Shown here: positions 1-50,801 of the stretch, one piece after another
Layout: each line of letters opens with the position of its first letter
Numbering within the stretch: the stretch's first letter is position 1
Virus record (IMG/VR): IMGVR_UViG_3300017770_000020
Coordinates: 1-50,801 of that record
DNA length: 50,801 nucleotides
Reading direction: 5' to 3' (one strand)
Source: a virus
Translations under genes and position numbers: made by a program
The notes under the pieces: generated by a model
Database searches by the model: none
Seen by the model: the letters and a program-made list of their open reading frames with translations, nothing else
What the model was told of the DNA's origin: nothing

Positions 1-177
1 GTACTAGATTTTAACGACGGTAAAGTATATAAGTATGACATAAGCGTGTTATGTAATGATTTAAACAAGTGGAACCCAGACACAGAGTCTTGTGAAGCTT
101 TTTTATACGGAGCAGGACACAAGCTTGCTAACTGCGAGTGGATGGTTACGTCTGAAGACAATATTATCGAAAAATAG
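1..177 (+). CDS. 3' end of an unidentified phage protein (partial)
   Basis: Frame 1 is open from the first base of the window to a TAG at 175-177, giving the last 58 residues of a protein whose start lies upstream. The fragment ends with NIIEK and contains three cysteines and two tryptophans, with no motif I recognise. It points the same way as the genes that follow and abuts the structured noncoding block, so it is probably the last protein gene before the tRNA-like elements. Function unknown. That it is coding rests only on the open frame and phage-like composition. Confidence 0.55.
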   Translation, partial: VLDFNDGKVYKYDISVLCNDLNKWNPDTESCEAFLYGAGHKLANCEWMVTSEDNIIEK

Positions 178-191
178 TGAATCCGAAGTGG

Positions 192-210
192 TCAGTGTGC
201 TTGACACTGA
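192..210 (+). other. 7-bp hairpin
   Basis: TCAGTGT (192-198) and ACACTGA (204-210) pair perfectly around the loop GCTTG. No T run follows, so it is not a classic terminator. It lies just after the stop of the partial gene and just before the first tRNA-like element, and may be a processing or spacing structure at the start of the RNA block. Confidence 0.35.
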
Positions 211-224
211 ATAAAACAAGCGCG

Positions 225-314
225 GCAACTAGATACTGGAGTAGGCAAACACTACATAGTAAGTTAACTGAAGGTATTACTGACGGGTATGAGGTTCGAT
301 TCCTCACTAGTTAC
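225..314 (+). tRNA. tRNA-like element 1 (atypical, anticodon not assignable)
   Basis: A perfect T-arm is present: TGAGG, loop TTCGATT, CCTCA (290-306). It is followed by CTAGTTA (307-313), which pairs with CAACTAG (226-232) apart from one C-A mismatch. The stretch CTGGAGTAGGCAAACAC (236-252) resembles the D-arm of leucine-type tRNAs, including the GG pair. The candidate anticodon stem AGTAA (258-262) with TTACT (277-281) encloses 14 nt instead of 7, so I cannot assign an anticodon. Total length is about 89 nt and there is no encoded CCA. It may be a long-loop tRNA, a decayed tRNA or a tRNA mimic. Confidence 0.4.
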
Positions 315-403
315 AAAGCGGCAGACCGGTATGCTGCTCCCTTACGGGAAACCTGTGCTACAAAGCATCAAGCCTTTTAGGTTGAAAACAAGTAAGGGAA
401 TAT
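315..403 (+). ncRNA. structured spacer between the two tRNA-like elements
   Basis: The 89 nt between the tRNA-like elements contain an 8-bp perfect helix, TCCCTTAC (338-345) with GTAAGGGA (392-399). It encloses a small hairpin around CAAGCC and GGTTG (369-383). GCAG (321-324) also pairs with CTGC (334-337). No T-arm consensus or convincing reading frame is present, and a short open frame across this block overlaps the RNA elements and looks spurious. This stretch may fold with its neighbours into a single transcript. Its function is unknown. Confidence 0.3.
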
Positions 404-522
404 GGGCGTGATAAGGTATTGACCGGAAATCGGTAACAGTAAGAGCAACCGCGGCGTAAGCAAAGGTAGTCTCTGAATCTAACCGCAACCCGGTAACGCA
501 GGTTCGATTCCTGCCACGTCCA
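404..522 (+). tRNA. tRNA-like element 2 with about 45 extra nucleotides
   Basis: GGGCGTG (404-410) pairs over 7 bp (one G-T) with CACGTCC (515-521), followed by discriminator A522. Immediately upstream is a perfect T-arm: GCAGG, TTCGATT, CCTGC (498-514). These are the two outer landmarks of a tRNA. The distance between the ends is 119 nt, against 73-90 for ordinary tRNAs, and no 7-nt anticodon loop with a proper stem can be drawn. Inside are helices ACCG/CGGT (422-434) and GCGG/CCGC (451-486). CGGTAAC occurs twice (431-437, 491-497). It could be a tRNA with an insertion or a tRNA-shaped regulatory or processing element. Confidence 0.4.
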
Positions 523-542
523 CTAACTTTAAATTAAATAAA

Positions 543-728
543 ATGGAGATAACTCAAGAACAATTTCAATCGTACTTAGATGTACAAGAGTCAGGCGTAA
601 CAAATATGTTTGATGTAAGAACAGTATCAAGTATCAGTGGACTAGATAAAGATCAGTGCATTGCTATTATGAAAGATTACAGTGAACTGTATAGAAAATA
701 CAATATGAATACGAACGTAGAAGGATAA
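543..728 (+). CDS. hypothetical small phage protein
   Basis: A 61-residue protein that begins with ATG 20 nt after the second tRNA-like element, behind an A/T-rich leader. It is mostly polar and probably helical, with no cysteines except one near residue 39. No motif is recognised. It is the first of a run of closely packed small genes on the + strand. A 7-nt gap separates it from the next gene, which supports shared transcription. Function unknown. Confidence 0.6.
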   Translation: MEITQEQFQSYLDVQESGVTNMFDVRTVSSISGLDKDQCIAIMKDYSELYRKYNMNTNVEG

Positions 729-735
729 TAATATT

Positions 736-972
736 ATGAAAACATTATATGAAATGCTCAAGACAGAGCTTAAAACAGAATTAGACAAAAGCGCTAAACA
801 ATATAATAGCGCTGAAAGACTTAAGTACACACTTATGTCAAAAGTGCTTTGGCACGAACTAACTGTAGGTGACGTTAACGACGTTCTTACTTATACTAAC
901 CTATCTTCATACAAGATGTCAGCTTACGACTTTATGTATGGTGATAATATACTAATAAAAGATGAGCAATAA
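736..972 (+). CDS. hypothetical small phage protein
   Basis: A 78-residue protein starting MKTLYEMLKTEL. The N-terminal half has a heptad-like helix rich in K, E and L, and the C-terminal half has tyrosines and an acidic end. Its last 11 nt overlap the next gene, as is usual in this operon. I recognise no family. It could be a small host-takeover or regulatory protein, but nothing in the sequence shows this. Confidence 0.6.
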   Translation: MKTLYEMLKTELKTELDKSAKQYNSAERLKYTLMSKVLWHELTVGDVNDVLTYTNLSSYKMSAYDFMYGDNILIKDEQ

Positions 973-1225
973 TAAAAACACATTGCCATCTTGGTTTGAA
1001 GGAACTAAGTATAAAAATGGTGAAACAATAACAAACCCTTTTAGTGGTGAGCAATATGAACTTACAGCTGAACAACTAAGTGTATATGATTTTATTATGG
1101 GCACACAAATAGTTATAGAAACAATGGGTACAACAGTAAACAATAAAATTATTAACGACTTTCATAAAGGTTTAGACTGGTTCAGAGAAACAGACGCTAA
1201 AGGCTATATGAAACTATTAGACTAA
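962..1225 (+). CDS. hypothetical small phage protein
   Basis: An 87-residue protein beginning MSNNKNTLPSWFEG. It contains the segment NPFSGEQYELTAEQLSVYDF, which looks like a small folded domain with a following helix. The preceding 78-residue gene also ends with YDFMYG-like residues and this one has VYDFIMG, so the two may be distantly related duplicates. It overlaps the upstream gene by 11 nt and is 4 nt from the next. Function unknown. Confidence 0.6.
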   Translation: MSNNKNTLPSWFEGTKYKNGETITNPFSGEQYELTAEQLSVYDFIMGTQIVIETMGTTVNNKIINDFHKGLDWFRETDAKGYMKLLD

Positions 1226-1229
1226 GAAG

Positions 1230-1547
1230 ATGACGACAGAGAAATTTAACAAACTAATCCAAGATCTAGATATACTAGCAAGAACTACAATGAACCATAA
1301 AGGTCCAGAGTATACTAACGGTAATACCGATGTGCTACATAACTTTAAGTCTACAGCCCAAAAGGCAGGTGTAGATCCTTTAACAGTGTGGTATATATTT
1401 TTCGACAAACAATGTAGCTCAGTTGCAGCGCATGTTAAGACTGACAACCTTACACAAGCAGAGCCAATTGAAACAAGGTTTGCTGATATAATTAATTACT
1501 GTAGGCTAGGTCTAGCTCTATTTAACGAAAGAAAAGATGGCAACTAG
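1230..1547 (+). CDS. Nmad1/DUF1599-like phage protein (possible nucleotide-modification role)
   Basis: A 105-residue protein. The layout is a helix, then GPEYTNGNTDVLHNFKSTA, then PLTVWYIFFDKQCSSVAAHV, then EPIETRFADIINYCRLGLAL. From memory, this matches a widespread phage family with a D-x-L-x-NF core, a K-x-x-S-ALA helix and a terminal EPI-x-x-R-x-DxINY helix, described as DUF1599 or nucleotide modification associated domain 1. The name of that family comes from genomic association with modified phage DNA, and its biochemistry is not established. The context is suggestive because this phage also carries a predicted dCMP hydroxymethylase (9234-9875). The gene overlaps the next by 11 nt. Confidence 0.6.
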   Translation: MTTEKFNKLIQDLDILARTTMNHKGPEYTNGNTDVLHNFKSTAQKAGVDPLTVWYIFFDKQCSSVAAHVKTDNLTQAEPIETRFADIINYCRLGLALFNERKDGN

Positions 1548-2025
1548 AAACTTAACAATGATCGTAGACCGCATGCACGCAGAAGAAAGCGAATTAGGCT
1601 TTGCTGAAAACCCAACCGTATTCAGTGACAATAGCCGCGTAAATATGTACTTACATCATGATGGTTACCCTGAATGGCAAGGCGTACAAATAGCTAACTG
1701 GCTACAAGCTAATGCTATACACAGCGGCCCTCGTCTCGCAGCTAAGTTTGTACACGATCATTACTATGACAGTTGCTACTTATATGAAAGCCCTGACTGT
1801 GTAGATCATGAGTATACTTATATTATATGGACAGGTAAAAAAGATGTGTGGGTAAGTTGTTATAATAACTACGAAAGTAAAAACGTCTTTGTACTTCCTC
1901 CTCATAAAATTATATCTAAGTATATGACAGATATGGAGTATACTGATTTTACTAATGGAGAGATAAGATGTGAGACAACTATGAACAACTCAGCTAGAAC
2001 AATACTAGACTTATTACAATCTTAA
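1537..2025 (+). CDS. hypothetical phage protein
   Basis: A 162-residue protein, MATRNLTMIVDRMHAEES onward. The middle contains NMYLHHDGYPEWQGVQIANW, followed by histidine- and tyrosine-rich stretches (HDHYYDSCYLYESPDCVDHE) and a C-terminal beta-rich half. This HHDGYPE pattern occurs in uncharacterised phage proteins, as I recall, but I cannot name a function. The start lies inside the end of the previous gene (ATGGCAACTAG), which suggests translational coupling. No signal peptide or membrane segment. Confidence 0.65.
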   Translation: MATRNLTMIVDRMHAEESELGFAENPTVFSDNSRVNMYLHHDGYPEWQGVQIANWLQANAIHSGPRLAAKFVHDHYYDSCYLYESPDCVDHEYTYIIWTGKKDVWVSCYNNYESKNVFVLPPHKIISKYMTDMEYTDFTNGEIRCETTMNNSARTILDLLQS

Positions 2026-2051
2026 TACGAACAACCACGGATAATAAATAT

Positions 2052-2333
2052 ATGACTGAAGATGAATTAAACACGCTAGCCGATAAAGTATTAGACATAC
2101 TAATAGAAAAATCAGCAAGCCCTAAATGGCATCAATATAACTCACCTATGACAGTAGGCGAACTAATATCAGGACAGTTGCCCTTTAAAGAATCAGAAGA
2201 AGAGCACTTAGTCGGTGAAATGGCTAGGCTCACAACGTTACTGCATATGTACGAAACAGCTGAAGAGTATATGAAAGCAGCAATAATAAAAAGAAAATTA
2301 GATATAGTAAACAATAAATTAGATAACCTATGA
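2052..2333 (+). CDS. hypothetical protein with a UVR-motif-like C-terminal helix
   Basis: A 93-residue acidic protein. The last third, ETAEEYMKAAIIKRKLDIVN, resembles the UVR helical-hairpin motif (E-x-x-Y/F-E-x-A-A-x-x-R-x-x-I) used by UvrB and UvrC for protein contacts. That similarity is short, so a repair role is only a possibility. The gene ends in an ATGA overlap with the DNA ligase gene, so the two are probably cotranslated. Confidence 0.6.
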   Translation: MTEDELNTLADKVLDILIEKSASPKWHQYNSPMTVGELISGQLPFKESEEEHLVGEMARLTTLLHMYETAEEYMKAAIIKRKLDIVNNKLDNL

Positions 2334-3205
2334 CAAAACCAATGTTAGCACACAAGTTCGATGACAACAGAGTAGACTGGTCTCAACCTGTGTATATACA
2401 ACCTAAATTAGACGGCGTTCGCTGTGTAATAAAACGAGTGTCAGACTTTCCTGGCCAAGAATACTTAGCTTCGTTCAGCGTAAAAGCATACTCAAGAACA
2501 GGCAAAGAGTTTAAAAATATAAAACATATATTAGAAAGCTTAAAACCGTTTTTCTTCAAAAACCCTGATGTAATACTCGACGGCGAATTATATAATCATA
2601 AACTAAAACGCGACTTCGAAAAAATTATATCACTAGTAAGAAAACAAAAACCTACTAATGAAGACAGAATTAATGCTCAGCATCTTATACAGTTTCACTG
2701 CTACGATTATATATCAGCTCCAGTTTATGACAGCTATAAAACCCGTATGCAAAACTTAGTAACATCAAATATATATGATGCTCAAATAAAATATGTACCC
2801 GCAAAACTTGTAGATAGCTATAGTTACGCTAGAAAACTACACAAAGAATATCTTGATGCGGGTTACGAAGGCTCAATCATTAGACTAGACGGCTTATACA
2901 AGCACGGTAGATCTTATGACTTAATGAAATTCAAAGACTTCAGCGATACTGAAGCAACCATCATAGGTTATGAAACAGGTAAAGGCAAAAGGACAGGTAC
3001 GCTTGGCAAATTCATAATGCAAGATGACGAAGGTAACGAGTTCGGTTGTCCACCCGGTAAAGGCTATACCTACAAGGATCTTGCTAATATGCTTAACAAT
3101 GTAGGTGACTATATTGGCCAGCGTGCTACCTTTACCTATTTTCAACGAACACAAGCAGGTTCATATAGACACCCGCTATTTAAAACAATTAGAAATTATG
3201 AATAA
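2330..3205 (+). CDS. lig: ATP-dependent DNA ligase
   Basis: A 291-residue ligase that seals nicks in double-stranded DNA through an enzyme-AMP intermediate. Nucleotidyltransferase motifs are in order: motif I KLDGVR with the adenylated lysine at residue 26, motif III DGELY at 84-88, motif IV EGSIIR at 180-185 and motif V MKFKDF at 199-204. After this comes a C-terminal OB-fold-like stretch. The length suits a minimal viral ligase with only the catalytic and OB domains. The start overlaps the previous stop as ATGA. In this operon it would join Okazaki fragments and seal repair products during phage replication. Confidence 0.93.
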   Translation: MTKPMLAHKFDDNRVDWSQPVYIQPKLDGVRCVIKRVSDFPGQEYLASFSVKAYSRTGKEFKNIKHILESLKPFFFKNPDVILDGELYNHKLKRDFEKIISLVRKQKPTNEDRINAQHLIQFHCYDYISAPVYDSYKTRMQNLVTSNIYDAQIKYVPAKLVDSYSYARKLHKEYLDAGYEGSIIRLDGLYKHGRSYDLMKFKDFSDTEATIIGYETGKGKRTGTLGKFIMQDDEGNEFGCPPGKGYTYKDLANMLNNVGDYIGQRATFTYFQRTQAGSYRHPLFKTIRNYE

Positions 3206-3389
3206 ACTATTTAAGATATTAGCTTTTTTTATTACGTTTTTTATCGGTGTATTTGCAACAATGTATTTTTGCTATACACGTCCGCTAGACGAAAGTATAC
3301 TAATAGTTAATAGACAATTAAATTGGCCTGAACAAGAATGCTACAGTCAGTCTGATTTAGAATTAATTATTTACGGAGAAGTAAAATGA
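3198..3389 (+). CDS. small single-pass membrane protein
   Basis: A 63-residue protein. I chose the ATG at 3198 (MNKLFKILAFF) because it gives a short N-terminus followed directly by a hydrophobic segment of about 22 residues (ILAFFITFFIGVFATMYFCY), and only a short overlap with the ligase gene. A longer in-frame start at 3105 would sit deep inside the ligase gene. The C-terminal part is soluble and acidic. It ends in an ATGA overlap with the next tiny gene. Role unknown, perhaps an inner-membrane accessory protein. Confidence 0.55.
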   Translation: MNKLFKILAFFITFFIGVFATMYFCYTRPLDESILIVNRQLNWPEQECYSQSDLELIIYGEVK

Positions 3390-3496
3390 GTAAATTAATA
3401 TGGCAATTATATAATGAAAACCTAATATCTATGGACGTAGCAACTATATTATTAGATAAACATTATAATAGACTAGAAAACAAAAGATATAAATGA
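3386..3496 (+). CDS. tiny hypothetical protein (36 aa)
   Basis: An ATG overlapping the upstream TGA (ATGA) opens a 36-codon frame starting MSKLIWQLYNENLISMDVAT. It ends in another ATGA overlap with the next gene. Two couplings of this kind, one at each end, argue that it is translated. The peptide is predicted helical, with hydrophobic and charged faces. No family recognised. Confidence 0.5.
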   Translation: MSKLIWQLYNENLISMDVATILLDKHYNRLENKRYK

Positions 3497-3972
3497 ATAT
3501 ATTTTATTTAGATAAAGATCCTTACAAAGCTGCAGAGTTACAATATAATAAACATGTTGTTAAGATGATATTAGAGTCAGCTCAAATGCTTTGTACTGCT
3601 CATCATTGTTATGGTGATAAAGATCAAGTAGAAAATGTACCATATAAACAGGCTCATTTAAATCACCCATCAACAGTATGGACTAGACGTTCAAGATCTA
3701 CATACATGTGGTTATATAATCACATGATAGCTCTAGGTGATGAATATACAAAGAGATATGGTAAGACACATTTAAGTATAATTAAATGTAAAGACTTTTT
3801 AGCTAAACCTCCTGTGCATATACAAGGTGATGATTTTATACAACCTCCACAAGCTATGCCAGATGAATATAAAGATGAATGTAGTGTAAAAGCATATTGG
3901 AAATATTACATAGGCGAAAAAGGAAACATTGCAAACCCTAAAACAGAAAAATTATATGAGCAACAACCTTAA
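3493..3972 (+). CDS. conserved phage protein, possibly pyrimidine-dimer-glycosylase-like
   Basis: A 159-residue protein beginning MNIFYLDKDPYKAAELQ. Conserved-looking blocks are NKHVVKMILESAQMLCTAHH, LNHPSTVWTRRSRSTYMWLY, GKTHLS and PPQAMPDEYK. This pattern belongs to a common phage family that is usually annotated hypothetical. A helical region with KHVVKM and a C-terminal AYWKYYIGEK recalls the T4 endonuclease V (Pyr_excise) group, but the similarity is distant and the catalytic N-terminal threonine arrangement is absent. I therefore treat a repair role as a guess. It starts with an ATGA overlap. Confidence 0.65.
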   Translation: MNIFYLDKDPYKAAELQYNKHVVKMILESAQMLCTAHHCYGDKDQVENVPYKQAHLNHPSTVWTRRSRSTYMWLYNHMIALGDEYTKRYGKTHLSIIKCKDFLAKPPVHIQGDDFIQPPQAMPDEYKDECSVKAYWKYYIGEKGNIANPKTEKLYEQQP

Positions 3973-3987
3973 GATTAGAATAAAGAA

Positions 3988-4009
3988 AAATAATAATATT
4001 ATTTTTTTT
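3988..4009 (+). terminator. weak AT-rich terminator-like element
   Basis: The palindrome AATAATATTATT runs directly into a T8 tract in the 93-nt gap after the 159-residue gene. The stem has only A-T pairs, so it would be a weak intrinsic terminator. It marks one of the few real gaps in the left arm, before the HTH/sigma pair, and may separate two transcription units. Confidence 0.35.
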
Positions 4010-4065
4010 ACCTTAAAACCACAAAACGTGACAAAAGGTATTAAGAATAAATAAGTAACAGGCAA

Positions 4066-4686
4066 ATGTCACAAGATAGAAATATAAAATGGCTAAATGA
4101 TAGACGCATCGTATATAGGCAAGATCCTATATCTGATGTACCTACTATTGAAACCAAACAATATAAATACTACGCTGACGGTACGTACCAATGTTATCAC
4201 TTGTTTAACAGCAAAGCTAAGATAACAACATACAGATCGTTAAAGTGGCACATGCTTGTATTATACTATCTTAACATGGATAATATAATAAACTCTGATT
4301 TTATAAGTTTAGCTAGATTTATAGCTGATAAAGAAAATAATTTTGTTACATTCTTTATTAAAAATAAACTACTAGAAACTATGATTCAAGATGTGTTAAT
4401 GCAAGGTGGTGATCCACCTGCAAACAAGCTACGTAAAGTAGTATTTAAACCCTACTCAGGTTTAGACTTGAGTGGTAAGTTAAAAATAGTAGGTAAATTA
4501 ATAGGCAGATCATCACGTGTTGATGAAGAGGCTATATACCAAACGATGTTAGATTTAAATGAGTTTGGTAAGAAAATTACAATTAGTAGAATAGCAGATA
4601 TGTTATACTGCTCACCAAGAACTATACATAGAAATATGTGTAAAACTTTAAAACAAGAAAAAAAACAATTAAATGAAAAGTTATAA
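4066..4686 (+). CDS. HTH-containing protein coupled to the sigma factor
   Basis: A 206-residue protein. The first 150 residues are mixed, with KYYADGTYQCYHLFNS near residue 35 and a basic character. The last 40 residues form a helix-turn-helix-like segment, KKITISRIADMLYCSPRTIH, with ISRIADML as helix 1, CSP as the turn and RTIHRNM as the recognition helix, followed by a lysine-rich tail. Its end overlaps the sigma gene by 14 nt, so the two are probably made together. It is likely a DNA-binding regulator or sigma partner. No named family recognised. Confidence 0.6.
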   Translation: MSQDRNIKWLNDRRIVYRQDPISDVPTIETKQYKYYADGTYQCYHLFNSKAKITTYRSLKWHMLVLYYLNMDNIINSDFISLARFIADKENNFVTFFIKNKLLETMIQDVLMQGGDPPANKLRKVVFKPYSGLDLSGKLKIVGKLIGRSSRVDEEAIYQTMLDLNEFGKKITISRIADMLYCSPRTIHRNMCKTLKQEKKQLNEKL

Positions 4687-5440
4687 TATAAGGAACTATG
4701 TTATTTATAAGAAGCAAGTACAGGAATTGATATGGGCTCTACCTAAATTCAAAGAATATAAAGAGCTTAGTAGAACTCAATTAATAACTCAATTCTTGCC
4801 TTTATCAGAAAACATAGCTAGAAAATTTTCAACTAGCCAACAAGCTTCAGGTGTCATGACTATAATGGACTTGATACAAGAAGGTAATGCTGGTTTGACA
4901 AAAGCAGTTGACAGAATAGACTGGGAACTATTTGATCAATCTGAAGATAAAGAAAAAACAATGAAATCTTTTTTATCTAAACGTATAAGAGGAGCAATAC
5001 GTAGAGCAATAGATATTAATCGTGGTGACATGAGAATACCTGAACACAAGCTTAATGAAATACGTAAGAACTTTGGTAAAGATAAAAAGATGGTTGCAAT
5101 GTTTTTTAATAGTATATTTTTAAGTATAGATGAAAAACCCAAAAACAATACAGAGGAAGATATGGTAATGCAAATACCAGATAAATCAGAACCATATAAC
5201 ATGCATTTACTCAATGCTTATTTAGATAGTTTGTTAAAGAAAAATCTAAATGAAAAAGAGTATAACGTGTTAGTTATGAGTTATGGTTTAAATTGTGATA
5301 AACAGTCTGCAAATCAAATAGCACAAAAACTAGGTATAGAAGGTAGTAGTGCTTATGTAAGGGTTTCACAGCTAAAAAAGTCAGCTGTAGAAAAACTAAT
5401 AGAAAACGTAGACCACTCGCAAGTGCTTGATTACCTGTAG
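4673..5440 (+). CDS. RNA polymerase sigma-70-family factor
   Basis: A 255-residue protein with the two DNA-contacting regions of sigma-70 factors. Region 2 contains MDLIQEGNAGLTKAVDRID (about 65-83) and KSFLSKRIRGAIRRAI (about 98-113). Region 4 (about 190-245) has LNEKEYNVLVMSYGL and an HTH with SANQIAQKLGIEGSS. Regions 1.1 and most of 3 are short. It would bind host RNA polymerase and direct it to phage promoters, probably for the late genes of the - strand, since no phage RNA polymerase is visible here. It lies in a two-gene unit with the upstream HTH protein. Confidence 0.82.
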   Translation: MKSYNIRNYVIYKKQVQELIWALPKFKEYKELSRTQLITQFLPLSENIARKFSTSQQASGVMTIMDLIQEGNAGLTKAVDRIDWELFDQSEDKEKTMKSFLSKRIRGAIRRAIDINRGDMRIPEHKLNEIRKNFGKDKKMVAMFFNSIFLSIDEKPKNNTEEDMVMQIPDKSEPYNMHLLNAYLDSLLKKNLNEKEYNVLVMSYGLNCDKQSANQIAQKLGIEGSSAYVRVSQLKKSAVEKLIENVDHSQVLDYL

Positions 5441-5455
5441 CTTACACGAGTGAAC

Positions 5456-5474
5456 CATTGTAAAACAATGTTTT
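5456..5474 (+). terminator. intrinsic terminator after the sigma gene
   Basis: CATTGT (5456-5461) and ACAATG (5465-5470) form a 6-bp hairpin with loop AAA, followed by TTTTAATG. Just upstream CACTCG (5414-5419) can pair with CGAGTG (5447-5452), which would form an outer helix over the sigma stop codon. The 73-nt gap before the ERF gene is one of the largest in the left arm, so a transcription boundary here is reasonable. Confidence 0.45.
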
Positions 5475-5513
5475 AATGTGTAATTATATATATAGACTAA
5501 AATCAAATTTAAT

Positions 5514-6032
5514 ATGAATCTAAACGAAAAACTGGCTCAAATCCAGACAAGATTTAAATCGAAAAAAAGTAGATTTAATTCCTTCGGTAAGTACAATTAC
5601 AGGTCTGCCGAAGACATTCTCGAAGCAACCAAGCCTTTCTTAGTAGAGTTAGGTGTCACGGTAACAATCCAAGAAGAATTTATTGATAACCCTGTTGTTC
5701 CAATGATGGAGTCAACAGCTGTGCTTAGCGATGGCGAAAATGCTATACACGCGAAAGCTATTGTAGGTATTGACTTAAACCAAAAAGGTATGAACGTACC
5801 TCAGCAGTTTGGCTCAGCATCTTCATATGCTAAAAAGTATGCGTTAGGTAATTTATTCTTAATAGATGATACTGCAGACAGCGATGCTACTAATACACAC
5901 GGTAACCCTAGCATAACAAAACAACAATTAGCTCAAGCTAAGGATTATGTTGCGGCTGGAGGTAAACTGGATGCTATCAAGAAGAAGTATAAATTAACTC
6001 CTACACAAGAAAAGGAATTAACAACACTATAA
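5514..6032 (+). CDS. ERF-family single-strand annealing recombinase
   Basis: A 172-residue protein of the ERF superfamily, which anneals complementary single strands during phage recombination. Hallmarks are FGKYNYRSAEDILEATKPFL near residues 24-43, an acidic beta-rich middle, and QQFGSASSYAKKYALGNLFL at about 96-115, followed by DDTADSDA. The C-terminal 45 residues are a helical, lysine-rich tail. The gene is 1 nt from the exonuclease-like gene, the usual pairing of annealing protein with nuclease. It would make recombination intermediates and help generate genome concatemers. Confidence 0.88.
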   Translation: MNLNEKLAQIQTRFKSKKSRFNSFGKYNYRSAEDILEATKPFLVELGVTVTIQEEFIDNPVVPMMESTAVLSDGENAIHAKAIVGIDLNQKGMNVPQQFGSASSYAKKYALGNLFLIDDTADSDATNTHGNPSITKQQLAQAKDYVAAGGKLDAIKKKYKLTPTQEKELTTL

Positions 6033-6033
6033 C

Positions 6034-6768
6034 ATGAAAAATAAAAAAGAAGTATTAGAAAGGCTACGTAATGATGAAGATTACTACGGAGACTTTGGTA
6101 ATCAATATTTATCTAACTCACACGTTGGTAAATTATTGAATGACCCATTAAATGCTTTTAAACCTAGCAAGCCATCTCCTGCATTTTTAATAGGTGGATA
6201 TTTTCACACTTGTATACTCGAACCAGACAAGATACATAAGTATAAAGTCGTTGAGTCTTCAACTAGAAATACCAAAGCCTATAAAGATGTATCAGGTGGC
6301 GAGTTATGTCTGTTACAAAAAGAAGTTGACACTATAGAATTAATGAAAGAAAAAGTAATGCAAAATGATATATGCAAAGATCTTATTACTCTTGGCGATG
6401 TCGAATATGAAAAACCAATGGTTGAAAAAATGTTCGGTAATATGTGGAAAGGTAAGGCAGATATTGTTAATCATGACGAAAAACTAATCATTGATTTGAA
6501 AACTACAGCTGATATAAACAAATTCAACTGGTCAGCATCTAAATATAATTACGACTCACAAGCTTACATATACAGTAAGTTGTTTGGCTATGAGTTTTTA
6601 TTTATAGTAATAGACAAGACGACTCATCAAATAGGTTTGTTTGACTGTTCACCAGAGTTCTATCAACGCGGTGAAGATAAGGTACGTAAAGCAAGTGAAG
6701 CTTATGACTTGTTTTACAAGGCCAAGGACTTTGATCCTAAACAGTATTTCATAAGTAAAACACTTTAA
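6034..6768 (+). CDS. PD-(D/E)XK nuclease, putative recombination exonuclease (RecE/Cas4-like)
   Basis: A 244-residue protein. It begins with a helical region containing SNSHVGKLLNDPLNAF and FLIGGYFHTCILEPDK, as in phage exodeoxyribonuclease VIII-like (DUF3799) proteins. The nuclease core is WKGKADIVNHDEKLIIDLKT, where the D of KADI and the D-x-K of IIDLKT fit the PD-(D/E)XK metal-binding signature. A later YDSQAYIYSKLFG matches the QxxxY helix. It would resect DNA ends to give single strands for the ERF protein encoded immediately upstream. Host replication or repair roles are less likely in this context. Confidence 0.8.
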   Translation: MKNKKEVLERLRNDEDYYGDFGNQYLSNSHVGKLLNDPLNAFKPSKPSPAFLIGGYFHTCILEPDKIHKYKVVESSTRNTKAYKDVSGGELCLLQKEVDTIELMKEKVMQNDICKDLITLGDVEYEKPMVEKMFGNMWKGKADIVNHDEKLIIDLKTTADINKFNWSASKYNYDSQAYIYSKLFGYEFLFIVIDKTTHQIGLFDCSPEFYQRGEDKVRKASEAYDLFYKAKDFDPKQYFISKTL

Positions 6769-6778
6769 TATAATAAAT

Positions 6779-6958
6779 ATGGCAAGATCAAGAAAAAATC
6801 AAACTAAAGTTTGTAGCGTAACAGGATTAGAAACTAGTGTAAACAACTTTTATGCTAATCAAACGCATGTAAAAGCCGTAGATAACCTACGCAGAACGAC
6901 AGGTGCTACTAAAGAGCAAATGTCAAGAATGTTTAATCAAATTAATCAATACGCATAA
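6779..6958 (+). CDS. small hypothetical protein (59 aa)
   Basis: The frame from ATG 6779 to TAA 6956-6958 gives a basic 59-residue protein, MARSRKNQTKVCSVTGLETS onward. One cysteine sits in KVCSVTGLE, and the rest is Asn/Gln-rich with RRTTGATKEQMSRMF near the end. The leader TAATAAATATG is typical of this genome, and the gene is 1 nt from the SSB-like gene. I recall similar tiny proteins in related phages but no function. It may act with the recombination and replication proteins around it. Confidence 0.55.
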   Translation: MARSRKNQTKVCSVTGLETSVNNFYANQTHVKAVDNLRRTTGATKEQMSRMFNQINQYA

Positions 6959-6959
6959 T

Positions 6960-7274
6960 ATGGCAAGTATAATAGCAACTAGTATTGACCTTACTAAAAT
7001 ACCTAAAGATAAAATTATCAATGGTAAAAAAGGTAAATACCTACCAATTACTGTTACATTAAATGATGAATTAGATCAGTTCGGAAATAATGGTCCAGTT
7101 GTAGTACAGCAGACCAAAGAAGAACGTGAGGCTAAAACAGAAAAAGTTTACTTAGGTAATGTAAAAGTAGTTTGGACTAATGATCAAAATGTTGGTGTAG
7201 CCCCGAAAGACGGTCAACCAACTCCGGTAGCAGCTCCGGTTCCAGCTGCAGCAGATGACGATTTACCATTTTAA
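6960..7274 (+). CDS. single-stranded DNA-binding protein-like
   Basis: A 104-residue protein. I use ATG 6960 (MASIIATSIDLTKI), which follows the previous stop and an A/T leader. The body is beta-rich (GKYLPITVTLNDE, KVYLGNVKVVW), compatible with a small OB fold. A Pro/Ala linker leads to the acidic C-terminus DDDLPF, nearly identical to the DDDIPF tail by which bacterial SSBs bind their partners. It sits between recombination genes and the primase-helicase. I infer that it coats single-stranded DNA at the phage fork. The OB fold itself is not proven from sequence. Confidence 0.68.
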   Translation: MASIIATSIDLTKIPKDKIINGKKGKYLPITVTLNDELDQFGNNGPVVVQQTKEEREAKTEKVYLGNVKVVWTNDQNVGVAPKDGQPTPVAAPVPAAADDDLPF

Positions 7275-7287
7275 ATTAAATTAAATA

Positions 7288-9003
7288 ATGCAAGTAGAAA
7301 ACAGAGAGATTAATGGATTTTTGATTGACGATTTCAATCAACATAAGCTTGACGTGGGTAAGACACAGGGGATATGTCCTCTGTGTTCTCACGACAGGAA
7401 ACCTAAGAATCAGAAGCTTAAATGTGCTTCTTATGACTGGGAACGTGGTCTCGGTACTTGCCACAACTGTAATTCAACTTTTCAACTACACACTTACGAA
7501 CGTAAGGGAGCTAGCGAGCGTGAATACGTTAGACCTGTAGCACAACAACAGGTTGCTCCTAGTAGTAAAGTTGTGGAATGGTTTAAGTCTAGAGGAATAT
7601 CTCAGAGTACTTTGGAAGCATTAAATGTTACCGAAGGCTCTGAGTATATGCCTCAAACTGGTAAAACTGAGAATACAATTAAGTTCAATTACTACATGGG
7701 TAATCAACTTATAAATATTAAATACCGTGATGGACGTAAAAACTTTAAACTATATAAAGGTGCTGAAAAAGTATTCTACAATATAAACAGCATTGTAGGA
7801 CATGACACATGCGTTATAGTTGAAGGTGAAATAGACGTGTTATCACTTCATGAGGCAAATGTGCCTAATGTAATATCCGTACCAAACGGAGCAACATTAA
7901 ATCATAACAACTTAGATTATCTAGATAATTGTATAGATTATTTTGAAGATAAAACTAAAATAATTCTAGCGGTAGATGCAGACGAACCTGGTAATATGCT
8001 TAAACACGAGTTTATACGTAGGCTTGGTGCAGAGAACTGTTATATAGTAGATTTTGCAGACTGTAAAGATGCTAATGAATACTTAATCAAGCATGGTAAA
8101 GAAGCTTTATCAAATGCTATACACAGCTCGCAGCAAGTACCACTAGAAAATGTATCAACTCTTAAAACTGTAGAAAATGAGCTTAAAGACTTTGTTAAAA
8201 ATGGTTTCAAACCAGGGTTTCAAGTCGGATTACAAAACTTCGACAAGATATTCAGTACCTACACTGGTCAGTTTATTACTGTTACTGGTATACCTAGTAG
8301 CGGTAAGTCTGACTTTGTTGATCAAATGGTCGTAGGTTATAACCAAAACTATGGTTGGAAAACTGCCTTTGCAAGTCCTGAAAATCAACCGATATATTTA
8401 CACGCACACAAGCTTATGCGTAAGACTTGGGGCGACATGCCTAGTCGTGGAGATATAGGTGGTGAAAAATGGAAAAAAGTTGCTGATCACGTAAATGATA
8501 ATTACTTTTTTATCGATATGGATAAATATAGTTTAGAATCAGTATTACGTAAAGGCGCTGAGCTTGTTAAACGCAAGGGTATTAAATGCTTGGTAATTGA
8601 TCCTTATAATAAGGTTAGAGATACAAATGCTGTATCAGATGATGTTAACAGATATACTATGGATTATCTATCAAAGATAGAATCGTTCTGTAAAAAGTAT
8701 GACGTTCTAACGTTTATTGTTGCGCATCCAACTAAGATGATGAGAGATCAAAATGGTAAAATTGCAGAACCTACAATGTATAACATTAAAGGTGGTGGTG
8801 AGTGGTACGATGCTAGTTATCACGGCTTATTAGTTCACAGAGATTATGAGGCTAAAAATACTAAAGTCAAAGTATTAAAAGTTAAGTTTCAAAACCTAGG
8901 TGAAAACGGCGGTGAATCATTTTTTACATGGGAACCAAAGTCTGGTTCTTTTATACCACAAATAACAGATACAGTCAAAGACGATGGCCTTCCGTGGGAG
9001 TAA
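7288..9003 (+). CDS. bifunctional DNA primase-helicase (T7 gp4-like)
   Basis: A 571-residue replication protein. An N-terminal zinc finger has CPLC at 30-33 and CHNC at 58-61. A Toprim primase domain follows, with VEGEID at 178-183 and the metal-binding DAD at 230-232. The C-terminal RecA-like helicase of the DnaB/gp4 family has Walker A GIPSSGKS at 334-341, Walker B LVIDP at 435-439 and the sensor-like histidine in VAHPTK at 480-483. It would unwind DNA and make primers. A single two-domain enzyme is usual in T7-like and many marine podoviruses. The matching DNA polymerase is not visible in this window. Confidence 0.93.
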   Translation: MQVENREINGFLIDDFNQHKLDVGKTQGICPLCSHDRKPKNQKLKCASYDWERGLGTCHNCNSTFQLHTYERKGASEREYVRPVAQQQVAPSSKVVEWFKSRGISQSTLEALNVTEGSEYMPQTGKTENTIKFNYYMGNQLINIKYRDGRKNFKLYKGAEKVFYNINSIVGHDTCVIVEGEIDVLSLHEANVPNVISVPNGATLNHNNLDYLDNCIDYFEDKTKIILAVDADEPGNMLKHEFIRRLGAENCYIVDFADCKDANEYLIKHGKEALSNAIHSSQQVPLENVSTLKTVENELKDFVKNGFKPGFQVGLQNFDKIFSTYTGQFITVTGIPSSGKSDFVDQMVVGYNQNYGWKTAFASPENQPIYLHAHKLMRKTWGDMPSRGDIGGEKWKKVADHVNDNYFFIDMDKYSLESVLRKGAELVKRKGIKCLVIDPYNKVRDTNAVSDDVNRYTMDYLSKIESFCKKYDVLTFIVAHPTKMMRDQNGKIAEPTMYNIKGGGEWYDASYHGLLVHRDYEAKNTKVKVLKVKFQNLGENGGESFFTWEPKSGSFIPQITDTVKDDGLPWE

Positions 9004-9250
9004 AAAGAAAGGAGCTGGTATGGGGCTTTATGTTCCAACAAAAGAAGAAGAAATAGCCTATAGATGGTGTGTAAGAAATAATATAAAAATATCACCGTGG
9101 GCAAGAGATCTTCAATCTTGGTACATAAGTGTTATTATCGGTAACGGTAAAAACAACGTAAGTCCTCAGTATTACGAAAGAGTAGAGATATGGGAGAAGA
9201 TGTATGAATTTTATAAATACTATTATAATAAATATGAGAAAAAGATTTAA
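8984..9250 (+). CDS. conserved hypothetical phage protein
   Basis: An 88-residue basic protein, MAFRGSKKKGAGMGLYVPT onward, ending in a tyrosine- and lysine-rich stretch (EFYKYYYNKYEKKI). The block YVPTKEEEIAYRWC is one I recall in uncharacterised phage proteins next to replication genes. The start overlaps the helicase gene by 20 nt. An alternative ATG at 9020 is preceded by AAAGGAG, a rare Shine-Dalgarno-like sequence in this genome. I keep the longer form because the GSKKKGAG lead-in seems part of the family. Function unknown. Confidence 0.6.
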   Translation: MAFRGSKKKGAGMGLYVPTKEEEIAYRWCVRNNIKISPWARDLQSWYISVIIGNGKNNVSPQYYERVEIWEKMYEFYKYYYNKYEKKI

Positions 9251-9875
9251 AAACGCTAATGAAGCTTATGAAGCTGTTCTTGATGAAATTATACAAAAGG
9301 GTATAGACTTTGACAATACAAAAGCTATATTTAATTGTGGGTTTTATATAGATAATCCTAGTCAAAAGCATATTACAAATGCTCAAAGAGACTGGAGTCA
9401 AAAATACGCAGCAGCAGAATGGGCTTGGTATTTGTTCGGTGATCCTAGTATAGACAAGCTAGGTGACTTGTACGGTAAAATACCTCCAATATGGGAAAAG
9501 ATGGCTGATAGCAAAAGAAATGTAAATAGTAATTATGGTTATCAATGGCAACGTAACAATCAAATAGATTATGTTGTTGCTAAGCTAAGAGATAACCCAA
9601 ACACTAGACATGCGGCAATAAGTATATATGACTGTAAAGAGCACGATAAATATCACAATGATACACCTTGTACTTATGCAGTTCAATTTACAATAATTAA
9701 TAATAAACTATGTATGTCAGTTTACATGCGTTCTAATGACATCTGGTACGGTTTCTGTAACGATCAATATCAATTTGCATCATTACAGGAAATGATTGCA
9801 GACAGACTGTCTATTGAGACCGGATGGTATTATCATCACGCGCACAACATGCATTTATACAATAATAAACTATGA
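9234..9875 (+). CDS. thymidylate-synthase-fold enzyme, predicted dCMP 5-hydroxymethylase
   Basis: A 213-residue protein of the thymidylate synthase fold, numbered from ATG 9234, which follows the leader TAATAAAT (an in-frame ATG at 9204 overlaps the upstream gene more). The catalytic cysteine is C146 in DTPCTYAVQF. The nucleotide-binding blocks are SNYGYQW (99-105), NPNTRHA (121-127) and MRSNDIWYGFCND (165-177). At the place where thymidylate synthases have the asparagine that reads uracil, this protein has Asp177. T4 gp42 makes the same change to bind cytosine, and T4 also has the MRSND...GF.ND pattern. I infer 5-hydroxymethyl-dCMP synthesis, and hence possible modified cytosine in phage DNA. 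A dUMP-type activity is the alternative. Confidence 0.75.
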   Translation: MRKRFKNANEAYEAVLDEIIQKGIDFDNTKAIFNCGFYIDNPSQKHITNAQRDWSQKYAAAEWAWYLFGDPSIDKLGDLYGKIPPIWEKMADSKRNVNSNYGYQWQRNNQIDYVVAKLRDNPNTRHAAISIYDCKEHDKYHNDTPCTYAVQFTIINNKLCMSVYMRSNDIWYGFCNDQYQFASLQEMIADRLSIETGWYYHHAHNMHLYNNKL

Positions 9876-10714
9876 CATATTATTTATATCATATTCCTGG
9901 TAAAAAAATAGGTGTTACCTGTGATCTTAATAACCGGGTCACAAAGCAACAAGGTTACGCCCCTGATGAATATGAAATATTAGAACACTCAGAAGATATA
10001 GATTTTATATCATCTTTAGAGCTTGAGTTGCAAAGAGAATATGGTTACCGTGTAGACATGGTACCTTATAAAAACCTTAAACCAAAAAATAAAATGAAAA
10101 TAAATATAACTGAACAAACCACAACGTTCCCAGTGCCCGTTAATAAACTAAAGGGTAGACTGATGGATAACATTGGTATGACTTGGGAAACCGAGCACGG
10201 TAGTTGTATAATAACTGCTAAGTCCATAAATTGGATTATGGAAAACGTTAAAACATCTATGTATAATAATGATAGATCATATGTATACAATAAAGCTTTT
10301 GCTAGATGGTTTGACAACAACAATGCTTACGAAACAAAAACAGGCGGTTTAGCACCTACAGGTCCAAGATCAATGGATGCTTATTCTCCTCAGAAAAAAT
10401 ACAGTCACCAACGAACATTAAAAATGTTTGATGATATAAGAGACTGGGCTAAAACTAGAGGATTATACGATAAAGGAAACTCACATACACAGTACGTTAA
10501 GCTACAAGAAGAGGCTGGAGAACTAGCTAAAGCATTACTAGATAACGATGGTATAGAAATCTTAGATGCTATTGGTGATATAGTTGTTGTATTAACAAAC
10601 CTAGCACATCTAGAAGGCTTTACAATCGAACAGTGTATTGAATCAGCTTATGACGAGATAAGTGATCGTACAGGTAAAATGATTAACGGAACGTTTGTTA
10701 AAGATGCAAATTAA
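9872..10714 (+). CDS. fusion: GIY-YIG-like N-terminal domain plus MazG-type pyrophosphohydrolase
   Basis: A 280-residue protein of at least two parts. Residues 1-70 (YYLYHIPGKKIGVTCDLNNR, then ELELQREYGYRVD) resemble a small GIY-YIG-like domain, though clear catalytic residues are not all present. The middle is of unknown fold, with a GGLAPTGPRS loop. Residues from about 205 form a MazG-type all-alpha NTP pyrophosphohydrolase, with EEAGE at 213-217 and EILDAIGD at 229-236, the E-E-x-x-E and E-x-x-D metal-binding pattern. MazG enzymes hydrolyse nucleoside triphosphates. Next to the predicted dCMP hydroxymethylase it could remove dCTP or dUTP. The gene starts in an ATGA overlap with it. Confidence 0.7.
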   Translation: MTYYLYHIPGKKIGVTCDLNNRVTKQQGYAPDEYEILEHSEDIDFISSLELELQREYGYRVDMVPYKNLKPKNKMKINITEQTTTFPVPVNKLKGRLMDNIGMTWETEHGSCIITAKSINWIMENVKTSMYNNDRSYVYNKAFARWFDNNNAYETKTGGLAPTGPRSMDAYSPQKKYSHQRTLKMFDDIRDWAKTRGLYDKGNSHTQYVKLQEEAGELAKALLDNDGIEILDAIGDIVVVLTNLAHLEGFTIEQCIESAYDEISDRTGKMINGTFVKDAN

Positions 10715-10970
10715 AACTACCGATAAGATAGTACAACAAGTACTAAGGAAGATGGACGAACGTAGTCTTGTGGGTCAAAAGAAATACGGCTCAACAATGC
10801 AAGATGAAATAGATACAGGTAAAAAAGACTTACACGCTTTTTTAACTGATGTTCAAGAAGAGATCATGGATGCTTTGCTATACATACAAGCAGCTAAACA
10901 CTGCTTACAACAAGAAGTAGAAGAGTCTATGCTCAAACAAATCAATGTTGATGATGAGGAAGAACTATAA
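10704..10970 (+). CDS. small MazG-superfamily-like phage protein
   Basis: An 88-residue protein; I use ATG 10704 (MQIKTTDKIVQQVLR), 11 nt inside the previous gene. The blocks RSLVGQKKYGSTM and LTDVQEEIMDALLYIQAAKH fit a widespread family of phage helical proteins in which EExxDALLY resembles one half of the MazG metal site. Dimeric or tetrameric assembly would be needed to complete an active site. It directly follows the MazG fusion, so the two may act together on nucleotides. Substrate unknown. Confidence 0.55.
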   Translation: MQIKTTDKIVQQVLRKMDERSLVGQKKYGSTMQDEIDTGKKDLHAFLTDVQEEIMDALLYIQAAKHCLQQEVEESMLKQINVDDEEEL

Positions 10971-11409
10971 AAGAAAAAAAGGGAAAGGTCCTGTCAGGAG
11001 TAAAAAAACTACTCTTGACGGGATAACCTTTGCTTCTGGTTTAGAAAAATATATGTATCAAGCTCTTAAAAAAGCTAAGATACACGCGTTATACGAAGGT
11101 CAAACCTTTGAGCTTGTAGAATCATTTGACTTTCCGTTTGAATCATACGAAAGATGTGGTAATGGAAAAGGAGAATATAAGAACAGAGGTAATAAGAAGA
11201 TATTAAACATGAAATACACGCCGGATTTTGTGGGTAAGGGTTGGATTATAGAGTGTAAAGGTAGAGCTAACGAATCATTTCCATTACGTTGGAAAATATT
11301 TAAAAAGCTTATCGCCGAAAGAAGATTAGGCCCCTTTACATTATACAAACCACAAAACCACAAAGAGTGTGACAAAACTGTAGAATTAATATTAAAACAA
11401 AATGGCTAA
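10945..11409 (+). CDS. PD-(D/E)XK endonuclease (DUF1064/Holliday-junction nuclease-like)
   Basis: A 154-residue basic protein. Candidate ATGs at 10945, 10951 and 10954 differ by three residues at most. The N-terminus is lysine-rich (RKNYKRKKGKGP), followed by SGLEKYMYQALKKA. The nuclease core is KYTPDFVGKGWIIECKGRAN, with PD, then E-x-K, the PD-(D/E)XK signature. Similar small phage nucleases include T7 endonuclease I-like and DUF1064 proteins that cut branched or recombining DNA. It overlaps both neighbours. I infer a role in debranching replicated DNA or degrading host DNA. Confidence 0.68.
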   Translation: MLMMRKNYKRKKGKGPVRSKKTTLDGITFASGLEKYMYQALKKAKIHALYEGQTFELVESFDFPFESYERCGNGKGEYKNRGNKKILNMKYTPDFVGKGWIIECKGRANESFPLRWKIFKKLIAERRLGPFTLYKPQNHKECDKTVELILKQNG

Positions 11410-11533
11410 AGTAATAACAAGTATTTATAAAAAGGTCACTAAAAAAAGACCAGGTGTTCATGCTAAAACTAAAACATCTAGAAGTAAGGGTAGTAAAAAT
11501 TATGTTAAATTATATAAAGGACAAGGAAGATGA
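11402..11533 (+). CDS. tiny Lys/Arg-rich protein (43 aa)
   Basis: ATG 11402 overlaps the end of the nuclease gene and opens a 43-codon frame ending in GQGR. It contains RPGVHAKTKTSRSKGSKNY, a highly basic repeat-poor stretch. I recall similar RPGVHAKTKTS peptides in many marine phage genomes, where they have no assigned role. Strong positive charge suggests nucleic-acid binding. It overlaps the next tiny gene by 4 nt (ATGA), supporting translation. Confidence 0.58.
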   Translation: MAKVITSIYKKVTKKRPGVHAKTKTSRSKGSKNYVKLYKGQGR

Positions 11534-11670
11534 AATCATGGGAAATTAATATTGGCTTAGTGCCAGGCATATTGTTTGGTATCAGACATTATGAAAACGT
11601 ACAAGATGAAAAAGTAGATTATGTATTATACTTAGGCTGCTTTGATATTTGTTACACAACATACTATTAA
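11530..11670 (+). CDS. tiny hypothetical protein (46 aa)
   Basis: The ATG overlaps the previous TGA. The 46-residue product, MKSWEINIGLVPGILFGIRH onward, has a weakly hydrophobic N-terminal half (IGLVPGILFGI) and an aromatic-rich C-terminus with two cysteines. It is 3 nt upstream of nrdB. It could be a small membrane-associated peptide, but the segment is short. No family recognised. Confidence 0.5.
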   Translation: MKSWEINIGLVPGILFGIRHYENVQDEKVDYVLYLGCFDICYTTYY

Positions 11671-11673
11671 AAA

Positions 11674-12633
11674 ATGGGACTATTTGATGAAAGAATACCG
11701 TACAAACCTTTTGAGTACCCTGAGTATTATACTGAGGGTTGGTTAAAACAAGCTCAAGCATTTTGGTTACACACTGAAATACCTATGTCAGGTGACGTGA
11801 AAGACTGGAATGAACAATTAACAAAGTCTGAAAAAAACCTAGTGGGTAATATACTGCTGGGTTTTGCTCAGACTGAATGTGCAGTAAGTGATTATTGGAC
11901 ACAAAAAGTTGTAGCGTGGTTTCCAAAACACGAGATACAACAAATGGCTATGATGTTTGGTTCGCAAGAAACAATACATGCTGTAGCTTATAGTTATTTA
12001 AATGAAACTTTAGGTTTAGAAAACTTTGAGGCTTTTTTACAAGATGAAGCAACTATGGAACGCTTTGACAACCTTGTAGGTTACGAAGGAAATGATAAAA
12101 AAGAAATAGCTAAAAGTTTAGCTGTGTTTTCTGCGTTTGCAGAAGGTGTTTCTTTGTATTCTGCTTTTGCAGTATTGTACTCGTTTCAATTACGTAACTT
12201 ACTCAAAGGTATTGGACAACAAATGAAATGGTCTGTAAGAGATGAATCTTTACACAGTAAAATGGGTTGTCAGTTATTTAGACATATGTGTGAAGAGGAT
12301 AAAGACCTTTTGTCAGAGTGTGAAGACTCAATAAAAGATGCTGCTAAAGCTATGCATGATGCTGAAATGAAATATATAGATAAGATGTTTGAAATGGGTG
12401 ATATAGAAAACCTAAAAGCAGAAGATCTTAAAAACTTTATAAAGAAAAGACTTAACGAAAAGTTAGTTGAATTAGGTTATAAAGGTATATTTAAATATGA
12501 TGAAGCATCATCTGAAAATCTAGACTGGTTCTATCATTTAACTGGAGGACATACTCATACAGATTTCTTTGCAATAAGATCTACTGATTACAGTAAGGCA
12601 AATGAAGGTGAAGATTTTGAAGACGTTTGGTAA
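11674..12633 (+). CDS. nrdB: class I ribonucleotide reductase small (radical) subunit
   Basis: A 319-residue ferritin-fold protein that holds the diiron-tyrosyl radical cofactor used to make deoxyribonucleotides. Predicted metal ligands are E68 (TEC), E99 and H102 (QETIH), E157 (AEGVSL), and E191 and H194 (RDESLH). The radical tyrosine is Y106, four residues after H102, in the position of Y122 of E. coli NrdB. The C-terminus (GEDFEDVW) looks like the flexible tail that docks into the large subunit. It would work with NrdA encoded just downstream to supply dNTPs for phage DNA. The first ligand is Glu rather than the Asp of E. coli. Confidence 0.95.
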   Translation: MGLFDERIPYKPFEYPEYYTEGWLKQAQAFWLHTEIPMSGDVKDWNEQLTKSEKNLVGNILLGFAQTECAVSDYWTQKVVAWFPKHEIQQMAMMFGSQETIHAVAYSYLNETLGLENFEAFLQDEATMERFDNLVGYEGNDKKEIAKSLAVFSAFAEGVSLYSAFAVLYSFQLRNLLKGIGQQMKWSVRDESLHSKMGCQLFRHMCEEDKDLLSECEDSIKDAAKAMHDAEMKYIDKMFEMGDIENLKAEDLKNFIKKRLNEKLVELGYKGIFKYDEASSENLDWFYHLTGGHTHTDFFAIRSTDYSKANEGEDFEDVW

Positions 12634-12893
12634 TGGGTTGGAAATGGAGATTAAAAAAGTTTTTAGTTGAAAGAAAACAAAAGCTTAACGCAATGGAAAG
12701 AATGGCTACCCGTATTGGATATATGGGTGCCGGCTTTCTCGTTGCTGGACAATGGACTTTAGAACCAAAGTTGTTTATAATAGGTTTTATCTGTGTTATA
12801 ATACAGGTATCATTTCGTAAACAATGGAATTTAGTAGCTTTAAACTTTAATGGTTTAGTAGCTTGGGTTAAACATTTAATAACAAATATATAA
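12633..12893 (+). CDS. two-helix membrane protein between nrdB and nrdA
   Basis: An 86-residue protein; the ATG at 12633 overlaps the nrdB stop (TAATG). A basic N-terminus (GWKWRLKKFLVERKQKLNAM) precedes two hydrophobic segments, IGYMGAGFLVAGQWTL and KLFIIGFICVIIQVSF, separated by a short loop. It is predicted to be an inner-membrane hairpin. The next gene, nrdA, starts 1 nt later. The location inside the reductase operon is notable, but I see no link to the enzyme. A small holin-like role is possible but speculative. Confidence 0.6.
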   Translation: MGWKWRLKKFLVERKQKLNAMERMATRIGYMGAGFLVAGQWTLEPKLFIIGFICVIIQVSFRKQWNLVALNFNGLVAWVKHLITNI

Positions 12894-12894
12894 T

Positions 12895-14616
12895 ATGTGG
12901 AGTAACAGATGGAAGAAAGGCATAGACTATCCTGACTGGGCTGAGTCTGATGTTTATAAAAAAACAATACAAGGTGGTTATTTACTATATGATGAAACAC
13001 CTAAAGAAGCTTATCAACGTGTAGCTAAAACAGTTGCAATGAGATTAGAACGTCCAGAGATGGCTGAAACATTTTTTGATTACATTTGGAAAGGCTGGTT
13101 GTGTCTAGCGTCTCCTGTGTTGTCTAATACTGGTACTGATCGAGGTTTACCGATTAGTTGCTTTGGTATCGATGTTGCAGATAGTATAATTGATATAGGA
13201 CAGAAAAATTTAGAGATGATGCTACTCGCTAAACACGGCGGTGGAGTTGGTATCGGTGTAAATCAAATTAGACCCGCCGGAGCTAAAATAACAGGTAATG
13301 GAACAAGTGATGGCGTTGTGCCTTTTTGTAAAATATACGACTCAACTATACTTGCCACTAATCAAGGATCTGTCAGACGAGGAGCTGCATCGGTTAATAT
13401 TAACATTGAACACTCCGATTTTGAAGAGTGGCTCGAAATACGTGAACCCAAAGGAGACATCAACCGTCAATCGCTCAACCTGCATCAATGTGCTGTTGTC
13501 GGCGATAAGTTCATGCGAAAGCTTAGAGACGGAGATAAAGTTGCTAGAAGACGTTGGGGAAAACTACTTCAAAAGCGTAAAGCTACTGGAGAACCATATA
13601 TCCTTTTTAAGGGAAATACAAATAAGAATAACCCCGCTGCATACAAAGATAACGCGTTAAAAGTTCACATGACAAACATCTGTAGTGAAATAACACTACA
13701 CACAGATGAGAACCATAGCTTTGTATGTTGTTTATCTAGTTTAAATTTATCTAAATATAAAGAGTGGAAAAACAGTAATCTTATATATGATAGTATATGG
13801 TTTTTGGATGGGGTTTTAGAAGAGTTTATACAGAAAGCTAAAAATAGAAGAGGATTTGAAAACGCTATTCGATCTGCTGAAAAGGGTAGAGCGTTAGGAC
13901 TAGGTGTAGTCGGATGGCATACTTATTTACAACAAAAGGGTTTACCTTTTGAAGGATTATTATCACAATATGAAACAAGAAGAATATTTTCACAAATCAA
14001 AATTGAATCAGAAAGAGCGTCTATGGCTTTGGCTGAAACGTTCGGTGAACCACTTTGGTGCGTTGGCACGGGATTTAGGAACACACATCTCAGAGCTATT
14101 GCTCCTACTGTTAGTAATAGTAAGTTATCTGGGAATATTAGTCCTGGAATCGAGCCTTGGGCTGCTAATGTTTTTACAGACCAGTCTGCTAAAGGTACGT
14201 TCATACGTAAGAACCCTACGTTAGAAAAAGTATTAAACGATAACAACTTAAACAACAAAAAAATATGGGATCAAATATTGAAAGACGGAGGATCAATACA
14301 AGGCGTCAAAGCATTAGAGAAAATTACATTGGGAGATCACGACATACCAATCAAAGAGGTTTTCAAAACCTTCAAGGAAATAAATCAACTAGATTTAATT
14401 AATCAAGCTGGTATACGACAACAGTATATAGATCAGAGTGTTAGTTTGAATTTAGCATTTCCATCTGAGGCAGAACCTAAGTTTATAAACAAGGTTCATT
14501 TAGATGCTTGGAAGAAAGGTATAAAAACCTTATATTACATGAGGACAGAATCAGTCCTTCGTGGAGACATCGCGGCTAATGCAACCGATGAAGGCTGCAT
14601 GAGCTGTGATGGATAA
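12895..14616 (+). CDS. nrdA: class I ribonucleotide reductase large (catalytic) subunit, short form
   Basis: A 573-residue catalytic subunit that reduces ribonucleoside diphosphates. Active-site residues are C89 (ISCFG), the N261-C263-E265 set in NICSE, and C278/C279 in FVCCLSSLNL. The C-terminal CMSC (568-571) is the shuttle pair that passes electrons from thioredoxin or glutaredoxin. The protein is much shorter than the roughly 760 residues of E. coli NrdA and starts directly at WSNRWKKGIDYPDW, so the N-terminal ATP-cone that mediates dATP inhibition is absent. A reductase lacking this control suits a phage that needs continuous dNTP supply. It is the last gene of the + strand arm. Confidence 0.95.
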   Translation: MWSNRWKKGIDYPDWAESDVYKKTIQGGYLLYDETPKEAYQRVAKTVAMRLERPEMAETFFDYIWKGWLCLASPVLSNTGTDRGLPISCFGIDVADSIIDIGQKNLEMMLLAKHGGGVGIGVNQIRPAGAKITGNGTSDGVVPFCKIYDSTILATNQGSVRRGAASVNINIEHSDFEEWLEIREPKGDINRQSLNLHQCAVVGDKFMRKLRDGDKVARRRWGKLLQKRKATGEPYILFKGNTNKNNPAAYKDNALKVHMTNICSEITLHTDENHSFVCCLSSLNLSKYKEWKNSNLIYDSIWFLDGVLEEFIQKAKNRRGFENAIRSAEKGRALGLGVVGWHTYLQQKGLPFEGLLSQYETRRIFSQIKIESERASMALAETFGEPLWCVGTGFRNTHLRAIAPTVSNSKLSGNISPGIEPWAANVFTDQSAKGTFIRKNPTLEKVLNDNNLNNKKIWDQILKDGGSIQGVKALEKITLGDHDIPIKEVFKTFKEINQLDLINQAGIRQQYIDQSVSLNLAFPSEAEPKFINKVHLDAWKKGIKTLYYMRTESVLRGDIAANATDEGCMSCDG

Positions 14617-14642
14617 TTTAGTTTGTTTGTTTGTTAAAGAAG

Positions 14643-14672
14643 GGGAGATCGTGATTGATCTCCCTTTTTTTT
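14643..14672 (+). terminator. strong intrinsic terminator at the convergent arm junction
   Basis: GGGAGATC (14643-14650) and GATCTCCC (14657-14664) pair perfectly over 8 bp around the loop GTGATT, followed by eight T residues (14665-14672). It lies 26 nt after the nrdA stop and ends on the stop codon of the fibre gene on the opposite strand. It terminates the rightward left-arm transcript. In the reverse direction the stem is followed by CCTTCTTT, a poorer tract, so it works less well for leftward transcription. Confidence 0.88.
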
Positions 14673-17600
14673 ATGTAGTTGTAAATGGATTAGCTGGAGT
14701 TCCGTTAGTAATTACAGTACCAGAAATAAGCCACTTACTTGAGGTTATACATGTTAGTTTTATTCGAGTACCTACAACACCAGTTGTTGTTCCGTTAAAA
14801 CTAATAGCGCTATAGTTGTTAGAATCTTGAGCGCTATAACCTTTCAAGGCAGTACCATCTAAAGCGTTAACACTACCAACAAATTCTTGACTTGAAGTAT
14901 TGTGACAAACAATTTTATGTACACCACCAGAAGGATTTGTTCCTATAACAAATTCAATTTCCATACCAATAGCTGCGTTCCCAGCACTGTCTGGCAAAGT
15001 TGTAACACTTGGTGTTGCGTTGGTCATTCGATGAATACCACCTGATTGACTTAGCAAAACTTGTTGAGATGCACTAGATGTATAACTTAAATTTTTTCTA
15101 AGACCTACAACATTAGCTTTTGTGGTGTACGTATGACCTATATACGTACTGTTATTTTCAACATAGTTGTCTACTATACCGTGGCCAATTACTATAGTAC
15201 CTGATTTAACCGTGTTTATATTCGACTCAGATCCTATTACTATATTGTCATTACCAGTAGTAATACTTTTACCAGTATCGTACCCTATAAATACGTTTCC
15301 AGTACCAGTTGTTACGCCACTACCACAATTAAACCCTATAGCTGTGTTTTGATTTCCATCAGTAGCAGCTGAATCATAATTAGCGGCGTACAGGGCGTCT
15401 TTACCAACTGCAACGTTTTGATTATTTGTGGTTGCGGAAAACAAAGCTTGTTTACCTATAGCAACATTAAAATCACCTGTTGTTAAAGCTCCAGCAGCAT
15501 CATGCCCAACGGCAACGTTACTATCACCTTGTGTTATAGCATTCATAGCACCAACACCAATACCGGTGTTACCTAGTGCTTGGTCTAAAGTTCCCGTCGT
15601 GACGTGACCTATTATTAATGAGTTTGTAAAATCCCCACCTTCTTGAATAAACTGCGGCATATCTGCGGCCCAAACCAAAGCGTTTCCTGAAGCAGGAACC
15701 TTTAGCACTTGACCTGATGTACCTATAGTGCTTGGTAGTTGAAAGTATGTAGAACCAGATGTATCACCTATTTTTAAAGCACCTTGTATATAAGCATCCT
15801 TAAATGATTCAGTAGTAGAACCTAAATCAACACCGTTATCATCTTGAGGTAACCAAGATGTTGTAGCATTGTTACCTATAACAACTGTATTAGCTCCTTT
15901 ACCTTTAGCACCAAAACCTATAACAATTTCATTTGCAACAGTTGCTGCACTTGTACCAGCATTACCACCTATAATAACACAACGAGACGCACCGTTAGAG
16001 TGTAATTCTTCATCATGATAACTACCACTCTCATCATAACCAGTTACTGTTGATCCAGCGTTCCAACCTATAAAAGTAGAACCAAACGATTGATTTTTTT
16101 CACCAGCACTGTGACCTATAGCTGTTGTACCAGCAATATTGTTTGATCCTGATTGGTAACCCATTTTAACAGTATCGTTACCAATTGCAACTACTTGTTG
16201 ACCTGTGCTGTTACCATTAGAACCACCTATAGCTCTAGCACCAATTGCTATAACATCAGTAGCTGTTTGTATATTATAACCAGCAGCAGCACCTATTAAA
16301 GTATTATCTGAACCAGATGTTAATCCCATACCAGCAGCGTGACCTAAAACAGTATTATCATCACCAGTAGTAAGATCTTCTAAAACAGTATTACCAACAC
16401 CTACGTTTCTTTCAGCGGCGTCAAGAGTTCCTACATGAGTACTGTGTCCTATTATTAAACCATGATCAAAATCTGTACCACCATCTATAAATGGAATACT
16501 ACCTAGATCATCAGCAAAAGCTACAACACCACTACCGTTTGTTTTTAACACCTGACCATTTGTACCATCTGTTATAGGTAAAGAATAAGCTCCATGAATA
16601 TTTATGGTACCTGTTGTTTTTATACCTGATGCTGTTGTTTCTAATTTTTTATTGTTATTGTGGTAAAGTTCCACAGCGCCATCAATAATAAACTTAGCCA
16701 TTGTTTCAGCATCAGTTAACGGATTGTTATGAGTAGCTCCAGCACCTCTTTTTTGAAATACTATCTCAGTACCATCAGTTTGAAAATACATATTACCACC
16801 ACCAGTTTCTGACATAAAGAAGTTACCTGCATTACTGTTCCATAAACTTGTTTGCATTGAACCTGTAATACCAAATGTTGCTTTTGAATCACTTGGAAAT
16901 CTAGTTTCAACAGAAACAGCTTGACCCATGTTGCTATCATAAACAGCTGTTGAACCATCTATGTAGAAATACTCGGTATGACCACCGTTACCATCATCAC
17001 CCATGAAATACATTTTACCATCTGACACAGAAGCTCTTAAAAACATTTGGCCTCCATTACTATCAATATAGTTTGCTGTACCGTTATGGTATATTTGAAG
17101 ATCATCTGAAGTACCAAACGTAGCCATAGTATTGTCAGTAAGGTTTAATTTACCATTAGAAGCTGGATTAAAAGTAATGAGTTTACCAGAAGTATTTGTG
17201 TATATTTTAAAAAGCTCACCATCACCATCAATACCAAAAGATTGTTCACCTCTGTTTATCATGTTACCAGTTATGGTTCCACCCGTTAAAGGTAGATGAC
17301 CAACTTGAGAGTATACATAAGCAGCGTTCCAGTTAGCGCTGTTATAACCACTAGCAGTTAATGTTCCATTTGCTATTATACCACCGTTTGGTAATTCTAA
17401 ATTACCACCTAAACTAACAAGTCCAGTACCTGTGTATATAGGTAAATTACTATTTGAAAGTTTGATTTGATTGTTACTGCTTATACCTATTAAACTAGCG
17501 GCTGTTCCATTTGCCATCTTTGACATTAGGAATTTATTATTATCTAGTGTAAGATTCCCACCAGATATAATTGTATCTCCTGTAAATGTAACGTTACTTG

Positions 17601-17733
17601 TTATATAGTTTTTAAATACTCCGAAACTAAAGTTTTTGGTTGCGTTATTAGCGCCAACCGCTCCATCAGTTCCTAGCAGCATATCATTATCCGAAAGTAC
17701 TGTATCTGTTGTTATTGTATGTATTCTAGGCAT
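14671..17733 (-). CDS. large tail/receptor-binding fibre with YadA-head-like repeats
   Basis: A 1020-residue fibre-like protein and the last gene of the right arm. The N-terminal part is Gly/Asn/Ser/Thr-rich with FGTSDDLQIYHNGTANYI, a motif common in marine phage fibres. Two similar modules follow: one near residue 414 begins IDGGTDFDHGLIIGH and one near 694 begins IQEGGDFTNSLIIGH. Each carries short repeats of the type NVAIGKQAL and NTAIGF, resembling head repeats of trimeric adhesins. The C-terminus is beta-rich. No tail-spike enzyme or S74 chaperone domain is visible. It would bind the host surface. Confidence 0.72.
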   Translation of the reverse strand: MPRIHTITTDTVLSDNDMLLGTDGAVGANNATKNFSFGVFKNYITSNVTFTGDTIISGGNLTLDNNKFLMSKMANGTAASLIGISSNNQIKLSNSNLPIYTGTGLVSLGGNLELPNGGIIANGTLTASGYNSANWNAAYVYSQVGHLPLTGGTITGNMINRGEQSFGIDGDGELFKIYTNTSGKLITFNPASNGKLNLTDNTMATFGTSDDLQIYHNGTANYIDSNGGQMFLRASVSDGKMYFMGDDGNGGHTEYFYIDGSTAVYDSNMGQAVSVETRFPSDSKATFGITGSMQTSLWNSNAGNFFMSETGGGNMYFQTDGTEIVFQKRGAGATHNNPLTDAETMAKFIIDGAVELYHNNNKKLETTASGIKTTGTINIHGAYSLPITDGTNGQVLKTNGSGVVAFADDLGSIPFIDGGTDFDHGLIIGHSTHVGTLDAAERNVGVGNTVLEDLTTGDDNTVLGHAAGMGLTSGSDNTLIGAAAGYNIQTATDVIAIGARAIGGSNGNSTGQQVVAIGNDTVKMGYQSGSNNIAGTTAIGHSAGEKNQSFGSTFIGWNAGSTVTGYDESGSYHDEELHSNGASRCVIIGGNAGTSAATVANEIVIGFGAKGKGANTVVIGNNATTSWLPQDDNGVDLGSTTESFKDAYIQGALKIGDTSGSTYFQLPSTIGTSGQVLKVPASGNALVWAADMPQFIQEGGDFTNSLIIGHVTTGTLDQALGNTGIGVGAMNAITQGDSNVAVGHDAAGALTTGDFNVAIGKQALFSATTNNQNVAVGKDALYAANYDSAATDGNQNTAIGFNCGSGVTTGTGNVFIGYDTGKSITTGNDNIVIGSESNINTVKSGTIVIGHGIVDNYVENNSTYIGHTYTTKANVVGLRKNLSYTSSASQQVLLSQSGGIHRMTNATPSVTTLPDSAGNAAIGMEIEFVIGTNPSGGVHKIVCHNTSSQEFVGSVNALDGTALKGYSAQDSNNYSAISFNGTTTGVVGTRIKLTCITSSKWLISGTVITNGTPANPFTTT

Positions 17734-17757
17734 GTTTGTTGTTTTATATTATACAGG

Positions 17758-18216
17758 TTATATAACCATGTATTTAGTTTTATTGTTTTTATCTTTATAT
17801 GCTTTTAAGCATCTATTTCTATTTTCTTCAGGTGATACGTAACTTACATGTACCCAGTTAGGGTTTTCAATAGTGCCGAACTCCCATATCATTTGATCAA
17901 AATCTAAGTTTTCTTTAATAAACTCATACATCTCAGCATTTGTAGCATGGCCAAAAGTGTCATCAATATCAATAGCTTGACCCTTACAATGTTGTGATTT
18001 TGATGATCCACCAATAGCCTTATTAAGCTCAGGTCCACGATAAAACGAATTTATCTTTATAGGACCATTTACAAACTCTCTAAGAGGCTCAAATACTTTA
18101 TTTGCAACTTTACTCATAGACTCTAAATGTTCGTCACTAGGGTCGTTATTTAAACCAAGGCGTTTTGCTGTTATGCTATACACAGCTTCTCGCATACTAA
18201 TATGTTTACTTAACAT
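17758..18216 (-). CDS. M15-family peptidoglycan peptidase (endolysin candidate)
   Basis: A 152-residue protein with the fold signatures of M15A (D-Ala-D-Ala-type) peptidases. The zinc ligands fit QHCKGQAIDID in the middle, where H and D are two ligands, and NWVHVSY towards the C-terminus for the third. FYRGPELNKAIGG is the usual upstream substrate loop. It would cut peptide bridges in host cell wall to release progeny. No signal peptide is seen, so a holin or similar pore is needed. Nearby genes on the same strand encode membrane proteins, consistent with a lysis cassette. Confidence 0.85.
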   Translation of the reverse strand: MLSKHISMREAVYSITAKRLGLNNDPSDEHLESMSKVANKVFEPLREFVNGPIKINSFYRGPELNKAIGGSSKSQHCKGQAIDIDDTFGHATNAEMYEFIKENLDFDQMIWEFGTIENPNWVHVSYVSPEENRNRCLKAYKDKNNKTKYMVI

Positions 18217-18445
18217 CTTTCTTTTTCCTTCCTTTTCTTGCTTTTCCCTTTATAGCATCAGGAAGATCACCAATCTGATCTCCAACTTGCGCTATGGCCT
18301 TAGCAACATCAGCTAACTCTTCAGCTGTTAGTTTATATCTTTTTTTAATTTCTTTTACTGTAGCTACCGCTTTTTCATCTACAGTTGTTTTACTCCACAA
18401 GTAATTCCAAATGTCTTTTGCGAACTTTTTTACTTTTTTTAGCAT
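18206..18445 (-). CDS. basic hypothetical protein in the lysis region
   Basis: A 79-residue protein, MLKKVKKFAKDIWNYLWSK onward, ending in KGKARKGRKKKDVK. The middle, KKRYKLTAEELADVAKAIAQ, is an amphipathic helix. It overlaps the M15 gene by 11 nt and the upstream gene by 56 nt in a different frame, a long overlap, but the sequence reads as a plausible phage protein. It lacks a membrane segment. It may be a lysis accessory or virion protein, function unknown. Confidence 0.5.
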   Translation of the reverse strand: MLKKVKKFAKDIWNYLWSKTTVDEKAVATVKEIKKRYKLTAEELADVAKAIAQVGDQIGDLPDAIKGKARKGRKKKDVK

Positions 18446-18758
18446 TTTTAAATAATTTTATTGTAACGCTTATTGTAATTCCACCGAGCGTTGTTGCGGC
18501 TAAATCTTTAGTGTCAAATTTATTACCAGGTCTAGTAGAGTCATAAGTCTCTTTTGCAACACCTGCTAATATAGATGTTATTACACCCGCGGCTAAAGCT
18601 TTGTTTTTATCTTTAGTTTTTTCGTATACAAAATTGTAACCAACAGCTCCAGAAAGTATACCAGCTGCGTAGTGTAATTGTTTATCTTTTTCAATTGCCT
18701 GAGATTTAGCAGTTACCGCAGTAACCACCACAAACAGGACACATATCAGTTTTTTCAT
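18390..18758 (-). CDS. signal-peptide-bearing membrane protein (YfiM-like?)
   Basis: A 122-residue protein. The N-terminus MKKLICVLFVVVTAVTAKSQ is a typical Sec signal peptide with cleavage likely near AKSQA. After this come DKQLHYAAGILSGAVGYNFV, a second hydrophobic segment ITSILAGVAKETYD, and a third with GGITISVTIKLF. The HYAAG-plus-G-rich helices recall YfiM/DUF2279-type envelope proteins of bacteria. It is therefore probably inserted in or beyond the inner membrane of the host. It lies in the lysis and envelope cluster. Its function is unknown, and a spanin or holin partner role is possible. Confidence 0.6.
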   Translation of the reverse strand: MKKLICVLFVVVTAVTAKSQAIEKDKQLHYAAGILSGAVGYNFVYEKTKDKNKALAAGVITSILAGVAKETYDSTRPGNKFDTKDLAATTLGGITISVTIKLFKNAKKSKKVRKRHLELLVE

Positions 18759-18782
18759 TCATAGTCATATGTTTAATTAATT

Positions 18783-19028
18783 TTATTTCCACGGCAACAT
18801 AGTCATACCTATTTTGTTTAATAAAAACTCCATAACCACAACAAACGTTAAACCGCCTATTATTTGCCAAGCCCAGAACCTCCAACCTGTAAGTCCTTCC
18901 TGCCATTTGCGAAATTTACTTTTCTTAGCCAAATCATAAATACCTAGTTTAGAATTTATTTTGTCAGCATACCAACCTGTATCAAACAAGTTACCAAAAG
19001 TAATTAATATTTTTTTTAACACTTCCAT
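18783..19028 (-). CDS. small membrane protein, holin candidate
   Basis: An 81-residue protein. An amphipathic N-terminal half (MEVLKKILITFGNLFDTGWY, then DLAKKSKFRKWQEG) is followed by a single strong transmembrane segment, WQIIGGLTFVVVMEFLL, and a short basic tail. It sits four genes from the wall peptidase within the lysis/envelope cluster. Size, a single hydrophobic helix and context suit a holin or antiholin. The sequence alone does not settle it. Confidence 0.5.
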   Translation of the reverse strand: MEVLKKILITFGNLFDTGWYADKINSKLGIYDLAKKSKFRKWQEGLTGWRFWAWQIIGGLTFVVVMEFLLNKIGMTMLPWK

Positions 19029-19264
19029 CTACGTCTAGCAGCTTTACCTCTTTCACCTGTCCAACCTTTCGATCTTGCACAAAATGATTTTCTACGTTTA
19101 GCAGCTTTACTACCTTTTTTTACTTTTCCAGTTACAGCTGTTTTTAATTTACTACCAGGGTTTTTCTTTCTATAAGCTTTAACACCTTTAGCCGTCATAC
19201 CAGCACCTTCTTTAGTTGACCTAAAGTTACGTCCTTTACCTTTTGTAGTTTTTCTAATAGCCAT
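19016..19264 (-). CDS. DUF6321-like highly basic phage protein
   Basis: An 82-residue protein with about one third Lys plus Arg. It contains KEGAGMTAKGVKAYRKKNPG, then SFCARSKGWTGERGKAARRR. I recall this pattern, with its KEGAGMT and GERGKAARRRW blocks, from a conserved marine phage family (DUF6321) with no known function. Its charge suggests DNA or RNA binding, perhaps packaged with the genome or involved in host DNA handling. It overlaps the small membrane protein gene by 13 nt and is the largest of four tiny basic proteins in a row. Confidence 0.65.
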   Translation of the reverse strand: MAIRKTTKGKGRNFRSTKEGAGMTAKGVKAYRKKNPGSKLKTAVTGKVKKGSKAAKRRKSFCARSKGWTGERGKAARRRWKC

Positions 19265-19332
19265 TACTTTTTCTTTTTTAAGCCTTTGCTTTTAACTTTT
19301 ACTTTTTTACCTTTTTTACATTTGTAAGCCAT
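19264..19332 (-). CDS. micro-ORF: lysine-rich 22-residue peptide
   Basis: The reverse strand has ATG at 19332-19330 and TAA at 19266-19264, giving MAYKCKKGKKVKVKSKGLKK followed by two lysines. Over half of the residues are Lys. The stop's last A (TAATGG) is shared with the start of the next gene, the coupling style used across this genome, which argues that it is translated. It has one cysteine. Its size leaves real doubt. Confidence 0.35.
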   Translation of the reverse strand: MAYKCKKGKKVKVKSKGLKKKK

Positions 19333-19336
19333 AACG

Positions 19337-19510
19337 TTATTTTTTAAGTTTAAATTCTTTTTTATATGGCACTAAGTTATTAAGTGAGTTTCTTCTTCCT
19401 TCACATCCACAAGGTATATTTAAACCAGTAGATACTTTATCTACAACAGTTTTAATACCAGTTGCTTTAGTGAATTTGTGAATACTATCACCTAAACCTC
19501 TAGATCTCAT
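19337..19510 (-). CDS. small conserved phage protein with CGC-RR motif (57 aa)
   Basis: From ATG 19510 the frame runs 57 codons: MRSRGLGDSIHKFTKATGIK onward, with IPCGCEGRRNSLNNLVPYKK in the C-terminal half. The pattern G-D-x-I-x-K-x-T-x-x-T-G-I-K, then P-C-G-C-x-x-R-R-x-x-L-N-x-x-x-P-Y, is one I remember from uncharacterised phage proteins. The two cysteines might bind a metal in a dimer. It is coupled to the upstream 37-residue gene through a TAATG overlap. Function unknown. Confidence 0.62.
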   Translation of the reverse strand: MRSRGLGDSIHKFTKATGIKTVVDKVSTGLNIPCGCEGRRNSLNNLVPYKKEFKLKK

Positions 19511-19623
19511 TATTTACCTTTTTTACTTTTAGGAACACAATTAGGCACTGTTCTACCGCCTTTTTTCTTTGTTCCAACCATCATATAGCCTTTCCAACAA
19601 GGACTTTTCTTTTTCTTTGCCAT
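19510..19623 (-). CDS. tiny basic conserved phage protein (37 aa)
   Basis: ATG 19623 opens 37 codons: MAKKKKSPCWKGYMMVGTKK onward, then KGGRTVPNCVPKSKKGK. The block GYMMVGTKKKGGRTVPNCVP is a short phage pattern I have seen as hypothetical proteins in marine phages. It has two cysteines and a high lysine content. The TAA overlaps the start of the 57-residue gene by one base. Probably translated, function unknown. Confidence 0.6.
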   Translation of the reverse strand: MAKKKKSPCWKGYMMVGTKKKGGRTVPNCVPKSKKGK

Positions 19624-19642
19624 TTTTTTATTTATTTAATGT

Positions 19643-20050
19643 TTAGTAAGCTCCTGCTTTTTTAACCTCTTCTATTGATCTTTGTATTTCTTGTAAGTTA
19701 GTTGGTAATAACAGATCTAAACCAGCTTTAAATACTTTTTCTTTTGAACCTTCTTTAAATATTATAATAGTAGGCGCCATACGAACTCTGTATTTTTTCT
19801 TAGCTTCTGGTGCGTTAGCTATGTTAACCCTATAATAAGGCACGTCTAGCTTTTGCCACTCGTTAAAACAGTTAGCTTTGTTAAACTCAGCCCAAAACTC
19901 TACCACTACAATATCTTTTTCTTCAAAGCCATCTCCATTGATAGCTTTATCAAAGTTTTCATCTGTTACCCAGTATTTATCAGGAACATCAGATTGTGCA
20001 TAAGCACTTATATTTAAAATAAAAATTAAAATAAACTTAAGTAGTTTCAT
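19643..20050 (-). CDS. secreted thioredoxin-like protein lacking the CxxC active site
   Basis: A 135-residue protein. The N-terminus MKLLKFILIFILNISAYAQS is a Sec signal peptide, probably cut after YAQ. The remainder has a thioredoxin-like layout: VVVEFWAEFNKANCFNEWQK (about 49-68), where thioredoxins have W-C-x-x-C, then YYRVNIANAPEAKKKYRVRM and the cis-proline region MAPTIIIFKEG. Only one cysteine remains, about eight residues after the W, so normal dithiol redox chemistry is unlikely. It would be exported to the periplasm of the host, where it may bind or protect an envelope protein. Confidence 0.68.
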   Translation of the reverse strand: MKLLKFILIFILNISAYAQSDVPDKYWVTDENFDKAINGDGFEEKDIVVVEFWAEFNKANCFNEWQKLDVPYYRVNIANAPEAKKKYRVRMAPTIIIFKEGSKEKVFKAGLDLLLPTNLQEIQRSIEEVKKAGAY

Positions 20051-20052
20051 AG

Positions 20053-20337
20053 TTATCTATTTTTTTGCATGTCATATAATCTTTCATCAAGCTTCTCTAG
20101 TTTCTCTAAGATCATATCTACATCATCTTGAGTGTCCATTATTGTTTGACGAATTAACTCGTCTTTTAAATCGTACTCAACTCTATCGATAGCGGGTTTA
20201 GGAAGTTCCATAGCCCGAGCTATATCCGCTTGCATAACAAAGTACATACTTGATAGTGATATAGTAAAACCTACCACCATACCTATGGTTTTTAAATCTA
20301 GAGTTACCTTTGTTTTTTCTCCAATTTCGTTTGCCAT
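20053..20337 (-). CDS. membrane-anchored coiled-coil protein A (paralogue pair)
   Basis: A 94-residue protein. A short N-terminus with EKTKVTLDLKTIG leads into one transmembrane helix (MVVGFTISLSSMYFVMQADI). An acidic, helical C-terminal half, with DDVDMILEKLEKLDERL, is a likely coiled coil. The upstream neighbour (20337-20642) has the same order and the shared pattern K-x-x-V-x-LD-x-KT followed by TM and R-x-EY. The two are tandem paralogues, overlapping by one base. Possible holin or spanin-type roles. Confidence 0.6.
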   Translation of the reverse strand: MANEIGEKTKVTLDLKTIGMVVGFTISLSSMYFVMQADIARAMELPKPAIDRVEYDLKDELIRQTIMDTQDDVDMILEKLEKLDERLYDMQKNR

Positions 20338-20642
20338 TATTTTTTATCTTTTAATTCTTCAATTATTTTTATAAGCTTTTCTACATCTTTTTGTAGGTAT
20401 TCAATTCTTAGATCTTGCTTAGCATCATCTGGCAAAGCGCCCATTTCACCTCTGGGCCATTTTATTCTAAACTCATCGTTTAGTGTTTGATTATATTCTA
20501 GTCTAACTAGTTGGCTGTCTATGGCGCTTATCTTAGCTGTTAAGTCAAACCATATACCAGCTATAGATATAATACCTGCTATTATACCTATTAATGTTTT
20601 TATGTCAAGTTTTACCTGTGACTTATCTGATAATGCTTCCAT
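20337..20642 (-). CDS. membrane-anchored coiled-coil protein B (paralogue pair)
   Basis: A 101-residue protein beginning MEALSDKSQVKLDIKTLIGI. One transmembrane helix (LIGIIAGIISIAGIWFDL) is followed by a linker and a C-terminal coiled coil (LQKDVEKLIKIIEELKDKK). It is a diverged copy of the adjacent 94-residue protein: DIKT against DLKT at the membrane entry, and RLEY against RVEY after it. Retention of two copies suggests a hetero-oligomer or a pair of antagonists, as in holin/antiholin sets. Its end overlaps the next start by one base. Confidence 0.6.
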   Translation of the reverse strand: MEALSDKSQVKLDIKTLIGIIAGIISIAGIWFDLTAKISAIDSQLVRLEYNQTLNDEFRIKWPRGEMGALPDDAKQDLRIEYLQKDVEKLIKIIEELKDKK

Positions 20643-21874
20643 TATTTTAAAGTATAGTTTAATCCTATCGATGTATTAAATAATTCGCTGTCCCACATTT
20701 TAGCATATTCACCTTCAAAAAATATACCTAGGTTTTTATTTATTTTCCAACCTAAGTTTATACCGGCTGAGTAATCTTCCCACTGCTCTAAATTAGCATC
20801 TTGTATTAATCCACCTTTACCCCAGTTATTTCTGTTAAGGTAACTTACAGCTTCATCACCTTTTATATATCTATGATAAGGTAATATATAGTTTGCATAC
20901 GCGTGAAGCCAAAAATTGTTTTTATAGTGATAAAAGTCCATACCGACAATAGGAGCAACCTCACCAAAAGCATCTAGCAAATCCCATTGCTCTCCGTTAT
21001 ATCTATTCATTAGATCTGTAAATACAGTTTCTCTAAACTCTAGATCACTATCAGCTACTATGTTTCCATCTTCATCAACCCAATACCAATCGTTGGTTAC
21101 TATTTCTTCTCCCGTGTTTGGATCAGTACTTGTTTGCGTGTAATAAATATCATCATATCCATATTCAAAACCTAAAGAATACCAAGGATTAAGTGGATAT
21201 TCATATTCATTACCTTGTGAATCAGTATATACTTCAGTTTCATTTAACCATATTTCTACTGGATTATAACCATAAGCTCTATCATGAGTACGGTATATTG
21301 CGCCTGCGGATATACTAAATTTTTCACCAATAGGTAATCTAGCTCTTAACTCTGCTGATTGATACTTTAAGTTTATCTTAGAAACCTCTCTTGACTCAGC
21401 TTTTACAATATGATACTTACCTGTATGTTTTAAAAATAACCTATGGTTATTAAACATGTCTCCTCTAAATCTTTCTTTTTCTAAATGAAACTGATATTCT
21501 AATCCTTTAAAAGCGGAAGTGGGTGCAGAAAAAGCTAATTGATTTTCTGTACCATCATAAAAGTTTTTAGGTTTTCTTTCGTAACTAAATCTAGCTAGTT
21601 TTCTAATACCAAAACCAACCCTGTAATCAAAAGGATATTTAGGTGTATCGTCTACCACAATTGGTATATCATATAAACCATCACCATCTCCAGTTCTAAC
21701 AAAAAACACGTTTTCATTTGCTTCTATAGAATTAGAAACATCTGCAGCACCATAAATAGTGCCATACTTTATAAAATCTTTATACAAAGACTTAAATAAA
21801 TTCTTTTTTTCTTTTTCTTGCGAAAATAATGTTAAATTTAATAGTAAAAATACTATAAATAGCAATTGTCTCAT
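20642..21874 (-). CDS. predicted outer-membrane beta-barrel protein
   Basis: A 410-residue protein with the signal peptide MRQLLFIVFLLLNLTLFSQE, cut after FSQ as is usual in Bacteroidetes. The mature part is made of alternating beta strands rich in Tyr, Phe and Trp with polar turns (DYRVGFGIRKLARFSYERKP, LRARLPIGEKFSISAGAIYR, YSAGINLGWKINKNLGIFFE). It ends SIGLNYTLK in place of a terminal aromatic, near the usual barrel-closing strand. I infer insertion into the host outer membrane. The phage could use it to change the surface or block competing phages. A virion role is less likely because of the signal peptide. Confidence 0.72.
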   Translation of the reverse strand: MRQLLFIVFLLLNLTLFSQEKEKKNLFKSLYKDFIKYGTIYGAADVSNSIEANENVFFVRTGDGDGLYDIPIVVDDTPKYPFDYRVGFGIRKLARFSYERKPKNFYDGTENQLAFSAPTSAFKGLEYQFHLEKERFRGDMFNNHRLFLKHTGKYHIVKAESREVSKINLKYQSAELRARLPIGEKFSISAGAIYRTHDRAYGYNPVEIWLNETEVYTDSQGNEYEYPLNPWYSLGFEYGYDDIYYTQTSTDPNTGEEIVTNDWYWVDEDGNIVADSDLEFRETVFTDLMNRYNGEQWDLLDAFGEVAPIVGMDFYHYKNNFWLHAYANYILPYHRYIKGDEAVSYLNRNNWGKGGLIQDANLEQWEDYSAGINLGWKINKNLGIFFEGEYAKMWDSELFNTSIGLNYTLK

Positions 21875-21923
21875 AGTTTACTTGTTTTATTTATTATTAC
21901 TTGTTTTAAACTTATTTTAATGT

Positions 21924-24900
21924 TTAATCTCTAGATCTTTGCTTGTTGTTAGATTTTGAATTAGCTTTGTTGGATTTTCTATCATCTTCCATGTTTAATT
22001 CCCATTTTTGCCAACCACCTAGTAAGGCTAATCTTTCCCACATTTCCATATCCTGTGAAGTAGCATCAATAACGTTTGTTGTCTTTTTAACTAACCTGTC
22101 AAGAGGTACGTTTGTTATAGCTGAAGTAACGTTTGCACCAGCTAACCACGCTGGATTATCATAAGCAAAACCTTTTTGCATCATCTCGTCTTTATCCCAC
22201 TGAAGCGATCTTGCCGCGTTATTTATTCTTGATAGTTTAGAAGATATTGGCGGTGATATTTTAGTTAGCTCATATCCTACTTTTTCATACTTAGGATTTG
22301 TTTTTTCTGACTCTTTCATTATTCTCATAATAGCATTTTTACCAACTGATGTAAAAGCACCAGCTATACCAATACCTCTCAAAAGAGAATCTGCCATACC
22401 ATTAGCTATGCTTACGTATTTCTCTTCTTCTTTATCGTCATCTGATTCACCAAATGCTACAGCAAATAAAGCTTGTTGAAGAGCGTTAAATATTAAGTTT
22501 TGAACAGCACCATAGTATATTATTTTAGAAACATTTGTTTTGAAATCACCTCTACCATTTTTAACATCAGAAGCAGCTTTTTTTATTAATCTAGCATACT
22601 GCATAGGTGTGTTTGCAAACGCTAACACAATTCTACCTAATGGACCAGCTTGCTGAGATGATATTCTGTCTGGTCTACTTGACTGTTGTGCTTCTTCAGC
22701 TATCTCTCTAAAATCTAAAAACGCTTTACTTTCTGCTTCTTTTTGGTTAAATCCTTGTTTTTTATACGTACTTATTCTATTTCTATACATTGTAGCACCA
22801 CCACTAGCTATAGCAAAACTATCAGCTATTTGTGTAGGTAGAAAACCTAACTCAAGCATTTTACTTATAACTCCTCTTGCACCTGATTCTTGCGCCATGC
22901 TAGATATATCAGCTTCGTTTACATTTATTCTCAAACCTCTACGTCTATCAACTAAAAAGTCTGAATTCATCAATGTCATAAAATCTGACCAGTATTGTTT
23001 TTGATTGGCAAATGCTTTACCAGCTTTAAATATATTGTTGTCTTTAAAGTTTATAAAGTTAACAGATGATATCGTTTGTAGCAAAGCTGATCTAGTGTTA
23101 AAAAACATAATTGTACCTATACTATTAGTTAACCAGTCTGTAACTCTACCAGTTAAATTATCTGTTTGAAAACTTCTATTTCTTCCTGTTTTCATACGTT
23201 TTAATATACTTTCTATAGCAGACCTGTGTGCTTTACCAAAAGCTGCTTCCATTTTATTTAAGTTCTTTTCAGAAAATATAATGTCTGCGTTTTGTTGCCA
23301 CTCAGATAAATGCTTAGCTCTTTTAGTAGTACCTATGTTTTCTAATAAGTCAGTTGTAACAGTACCAGCTAACCAACCTGAATTAGGGGCAACGTAACCA
23401 TCATCTTTGTTTATACCAATTAGTTGATCACCAAACAACCTCAAGCTATCATCATTATTTACATAATCGTTTAGCTGTTTTAAGTCTGATTTACTTAAAC
23501 CAGGTATTGTCATACCTTGTTTGTCCCATATATAAACTCTAACAGCTTGCTCTCTAGTGAACGTGTCTCCAGGTATTTTCTTTTGTAAGTTTTTAGGAAC
23601 AATATTTAATTGGTTTTTTAAAGCTTTATAATCGTTCATTAAAGCTATACGCTCTCTTGATATATTAGCGTTAGCTCTAGCAAAAGGATCTAGCAAATTC
23701 TTTTTATACCAAGCCATTTGATTATCACCTAACTTGCCTTTAGCCAATGTATTGTAAAGTAAGCCAACAAAGTCTTCGGCCGATGGTGGTATAAAAAACG
23801 TGAATCTACCTTTTTGTGCACCCACAACTCTAGCTTTAGCTTGGCTATATTCTTTTTCAGCAGCAATACCTGTTTTCGCTTCTAGTATGTCGTTAAAGTC
23901 TTTATCTAACTTTGTTATTCTGTCAACATATGCTACTCTTGATTTAGATTTAACGTCAAGCAGCTCAAGAGCATCTTGCACAGCTTTAACGTTTTTATAA
24001 ACATCATCAGTAAAATAAAAATCATTATAACCTTTAGCTGCTTTATTTACAACCCAATTAGCTTTTGCCTGTGGAGATCCGTTTTCTAAACCTGTAATAT
24101 TAGCTAAAGGTATTTCTAACCCTATGCCTTTTAAAAAATTATATATTGCTTTTGCTGAAGCAGCAGGTCTAGCTGTTAAAACAAACACATCTTTGTTGCC
24201 AAACTTATCTATTGCTTTTTTAAGTTTAGCTGCTAGTGGACCTGGTTTACCTTCTATAACTTTGTTAAACTCACTAAAATCAAACTTAGCACCTGTACTC
24301 TCTAGATTACTATGTTGTTTAGCAAACTGAGCTGGAGTTATACTTTTAACCTTACCATCAGGCATTGTTACTATAATTTTACTTTTACTAGTCGCTATAG
24401 TGTCATCAAAATCAAACACACTAATACCTTTTTTAGGAGATTTTAAGTTTCTAGCATTACGTAAAGCAGTATCATAATCATTTAAATCATTTAATATTTT
24501 ACTATTAGGTCTTGATTTGCTAAACTTAAGAACTTGAGGGTATTTTATTTTTACCTTATTTTTAGACTTTTCTATGTTTAAATTACTTTTTCTACCATAC
24601 GTGTCTACACCATAAACCTCAGCAAACGTTTTTCCGTCAAGTGTTTTAAGCACCATCGGATCTATACCTCCAGCAGCACCAACAACTTCGTTAAAATATC
24701 TTTCAAACCAAGTATTGTCAAAAACATTCCACGACTGATCTAATGACATTTTGTTTTTAAAACTAGTAGAGTTTAATAAATTATTTTGCTCATTTGTTAA
24801 GCCTATTAATTTATAGTTTTTTACATTAGCCTCATAAGTTTTGTTAAAGTCTTTTCTATTTTGAAAAACAGCAGCATCTAGTAACATTCTATAAGAATTA

Positions 24901-27900
24901 ACGTTTTGTAAAGCATGCTCAAGATGTTCTATTCTACCAACATCCTGATGACCACCTATATATTCAGCTCCTAGTCTATGTATATGACCACCTTCCATTT
25001 GAGCTATACCAAGCATATTTAACACACTCATTGTTGTTGAAGGATCTTTATTAACAATATCATATATTGTTGACCAAAACTCTTTATGAAGCATCATATT
25101 TTTTTTGTTACGAGCTTTTATTTGTGATCTAGTATTATCTTTTAAAAAGTTTACGTCAATTTTTTTCTTAGAGTATATATCTTTTTTAGATCTTTTTCTA
25201 ATATTAGGTACTTTTTCCTCTATTATCTGTTGTATTCTAGTTCTTTGCTGATCGGTTATATTACCTAAACCTTGTCTATTAGACATCATAGATAAGTTCA
25301 TAAAACCAAAACCATACTTACTTTCAAACTCTATAGCTATATCAGCCATGTCGTTTGCATATTTTTCAATATTAGTTTGACCAGTTTTTTCATCAAAGAT
25401 CTCGTCATTAACCCTATAATATTTAAGGTTTTTGTGCTTTTTGTTAAATAACTTTATTAAATCTTGGTTTGTAACACTTGTATAAGTGCTGCTTTTACTA
25501 AACCTAATATCCTGCGGTACGTCTAATTTTTTAGCTAGTTTAGCAATTTGTTTTTGTGGCACGTTAGTTTCAGTAGCTTGAGTTACAAGCATGTCAAACA
25601 TACCTCTTAGACCTAAGTTTAAATAAAAACGATCTCTTCTAGTACCTCTAGTTGAAGCGCCTATATCTTTGCTATACATAAAATTAACTATGTCATCTGT
25701 AGTAGGTTTTCCATACTTGTAAAGTGTAGGTCCAGATAACCTATTAGTGTCTTTAGGAAGCTTGTTAGCAGCAACAGCAACGTCAACGGCTTTTGGCTTT
25801 AGGTTTCTTTTTATTTCTTCTGTAAACACCTTTTTGTTCTCCATTTTTTCCATTTGCACTATATCAGCTAGTGATATATTACCTTCTTGAAATGGATTAC
25901 CATCTGTATCTATGTTTTCTTCTATAAATTTTCTAAACGCTGCTTCTCTACCAACCTTCTTTTGTATAATTGGCCTTATTGTTTTATTAAACTCATTTGT
26001 TACAAATTTAATAAACTCATCGCTTGTAACGTCAAAATCTTTACCTAAAGCATCTAAAGCTTTACTTTTAATTTGTTTAACTAAATCATCATCAAATAGT
26101 TTTTCACCATCTAACATTGTTTTTTGACCAACTTTTGATCTTGGCCTTAGTTTATCACCATCAATGTTGTTTTGTATAATATCATTAATATCTGTATCGT
26201 CAGCAACATCAAACCCTCTTTGATCTTCACCAAATGTTTGATCTATTGACGCTGCTCCAGCATCAGGTCTTTGTGTTTCGTTTTTTATAACAGTGTTTAC
26301 TGCTTTTGTTAACACAGGTGTTTTACCCATAGCCCAACCAAATAAACTGTTTTTTTCTACATTAAAAGTAGTCATAAATTTGTCAGACAATATCCTAGAA
26401 GCTTCTGTAATGTTTTGTGGATTGGGAGTTACGTTATATCTCACAAACTCTTTTTCTATTTTTTTAAGTACCGCTGGGTCTTCTTCTAACGCTAAGGCAG
26501 CGTTTGCAAAATCATCTGATTTTTTAAACTCAGCATCGCTTGTATATTTTCTTTGCTCTGCTGGCCCAGTAAACTTATCTAGTCTAGATTTAAAATCTGA
26601 GTTTATTTTTTTATCATCAACTTTTTGTGATAAAGAATATTTAGCAGCATCTACAGCACCATCACCTTTTGTTCCTTTTACAATAGCGCTAGACAAAGCT
26701 CCTTTATGTATACTTTTGTTATAATCTCTTATAAAGTCGTACATACCTCTAGCGTCCATTTTATCAAAGTTTACCTTAACACCAGGTATGTTTTGAAATA
26801 ATCTTCTTACAACGTCTTTTATTTTTGTAAAAACATTTTCATCAAATTTTATTTGATCTGCCGCTATAGCATCAGAAAACAAAGTAAAGTACTCATCTGG
26901 ATTAGCTTCCATGTATTTAACTTCAGCACCTTCTTCAACACCTAGCCTATCAGCCTGTTCTTTGCTTGCCTTTACAGTTGTGTTATAGTTTTCGTCTATT
27001 CTTTTTTGTATTACAGCTTTGTTATCTTCACCTATAAAATTTAAAAAATCTGTAATTAAATCTTGTTTAATTTCTAAACCACTTGCTTTTATAATACCAT
27101 GTAGTAGTTCGTGATTAGCAGTGTTTTGACCATCAATACCAGTTGTTCTAGCAACTTCTTTATTTATTATTATTTGATTACCCTCTATAAAACCATTACT
27201 ATTAGCTGCTTCGTCACCAAACTGCTCTCTTATTTGATCTCTAGTTAAAGCGTCATTTACTGTTAAGTTATATAAAGAGCTGTGCTTCTTAGCGAACTCC
27301 ATGTTAGCTTCAAAGTTTTGATCGGCTAAACCTTCTACAACTTGAGCTCTACTTTCTTTTCTTTGCCTAGCCTCGTTTGTTAATCTACCTGTTTTAGCGT
27401 ATTTATCCCTTATTTCATTTATCTGAGATTTAATATCTTTTATTTTTTCTTTTCCGCTGTAGGTTTTTGCATCGCCTAAATCTTGTAGTTGAACCTCTAA
27501 ATCAACAACTTTATTTATATCTGCTTTGTCTGTAATTCTAGCGTCTACGTCTTGAGCTATAAATGCTCTTTTTTTTCTTTGATGATATTGGTTAGCAAGG
27601 TCTTGATCGTTCTTTATATCAAACTGAGATAAAACAATATCAGCATCATCGGCTGTTTCTATAAAATCTTGTATATCAAATCTTGTTGTCTTCTTCCCTT
27701 TGTTTGAATACGAAGCTGGGTTTAACAAAGATTGACCAACACCTGTGGCTGTACTAGCAGGAGAAGTTCCTAAACCAGCTAAACCTTCTAATATAACTTC
27801 TTTAAAGTCTGCTTTTTGACCAGCAGCTTTTTGTCCATAATATTCACCAGCCATACTAAACGGCACTTCAACCGCACCGGAAGCAGCACCACCCGCTAAA

Positions 27901-28862
27901 GTTTGAGCAACCCGACTAGCACCGGCTCTCTGTGTTGTTTTTGCTACAGCGCTAGCTGCTTTACTTGCTCCTTTAAAACCAATTGTTTCAAAAGCTGCTA
28001 TAGTTCCACCTCTAGCTCTAGATTTGTTTTTTAGTTTTTTTATTTTTTCAGGATCTTCAAATATCTCATGTATGGCTTCTAGCGATGGATCTTCACCAAG
28101 CTCTTCTCTTATTAAATCCGCAAAAGTATTAACAACCTCAGTTTCGTAGCTCATTGTACCCCAAGCTGTAGCTAAAAAAGCTGTAGGTACAGTAACTAGT
28201 TCTTCAGGTATTAAAGCTTGTGGACCAGCTTGACCAGCCGCCGCAACAACACCAGCCGCAGCTGTACCAGAACCGACAGATTTTTTAACTATATCATCAT
28301 CTAAACCTTGTCTAACAGACTGTAACATAACACCCATTAAAGCGCCAGGCCCATGCTTAATAGTAGCATAAATACCACCGACAAGATTTCTACCAGCCTC
28401 ACCCCAGTCGTCGGCTTTACCGGCTTCTACTAAAGCTCTATCATCTTCAACAACTTTATCAAAAGTAGTATTCCAGTCATTCATTAATTTAACATCCCCT
28501 AAATCTTCTCTTGATTTTAAAGATTTGTACAACCCCTCAGCTTGCTCTGGTGATAAAGAATAATTAGGATCATCTGTGTCTAGCTCAAAAGCAGCGTTTA
28601 TACCATCATAAGCTTCAGCAAGTATTTTACCATTTTCCCAGGAAGTAGCCATATCACCATCTTTTCCTAAAAAATAATCACCAACACCATTTATTATTTT
28701 TTGAAAACCATTTATTTCACCCCTATCGTCTCGCTTAGATTTAGCTTCTTCAGTAATGTTCATGCCATTTTGAGTAATGTACTCTTGAAGCCCTAAACCA
28801 CTTGCCTCTGCAGCTTCTTTTATTTCTTCTAATGAATAGTTATAACCGTTTAAATTGTACAT
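21924..28862 (-). CDS. giant internal virion / ejection protein with HExxH and HAD motifs
   Basis: A 2312-residue protein, the largest of the window. An N-terminal Ala/Gly-rich stretch resembles virion ejection proteins. Near residue 584, NHELLHGIIK carries a HExxH zinc-peptidase signature. Near 1480, ISVFDFDDTIA (DxDxT-type), later VFVLTARPAAS, then SPQAKANWV and FYFTDDVYKN, follow the four HAD-phosphatase motifs in order. The last 400 residues are mostly helical with a hydrophobic segment (VQNLIFNALQQALFAVAFGE) and a basic, Asn-rich end. Phage polyvalent virion proteins of this kind enter the host with DNA. Its position just after two smaller virion proteins supports an ejected role. Catalysis is not proven. 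Confidence 0.7.
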   Translation of the reverse strand: MYNLNGYNYSLEEIKEAAEASGLGLQEYITQNGMNITEEAKSKRDDRGEINGFQKIINGVGDYFLGKDGDMATSWENGKILAEAYDGINAAFELDTDDPNYSLSPEQAEGLYKSLKSREDLGDVKLMNDWNTTFDKVVEDDRALVEAGKADDWGEAGRNLVGGIYATIKHGPGALMGVMLQSVRQGLDDDIVKKSVGSGTAAAGVVAAAGQAGPQALIPEELVTVPTAFLATAWGTMSYETEVVNTFADLIREELGEDPSLEAIHEIFEDPEKIKKLKNKSRARGGTIAAFETIGFKGASKAASAVAKTTQRAGASRVAQTLAGGAASGAVEVPFSMAGEYYGQKAAGQKADFKEVILEGLAGLGTSPASTATGVGQSLLNPASYSNKGKKTTRFDIQDFIETADDADIVLSQFDIKNDQDLANQYHQRKKRAFIAQDVDARITDKADINKVVDLEVQLQDLGDAKTYSGKEKIKDIKSQINEIRDKYAKTGRLTNEARQRKESRAQVVEGLADQNFEANMEFAKKHSSLYNLTVNDALTRDQIREQFGDEAANSNGFIEGNQIIINKEVARTTGIDGQNTANHELLHGIIKASGLEIKQDLITDFLNFIGEDNKAVIQKRIDENYNTTVKASKEQADRLGVEEGAEVKYMEANPDEYFTLFSDAIAADQIKFDENVFTKIKDVVRRLFQNIPGVKVNFDKMDARGMYDFIRDYNKSIHKGALSSAIVKGTKGDGAVDAAKYSLSQKVDDKKINSDFKSRLDKFTGPAEQRKYTSDAEFKKSDDFANAALALEEDPAVLKKIEKEFVRYNVTPNPQNITEASRILSDKFMTTFNVEKNSLFGWAMGKTPVLTKAVNTVIKNETQRPDAGAASIDQTFGEDQRGFDVADDTDINDIIQNNIDGDKLRPRSKVGQKTMLDGEKLFDDDLVKQIKSKALDALGKDFDVTSDEFIKFVTNEFNKTIRPIIQKKVGREAAFRKFIEENIDTDGNPFQEGNISLADIVQMEKMENKKVFTEEIKRNLKPKAVDVAVAANKLPKDTNRLSGPTLYKYGKPTTDDIVNFMYSKDIGASTRGTRRDRFYLNLGLRGMFDMLVTQATETNVPQKQIAKLAKKLDVPQDIRFSKSSTYTSVTNQDLIKLFNKKHKNLKYYRVNDEIFDEKTGQTNIEKYANDMADIAIEFESKYGFGFMNLSMMSNRQGLGNITDQQRTRIQQIIEEKVPNIRKRSKKDIYSKKKIDVNFLKDNTRSQIKARNKKNMMLHKEFWSTIYDIVNKDPSTTMSVLNMLGIAQMEGGHIHRLGAEYIGGHQDVGRIEHLEHALQNVNSYRMLLDAAVFQNRKDFNKTYEANVKNYKLIGLTNEQNNLLNSTSFKNKMSLDQSWNVFDNTWFERYFNEVVGAAGGIDPMVLKTLDGKTFAEVYGVDTYGRKSNLNIEKSKNKVKIKYPQVLKFSKSRPNSKILNDLNDYDTALRNARNLKSPKKGISVFDFDDTIATSKSKIIVTMPDGKVKSITPAQFAKQHSNLESTGAKFDFSEFNKVIEGKPGPLAAKLKKAIDKFGNKDVFVLTARPAASAKAIYNFLKGIGLEIPLANITGLENGSPQAKANWVVNKAAKGYNDFYFTDDVYKNVKAVQDALELLDVKSKSRVAYVDRITKLDKDFNDILEAKTGIAAEKEYSQAKARVVGAQKGRFTFFIPPSAEDFVGLLYNTLAKGKLGDNQMAWYKKNLLDPFARANANISRERIALMNDYKALKNQLNIVPKNLQKKIPGDTFTREQAVRVYIWDKQGMTIPGLSKSDLKQLNDYVNNDDSLRLFGDQLIGINKDDGYVAPNSGWLAGTVTTDLLENIGTTKRAKHLSEWQQNADIIFSEKNLNKMEAAFGKAHRSAIESILKRMKTGRNRSFQTDNLTGRVTDWLTNSIGTIMFFNTRSALLQTISSVNFINFKDNNIFKAGKAFANQKQYWSDFMTLMNSDFLVDRRRGLRINVNEADISSMAQESGARGVISKMLELGFLPTQIADSFAIASGGATMYRNRISTYKKQGFNQKEAESKAFLDFREIAEEAQQSSRPDRISSQQAGPLGRIVLAFANTPMQYARLIKKAASDVKNGRGDFKTNVSKIIYYGAVQNLIFNALQQALFAVAFGESDDDKEEEKYVSIANGMADSLLRGIGIAGAFTSVGKNAIMRIMKESEKTNPKYEKVGYELTKISPPISSKLSRINNAARSLQWDKDEMMQKGFAYDNPAWLAGANVTSAITNVPLDRLVKKTTNVIDATSQDMEMWERLALLGGWQKWELNMEDDRKSNKANSKSNNKQRSRD

Positions 28863-28894
28863 ATATATATAATTTTTATTATGCTTCAGCTTCT

Positions 28895-30883
28895 TTAGTT
28901 TTTTGATGCTTCAAACTCTTCCTTGCTTGGAAGTCCTGGTATTGCCTCTTCTTTTTCTTCTTTTTTCTTAGTAGGTAAATCTGGCTTGATATTATACTCT
29001 ATATTAAGTTCTTTTAAAAACTGCTTAAGTATATAAGTACCTTCAGTTGATCGATCACCAGTTCTACCAACAACTAGAGCCATAAAGCTTTCTAACGAAG
29101 TTTCATTGTTTAAATTAAAAGTTTTAGACTTTCCATTTATATATAACCTTACTTTTTTACTAGTTTTATTTAGTTGAGCTTGTGTAACTTTAGATTTTTC
29201 ATCAAAATTTGTGTCAGGTATATCAACCATGTTATTAGCAATACCTTGATACTCCATATATGCGTTAACTATTTCTTGTTCATCAGATGATAATTTTCCA
29301 CTATCTGGGTTTTTCTTTATTTTATTTGCTTTTTTTATCGCAGCATTTAAAACATCTTCAGCTGAATCAAAAACCCTTGACCATGCACCTCTAGTAGACG
29401 ATATAGTTTTTATTAAGTTTTTACTAGCTTCTGTAGGAGCTTCTAAACCTTCTCTTTGTTCAACTGGCTTTTCTTGATCTTTCTTGTAATCACTTATCTT
29501 CTTTTCTATACCCTCAAATCTTGTATCGTCCATTGCGGGAAGCGGGTTGTTTTTGTCAAATATAGTCTCGCTTTTTGTTTCAGATAATTTTTGAAATAAA
29601 GGAAGAATATTATTTCTCACCCTATCATAAAGAGCAACGTCAACATCTTTGTAACCACCACCACCACTTAAGTTGTCAACTCTTACTTTACCAGGGGCTA
29701 CTTTTTCTACTGTAGGTTTATTACTAATATCAGACATGTCGCGTATTACTAAAGGGTTTTGTTCACCCATTTTTTCGTTGTATTGTTCAAATAAATAATC
29801 TTGAACAAGTGCCTCATGTTTATCGGAATTGTAATTTACATATCTACCTTTTGTAAAGCGACCTCGCATCTCAGCGTTCCACACATCTTCATACATAGCT
29901 GAGTTGTATTCAGCCTTTACCATGTCTCTAATATTTGTTTCTCTATTGTAACTATAAGCAGGATCTTCTGGCTTTGTAGTTTGATCGTTTAAAGTCTTTA
30001 TGATTTCATCTTCAGCTTTGTTTAATATAGCAACGTTATTTTTAGTTGTTGCGGCAACATCTTTTTTTAATTGTTTGTTATCAGCTGTAGCATAAATATT
30101 TTTACCAGCCTCTAAATCTCTCATTAAAAGTTTTTTACCATCACCGTATACTATTGTACCACCGTTTTCATTACTAAATGTGTAAGGCAAGTCTTTAGCC
30201 GCTCCTTCACCACCTATTATATATTGCATAAAATCAGAAACCTCTGGATGTGAACCATATTTTTTCCAAGAAATATCATCAACTTCTGCACCAGCCCACT
30301 CACCCATTAAAGTAGCTATGTTTTCTTTTGATTTAGCTAATTTGTTTAGGTTTTTCTTTGCTAGTATTTTTTGTCTTCTATTAAGTTGATTAAAGTTTTT
30401 ACCACCTAATAAATCTTCTGCTGCTTTTTGGTAAGAATTTTCAGACTTTTCACCTATTGTATCAGCGGTTTCTGCAACTATAGATTTCTTTTCTTCTATG
30501 CTTGTGTCATCAACATCAACAGGGTCTGAACCTTTTTTAGCTTTTCTCCAAGCTTGTCTAGCTTCTTTACGACTCATACCATCAGTCATTTGAGAAGCTA
30601 TAAAATCACCTCTGTTATAAGAACCCTTAGGGTCTAAGCCAAGTTCTGCAGCCATTTCCGGGTCAAGAGAAGTTCTTTCTCTTTCGCTAGCCATAAACTG
30701 ACCCAAATCTTCTCCAGCTTGTTTTATAGATTTTTGTATAGAGTCATTAACCTTAGAGTAATCAGCGATTTTCTCAACTTTACCTGTAAAGTAAGCTCCA
30801 GTACCTTTGTTTATTCCAGGAGCTTTTATATTTGTGTTATATTGTTCCACACCTACTCTTGGTATTCCTCCTTTTGTTGCCAT
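28895..30883 (-). CDS. putative internal virion protein
   Basis: A 662-residue, highly charged, mostly helical protein beginning MATKGGIPRVGVEQYNT. It has no signal peptide, no membrane helix and no enzyme motif I recognise. It includes a region rich in Asp and Glu (VDDTSIEEKKSIVAETADT) and a glycine-rich loop (VDNLSGGGGYKDVDV). Placement between a 222-residue core-like protein and the giant ejection protein fits the internal core cluster of podoviruses (T7 gp14-gp16 style). I call it by context only. The C-terminus is lysine- and glutamate-rich. Confidence 0.55.
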   Translation of the reverse strand: MATKGGIPRVGVEQYNTNIKAPGINKGTGAYFTGKVEKIADYSKVNDSIQKSIKQAGEDLGQFMASERERTSLDPEMAAELGLDPKGSYNRGDFIASQMTDGMSRKEARQAWRKAKKGSDPVDVDDTSIEEKKSIVAETADTIGEKSENSYQKAAEDLLGGKNFNQLNRRQKILAKKNLNKLAKSKENIATLMGEWAGAEVDDISWKKYGSHPEVSDFMQYIIGGEGAAKDLPYTFSNENGGTIVYGDGKKLLMRDLEAGKNIYATADNKQLKKDVAATTKNNVAILNKAEDEIIKTLNDQTTKPEDPAYSYNRETNIRDMVKAEYNSAMYEDVWNAEMRGRFTKGRYVNYNSDKHEALVQDYLFEQYNEKMGEQNPLVIRDMSDISNKPTVEKVAPGKVRVDNLSGGGGYKDVDVALYDRVRNNILPLFQKLSETKSETIFDKNNPLPAMDDTRFEGIEKKISDYKKDQEKPVEQREGLEAPTEASKNLIKTISSTRGAWSRVFDSAEDVLNAAIKKANKIKKNPDSGKLSSDEQEIVNAYMEYQGIANNMVDIPDTNFDEKSKVTQAQLNKTSKKVRLYINGKSKTFNLNNETSLESFMALVVGRTGDRSTEGTYILKQFLKELNIEYNIKPDLPTKKKEEKEEAIPGLPSKEEFEASKN

Positions 30884-30896
30884 ATTATTTTATTTG

Positions 30897-31565
30897 TTAA
30901 CTGTTAAGCGCATTATTAGTTGTAGCAAAAGCGCTAACAGCATTTGGCAGCATGCTACCTAATATCTCTGTTTTTTGTGCTTGTGCTGCGTTTTGATTAG
31001 ATCTCTGGCCAGTTGCCATACCAGCTAGTCTATCTAACTGACCAATATCCCTGTTTTCCTGTGTTTCAAACATGTATTGTCTACCTTGTGCTTGCATAGC
31101 TTGCATACGTCTAGACTCGTTAAATCTCATTGTTTGAGCGTTTGCTTCACCAGTAGCTCTAGCCATTGAATTTTCTGCTTCTTGTTTAGCTATATCCGCG
31201 CCAATACCTCTTTTGCTTCTTAAAGCAGCTTGTGCCAAAGCGGTTGCACCACCAGCTCCAGCGCCAGTAGATCTCATTGTGTCTAGACTATTTGCTAAAG
31301 CTATATCTGCTTCTTCAGCTTGAAACTCAGCAGCCTCTGTTGCTACTTGCAAATTAGCAAATGGATTACTTACCATGTCAGATAAGTTTCTCATACCACT
31401 AAACGGGTTTATTATATCTTGTCTATTTGCCTCTAAATCGTCTAACCTACCTTCAAGGCGATTAGCTCTTCTACCAGCTCTCTTGGCTTGTCTATTTGCA
31501 GAGTGTGCGCTTATTGCTGATGACGCTATACTCGCTACTCCTACTGCTACTGCTGCAAAACTCAT
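30897..31565 (-). CDS. Ala-rich internal virion protein (T7 gp14-like by position)
   Basis: A 222-residue protein. It begins with a hydrophobic, alanine-rich helix (SFAAVAVGVASIASSAISAH), followed by basic residues (RQAKRAGRRANRLEGRLDDL) and long Ala/Gln/Glu-rich helices. The TGAGAGGATALAQAAL segment is typical of phage ejection proteins with a hydrophobic N-terminus. It has no signal peptide cleavage site. Size and gene order recall T7 gp14, which forms the outer-membrane pore on ejection, but no sequence identity is claimed. Confidence 0.6.
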   Translation of the reverse strand: MSFAAVAVGVASIASSAISAHSANRQAKRAGRRANRLEGRLDDLEANRQDIINPFSGMRNLSDMVSNPFANLQVATEAAEFQAEEADIALANSLDTMRSTGAGAGGATALAQAALRSKRGIGADIAKQEAENSMARATGEANAQTMRFNESRRMQAMQAQGRQYMFETQENRDIGQLDRLAGMATGQRSNQNAAQAQKTEILGSMLPNAVSAFATTNNALNS

Positions 31566-31566
31566 A

Positions 31567-32022
31567 TTATTTATTTTTTAATTTTTTTAAAATTTTTGTA
31601 CTTATAGCTGGGTCACTAAAATCTTTAGCTATAATTTCTTCTTCTATTGCATCTAAATCAGTGTTTTTAGTAGCATGTACTGTAACCCACACCATGTCAG
31701 AATTAACATACACCACTCTTTTAGTTCCAGCTTTTGTTATACCGTAATAAGGTGCTTTTATTTTTATTGGACCCTCTTCTGTCATTACACAACACTCACC
31801 TTTCATTAAAAAATAAGGGTGATCAAATTTGTGTATTTTAGAAATTAAAAATTGACCTGCCCTAGCACTCACCTCTCTTACGTAATACCCTTCACAAAAA
31901 GTGTGTTTTAAGGGGTTATACTTATCCATCGCCTCACCAACCATTGCACCATCAATTTTTTTAAAATTTTCTTCTAGTTGAGTTACAGCATTTCTGTAAT
32001 CAACAGTTTTTTGTAAATTCAT
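31567..32022 (-). CDS. cupin-like phage protein
   Basis: A 151-residue protein. The central domain has HTFCEGYYVREVSARAGQFL, KIHKFDHPYFLMKGECCVMT and GITKAGTKRVVYVNSDMVWV, a beta-barrel cupin-like pattern I recall from many phage genomes. The two HxH-like positions (KIHKFDHPY) might bind a metal. It lies in the tail gene cluster between a nozzle-like and a core protein, so it is possibly a virion component. It is usually annotated as hypothetical. Enzyme function is unknown. Confidence 0.65.
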   Translation of the reverse strand: MNLQKTVDYRNAVTQLEENFKKIDGAMVGEAMDKYNPLKHTFCEGYYVREVSARAGQFLISKIHKFDHPYFLMKGECCVMTEEGPIKIKAPYYGITKAGTKRVVYVNSDMVWVTVHATKNTDLDAIEEEIIAKDFSDPAISTKILKKLKNK

Positions 32023-32028
32023 ATTTAA

Positions 32029-33345
32029 TTAAACTATTACTTCGCTACCAACAGAAAATAACTCTGCTTTTGCAGCTGACTCTGTTTCTTCAGGATGCCA
32101 GTATTGTATTCTAACATCTGAATAATAACCTTTAACACCTGTTGTATTAAAGTTTGATCCATCTTGAAAAAAGTCTCTAGCTTTGTTTCTTAACTCGCTA
32201 AAGTAAAAACCTTCTTTTTTGATGAAGCCAATTGTTTCACTACCAACTATAGTGCCTTCTTTAGGAACAACATAACAAGTATTAATATCATCGTAAGTGT
32301 TATAACCACTAATCATATTACCACCAGTACTAAAAGACTGCATCTCCCAACCTGTTGTACCTTCATAATTTATAGTTAAAAATGTTTTAACTATCTCTGG
32401 TTTGTCATTGAAAACAAAATCAACAAAAGCCTCGTGATTTCTAGAGTTTCCAACAAAACTACATCTAGGAACATTTTCCGAGTGCTGTAAATATAAGTTG
32501 TTATTATTAAAAGAATAAAACTCGTTATTTACGCTAAGCCCGTGTCTAACTTTGTATGTGTAAAATGAAGTCCAACCTTTTGATCTTTCATCATAACAAA
32601 GTGTTGCAAAATCTAACCTGTCTACTGTATTTATAACTATACCGTTTGATAAAGGTCTATTGCTAGTGTCGTTAGTTTCTAGCGTTATACAGTATTTTCC
32701 TTTCTGCTCGTCATAAGCTCCATATATAGTATCACACACTTTTAGGTTATCTTTAAACCAGTCTTTCATACCAGCATCAGATATAGGTGTTATACCATCT
32801 CTTGATAACCTTAGTATTGCACCTCTTCTTTTGTCAGCAAAGTATTTTCTACTACCATAAACAGCAAAGCTTTCTGGATTGTCGCTTATACCATAGTTAC
32901 CAGCGTATGGCGTTATTTGACCTATAACAACTTTAGCAGTAGCTGTCAAAGCTTGTCCTTCAGCTGTAAATATAGCGTCTTTATCTATCAAAGCTCTATT
33001 AACTTTATTTTCTTGAAATATAATCAAGTTTGTATCTTCCGCGTGTAACTTTTGTATACTACCTTGAGCAACATCTACAGCCCTTGTTATTGACTCTCCA
33101 CTTGGAAATTGATTTAGCTCGTTAACACTTGTTCTAGAGTTGAATATACCAGAATAAGTCATTGCGTTTTTTCTAACTTTTGTACCATACTGTTCATCAG
33201 TAATATGAGCTTTAACACCATAATCCATAGCTTTACCGTTGAACTCACCTTCTATTCTAGATTCTTCAATATGATATTTACCAACAGATTCACCACCTGC
33301 TAATACTACTGAGTTAAAGTAAGATATTTCTAATATTGCTCCCAT
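32029..33345 (-). CDS. tail nozzle-associated protein (C-terminal nozzle-like part)
   Basis: A 438-residue beta-rich protein. It has YGVKAHITDEQYGTKVRKNA, then FPSGESITRAVDVAQGSIQK, FFADKRRGAILRLSRDGI-like segments (KYFADKRRGAILRLS) and repeated Tyr/Trp-containing strands such as CYDERSKGWTSFYTYKVRHG. This is how the propeller part of phage nozzle (T7 gp12-like) and crAss-type muzzle proteins reads. It directly follows the 1305-residue nozzle protein, 14 nt apart. I infer that the muzzle/nozzle is built from two gene products here. Sequence similarity to a specific nozzle is from memory and weak. Confidence 0.55.
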   Translation of the reverse strand: MGAILEISYFNSVVLAGGESVGKYHIEESRIEGEFNGKAMDYGVKAHITDEQYGTKVRKNAMTYSGIFNSRTSVNELNQFPSGESITRAVDVAQGSIQKLHAEDTNLIIFQENKVNRALIDKDAIFTAEGQALTATAKVVIGQITPYAGNYGISDNPESFAVYGSRKYFADKRRGAILRLSRDGITPISDAGMKDWFKDNLKVCDTIYGAYDEQKGKYCITLETNDTSNRPLSNGIVINTVDRLDFATLCYDERSKGWTSFYTYKVRHGLSVNNEFYSFNNNNLYLQHSENVPRCSFVGNSRNHEAFVDFVFNDKPEIVKTFLTINYEGTTGWEMQSFSTGGNMISGYNTYDDINTCYVVPKEGTIVGSETIGFIKKEGFYFSELRNKARDFFQDGSNFNTTGVKGYYSDVRIQYWHPEETESAAKAELFSVGSEVIV

Positions 33346-33359
33346 TTATTATTTGTTAA

Positions 33360-36300
33360 TTATATTGTACATAGTGAGTTTATTGCTGTAACAACACCTG
33401 AGCTATTTATAACATAAGGTATGTATTGGCCTTGAGAGTTTTGAATAACTAAAAAGCCTGACCCTAGTGTTGTTGTTAAAGTAGCGTTAGTATATAGCTT
33501 ATTACCACCACCACTGCCATTTATAAATAATTGACTAGCTGTTGGCAATGTTCCACCGGTGTGTTTAATAGCATAATAAGTTGTTAACGAACTAGTCTGA
33601 GCACCAACACAAGCGTTGCTATTTGTTGACCCGTGGAAACCAGATACTTCTACAACTTTCAAAGGTGTTAAACTAATTGGTTGTGCTATTGCTGGTTGTA
33701 AGTTTCCGTTATCTGTAACAGTCCAAGCTAGATTAGCACTTCCAGAATAAACACCGTTTACAGAAAGACCAAATATACTATTAAAATTAAATGTTGCGCT
33801 AGCACCTAATTTGTACAAACCATCTGTCGTGGTTGTTGATATGTTAAAGTGAGAAGAATCACTACCACTCAAAGTTGCTGTTAAACCAAAACCGTTATTG
33901 TTTGAATCAGCAGATCCGTTAACAGCTGTTAGTGTTGCTAAATTTTTACCACCACCAGGGCCTGGCTGCGTATTACTTGGTATTATTATTCCACCAGGAT
34001 TATTTGCTGTTGGCCTTGTGTTTGATATAGTTGCTGTTATATCACCATTACCAGCTACACTGTTACTCTGTACCGCTCTTAAAGTTATGTTATACACATC
34101 GTTAGCGTTATCATTGTAAAAAGCAAACAAATCATTTGTTTTTAACATCCAATTTCTTTGTATATATGTTGGTATGTTTGTTGTTTGATCAACAGATCCA
34201 CTCATATAACCTTGTATTACGTTAGTACCACCTGTGTCTGTTATGTTTACAACCACAACTGTTTTTACAAAAGCGTTGTTACTAACACTACCGTGGTGCC
34301 CTTGGTAGAATAATATTCTATACCAACCATTACCGTTGAAGTTTGCGGGCATAGGAGTTTGTGAACCGCTTGCCCCAGTTGTTAACCAGTTAATGTATTG
34401 TGATGATAATCTAAATTTAGACATTCCAGAAGCACCATCAATTAAAGATTGTTGGTTAGCTATTGCGGCTGAAGATTTAACAGTTGATATTCTAACGTAA
34501 GATTTATCATCTTCATAAGCAACACTAAACTTACTTAAATCGTTACCATCACTAACACTATTTGTAACACCTAGTATTTGAAAACTGCTTATTGTAGGTG
34601 AGCTTCCATCGTTGTAAGGTGTAGCTGTTAGTTCACCAACTTGAGCACCTAGCAAAGCTTCTTCTAAAATAGGTGCGTTTGTACCAGCTGCAAACGAGTT
34701 AGTACTAAACGTGGGTGTTATTTGAAAGTTAGTAGGACCTTGACTAGCATAATCACAATGTTCATTCAAATCCCTAACTAAACCACATGATGATGTTTCC
34801 CAGTATATATCTAAATTCGACTCAAATGGTTTTGTTTCAAAAACCGTTAAACCTCTATCTTTTGCTTTAGGATAGCCGAAAGGCATATCAGCACTCATGT
34901 TATTTGAAGTTCTGTCCCAATCACTTCCATTTACATTAAACTCACCTGATACCGCAACTGGTTCCAAATAAAGATTTGGTATTTCAGCAACAGTAGGGTT
35001 TTTATGATTATCAGCTAAGAAACTATAAGGTCTTTGTCTATCTGTAAAGAAAGAGTCTTGAACTGTCCCAGAGCCATCATCTCTTTTTGCGTTTGATGAA
35101 CTAGATAAACCTTGATCTATAGCAGATCCTATGCTTAACACAGGTATGTAACTTTGATCAGCGCTACTATTTATTGTAGAGTGATAATAATTAGTACTAA
35201 CAGCTGTATTAACTTGCACAACTTTTGGGTATAACTTAACCTCTGATCCAGATAAACCATCTCTAGATGTAGTAACTGGATAACCGTTAACAATTTTTGT
35301 TCCAAAATCTTCACCAGAGTCGTTAAAATCTTTTATTGACCTTGGTACTTTATTGATGTTATCGTTGGTTAGCGAAAACCAACTCCTACTGTTTGGAGAT
35401 GTGCTAAACTTACCTTTTATAACTTGATCTCTATAACCTGAAAAACTATTAACCTCAGAGTCTTGTATAGTCCAGTTGTTCATTGGGTGAGACGTGTAAA
35501 CATTATAATAGTCTTGTTCTTTTTGTTTTACAACAAGTCTCCAAGAATACCAACCATTAGGTCTAGCTGTTGAGTGTGACTTCTTTTCCTCTACTATTCT
35601 AGAGTCTTTAAATTCTACGCTTAAAGCATTACCTATAGCTTGGTGCTGTGTACTCCAACTATACGCAGAGTTAAAATTACTGCTTAAGTCTTGTATCACA
35701 GCGTCAACAGTGTGTGTGTCAGATAAATTATCAACTTTATATGTTGATGGAATAACAGGTGATGTTCTTCCGTATTTATCTACAAGAACCATACCAACTT
35801 GATAAGTTCTTCTTTGTTTTAAATTGTGATACTTATATTGCTCTCTGTTATGAAAATAATGACCAATATCATTAGCGTCGTAACCAACTTCGTTTTCACC
35901 TTTAGGACCACTTGTTACTAAAAACTTAACACCTTTTTTATTATCTTCATCATTAGGTAAATCATAACCTAAAGTTATGTTACCATATACTAATCTATTA
36001 CCAACTAGTTCTTGCGCTTTTGCTCTAACAGGGGCGTTGTCACCAACTCTTATTAATTGTTTTTCAGGTAACACCTTAAAAGGATCTCTAGCTAAATAAG
36101 TATAAGAAACTGTTTGTCTATAGTAATGTCCTGAAGATTTAGGTTTTACCTTATATCTTTCAAAAGTTAAACCACTTATGTTAACCATATCAATTTCATC
36201 TACTATCTGTATAGAAGATGTTCCAGCTTCTCTTAATAATATTTCAATACTTTTTATTTTAAGAGCATTTATGTATGAATTAGCGCTTACGTTTGATGGA

Positions 36301-37277
36301 GATGTTTCGTGCTCTGTTATAATACCACCAGTCTTTACCGTGGGTATTGGTATACGCATTACTACTTTATCGTAGGCGTTTTTAACTAAAGGCGCTTTAT
36401 TGTTTTGATACATATATTGTGAGCTAGCACTAACTATAGGTTCTGGAGCATCTGACTTACCTGTAGAGCTAAATTCTATGTTACCACTATTTAAAGGCTT
36501 AAATACGTGTTGAGTAAATGGAGATATTATAGAGTATGTGTTGTCTTGATATTTATATCTATACGCAAAACGTATAAATTTTTCTTGCATATACTCTGAC
36601 TTAGTGTGCTGAGAGTTATTACTAGGATCTGTTGTTATCAAAGTATAAGTGTCACCTAAGTTTGCATTAGAGGCAGCTTCATTAGAATTATGTAAAAATG
36701 GAGGTAAAAAAGGAGCAACCTTAGCAACTGATATTTTCTCTTCACAATTATAATAAGAAGCATCAGCTATAGCAATATCAATATCTATATATCTTGGTTG
36801 GTTGTAATTATCTGTCCAATATAAAAACTTACCAATAACGTTAACACCGGTTATATGGTGGGTTGTAGAAAAATTTAAAAAAGTACCGCTAGCTAAATAA
36901 TATGTTTGACCGGTAGATTCTCTCATAACAATTCTACAGTTTTCATCACTAGCACCATCAGCTCTGTCTATTGAGTTTATGTCACCACTAAAATTTGTAG
37001 ACGTAAAGTTTGTTATAAACCAAAATATTCTTTTCGTAGCAACATCAACATGAGAACCTATAACAACGCCAAGGTCTTCAATACCACTACCTAAAGCTAA
37101 AGTGCCTTCGTTTATTAATTCTTGGCCCCTAACGTTTTCAATAGCACCAACATCAGAATCTTCACTGTTTGTTATAAGTATATTCTGTGCTTTTCTATAT
37201 TCACCTTTAGGTATAAGTCTTTCATCAAGGTCTAAATTCATTTTACCCTTGATAAACATGTTTTTTAGTTGCGCCAT
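33360..37277 (-). CDS. very large tail nozzle/muzzle protein (crAss-like gp44-type)
   Basis: A 1305-residue protein. Its start, KGKMNLDLDERLIPKGEYRK followed by SEDSDVGAIENVRGQELI, is a pattern I associate with tail-tip/nozzle proteins of Bacteroidetes and crAss-like podoviruses. Next are propeller-like strands (IFWFITNF, GKFLYWTDNYNQPRYIDIDI). The second half contains Ig- or cadherin-like beta domains, ending in a small module with GQYIPYVINSSGVVTAINSL. It has no signal peptide. It would form the end of the tail tube beneath the ring proteins encoded upstream. Its size is close to the roughly 1300 residues known for this family. Confidence 0.7.
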   Translation of the reverse strand: MAQLKNMFIKGKMNLDLDERLIPKGEYRKAQNILITNSEDSDVGAIENVRGQELINEGTLALGSGIEDLGVVIGSHVDVATKRIFWFITNFTSTNFSGDINSIDRADGASDENCRIVMRESTGQTYYLASGTFLNFSTTHHITGVNVIGKFLYWTDNYNQPRYIDIDIAIADASYYNCEEKISVAKVAPFLPPFLHNSNEAASNANLGDTYTLITTDPSNNSQHTKSEYMQEKFIRFAYRYKYQDNTYSIISPFTQHVFKPLNSGNIEFSSTGKSDAPEPIVSASSQYMYQNNKAPLVKNAYDKVVMRIPIPTVKTGGIITEHETSPSNVSANSYINALKIKSIEILLREAGTSSIQIVDEIDMVNISGLTFERYKVKPKSSGHYYRQTVSYTYLARDPFKVLPEKQLIRVGDNAPVRAKAQELVGNRLVYGNITLGYDLPNDEDNKKGVKFLVTSGPKGENEVGYDANDIGHYFHNREQYKYHNLKQRRTYQVGMVLVDKYGRTSPVIPSTYKVDNLSDTHTVDAVIQDLSSNFNSAYSWSTQHQAIGNALSVEFKDSRIVEEKKSHSTARPNGWYSWRLVVKQKEQDYYNVYTSHPMNNWTIQDSEVNSFSGYRDQVIKGKFSTSPNSRSWFSLTNDNINKVPRSIKDFNDSGEDFGTKIVNGYPVTTSRDGLSGSEVKLYPKVVQVNTAVSTNYYHSTINSSADQSYIPVLSIGSAIDQGLSSSSNAKRDDGSGTVQDSFFTDRQRPYSFLADNHKNPTVAEIPNLYLEPVAVSGEFNVNGSDWDRTSNNMSADMPFGYPKAKDRGLTVFETKPFESNLDIYWETSSCGLVRDLNEHCDYASQGPTNFQITPTFSTNSFAAGTNAPILEEALLGAQVGELTATPYNDGSSPTISSFQILGVTNSVSDGNDLSKFSVAYEDDKSYVRISTVKSSAAIANQQSLIDGASGMSKFRLSSQYINWLTTGASGSQTPMPANFNGNGWYRILFYQGHHGSVSNNAFVKTVVVVNITDTGGTNVIQGYMSGSVDQTTNIPTYIQRNWMLKTNDLFAFYNDNANDVYNITLRAVQSNSVAGNGDITATISNTRPTANNPGGIIIPSNTQPGPGGGKNLATLTAVNGSADSNNNGFGLTATLSGSDSSHFNISTTTTDGLYKLGASATFNFNSIFGLSVNGVYSGSANLAWTVTDNGNLQPAIAQPISLTPLKVVEVSGFHGSTNSNACVGAQTSSLTTYYAIKHTGGTLPTASQLFINGSGGGNKLYTNATLTTTLGSGFLVIQNSQGQYIPYVINSSGVVTAINSLCTI

Positions 37278-37281
37278 TTAA

Positions 37282-38460
37282 TTAGTGTTTTAGATGTTTA
37301 GACTTACCTCTCATAACTTGTGTAAGTTCTCCTATTTTTAAATTAGATAATCTAATTTTAGCATTACGCATTGCGGCTCTTCTTGATTTTCTATATCTAT
37401 TAATAACGTACTCAGGAACACCAAGCCTAGTGTTTAGTAAGTTAAAAACAATGTTCTGATACACAGCATCTTCTGCTAGCTTGTGTATTTTTGTTTCATT
37501 GTCAGTTGCTAAACCGTCTGATATATACTTAAATGTTATTAATTTATCTTTTAAATTGCTGCTAAAAGATATTTTACCATTTGCTTCATCTATAATAAAC
37601 AAACCATTTTCTTGCATATTTTCTGGATTACCACCGTATCTTTGACCAATATTACCTATTTTTTCAGTATGATAATTTGTATGATAAAAATAATCATTAG
37701 ACTCTAGTGTTCCAGAAAGATTATTAGCATCAAAATCTCTAAATCTTTCGTTTGTTAAAGCACTACCAACCATTAAGTTTTCATTTACATCATATAAATA
37801 GTCATAATCAGAGTCTTGCAGTATAGCTTGAGTTGGTATTGAAGTGTCTTTTGTAGGGTATATAATGTGTTCTATACCAGCTGTATCAACCCAAGAGAAT
37901 CTAACGTAGTTTATATAGTCTTGAGGCATTGGTATGCTTAAGCTTGGTGGTATTTCAACTTCTTGTATTTTTTCTACTCTTGAAATATCGTAAGCAAACT
38001 CTTGTATGCATCTTTTAGCTTGAAACAAAACTTCAGATCTTTTAGCCGTGTTTATCAACTTACCATCTCCAACATAACCCACCATAAAGTTACCTACAAT
38101 ATCTTTTAGCGATATATATCTATAATCACCTAACGTAGACTGATTTAACAATAAATCAATAACAGCGTTAGCTGCTATTTCTCCAGCATTTGTCAAAGCT
38201 GATGTACTAAACCCTGATGTTAAATGTGTAAACGTTACGGTAGCAACGCCGTTAGTAACACTGTAAGTGTAGTTACTTTGAACTTGAGTTTCCCCATTTA
38301 TTGTTATAACAAAATCATTGATATTGTCAGGAGTATATGGAAAACTACTAGATATTGTAAATAAAGATCTAGGTATACTATTATTAGTTGCTCCTTCAGA
38401 GCCGTCCCATTGGTATTTACTTTCGTAATAATGTAAAGGTGTTGCTGTTAATGTCCCCAT
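37282..38460 (-). CDS. tail ring/adaptor protein (crAss-like ring family)
   Basis: A 392-residue protein. After an N-terminal beta domain it has YISLKDIVGNFMVGYVGDGK, then VLFQAKRCIQEFAYDISRVE and VEIPPSLSIPMPQDYINYVR, followed by SWVDTAGIEHIIYP. I recall this order from the ring proteins of crAss-like and related podoviruses, which are distant relatives of T7 tail tubular protein gp11. The C-terminus is highly basic (RKSRRAAMRNAKIRL). It would form a ring between portal and nozzle. Its position between another ring protein and the nozzle matches. Confidence 0.68.
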   Translation of the reverse strand: MGTLTATPLHYYESKYQWDGSEGATNNSIPRSLFTISSSFPYTPDNINDFVITINGETQVQSNYTYSVTNGVATVTFTHLTSGFSTSALTNAGEIAANAVIDLLLNQSTLGDYRYISLKDIVGNFMVGYVGDGKLINTAKRSEVLFQAKRCIQEFAYDISRVEKIQEVEIPPSLSIPMPQDYINYVRFSWVDTAGIEHIIYPTKDTSIPTQAILQDSDYDYLYDVNENLMVGSALTNERFRDFDANNLSGTLESNDYFYHTNYHTEKIGNIGQRYGGNPENMQENGLFIIDEANGKISFSSNLKDKLITFKYISDGLATDNETKIHKLAEDAVYQNIVFNLLNTRLGVPEYVINRYRKSRRAAMRNAKIRLSNLKIGELTQVMRGKSKHLKH

Positions 38461-38462
38461 GT

Positions 38463-39473
38463 TTATTGTGCTTTAATTGCTGATTGTGTTTGTAAGGCTT
38501 TGCTTGTTAAAGTAACTAATCCTTGATCTTTTATTGTAACACCCGTTAATCCTAATATAGACATTATTAGTAAGTTTTCTTCTGAAGGATGTAATTCGAA
38601 GTTTGTTGATCCTTGTGTTGTGTTACCAGAATACAAATCATTTGCCCCTATTGTTATAACTAAGTTTGTAGAACCACCAATTACAGAACTGGCAATTGTT
38701 ATGGTACTTCCAGCAGTGTGTCCAGCGCCAGAACCTGTTATTTCTACATTTGTCACCGCGTTACCAGCAACTGTTACAACTATAGTACCAGTACCAGATC
38801 CAGTAAAGCCAGTTGTTGTACCTACTGTACCTGTGTAAGTTCCATTTGTAGCACCTGATGATATAGCTGTTCTTGATGTTAAACCATCACTAGCTATAAT
38901 TAAACCATCAGCCACATAAATGTTTGAATCGTATATATTTGTTCCATAAGTTGAATTTACCGTATATCCAAATCTTGGTGCTGTAGGTATTTTTATATAA
39001 TCTACAGATACTGTATCTGTTATTGTTGGTTTTACAATAATAGATGTTTCTCCTAAAGCAGTTGTTGTTTTGTAATATATCGGAAAGTCTTTTGATGGTT
39101 TGGTTAGCGGCGAAGATAATATGTACGCTAACTCGTTTTTATCTATTTCTTCTAAAGAAACAGTTTTATCTAACGTGTTTAAGTCAATTAATTTATAAAC
39201 ATCGCTAGGTAATTTACTACCGGATAAGTTTGTAGTTTTGTAAAATATATCTATTTTTTCTTTAGTTCTTTCTGGTAAATCAGCATAACCAGCATTCACT
39301 CTACCAAGGGTGTCCATTGATAAAAACTTGTTATACTCAGCAAAAGCTAATTCTAATAAGTTCATTTGAGCAATTTTAGCTTGTTTATTAAACTCATCAG
39401 GTGTTAAGTAACCTCTCTGTTCTTTGTTTAGTATTGATAAAACTGATTTATATACTGTATTTACGTTTATCAT
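38463..39473 (-). CDS. tail ring/adaptor protein with an inserted Gly/Thr-rich beta domain
   Basis: A 336-residue protein. Residues 1-150 begin INVNTVYKSVLSILNKEQRG, then YLTPDEFNKQAKIAQMNLLE, typical of crAss-like ring proteins. From about residue 205 to 275 an inserted stretch reads TGTVGTTTGFTGSGTGTIVV, then VAGNAVTNVEITGSGAGHTA, a repeat unit usually found in fibre or adhesin proteins. The native sequence resumes with NFELHPSEENLLIMSILGLT. I infer a virion ring that displays an extra beta domain on the surface. Confidence 0.65.
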   Translation of the reverse strand: MINVNTVYKSVLSILNKEQRGYLTPDEFNKQAKIAQMNLLELAFAEYNKFLSMDTLGRVNAGYADLPERTKEKIDIFYKTTNLSGSKLPSDVYKLIDLNTLDKTVSLEEIDKNELAYILSSPLTKPSKDFPIYYKTTTALGETSIIVKPTITDTVSVDYIKIPTAPRFGYTVNSTYGTNIYDSNIYVADGLIIASDGLTSRTAISSGATNGTYTGTVGTTTGFTGSGTGTIVVTVAGNAVTNVEITGSGAGHTAGSTITIASSVIGGSTNLVITIGANDLYSGNTTQGSTNFELHPSEENLLIMSILGLTGVTIKDQGLVTLTSKALQTQSAIKAQ

Positions 39474-39491
39474 AATTTCTTTTTATTATAA

Positions 39492-39518
39492 AGTGGTCAC
39501 CCCATAGAGATGACCACT
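39492..39518 (-). terminator. 8-bp hairpin between head and tail genes
   Basis: AGTGGTCA (39492-39499) and TGACCACT (39511-39518) pair perfectly around an 11-nt loop. In the direction of transcription it is followed by TTATAATAAAAAG, a poor T tract, so it is an incomplete terminator, an mRNA-processing site or an attenuator. It lies in the 57-nt gap between the 253-residue head gene and the ring gene. Confidence 0.5.
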
Positions 39519-39530
39519 CTACAAAATGAT

Positions 39531-40292
39531 TTATTTTAGTTTTTTCTCTATTGAGTTTAAGACTTTTAAACCTTCATCTGTTTTAAACCAAGCAGCTAAA
39601 GCAGTATATGGATGTTCGTCAAAAGGAACTTCAAATAGTTTTCTTTTTTCTTTACCAGCCATAAACGTTCTATTGTCTTCTGACAGTATTAAAACACCGT
39701 TTTCAACAGCTTTTATACCTAAGTTTCTTAAATGTACGTTTTCGTCTTTAGTTAACTCTAAGAATAAAGCAGGGTTTTCCCTAGCAAATATTAAAGTATC
39801 TCTTCTAAGCTCCTTAGATTTCATCTTACTAACCTTAGAACCAATTTCTGCGCGCATAATTGCTTCCATATCATCTACAGACATTTCAGCCGCCGCATTT
39901 AACGCATCTATTTCTAACTCAAAAATATCTAAGTCAGCCTCAGCATCTACTTCGTTATCTACTTCTCTAAAAGTTTTATTTATATCCGGGTGGTACATAG
40001 ATAAAAATTTTTGTAAAGTTGTATCTTTTTTCTCAACAAACAAAAATCCATCTCTAAATATAATATGCCCAGGTCTTGTTTTACCTTTCCAGTCTTCGAC
40101 AAAAGGCGTTGTTTGATTAATAGCGTAAGCTATTTCTCTTTGATAACCTTTTTCTTCATCAAAATAGTAAAGGTTTTTTCTTTTCATTATTCTAACCACA
40201 GGTCTTGAATCACCTATTAGCTCGTATAATCTATCTTTTATTTCCCACTTTGGAGAAACAGGCTTAGCAGCCTTTTCTTTTTTATTTTCCAT
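39531..40292 (-). CDS. head-associated protein of unknown function
   Basis: A 253-residue protein between the capsid gene and the ring genes. The N-terminus MENKKEKAAKPVSPKWEIKD is followed by RPVVRIMKRKNLYYFDEEKG and RDGFLFVEKKDTTLQKFLSM; a long acidic helix follows and the C-terminus is lysine-rich. I recognise no named family, although related proteins sit between capsid and tail genes in crAss-like phages. Its leader shares 25 bases with that of the scaffold-like gene. It is likely a virion protein or head-completion factor. Confidence 0.6.
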   Translation of the reverse strand: MENKKEKAAKPVSPKWEIKDRLYELIGDSRPVVRIMKRKNLYYFDEEKGYQREIAYAINQTTPFVEDWKGKTRPGHIIFRDGFLFVEKKDTTLQKFLSMYHPDINKTFREVDNEVDAEADLDIFELEIDALNAAAEMSVDDMEAIMRAEIGSKVSKMKSKELRRDTLIFARENPALFLELTKDENVHLRNLGIKAVENGVLILSEDNRTFMAGKEKRKLFEVPFDEHPYTALAAWFKTDEGLKVLNSIEKKLK

Positions 40293-40311
40293 AATATAAT
40301 ATAATTAAATA
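40287..40311 (-). repeat. 25-bp leader repeat, copy 1 (start of the head-associated protein)
   Basis: The 25 bases around the start codon at 40292 are identical to 42985-43009 at the start of the scaffold-like gene. In the coding direction the shared part is TATTTAATTATATTATATTATGGAA, with the ATG near its end. It is AT-rich, but an exact 25-base match at two start sites of head genes is unlikely to be chance alone, and it may be a translation or promoter element. Confidence 0.5.
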
Positions 40312-40330
40312 GTTAATAAGAGTAATAATT

Positions 40331-40353
40331 ACCCCCGTATAAAATACGAGGGT
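40331..40353 (-). terminator. hairpin downstream of the major capsid gene
   Basis: ACCCCCGTAT (40331-40340) and ATACGAGGGT (40344-40353) form a 10-bp stem with one C-A mismatch and a 3-nt AAA loop. It lies 22 nt after the capsid stop on the transcribed strand. The following sequence is AATTATTACTCTTATT, so the T tract is weak. A stable hairpin at this place could attenuate read-through or protect the capsid mRNA 3' end. Confidence 0.6.
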
Positions 40354-40374
40354 AAAAATTACAATAATAATTGA

Positions 40375-41814
40375 TTATCTGAATAACACGAAGTTGTTTG
40401 CTCCTTGAGTAACAATACATCTTTCAGATAGATAGTGAACTTTCATAGCATCAAGATCAGATGTCGCAGCACCTACAGATCCAGTTGTCCATTTTTTAAG
40501 TTTTCTATCATCAGCTTGAGACGCTCTGTATCTTACGTGTAAGAAAGGACGTCTGATGTTTTTACCCATGTTTTCATCGTAAACAGTTGTAGTTCCAGCA
40601 GGTACCATAACTCCTTCGATTTTTCCAGCAGTAGCTCCATCATTCACTAAGAATCTAGTTGACTTGTTATTTAAGTATTTCCAGTCAGTTTTGTAGAAAT
40701 CATAAGATGCTCTTCTAAAACCGTTGAAACCTAAATTAAGTGCCATATCCTCAGAGTTGTTAAACACACCGTAGTTAACACCAGCTGCATAATGTGAATT
40801 AACACCAGCTAGTAAGTTATCAACAGCTAAAGCAGCTTCTCTGTTTAAGAACATCATGTTCTCAGCGATACCACCTTGCTTGTCTAACTCTTGTAAAAGA
40901 ATATCGAAATCAGCTAAATCATCTGCGTTACCATCAAACATACCAGCACTTGCAACAAGGCCTCTGTTTTCTAATGCAGCAAATAAACCTTCAGAACCAG
41001 TACCAGTAATACCAGTACCTACTGCGTTTTCAGCTTCCATCATTGACATCTCTAAGTAATCATCAAATCTTTTTTCTGTATCACCTGAAGACTTTAGGTA
41101 CCATAAGTAACCTGATTGTCCAGCTTCACCAGAAACTTCAACCCAACCAATTGCAGCCGCGTCAGATCCATTGATCATAAACTCGTCTTTGATTATCATT
41201 GGTTTGTTTTGAAAAGACTTGAATTCAGCTTCAACTCCACCACCAAGACCAGAAGTCCCTTTTTTGAAATCAGAACCGTATACAAAGAATTTAATAGTTT
41301 TAGAACCACTTGCAGCAATGCTCGCGTGATCTCCAAAATTGTTAACCCCGTAAGGTTTGATTGTACAAGTAGTTCCATCAGCTGCAGCTACTGTAACTTG
41401 TCCTTTAAGAACAACTACATTTGCGCCATCTGTTACTTGACATACAACTGTTTGTCCAACTCTAACAGACATTGCGATATTAGAACCGCCTGTGTTATCA
41501 ATATCTTTTGGAGCTGAAATAGCACCAGTCGCAACGTTAACTGTAGCTTGGTATGCTAAGTGTAATCTACCTTGCTCAGACCAAATAACTTGATCAGAAG
41601 ACATAGGCATTTCTGCACCGACCATTCCTAAAAATCCACTGATAGATCTGTCTCCATATCTTTCAATTTCTGATTCGTAAAGGTCTGGCAGGTATTGTTG
41701 AGCCCATCCGCTATTACGGATGTCTAAGTAAGCACTTTCTAGTGTTACTTTGCTCTGAGCAGGAGTAACTAATCCGTTACCTAACGTGCTCGATGTAAAA
41801 TTTACATTTGCCAT
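40375..41814 (-). CDS. major capsid protein (crAss-like type)
   Basis: A 479-residue capsid protein. It begins ANVNFTSSTLGNGLVTPAQS and has YGDRSISGFLGMVGAEMPMS, then an elongated beta-rich insert (MSVRVGQTVVCQVTDGANVV), then FVYGSDFKKGTSGLGGGVEA, IIKDEFMINGSDAAAIGWVE and GYLWYLKSSGDTEKRFDDYL. The last block is characteristic of crAss-like and related Bacteroidetes podovirus capsid proteins. Length is near the 490 residues of known members. HK97-like fold is expected. It lies downstream of a scaffold-like gene and ends at a strong hairpin. Its codon choice looks more GC-rich than its neighbours, as often seen for abundant proteins. Confidence 0.85.
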   Translation of the reverse strand: MANVNFTSSTLGNGLVTPAQSKVTLESAYLDIRNSGWAQQYLPDLYESEIERYGDRSISGFLGMVGAEMPMSSDQVIWSEQGRLHLAYQATVNVATGAISAPKDIDNTGGSNIAMSVRVGQTVVCQVTDGANVVVLKGQVTVAAADGTTCTIKPYGVNNFGDHASIAASGSKTIKFFVYGSDFKKGTSGLGGGVEAEFKSFQNKPMIIKDEFMINGSDAAAIGWVEVSGEAGQSGYLWYLKSSGDTEKRFDDYLEMSMMEAENAVGTGITGTGSEGLFAALENRGLVASAGMFDGNADDLADFDILLQELDKQGGIAENMMFLNREAALAVDNLLAGVNSHYAAGVNYGVFNNSEDMALNLGFNGFRRASYDFYKTDWKYLNNKSTRFLVNDGATAGKIEGVMVPAGTTTVYDENMGKNIRRPFLHVRYRASQADDRKLKKWTTGSVGAATSDLDAMKVHYLSERCIVTQGANNFVLFR

Positions 41815-41835
41815 TTTTAATTAATTTTAAGTTTG

Positions 41836-42990
41836 TTAATAATTTTTAAGTTTAAATTTAAGCTTAGAACTATCGTCACCGCTAATTGCTTTTACTTTTA
41901 TACCTCCGGTATCAACAACACCACCATCTGTTTTTCTAGCATCCATGTTTATATTTTTGGCTTGGCTAGTCATATTTTTGACAGCGTCGGCTTTACCTTG
42001 CTCATAAAAATGAGTTGCAATAGCATCTGCGTTTTTACCTGCAAACAACGTTTTGTGGTAATCACTAGCGTTTGTTAATGTGTTATTATCTTTATTTATA
42101 TAAGGGTCTAACCATTTTACAAACTCACTTTGATCTTCCTTAACATTTTGCACGTCTTTAACATTGTAGCGATTTTTCTTGTCTCCAACTTGAAAATCAA
42201 AACCTTTGAAGTTTTCATTAAAAACCTTATCAGTCTCCTTGTTAAATATTGTTTTTGCTTGTTGTTGTAGTTCCTTTGCTTGTTCTTGCTCTTTACTGTA
42301 GCGACTAAAAAAGTTAACAGCTTTCTGTTGTTCTTTGGTTAACTTAGAACCTAACTTAAGTTCTTCGTAATATTTACCTTTCAAACCTTCCAGATGTGTT
42401 TTAGCCTCTGCAACCGCTTCTTTATAAGCAAGCTTTTTACGTTTTACGTCACGTACCTCATCTATTTCTTCATCAAATGAAAAATTATCTTCCATTAAAA
42501 AAGATACTTCTTCTGAAGATAAATGTGGTTTTGTTTTTTGATAATACTCTCTTAACAAGTTATTATCATCAATATTTGAATAATCCGTATTGAGCGCAAC
42601 GTAGTCCTCAATAGTTCCACCAGTCTCGTTCATAAACTCCACGAGTTTTTCAACATTTTCTGGTAGCTCCATTCCTGGAGTTTGTTCTTTTGTTACAGTT
42701 TCTTCAACTTCAACCTCTTTTTTTATAGGTTTTGGATCTTCATCTGTAATTTCTTCAAGAATTACTTCTTGTTTTTCTTCAGTTTTTTCTTGCTTTTCTT
42801 GACTACTTTTTTCGTCATCTTGCTTGTTTTCTTCCCGTATGGCATTTTCTTGTGTTTTAATGTTAGACAAATCTACTTTATAATCTCCGTCCTCATTACG
42901 AGGAGTTTCAGGTTTTTCAACCTTTTCAACAGTTTGTTCAACTGTATCTTGTGTAGTTTCTTCAACTACGTTTTCATTTTTTTCTTCCAT
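41836..42990 (-). CDS. scaffold-like acidic protein
   Basis: A 384-residue protein. The first 120 residues are low complexity, mostly Glu, Lys, Gln and Thr (EETTQDTVEQTVEKVEKPET), followed by long predicted helices (YKEAVAEAKTHLEGLKGKYY and HTFLYEKQAE-like charged runs) and a flexible C-terminus. Position between the portal and the capsid gene, high charge and coiled-coil character are typical of head scaffolding proteins. It would guide capsid assembly and leave or be cleaved later. No protease for it was recognised nearby. Confidence 0.65.
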   Translation of the reverse strand: MEEKNENVVEETTQDTVEQTVEKVEKPETPRNEDGDYKVDLSNIKTQENAIREENKQDDEKSSQEKQEKTEEKQEVILEEITDEDPKPIKKEVEVEETVTKEQTPGMELPENVEKLVEFMNETGGTIEDYVALNTDYSNIDDNNLLREYYQKTKPHLSSEEVSFLMEDNFSFDEEIDEVRDVKRKKLAYKEAVAEAKTHLEGLKGKYYEELKLGSKLTKEQQKAVNFFSRYSKEQEQAKELQQQAKTIFNKETDKVFNENFKGFDFQVGDKKNRYNVKDVQNVKEDQSEFVKWLDPYINKDNNTLTNASDYHKTLFAGKNADAIATHFYEQGKADAVKNMTSQAKNINMDARKTDGGVVDTGGIKVKAISGDDSSKLKFKLKNY

Positions 42991-43009
42991 AATATAATAT
43001 AATTAAATA
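42985..43009 (-). repeat. 25-bp leader repeat, copy 2 (start of the scaffold-like gene)
   Basis: This is identical to 40287-40311 over 25 bases, with the ATG of the scaffold-like gene at 42990. Flanking bases differ after the match. Both genes encode head-assembly proteins starting with MEN or MEE, so the shared element may set their expression level. Confidence 0.5.
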
Positions 43010-43020
43010 ATTGTTAATGT

Positions 43021-45432
43021 TTATCGCGGGTCAAACTGTTCTAAACCAAAACCATCTAAGTTATCAAAACCAGCTGATTCAAAGTTTTTAGGACCAGTAT
43101 TACCTTTTCTTTGCTCAATCAACTCACTTTGTTGACTGGCTTGTATTTTAGTTCTTTCGTCTTTACGATCTTCTTTATTACTCTCTTTACTCTTAATCAC
43201 TTGCATCTCTTGTGTTTTTAACCTCATGTTTAAATTAAACTCAAATTCCATCAATTCTTTTTTAATCGCGGCTTCTCTTTCCATTTTCGCAATATCAAAT
43301 TGACTTTGAGCTTGAGCTACTTGAGTTTTAGTTTGAGCAAGCGCCTGTTGCTTTTGCATGTCAGCAGCAGCGGCAGCTTCAGCAGCTTGAGTGTTTGATT
43401 GAGTCTGAGCTTGTATATTTTCCATTTGCATCTTTCTATCAAGCTCTTGTTTTTTCTTTCTTCTAAGTTTTAAAAGTTGATTTGCTAATTTTAAATTTTT
43501 AACCTCACGTATATCAATAGCGTCTTCAAGGTTTATTTGATCTTTTTGTATCGCCATTTGTATGTTATTCTCTAACAATTGTTTTTCTTCTTCATCAGGC
43601 ATTAAATCTAAATATATACCAAAATCATGTAAATGCAACTCACTAACCTCCGTTAATGTTGCTACATTAAATTTTCCTAATGTATTTAAAAACTGTTGTT
43701 TAGTGCTTGAGTATTCTAAAACATCAGATATTCTAAGAGATAAGCATTCAGCTGTTTTTAATGTTAAAAACAAACCAGCTTGTAATATATGTCTTGTAGC
43801 GGTATTACTGTTAGCCGCTGCTATTTTTTGTATACCAACAAGTGAATTACTATCAGGCATACTACCATCTCTAGCTTCATTTAAACCAGTTACATCACGC
43901 ATCATCTGCATGTAATAGTTATACGTTTGTATTAGACTAGCTATTTTTTGATTACCACCACTTGATCTTAATTCTTGTATTGGAACTTTACCTTGGTTAA
44001 AATCACCATCTTGTGTCATTGATCTACCAATAACACTACCAGTTTGGAAATACATGTTTAGCGCTTCCTGTGGATTATAATTTGTTCCATTACCTAAATC
44101 TATTTCAGCTATACCATCAGCGTCCATATAAACACCATCCGGAACTAATCTTGATAAGACTTGTTGTAGCTTTAAATGTGTTAATTGTATCATGTCAGCA
44201 AAGCTAGTCATTCTACCAACTAAAGACTCAGGTCTACCTTTATATAATCTTGGCGCGCATATTTGATAAGACATTTTAACTTTTGTTAAATCAGCTTTTG
44301 GTCTTGTCATATTTTCAGCCATACCCCAGTCTAACATTTTATCATGGCCTATAATTTTAGCACCACAATAAATAACTTCTATAGACCTGTCTAATTTTTT
44401 AAATCTTGATCTATCATCTTTTGGTGGATTAAAGCTGTCGTCTTTTTCTAAAGCTTTATCATTACCGCTAGAGCCTTTTTTTATTTTATATACTTGTTTT
44501 TTGTAAGTTTTGTATTCAAAGTTTAATATGTGAACAAAATTATCATCACTTCTTGCTGTTCTGTAAAAATCACCAGGCGAGTTGTCTTCTAGCTCTTTTA
44601 AATCTTCGCTTGTTAAATTAGGATATCTTTTAGCTAAATCAGAAATAGCAACTCTTTCAACTTCACCAATATAATATAGATCATCAAAGTAAGGTGAATC
44701 AGTGTAAGAGTGAACTATATCACAAGGATCAACATACTTGAGTTTTACGCCATCTGAAACGTTAAAGTAGTTTTTAACGCAAGCTATACCTAACACGGTT
44801 AAATCATAATCTAACCTTTTCTTTATTAAATCATAATCATTCAAATCAAACAAATTGTTTACAGCTTCTTCTTCAGCTATTTCAACACTTTGCTTATAGT
44901 TTAACTGCATGTGTAGTGATAACTCTTCGTTATTAGCTGGTAATTCGTTAGGGTTTAAGTTTTCAGATTTAAACATAGGAACATTTAACTGAGATTCCGC
45001 ATCAGTATAAAACTCTTTGTTTTCCATGTCCTTTACAATATCCTCAATATACTTAGTTCTTTTTGAGGCCGCAATAGGATCTTGTGAATATGCTTTTAAT
45101 TCATAAGATCTGTCTGATATACCGTTTACCACTATGTCTACAAATTTTGGTATAATTGGTACTGGTGTCCAGTCTAGATTAAGGTAAGACATATCACCAT
45201 TAATAGATAATTCGTCTTTATACTTTTGTACAGACTGTTCACCTCTAGCGTATAACTTTAAATTGTTATACCTTTGCTTAGAGTGCAAATATTTATTTGT
45301 ACCAGCATCTTTTTTAAACCACTCGTGTTCTATAGCTAAAGCGACTCGCTTGCCATATTCCATGCTAGCCTTCTCAGCATCTGAGACAGCGTTACTTGGG
45401 AAACTATGATTTTTTTGTGTAGTAATTGCCAT
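43021..45432 (-). CDS. portal protein
   Basis: An 803-residue protein. The core contains KFVDIVVNGISDRSYELKAY, YLNLDWTPVPIIPKFVD, DYDLTVLGIACVKNYFNVSD and YVDPCDIVHSYTDSPYFDDL, then APRLYKGRPESLVGRMTSFA and GSMPDSNSLVGIQKIAAANS. This is the order seen in crAss-like portal proteins, which are also about 800 residues. From about residue 690 a Gln/Ala-rich helical stretch (AAEAAAAADMQKQQALAQTK) leads to a flexible end. It forms the dodecameric DNA gate of the capsid. It directly follows the terminase gene, whose stop touches its start. Confidence 0.85.
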   Translation of the reverse strand: MAITTQKNHSFPSNAVSDAEKASMEYGKRVALAIEHEWFKKDAGTNKYLHSKQRYNNLKLYARGEQSVQKYKDELSINGDMSYLNLDWTPVPIIPKFVDIVVNGISDRSYELKAYSQDPIAASKRTKYIEDIVKDMENKEFYTDAESQLNVPMFKSENLNPNELPANNEELSLHMQLNYKQSVEIAEEEAVNNLFDLNDYDLIKKRLDYDLTVLGIACVKNYFNVSDGVKLKYVDPCDIVHSYTDSPYFDDLYYIGEVERVAISDLAKRYPNLTSEDLKELEDNSPGDFYRTARSDDNFVHILNFEYKTYKKQVYKIKKGSSGNDKALEKDDSFNPPKDDRSRFKKLDRSIEVIYCGAKIIGHDKMLDWGMAENMTRPKADLTKVKMSYQICAPRLYKGRPESLVGRMTSFADMIQLTHLKLQQVLSRLVPDGVYMDADGIAEIDLGNGTNYNPQEALNMYFQTGSVIGRSMTQDGDFNQGKVPIQELRSSGGNQKIASLIQTYNYYMQMMRDVTGLNEARDGSMPDSNSLVGIQKIAAANSNTATRHILQAGLFLTLKTAECLSLRISDVLEYSSTKQQFLNTLGKFNVATLTEVSELHLHDFGIYLDLMPDEEEKQLLENNIQMAIQKDQINLEDAIDIREVKNLKLANQLLKLRRKKKQELDRKMQMENIQAQTQSNTQAAEAAAAADMQKQQALAQTKTQVAQAQSQFDIAKMEREAAIKKELMEFEFNLNMRLKTQEMQVIKSKESNKEDRKDERTKIQASQQSELIEQRKGNTGPKNFESAGFDNLDGFGLEQFDPR

Positions 45433-47646
45433 TTATTCTATTATTTTCGACGTTGTTCCTTTGTTATTATATCTAGATAATCCAAAAGATATTTCTATAT
45501 TTTTTTTATCAGCAACTGGTTTGTATAGGTTTTTATTACAAGCCATTATAGCTAAACCCGAACTTATTGTTGCATCATATTTTGTTCTATTATTAATATC
45601 AAAACCAGACCAATCGGTTAATGTTCTATTAAAATACATATCTCCGTAGGTGTGGTCTTCTTTTAATCCTATATATTTTTGTATATAAGTTTCTATAGCT
45701 GCGGCGTGTGCTTGCCTTATATCTTCACTAGAATTAGGTATACCACCTATTTCTTTTTCAGCTGTTGATAATTTATTCCAAACTTTATCAGGCCTGTTCA
45801 TACTAAAACCTCTATAACCCCTTCTTTTGAAATAATATAATAATCTTGGTTTGTTATTTTCACATAATAAAGGCATACCATAAAAAACGCAAGCCATTAA
45901 TACATCTTCAAAAAACATCTCAGCGGTTTGTGGTCTAGCTACATATTCTAAAAAGAAATGGTTAGGTGGTGTGTTTTCCATGCTAAACTTAGTTAAGCCG
46001 TGTAAAGATCCTTTAGAACCTTTATTATCTACAGTACCTGATATATCGTAACTATCACAACCAAAAGCACCAACGTGCTCATTGCCAGGATATTTTTTAC
46101 CGTTACGAGTAACAACGTTGTTTTGCATGTTATTATCAGGGATCCAGCTAACGTAAAATCTACCATTAGGGTTTGGTGCAAAAAATACTCTAGTGTCTTT
46201 TATACCATTTACCCATTGAAAACTTCCTTGAGTAACTAAGTGTGATTTAGTACTGTCGTTTATGTAATCTATTTGTTCGTATATTTTTACTAAATTAAAT
46301 ATACTATTTTTAGTTTCATCTCTAAAAGCATGATCTTCACTTCTTGGAAACTGTCTGTAAAATTCATTTAAACCATCTTGGTCTTGTTTTAAACCATCAA
46401 CTTCATTTTGCCAATGATCTACAACACCTACGTCTATTAATTCCCCATCTGGTCCGAGGACATCATTGTCTGGACTATCAAAGACTGGAATACCGTGCTT
46501 GTCAATAAATCCTTCGTAGTTCCACTCCATTGGGATAAAAAGAGAATATAATCCAGATTTTGTTTGGCCGTTTCGGTTTCGTTTTGTAACATCTGAAGCA
46601 TTGTATAATTTTTTAAAGTTATCTCCTCCTTTATCTAAAGCATTTGATGTTGATCCCATCATACACTTACCAATTACTCTACTACCTAATCTAAGGGTGG
46701 TTTTCGTAACACGCCAGTTGTTGAGGATGTTGTTCGGCCTCTCCCATTTACCTGATTCATCATGGACGAGGAGCTTGAGTTTCTCCCCATCGTAGGAGTT
46801 ATCGCCGGTGTTCTTCCAATCGATTGTGGTGTCAAGACCCTGTAGGGCTTCGGGTTTGTCGGAACTTGTAATGTTCCGTCTTGTGAGCTTGGACGCGGGG
46901 ACGCGGAAGGCAAGCTCGGTCTTTGGACGGTCCATTCCGTCCTGGATGGGTTTGAAAAAGAAGGGATAGTTAACTGATATGGGTACCACTTTATCGGTAA
47001 ACATCTTCTTGGCATCAGGCCCAGACTTAGATAAAATTCCATATCTCGAGTCCGAGGATATGGTCGCCAAATTAACCACCTCTCCTGAGGCCATGAAAGA
47101 GAAACCAGATCTACGGTTCTTAAGGTAACACATCCCATAGGATCGTACATCGGCCTTGCAAGCTTCCCAGAATATATAGAATAATCTATTTGCTTCCCGA
47201 AAGTCTGGTTTCCCGACGTCAATCTTAGACCACTGCAAGTACATATAGTGAGTGCCAGTAAGATAAGTAGGGTTACCTTTATTGTAATACCAAAAACCTT
47301 CTTCTCTTTTTTTAAACTCATTCTCTATATAATCTATGTATTTGCTTTTAAAGTCTTTAGGATATTCCTTCCAATCAAATATAGTTTTAATTCTATTTAA
47401 TTCTTTAGGATATTCTGTCACTTCCCACCTGTCACTTTTAAACTTATGTATTTGTTTAGGTTGTTGTGGTAAGGCTATCATAAGATTTTGTATCTCATAT
47501 ATCTCACCTATCATACCCGTTTTAGATATAACAACAATATCATGTTCTTTGTTATATCCGTATTTCCATTTTTTAGCTTTGTTAAGCCTTTTAATGGTAT
47601 TTATTTTAATAGGTTCTACAACCTTATATAAATTTTGCTCGTACAT
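45433..47646 (-). CDS. terL: large terminase subunit (crAss-like)
   Basis: A 737-residue packaging motor. The ATPase domain has a deviant Walker A-like loop, RRSGFSFMAS at 178-187, Walker B LLVHDE at 292-297 and the coupling motif MGSTSNALDKG at about 330-340. The nuclease domain has VGAFGCDSYDISGTVDNKGS with a likely catalytic Asp and later CENNKPRLLYYFKRRGYRGF, an RNase H-like arrangement. Residues about 135-400 are encoded by a segment with clearly more GC and different codons (see findings). It is preceded by the small-subunit candidate gene and would package concatemeric DNA. Confidence 0.85.
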   Translation of the reverse strand: MYEQNLYKVVEPIKINTIKRLNKAKKWKYGYNKEHDIVVISKTGMIGEIYEIQNLMIALPQQPKQIHKFKSDRWEVTEYPKELNRIKTIFDWKEYPKDFKSKYIDYIENEFKKREEGFWYYNKGNPTYLTGTHYMYLQWSKIDVGKPDFREANRLFYIFWEACKADVRSYGMCYLKNRRSGFSFMASGEVVNLATISSDSRYGILSKSGPDAKKMFTDKVVPISVNYPFFFKPIQDGMDRPKTELAFRVPASKLTRRNITSSDKPEALQGLDTTIDWKNTGDNSYDGEKLKLLVHDESGKWERPNNILNNWRVTKTTLRLGSRVIGKCMMGSTSNALDKGGDNFKKLYNASDVTKRNRNGQTKSGLYSLFIPMEWNYEGFIDKHGIPVFDSPDNDVLGPDGELIDVGVVDHWQNEVDGLKQDQDGLNEFYRQFPRSEDHAFRDETKNSIFNLVKIYEQIDYINDSTKSHLVTQGSFQWVNGIKDTRVFFAPNPNGRFYVSWIPDNNMQNNVVTRNGKKYPGNEHVGAFGCDSYDISGTVDNKGSKGSLHGLTKFSMENTPPNHFFLEYVARPQTAEMFFEDVLMACVFYGMPLLCENNKPRLLYYFKRRGYRGFSMNRPDKVWNKLSTAEKEIGGIPNSSEDIRQAHAAAIETYIQKYIGLKEDHTYGDMYFNRTLTDWSGFDINNRTKYDATISSGLAIMACNKNLYKPVADKKNIEISFGLSRYNNKGTTSKIIE

Positions 47647-47924
47647 TACTTAGATCTTTTTTCAGCAAAACCAGAAAAAGCATCATCTTTAGTGTCTTCC
47701 TCTTTAGTCTTACCATCAAGCATGTCTTGCTCTTCTTGTAATCTATTTAATATTTCAAAAGCATCAAATATAGCTAGCTTTTTTGTAGCTGCTGCGTTTT
47801 TTAATCTATCAGCAGATATGTCATCGTCAGAGTCTACAATAGCTTCTTTAGCAACTTTGATCAACTCTTCAACTGCTTTGTGCCCAGCTAGGATTATATT
47901 CTTTTTCGTTTCCTTTACGCTCAT
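47646..47924 (-). CDS. small terminase subunit candidate
   Basis: A 92-residue helical protein directly upstream of the large terminase, with the TAA/ATG boundary at 47646. It contains KNIILAGHKAVEELIKVAKE, then ADRLKNAAATKKLAIFDAFE and an acidic, lysine-rich end. The helices could form an oligomer. It is too short for a classical small terminase with an HTH, and its DNA-binding part is not clear. Its start overlaps the GroES-like gene by 56 nt. Confidence 0.5.
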   Translation of the reverse strand: MSVKETKKNIILAGHKAVEELIKVAKEAIVDSDDDISADRLKNAAATKKLAIFDAFEILNRLQEEQDMLDGKTKEEDTKDDAFSGFAEKRSK

Positions 47925-48459
47925 ACTTTATTTGTATTAAATTTGATTTGATTTTATAAAGAAGCTCGCCGTCTATCACAAACTCATGCTCGATGTTATT
48001 TCTAAAACCTACAACATCACCTGGTTTATGTCCAGCGCTACAATATTTTATTACACCAACGCAGTGTTTTTCAGCACTTATGCTATACACATTGTCGTTT
48101 TCTATAGGTTTTACAAATGAATAACTATCAAAAGCTTTCCACTCTGTGCCTGTTCTATATAAAAACACACAATCAATAGGACAGCTAAACATATCTTCGT
48201 CTATATAAAACCTACTGTTTTGCGCTTTTCCCTTTGTGTTATATGATTTTCTAAAAATGTTATGATGTATAATCACTTCATCACCAACCTTAACGTTTGT
48301 TTTATAATATTTAGGAATAGCTAGTACAGTGGCTTTTCTATTTATATTCTTATGTTCTTCAATACGAGTATTTAATATTAACTCAGTATCACCTATTTTT
48401 TTAGTATTACTATATCTGTTACCTACTGGTTTTAAAATAAAATCAAATAAACCTTGCAT
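47869..48459 (-). CDS. GroES-like co-chaperonin (two tandem folds)
   Basis: A 196-residue beta protein. The first half has NRKATVLAIPKYYKTNVKVG, DEVIIHHNIFRKSY and FYIDEDMFSCPIDCVFLYR. The second half has KHCVGVIKYCSAGHKPGDVV, then GFRNNIEHEFVIDGELLYKI and KSNLIQIKYE, which reads like the GroES pattern of G-x-V, V-x-x-GD-x-V, x-DG-x-x-Y and x-x-DI-x-A. Phage T4 gp31 and relatives help fold the capsid protein with host GroEL. The location upstream of the terminase and portal genes agrees with that role. The loop that contacts GroEL is not evident, so the call is moderate. Confidence 0.5.
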   Translation of the reverse strand: MQGLFDFILKPVGNRYSNTKKIGDTELILNTRIEEHKNINRKATVLAIPKYYKTNVKVGDEVIIHHNIFRKSYNTKGKAQNSRFYIDEDMFSCPIDCVFLYRTGTEWKAFDSYSFVKPIENDNVYSISAEKHCVGVIKYCSAGHKPGDVVGFRNNIEHEFVIDGELLYKIKSNLIQIKYERKGNEKEYNPSWAQSS

Positions 48460-48680
48460 TAATATTCTAAATTATATTCTATTGCAATAGCCATGTTTTT
48501 ATTAAAGTCTTTCCAAGGAATAACATTATTACCTTTTTCAATAAAAATACTAAACTTTTCGTCTTCTTCTACTATAGCTGTGATTCTATGCCCTCCGTAG
48601 ACCTCTTGACCTACGGAGTAATGCATAGCTTCATTTTTATAGTCTTTACCTATACTAATCTTTCTTATTAGCTTCGACAT
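48459..48680 (-). CDS. hypothetical protein (73 aa)
   Basis: A small beta-rich protein, MSKLIRKISIGKDYKNEAMH onward, with YSVGQEVYGGHRITAIVEED in the middle and an Ile-rich C-terminus. The pattern of short strands resembles an SH3- or OB-like barrel. It overlaps the GroES-like gene by one base and the coiled-coil gene by 26 nt. It is conserved-looking but unknown. It might be a small virion or assembly factor. Confidence 0.6.
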   Translation of the reverse strand: MSKLIRKISIGKDYKNEAMHYSVGQEVYGGHRITAIVEEDEKFSIFIEKGNNVIPWKDFNKNMAIAIEYNLEY

Positions 48681-48930
48681 CTTCTTCTTCAGGGATTTCA
48701 GTTATTGTACCATCGGTAATATTGATACTAACTTTTCCATACTCTTCTTGCAACTCGTTCTGCATGTCTAATAATTCTTTTTGTATCATGCCAACTTGGT
48801 TTAACATTTGAAACTTTTGGTTTTCTAAAGTACCTATTTGCAACCTCGCAGTATCAATAAGTTTTAGTTTACCTTGTAACGTTTCTAACTGTTCATCTGT
48901 GATTTTTAAATCTTTTGTTTTTTTACTCAT
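48655..48930 (-). CDS. coiled-coil protein (91 aa)
   Basis: A 91-residue protein that is helical and heptad-rich in the first two thirds (ITDEQLETLQGKLKLIDTAR, LNQVGMIQKELLDMQNELQE) and then beta-like with an acidic end (ITDGTITEIPEEEDVEANK). It overlaps the neighbouring gene by 26 nt. It is probably a small structural or scaffolding partner. No family recognised. Confidence 0.6.
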   Translation of the reverse strand: MSKKTKDLKITDEQLETLQGKLKLIDTARLQIGTLENQKFQMLNQVGMIQKELLDMQNELQEEYGKVSINITDGTITEIPEEEDVEANKKD

Positions 48931-48958
48931 TTTTTTAATTTTAATTGATTAAACTTAA

Positions 48959-49288
48959 TTATGCCCACGGTAGGTTTTTTACAACCTTCACCGGTAGGTC
49001 TTGCTCTGCTAATAAGTTGTTAAGTATAAGTTTATTATTCTCAACATTAACAGTTTTCTTTACAAACTCTCTAACATCTGCTTCCGTTAAATCAGCATAG
49101 TGTTTAAAGGTTGCTAGATCTGGATCACCTAATTCACAGTAAAAAGTAAATTTTGCTGTTTTCTTGTCTTCACCAGTTCCTTTGCTAGCTATATACTCAA
49201 ACTCAATTCCTTTAACAACATCGTTAAAGCCACTATAAGTCTCGTAAGTATCTATTCTTGTTATTTTGTATGTGTATGTTATTGCCAT
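48959..49288 (-). CDS. conserved marine-phage protein (unknown)
   Basis: A 109-residue protein that begins MAITYTYKITRIDTYETYSG and continues with VKGIEFEYIASKGTGEDKKT, then FYCELGDPDLATFKHYADLT and EADVREFV. The pattern of a two-sheet beta domain followed by an L-T-E-x-x-V-x-x-[FW]V helix is frequent in phages next to fibre genes, in my memory. It could be a virion decoration protein or a fibre assembly factor. It has no signal peptide. Confidence 0.6.
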   Translation of the reverse strand: MAITYTYKITRIDTYETYSGFNDVVKGIEFEYIASKGTGEDKKTAKFTFYCELGDPDLATFKHYADLTEADVREFVKKTVNVENNKLILNNLLAEQDLPVKVVKNLPWA

Positions 49289-49340
49289 GTTTATATTATT
49301 ACGCTATTTTATTGTTTTTTAACTACCTATTGTCTGTATA

Positions 49341-49841
49341 TTACCCCGTGCACGTTGCAGATACAGTAACAACACCGCTGTTATTAACGGTTATTCTACG
49401 ATATGTACCATTAAATGGGCCTATTTTATATTGACCAGCCATTAACGCTTCGTCTCCTGTATCATCTGAATACGCATTATCATTGACTACTGGGTAAGCG
49501 TTTGAACCGTCATGGTACCAAGTTGAGTTAAGACCTGCGTTACTAAAACCGCAAGGGTTTTTAGACTGCGCTACTGAGCTAGCAAATGAAGTTAAACCAG
49601 AAGACGCGTCGTGATCGTAACTATAAAATTCACTCATTTTATAAGGCGCTGATGAATCTGGCTTAGATGAGCTGTTTGAATTTATAGAGTCAAAGTTTTC
49701 ACTACTACCATTTGTATTACCTCCAACAGACATATCTTTAAGTGTTAGTAAATCGTCAAAATCCGCGTCGGTATAATCGTCGTTTACTAACTCTGCAGCT
49801 ATACCTGAAAATTTAATTAATCCACTATTTGGTACCGCCAT
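49341..49841 (-). CDS. fibre-associated virion protein
   Basis: A 166-residue Ser/Asn/Gly-rich protein. It starts MAVPNSGLIKFSGIAAELVN, a pattern seen in phage tail proteins that begin with VPNSG, followed by a Ser/Asn-rich low-complexity part and a C-terminal module containing YRRITVNNSGVVTVSATCTG. A similar ending with NSSGVVT and a Cys occurs in the 1305-residue nozzle protein. It lies next to the fibre gene. It probably forms part of the host-recognition apparatus. Confidence 0.6.
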   Translation of the reverse strand: MAVPNSGLIKFSGIAAELVNDDYTDADFDDLLTLKDMSVGGNTNGSSENFDSINSNSSSKPDSSAPYKMSEFYSYDHDASSGLTSFASSVAQSKNPCGFSNAGLNSTWYHDGSNAYPVVNDNAYSDDTGDEALMAGQYKIGPFNGTYRRITVNNSGVVTVSATCTG

Positions 49842-49843
49842 AT

Positions 49844-50801
49844 TTATTTGTTTTTACAATTACAGTTATCACACTTACCACATTTTTTTAACTCTTCAAC
49901 CTCAGCTGTTAATTCTTTTACAGCTTCTATCAACACACCAACCATGTTACCATAAGACACTGCATAATGACCATCTGATTCTTTTTTAGTAACAACTTCT
50001 GGTATTACATCTTTTACTTCTTGAGCTATAACACCCATCATTCTTTTGTCACTAGAACCTTCATCAGTTCTAACAAACGTAACACCTCTTAGATTATTTA
50101 CTTTTTCTAAAGCATTAGGTATCGTTTTAATATCACCTTTAACCCTTGCATCAGAGTAAGCGGCAATATCATGACTTGCGTATATTGATATACTACTTAC
50201 GTTTCCATTAACGTCTAGTGGATAATCAGGTGAAGAGTCTTTAACACCAACTCTACCTTCTTCTGTAACTGTTAGAGTTTCTTGTGAGTTACCAGATCCA
50301 CCCATGTAAACCCTCCATCTATTTGCGTCACATCTTAATGTAGCTACGTTAGCATCACCATACTCTAATTGCTGACCTATGTCACTACTACTATTTAAAT
50401 TACCAATATTATGACTCGCGGCAATTGCTCCCGTGACAGACACGCCAGTTGATGTTGTTATTAGCTTTTGACTTCCAGCATAATGTAAGTTTGCGTAACC
50501 GCTAGCACCACCCCAACCAACACAAGTTTGGTTTGTTCCACTACTATTTTCTGACTGTAAACTACTGCTAGCTCCGTGTTTATAATTTCTTATAAAATTA
50601 TTAGTAGAATCGTGAAATATTCTAAAATCATCAGAACTTCCAAATCTAAGCTCAGTGCTATCTGGTATATTTACTTGCCCTGCAAAAGTTGCGGCTGTAT
50701 CATTAACTGTTAATCTTACGGCGCCACCAGTTCTTACAACAAACGTATCATCAGCGCTAAAACCAAATTTAGTACCAGAATCGCCAGTGTGGTTTATATA
50801 A
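49844..50801 (-). CDS. tail fibre with C-terminal S74-type chaperone domain (5' end beyond the window)
   Basis: The frame is open from the right edge at 50801 down to 49844, so the N-terminal part lies outside. The visible 318 residues contain FGSSDDFRIFHDSTNNFIRN, the same fibre motif as in the 1020-residue fibre. After residue-rich beta repeats, SDARVKGDIKTIPNALEKVN, then MGVIAQEVKDVIPEVVTKK and VGVLIEAVKELTAEVEEL form the S74 intramolecular chaperone, in which the Ser of SDARVK is the cleavage nucleophile and the coiled coil trimerises. The tail ends in a Cys-rich segment (KCGKCDNCNCKNK), unusual for this domain. An internal GTG at 50441-50443 is not needed as the start. Confidence 0.82.
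   Translation of the reverse strand, partial: YINHTGDSGTKFGFSADDTFVVRTGGAVRLTVNDTAATFAGQVNIPDSTELRFGSSDDFRIFHDSTNNFIRNYKHGASSSLQSENSSGTNQTCVGWGGASGYANLHYAGSQKLITTSTGVSVTGAIAASHNIGNLNSSSDIGQQLEYGDANVATLRCDANRWRVYMGGSGNSQETLTVTEEGRVGVKDSSPDYPLDVNGNVSSISIYASHDIAAYSDARVKGDIKTIPNALEKVNNLRGVTFVRTDEGSSDKRMMGVIAQEVKDVIPEVVTKKESDGHYAVSYGNMVGVLIEAVKELTAEVEELKKCGKCDNCNCKNK

Follow-up and report, generated by a model that had tools for sequence, protein, structure and literature searches.

A predicted T4-type dCMP 5-hydroxymethylase in a Flavobacteriia-type podovirus and the exchange of enzymes in its gene slot

This analysis indicates that the open reading frame at positions 9234-9875 very likely codes for an enzyme like T4 gp42, a folate-dependent dCMP 5-hydroxymethylase, which would produce 5-hydroxymethyl-dCMP; we infer this chemistry from mutants of the T4 and MilA enzymes. 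The gene lies in a slot between primase-helicase and MazG genes that holds one of three enzymes in related podoviruses, and these enzymes have clearly been exchanged relative to their surroundings.

The window, that is, the whole stretch of DNA analysed here, covers the full length of a virus record of 50,801 bases, which is linear and has no terminal repeats. About 17 kb are very probably missing from the window, because in the close relative G011 the sequence repeats after about 67.5 kb, with the slot gene at position 1336 and again at 68881. The terminase and coat proteins have their relatives in phages of Flavobacterium, Cellulophaga, Maribacter, and Tenacibaculum, and one relative of the phage sits inside a Flavobacteriaceae MAG. 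Both observations support a predicted host in the class Flavobacteriia, in line with a preliminary description of the window as a flavobacterial podovirus. Two other relatives from bins labelled Aliivibrio and one from a Verrucomicrobiales bin are probably misbinned viral contigs.

Sequence, fold and active site of the slot enzyme

The gene and the codons of its three most informative residues are as follows.

9234-9875, + strand: predicted dCMP 5-hydroxymethylase of 213 amino acids, thymidylate synthase superfamily (translation, Pfam, alignment, tree, and fold)
9660-9662, + strand: codon of Asp143, equivalent to T4 Asp145, three residues before the catalytic cysteine (Cys-3); hydroxymethylation signature, Leu in ThyA (alignment; PMC6400193)
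9669-9671, + strand: codon of the catalytic Cys146 (alignment)
9762-9764, + strand: codon of Asp177, the base-reading residue, Asn in ThyA and Asp179 in T4 gp42 (MAFFT alignment)

The reading frame is free of stops over 213 residues; an in-frame ATG is also present at 9204, yet the alignment of relatives begins at 9234. The protein matches the Pfam family Thymidylat_synt with 96.6 bits (E 1.8e-27). Its best sequence matches among solved structures are the MilA CMP hydroxymethylase (1.4e-20) and the T4 dCMP hydroxymethylase (2.9e-16), with a thymidylate synthase (5.5e-15) and E. coli ThyA (about 1e-13) as further matches. An AlphaFold2 model (pLDDT 87) compared with the PDB by Foldseek retrieved MilA as the top match, followed by thymidylate synthases and the T4 dCMP hydroxymethylase.

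The protein, which contains the motif MRSNDIWYGFCND, was aligned using MAFFT with a panel of E. coli ThyA, T4 gp42, the SPO1 dUMP hydroxymethylase, MilA, Pamexvirus enzymes, and RB69 ORF048, in which the Xp12 type was represented by the relatives AXL1 and PaMx74 in place of Xp12 itself (MT664984). Asp177 aligns with Asn177 of ThyA and Asp179 of T4 gp42, so that the preliminary description was right to place it at the base-reading position of a thymidylate-synthase-fold enzyme, and also in calling Cys146 intact. Among IMG/VR relatives, Asp177 is kept in all 111 that cover the site and Cys146 in 112 of 112. Two positions split the panel cleanly. At 177, the cytosine enzymes carry Asp, whereas ThyA and the dUMP hydroxymethylases carry Asn. 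At Cys-3, ThyA has Leu, the Pamexvirus enzymes have Asn, RB69 ORF048 has Glu, and the hydroxymethylases have Asp. The window protein has Asp at both, as does T4 gp42.

The agreement with T4 gp42 extends over the remainder of the active site. The folate residues Glu62 (ThyA 58), Trp87 (ThyA 80), and Asp169 correspond to T4 Glu60, Trp82, and Asp171, Ser99 and Tyr101 to T4 Ser94 and Tyr96, and the deoxyribose residues Ser167 and Arg125 (126) are present, as are Thr147, His207, and Tyr209; at Met90 (ThyA 83), T4 has Val. Asp177, Asp143, Ser99, Tyr101, Thr147, Glu62, Trp87, Asp169, Ser167, and Arg125 all match T4 gp42 and are invariant where covered in the 112 IMG/VR relatives. Only the residue after Arg125 varies (His, Gln, or Lys), and the phosphate-binding Arg124 of T4 is replaced by His or Gln in the podovirus enzyme family. 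In T4 gp42, the exchanges D145N and D179N abolished product formation, and hydroxymethylation was proposed to be marked by Asp at Cys-3 together with the Ser/Tyr pair (PMC6400193). Positions 177 and 147 were the top residues linked to cytosine-modified metagenomic DNA (PMC8670742), and the pair of Ser167 and Arg125 reflects a preference for deoxyribose over ribose (PMC5175136).

The C-terminus of the window protein ends four residues past Tyr209 and, as in T4 gp42, has no long tail. In ThyA, this tail seals the active site for hydride transfer. Its absence bears on the reading that the enzyme is an ordinary thymidylate synthase supplying dTMP, which the names of the Pfam, PHROG, and NCBIfam matches would suggest, although every NCBIfam match is far below its curated cut-off. 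With Asp rather than Asn at 177, Asp143 in place of the hydrophobic Leu, and Thr147 rather than His, with the tail absent and with a placement in the tree distant from ThyA, a thymidylate synthase is extremely unlikely.

The same features weigh on a dCMP methylase like that of phage Xp12, with 5-methyl-dCMP as its product. Asp177 turns ThyA into a dCMP methylase in vitro (as cited in PMC8670742), and ThyA-like enzymes with Asp177 fill the same slot in relatives of the phage. Cys-3, however, is Asp in the window protein and neither Leu as in ThyA-like enzymes nor Asn as in the Pamexvirus enzymes of the Xp12 relatives AXL1 and PaMx74, which have about 61 tail residues, and the tail required for hydride transfer is missing, which makes a methylase very unlikely.

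A third reading is an FAD-dependent 5-hydroxy-dCMP synthase like RB69 ORF048, which would lead to 5-hydroxycytosine DNA. RB69 ORF048 (237-238 aa) aligns along its whole length with PDB 9IQC (E 2e-161), whose description names a riboflavin-dependent monooxygenase together with dCMP and FAD, and Mosigvirus makes 5-hydroxy-dCMP by an enzyme of this kind (PMC13390438). The fold, Cys146, and Asp177 are shared with the window protein, but the RB69 protein has lost the folate machinery (E58F, W80V, D169N, G173V, Y209F) and carries Glu at Cys-3, whereas the window protein retains those residues and has Asp. Because the folate residues are kept, a folate-dependent hydroxymethylase is the better reading, and a synthase of the RB69 type is highly improbable.

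Taken together, Asp177 is not diagnostic by itself, because the RB69 5-hydroxy-dCMP synthase, MilA, and likely dCMP methylases have it too. As a sole marker it was dropped, being common to RB69 ORF048, the Pamexvirus enzymes, and the ThyA-like slot enzymes. The preliminary description, which had taken this residue as the mark of a dCMP hydroxymethylase, thus named the enzyme type to which residues, tree, and fold also point, but on a marker that does not suffice. The argument is carried by the Asp at Cys-3, the folate residues, and the absent tail.

A maximum-likelihood tree, the analysis that the preliminary description had proposed, groups the podovirus family with the T4-type dCMP hydroxymethylases and gene 32 of Bacteroides phage BF486P2 (support 97/96). 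Removal of three problem rows with long branches left the same grouping with weak support of 80/48; a T4-type ancestor is therefore likely, though not proved. In both trees, ThyA and the Xp12-type enzymes stand apart from the podovirus family.

Neighbouring genes and the predicted pathway

The surroundings of the gene are conserved. In the following list, counts refer to hydroxymethylase relatives with enough flanking DNA.

7288-9003, + strand: primase-helicase (Toprim and DnaB-like), left border of the slot (61/62 relatives)
8984-9250, + strand: small open reading frame of 88 aa between the primase-helicase and the slot (64/66)
9872-10714, + strand: MazG/PRA-PH pyrophosphohydrolase domain, candidate for the step from dCTP to dCMP (71/71, directly downstream)
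10716-10970, + strand: small conserved protein without a MazG match (73/74)
10945-11409, + strand: DUF1064 protein (74/75)
11674-12633, + strand: ribonucleotide reductase small chain NrdB (68/69)
12895-14616, + strand: ribonucleotide reductase large chain NrdA (64/64)

Two MazG-type proteins had been described at 9872-10970. The first of them stands: the C-terminal part of 9872-10714 is a MazG domain with an intact EExxE...ExxD motif, behind an N-terminus that is weakly GIY-YIG-like. The protein at 10716-10970 was rejected as a second MazG. PRA-PH and TS domains occur together on cytosine-modified contigs (PMC8670742); a MazG-like gene annotated as PRA-PH is also present in Elemovirus, which is without the hydroxymethylase. 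A further partner, a supposed Nmad1-like protein at 1230-1547, was discarded: it has no Pfam match, PF07659 (DUF1599), which we take to be the Nmad1 family, is silent on the whole record, and of 35 relatives with sufficient flanking sequence only 3 were found to have the gene. Elsewhere in the window, the gene at 3493-3972 is conserved (43/47 relatives) and combines a strong match to phrog_624 with a weak similarity to Pyr_excise (pyrimidine-dimer glycosylase) below the cut-off.

In the proposed mechanism, Cys146 would attack C6 of dCMP, Asp177 would recognise the cytosine ring and protonate it, and the carbon would come from methylene-tetrahydrofolate. Asp143 would activate a water molecule that hydrates the exocyclic methylene, giving 5-hydroxymethyl-dCMP and tetrahydrofolate. 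The pyrophosphohydrolase of the next gene would probably supply dCMP from dCTP, host kinases would raise the product to the triphosphate, and a host polymerase would incorporate 5-hydroxymethyl-dCTP into phage DNA, which would thereby be protected from restriction. Host enzymes would have to accept the modified nucleotide, because no dNMP kinase able to take 5-hydroxymethyl-dCMP was recognised in the genomes tested and a family-A DNA polymerase was detected neither in 18 relatives nor in the window; replication may rely on a host polymerase.

Further processing of the base was sought as well. The nearest matches of the enzyme outside Bacteroidetes phages, from Lactobacillus phage ATCCB and Enterococcus phage VPE25, adjoin beta-glucosyltransferase genes. 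The statement that no glycosyltransferase accompanies the window enzyme held for the families tested, with no GT2 glycosyltransferase in 18 relatives; no carbamoyltransferase was detected in 19 records, and a search with the T4 beta-glucosyltransferase, whose control also stayed silent, returned nothing and so carries little weight.

The lack of a recognised kinase, DNA polymerase, or downstream modifier in the genomes tested, together with the position of the gene within a ribonucleotide reductase operon, would fit an enzyme that acts on dCMP only to shift the nucleotide pool or to mark a few bases, so that virion DNA is mostly unmodified. That the slot has repeatedly passed between this and another Asp177 enzyme (see below) points instead to the modified base itself, and palindromes are not avoided here, in contrast to most relatives without an Asp177 enzyme. 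We consider mostly unmodified DNA unlikely. In the hydroxymethylase phages (74 loci), G/C-containing four-base palindromes have observed/expected ratios of about 0.85-1.07, with a GATC median of 1.16, and ratios of 0.80-1.01 in both ThyA-like classes likewise leave avoidance near nil. Relatives without an Asp177 enzyme mostly avoid such palindromes strongly, and elemo-like and MW202828-like phages often have zero GATC or CATG. This pattern fits restriction-resistant DNA but lends that reading weak support, because the contrast follows clade, one relative without an Asp177 enzyme (L275) shows no avoidance, and BF486P2 has a hydroxymethylase yet avoids GATC and CTAG. For the same reasons, palindrome avoidance was rejected as proof of modification.

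Exchange of enzymes in the slot

The three slot types are the hydroxymethylase and two ThyA-like enzymes, M31 (G031 type) and M32 (G032 type). The latter occupy the hydroxymethylase position in the terminase relatives G031 and G032 and in the second phage unit of contig G004.

G031, L407:10317-11138: ThyA-like slot enzyme, natural N177D
G032, L410:5044-5814: ThyA-like slot enzyme, natural N177D
G004, about 87.7-88.5 kb: ThyA-like slot enzyme, natural N177D
Loci L422-L540: ThyA-like slot enzymes, natural N177D

These proteins combine Asp177 with Leu143, His or Tyr at 147, and a tail of 44-63 residues, and the G031 enzyme is 42% identical to E. coli ThyA. M31 members have Asp177 in 80 of 80 cases, MazG downstream in 76 of 76, and the primase-helicase upstream in 52 of 52. 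In M32, Asp177 is present in 39 of 40, and the one member with Asn177 is probably the distant outlier L541 (41% identical). None of the loci in the sampled set holds both a ThyA-like enzyme and the hydroxymethylase. Contig G004 (IMGVR_UViG_3300047157_000162, 129,537 bp) carries two related phage units, one with each enzyme, and is probably a chimeric assembly.

The slot types are intermixed in the NrdB tree, with 14 changes, of which well-supported branches force at least three for the hydroxymethylase label. Six changes, again at least three of them forced in this way, were found in the primase-helicase tree, four (at least two forced for the same label) in the terminase tree of 21 genomes, and six (at least three forced) in the portal tree of 20 genomes; recombination of the flanking genes could inflate all these counts.

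Thymidylate synthase was reportedly converted to a dCMP methylase by an Asn to Asp exchange in work of 1992 by Liu and Santi and by Hardy and Nalivaika. The same conversion at position 177, as cited in PMC8670742, leads us to predict that the ThyA-like slot enzymes are dCMP methylases that form 5-methyl-dCMP. Whichever type occupies the slot, Asp177 is present, and a dCMP-type enzyme would therefore always be encoded, with a predicted product alternating between 5-hydroxymethyl-dCMP and 5-methyl-dCMP. The different Asp177 enzymes of relatives suggest that these phages swap cytosine chemistries and that the locus is a putative cytosine-modification slot with interchangeable chemistry.

Two other genes of the window tend to co-occur with the hydroxymethylase.

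1537-2025, + strand: orphan protein of 162 residues from the MSTRN...HHDGYPE family, carried by 11/11 of the hydroxymethylase genomes examined and by 0/11 of the methylase type
2330-3205, + strand: ATP-dependent DNA ligase, in 13/14 hydroxymethylase genomes and 3/11 methylase-type genomes

The split of the orphan holds in a profile search (Fisher p 3e-6), and that of the ligase has p 0.002. Since there are only one to three independent phylogenetic pairs (all agree for the orphan and none disagrees for the ligase), these associations are not yet significant when relatedness is allowed for. Among the wider hydroxymethylase loci, the orphan is present in only 26, against 37 counted with enough flank. 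Its AlphaFold model is confident (pLDDT 85.5), and no match was found in the PDB (best E 0.41), Pfam, NCBIfam, or annotated phages. A Gene product 88 (PF17338) protein (L584:14485-15099 in G046) has the opposite distribution, in 8/11 methylase-type and 0/11 hydroxymethylase genomes.

In the broadest reading, widespread Flavobacteriia-type podoviruses would keep a dedicated slot in which the hydroxymethylase and a natural N177D ThyA replace each other, so that genomes with 5hmC and 5mC alternate and the orphan and the ligase follow the hydroxymethyl form. We regard this reading as evenly balanced between right and wrong, because it requires that the ThyA-like enzymes are true dCMP methylases and that the bases enter DNA. 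Full cytosine replacement via modified nucleotide synthesis is best known from T4; if the reading is true, it would be common in abundant environmental phages apparently infecting Flavobacteriia and would require no T4-like gene set. The exchange in one slot would be evolution's own version, many times over, of the classic mutagenesis experiment, and would suggest an arms race in which phages alter one base chemically and so evade restriction enzymes that depend on modification and are specific for either 5hmC or 5mC. Matched phage pairs are offered for testing the roles of the accompanying genes.

Comparison with known systems

T4 gp42 (PDB 1B5E, 6A9A) agrees with the window protein in all catalytic, cytosine-reading, water-activating, and folate residues checked, in the short C-terminus, and in its tree group. 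The window protein differs in being 33 residues shorter and in the replacement of Arg124, and its gene lies in the nrd/primase operon of a podovirus without a glucosyltransferase neighbour or a recognised DNA polymerase. The closest annotated phage protein is the deoxycytidylate 5-hydroxymethyltransferase of BF486P2 (gene 32), with 42% identity over the full length and the same signature residues, although from another phage type. BF486P2 also carries a second, very divergent Asp177 paralogue, gene 27 (L002:17168-17929), without Glu58, Trp80, and Gly173. The ATCCB and VPE25 enzymes share Asp143, Thr147, and Asp177 at 34-37% identity but have a longer C-terminus, and the beta-glucosyltransferase genes that follow them are, as far as tested, absent from the window lineage.

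MilA, the top PDB match by both sequence and fold, also has Asp at 177 and Cys-3, but its ribose pocket carries Ala and Lys in place of Ser167 and Arg125, the deoxyribose-preference pair of the window protein (PMC5175136). Engineered ThyA N177D and the Pamexvirus/Xp12 enzymes have Asp177 in common with the window protein, and ThyA-like forms are found in the slot of G031, G032, and G004; these enzymes differ in having a complete tail and, at Cys-3, Leu or Asn, and are predicted to methylate rather than hydroxymethylate. The thyA-annotated gene of the uncultured phage MedDCM-OCT-S28-C10 (Autographiviridae; L196:4974-5732), with Asp177 and Leu143, adjoins genes for a dCMP deaminase, a thymidylate kinase, and an NTP pyrophosphohydrolase and possibly encodes another dCMP methylase. 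Finally, RB69 ORF048 shares the fold, Cys146, and Asp177 but has Phe, Val, and Asn at positions 58, 80, and 169, where the window protein retains the folate residues.
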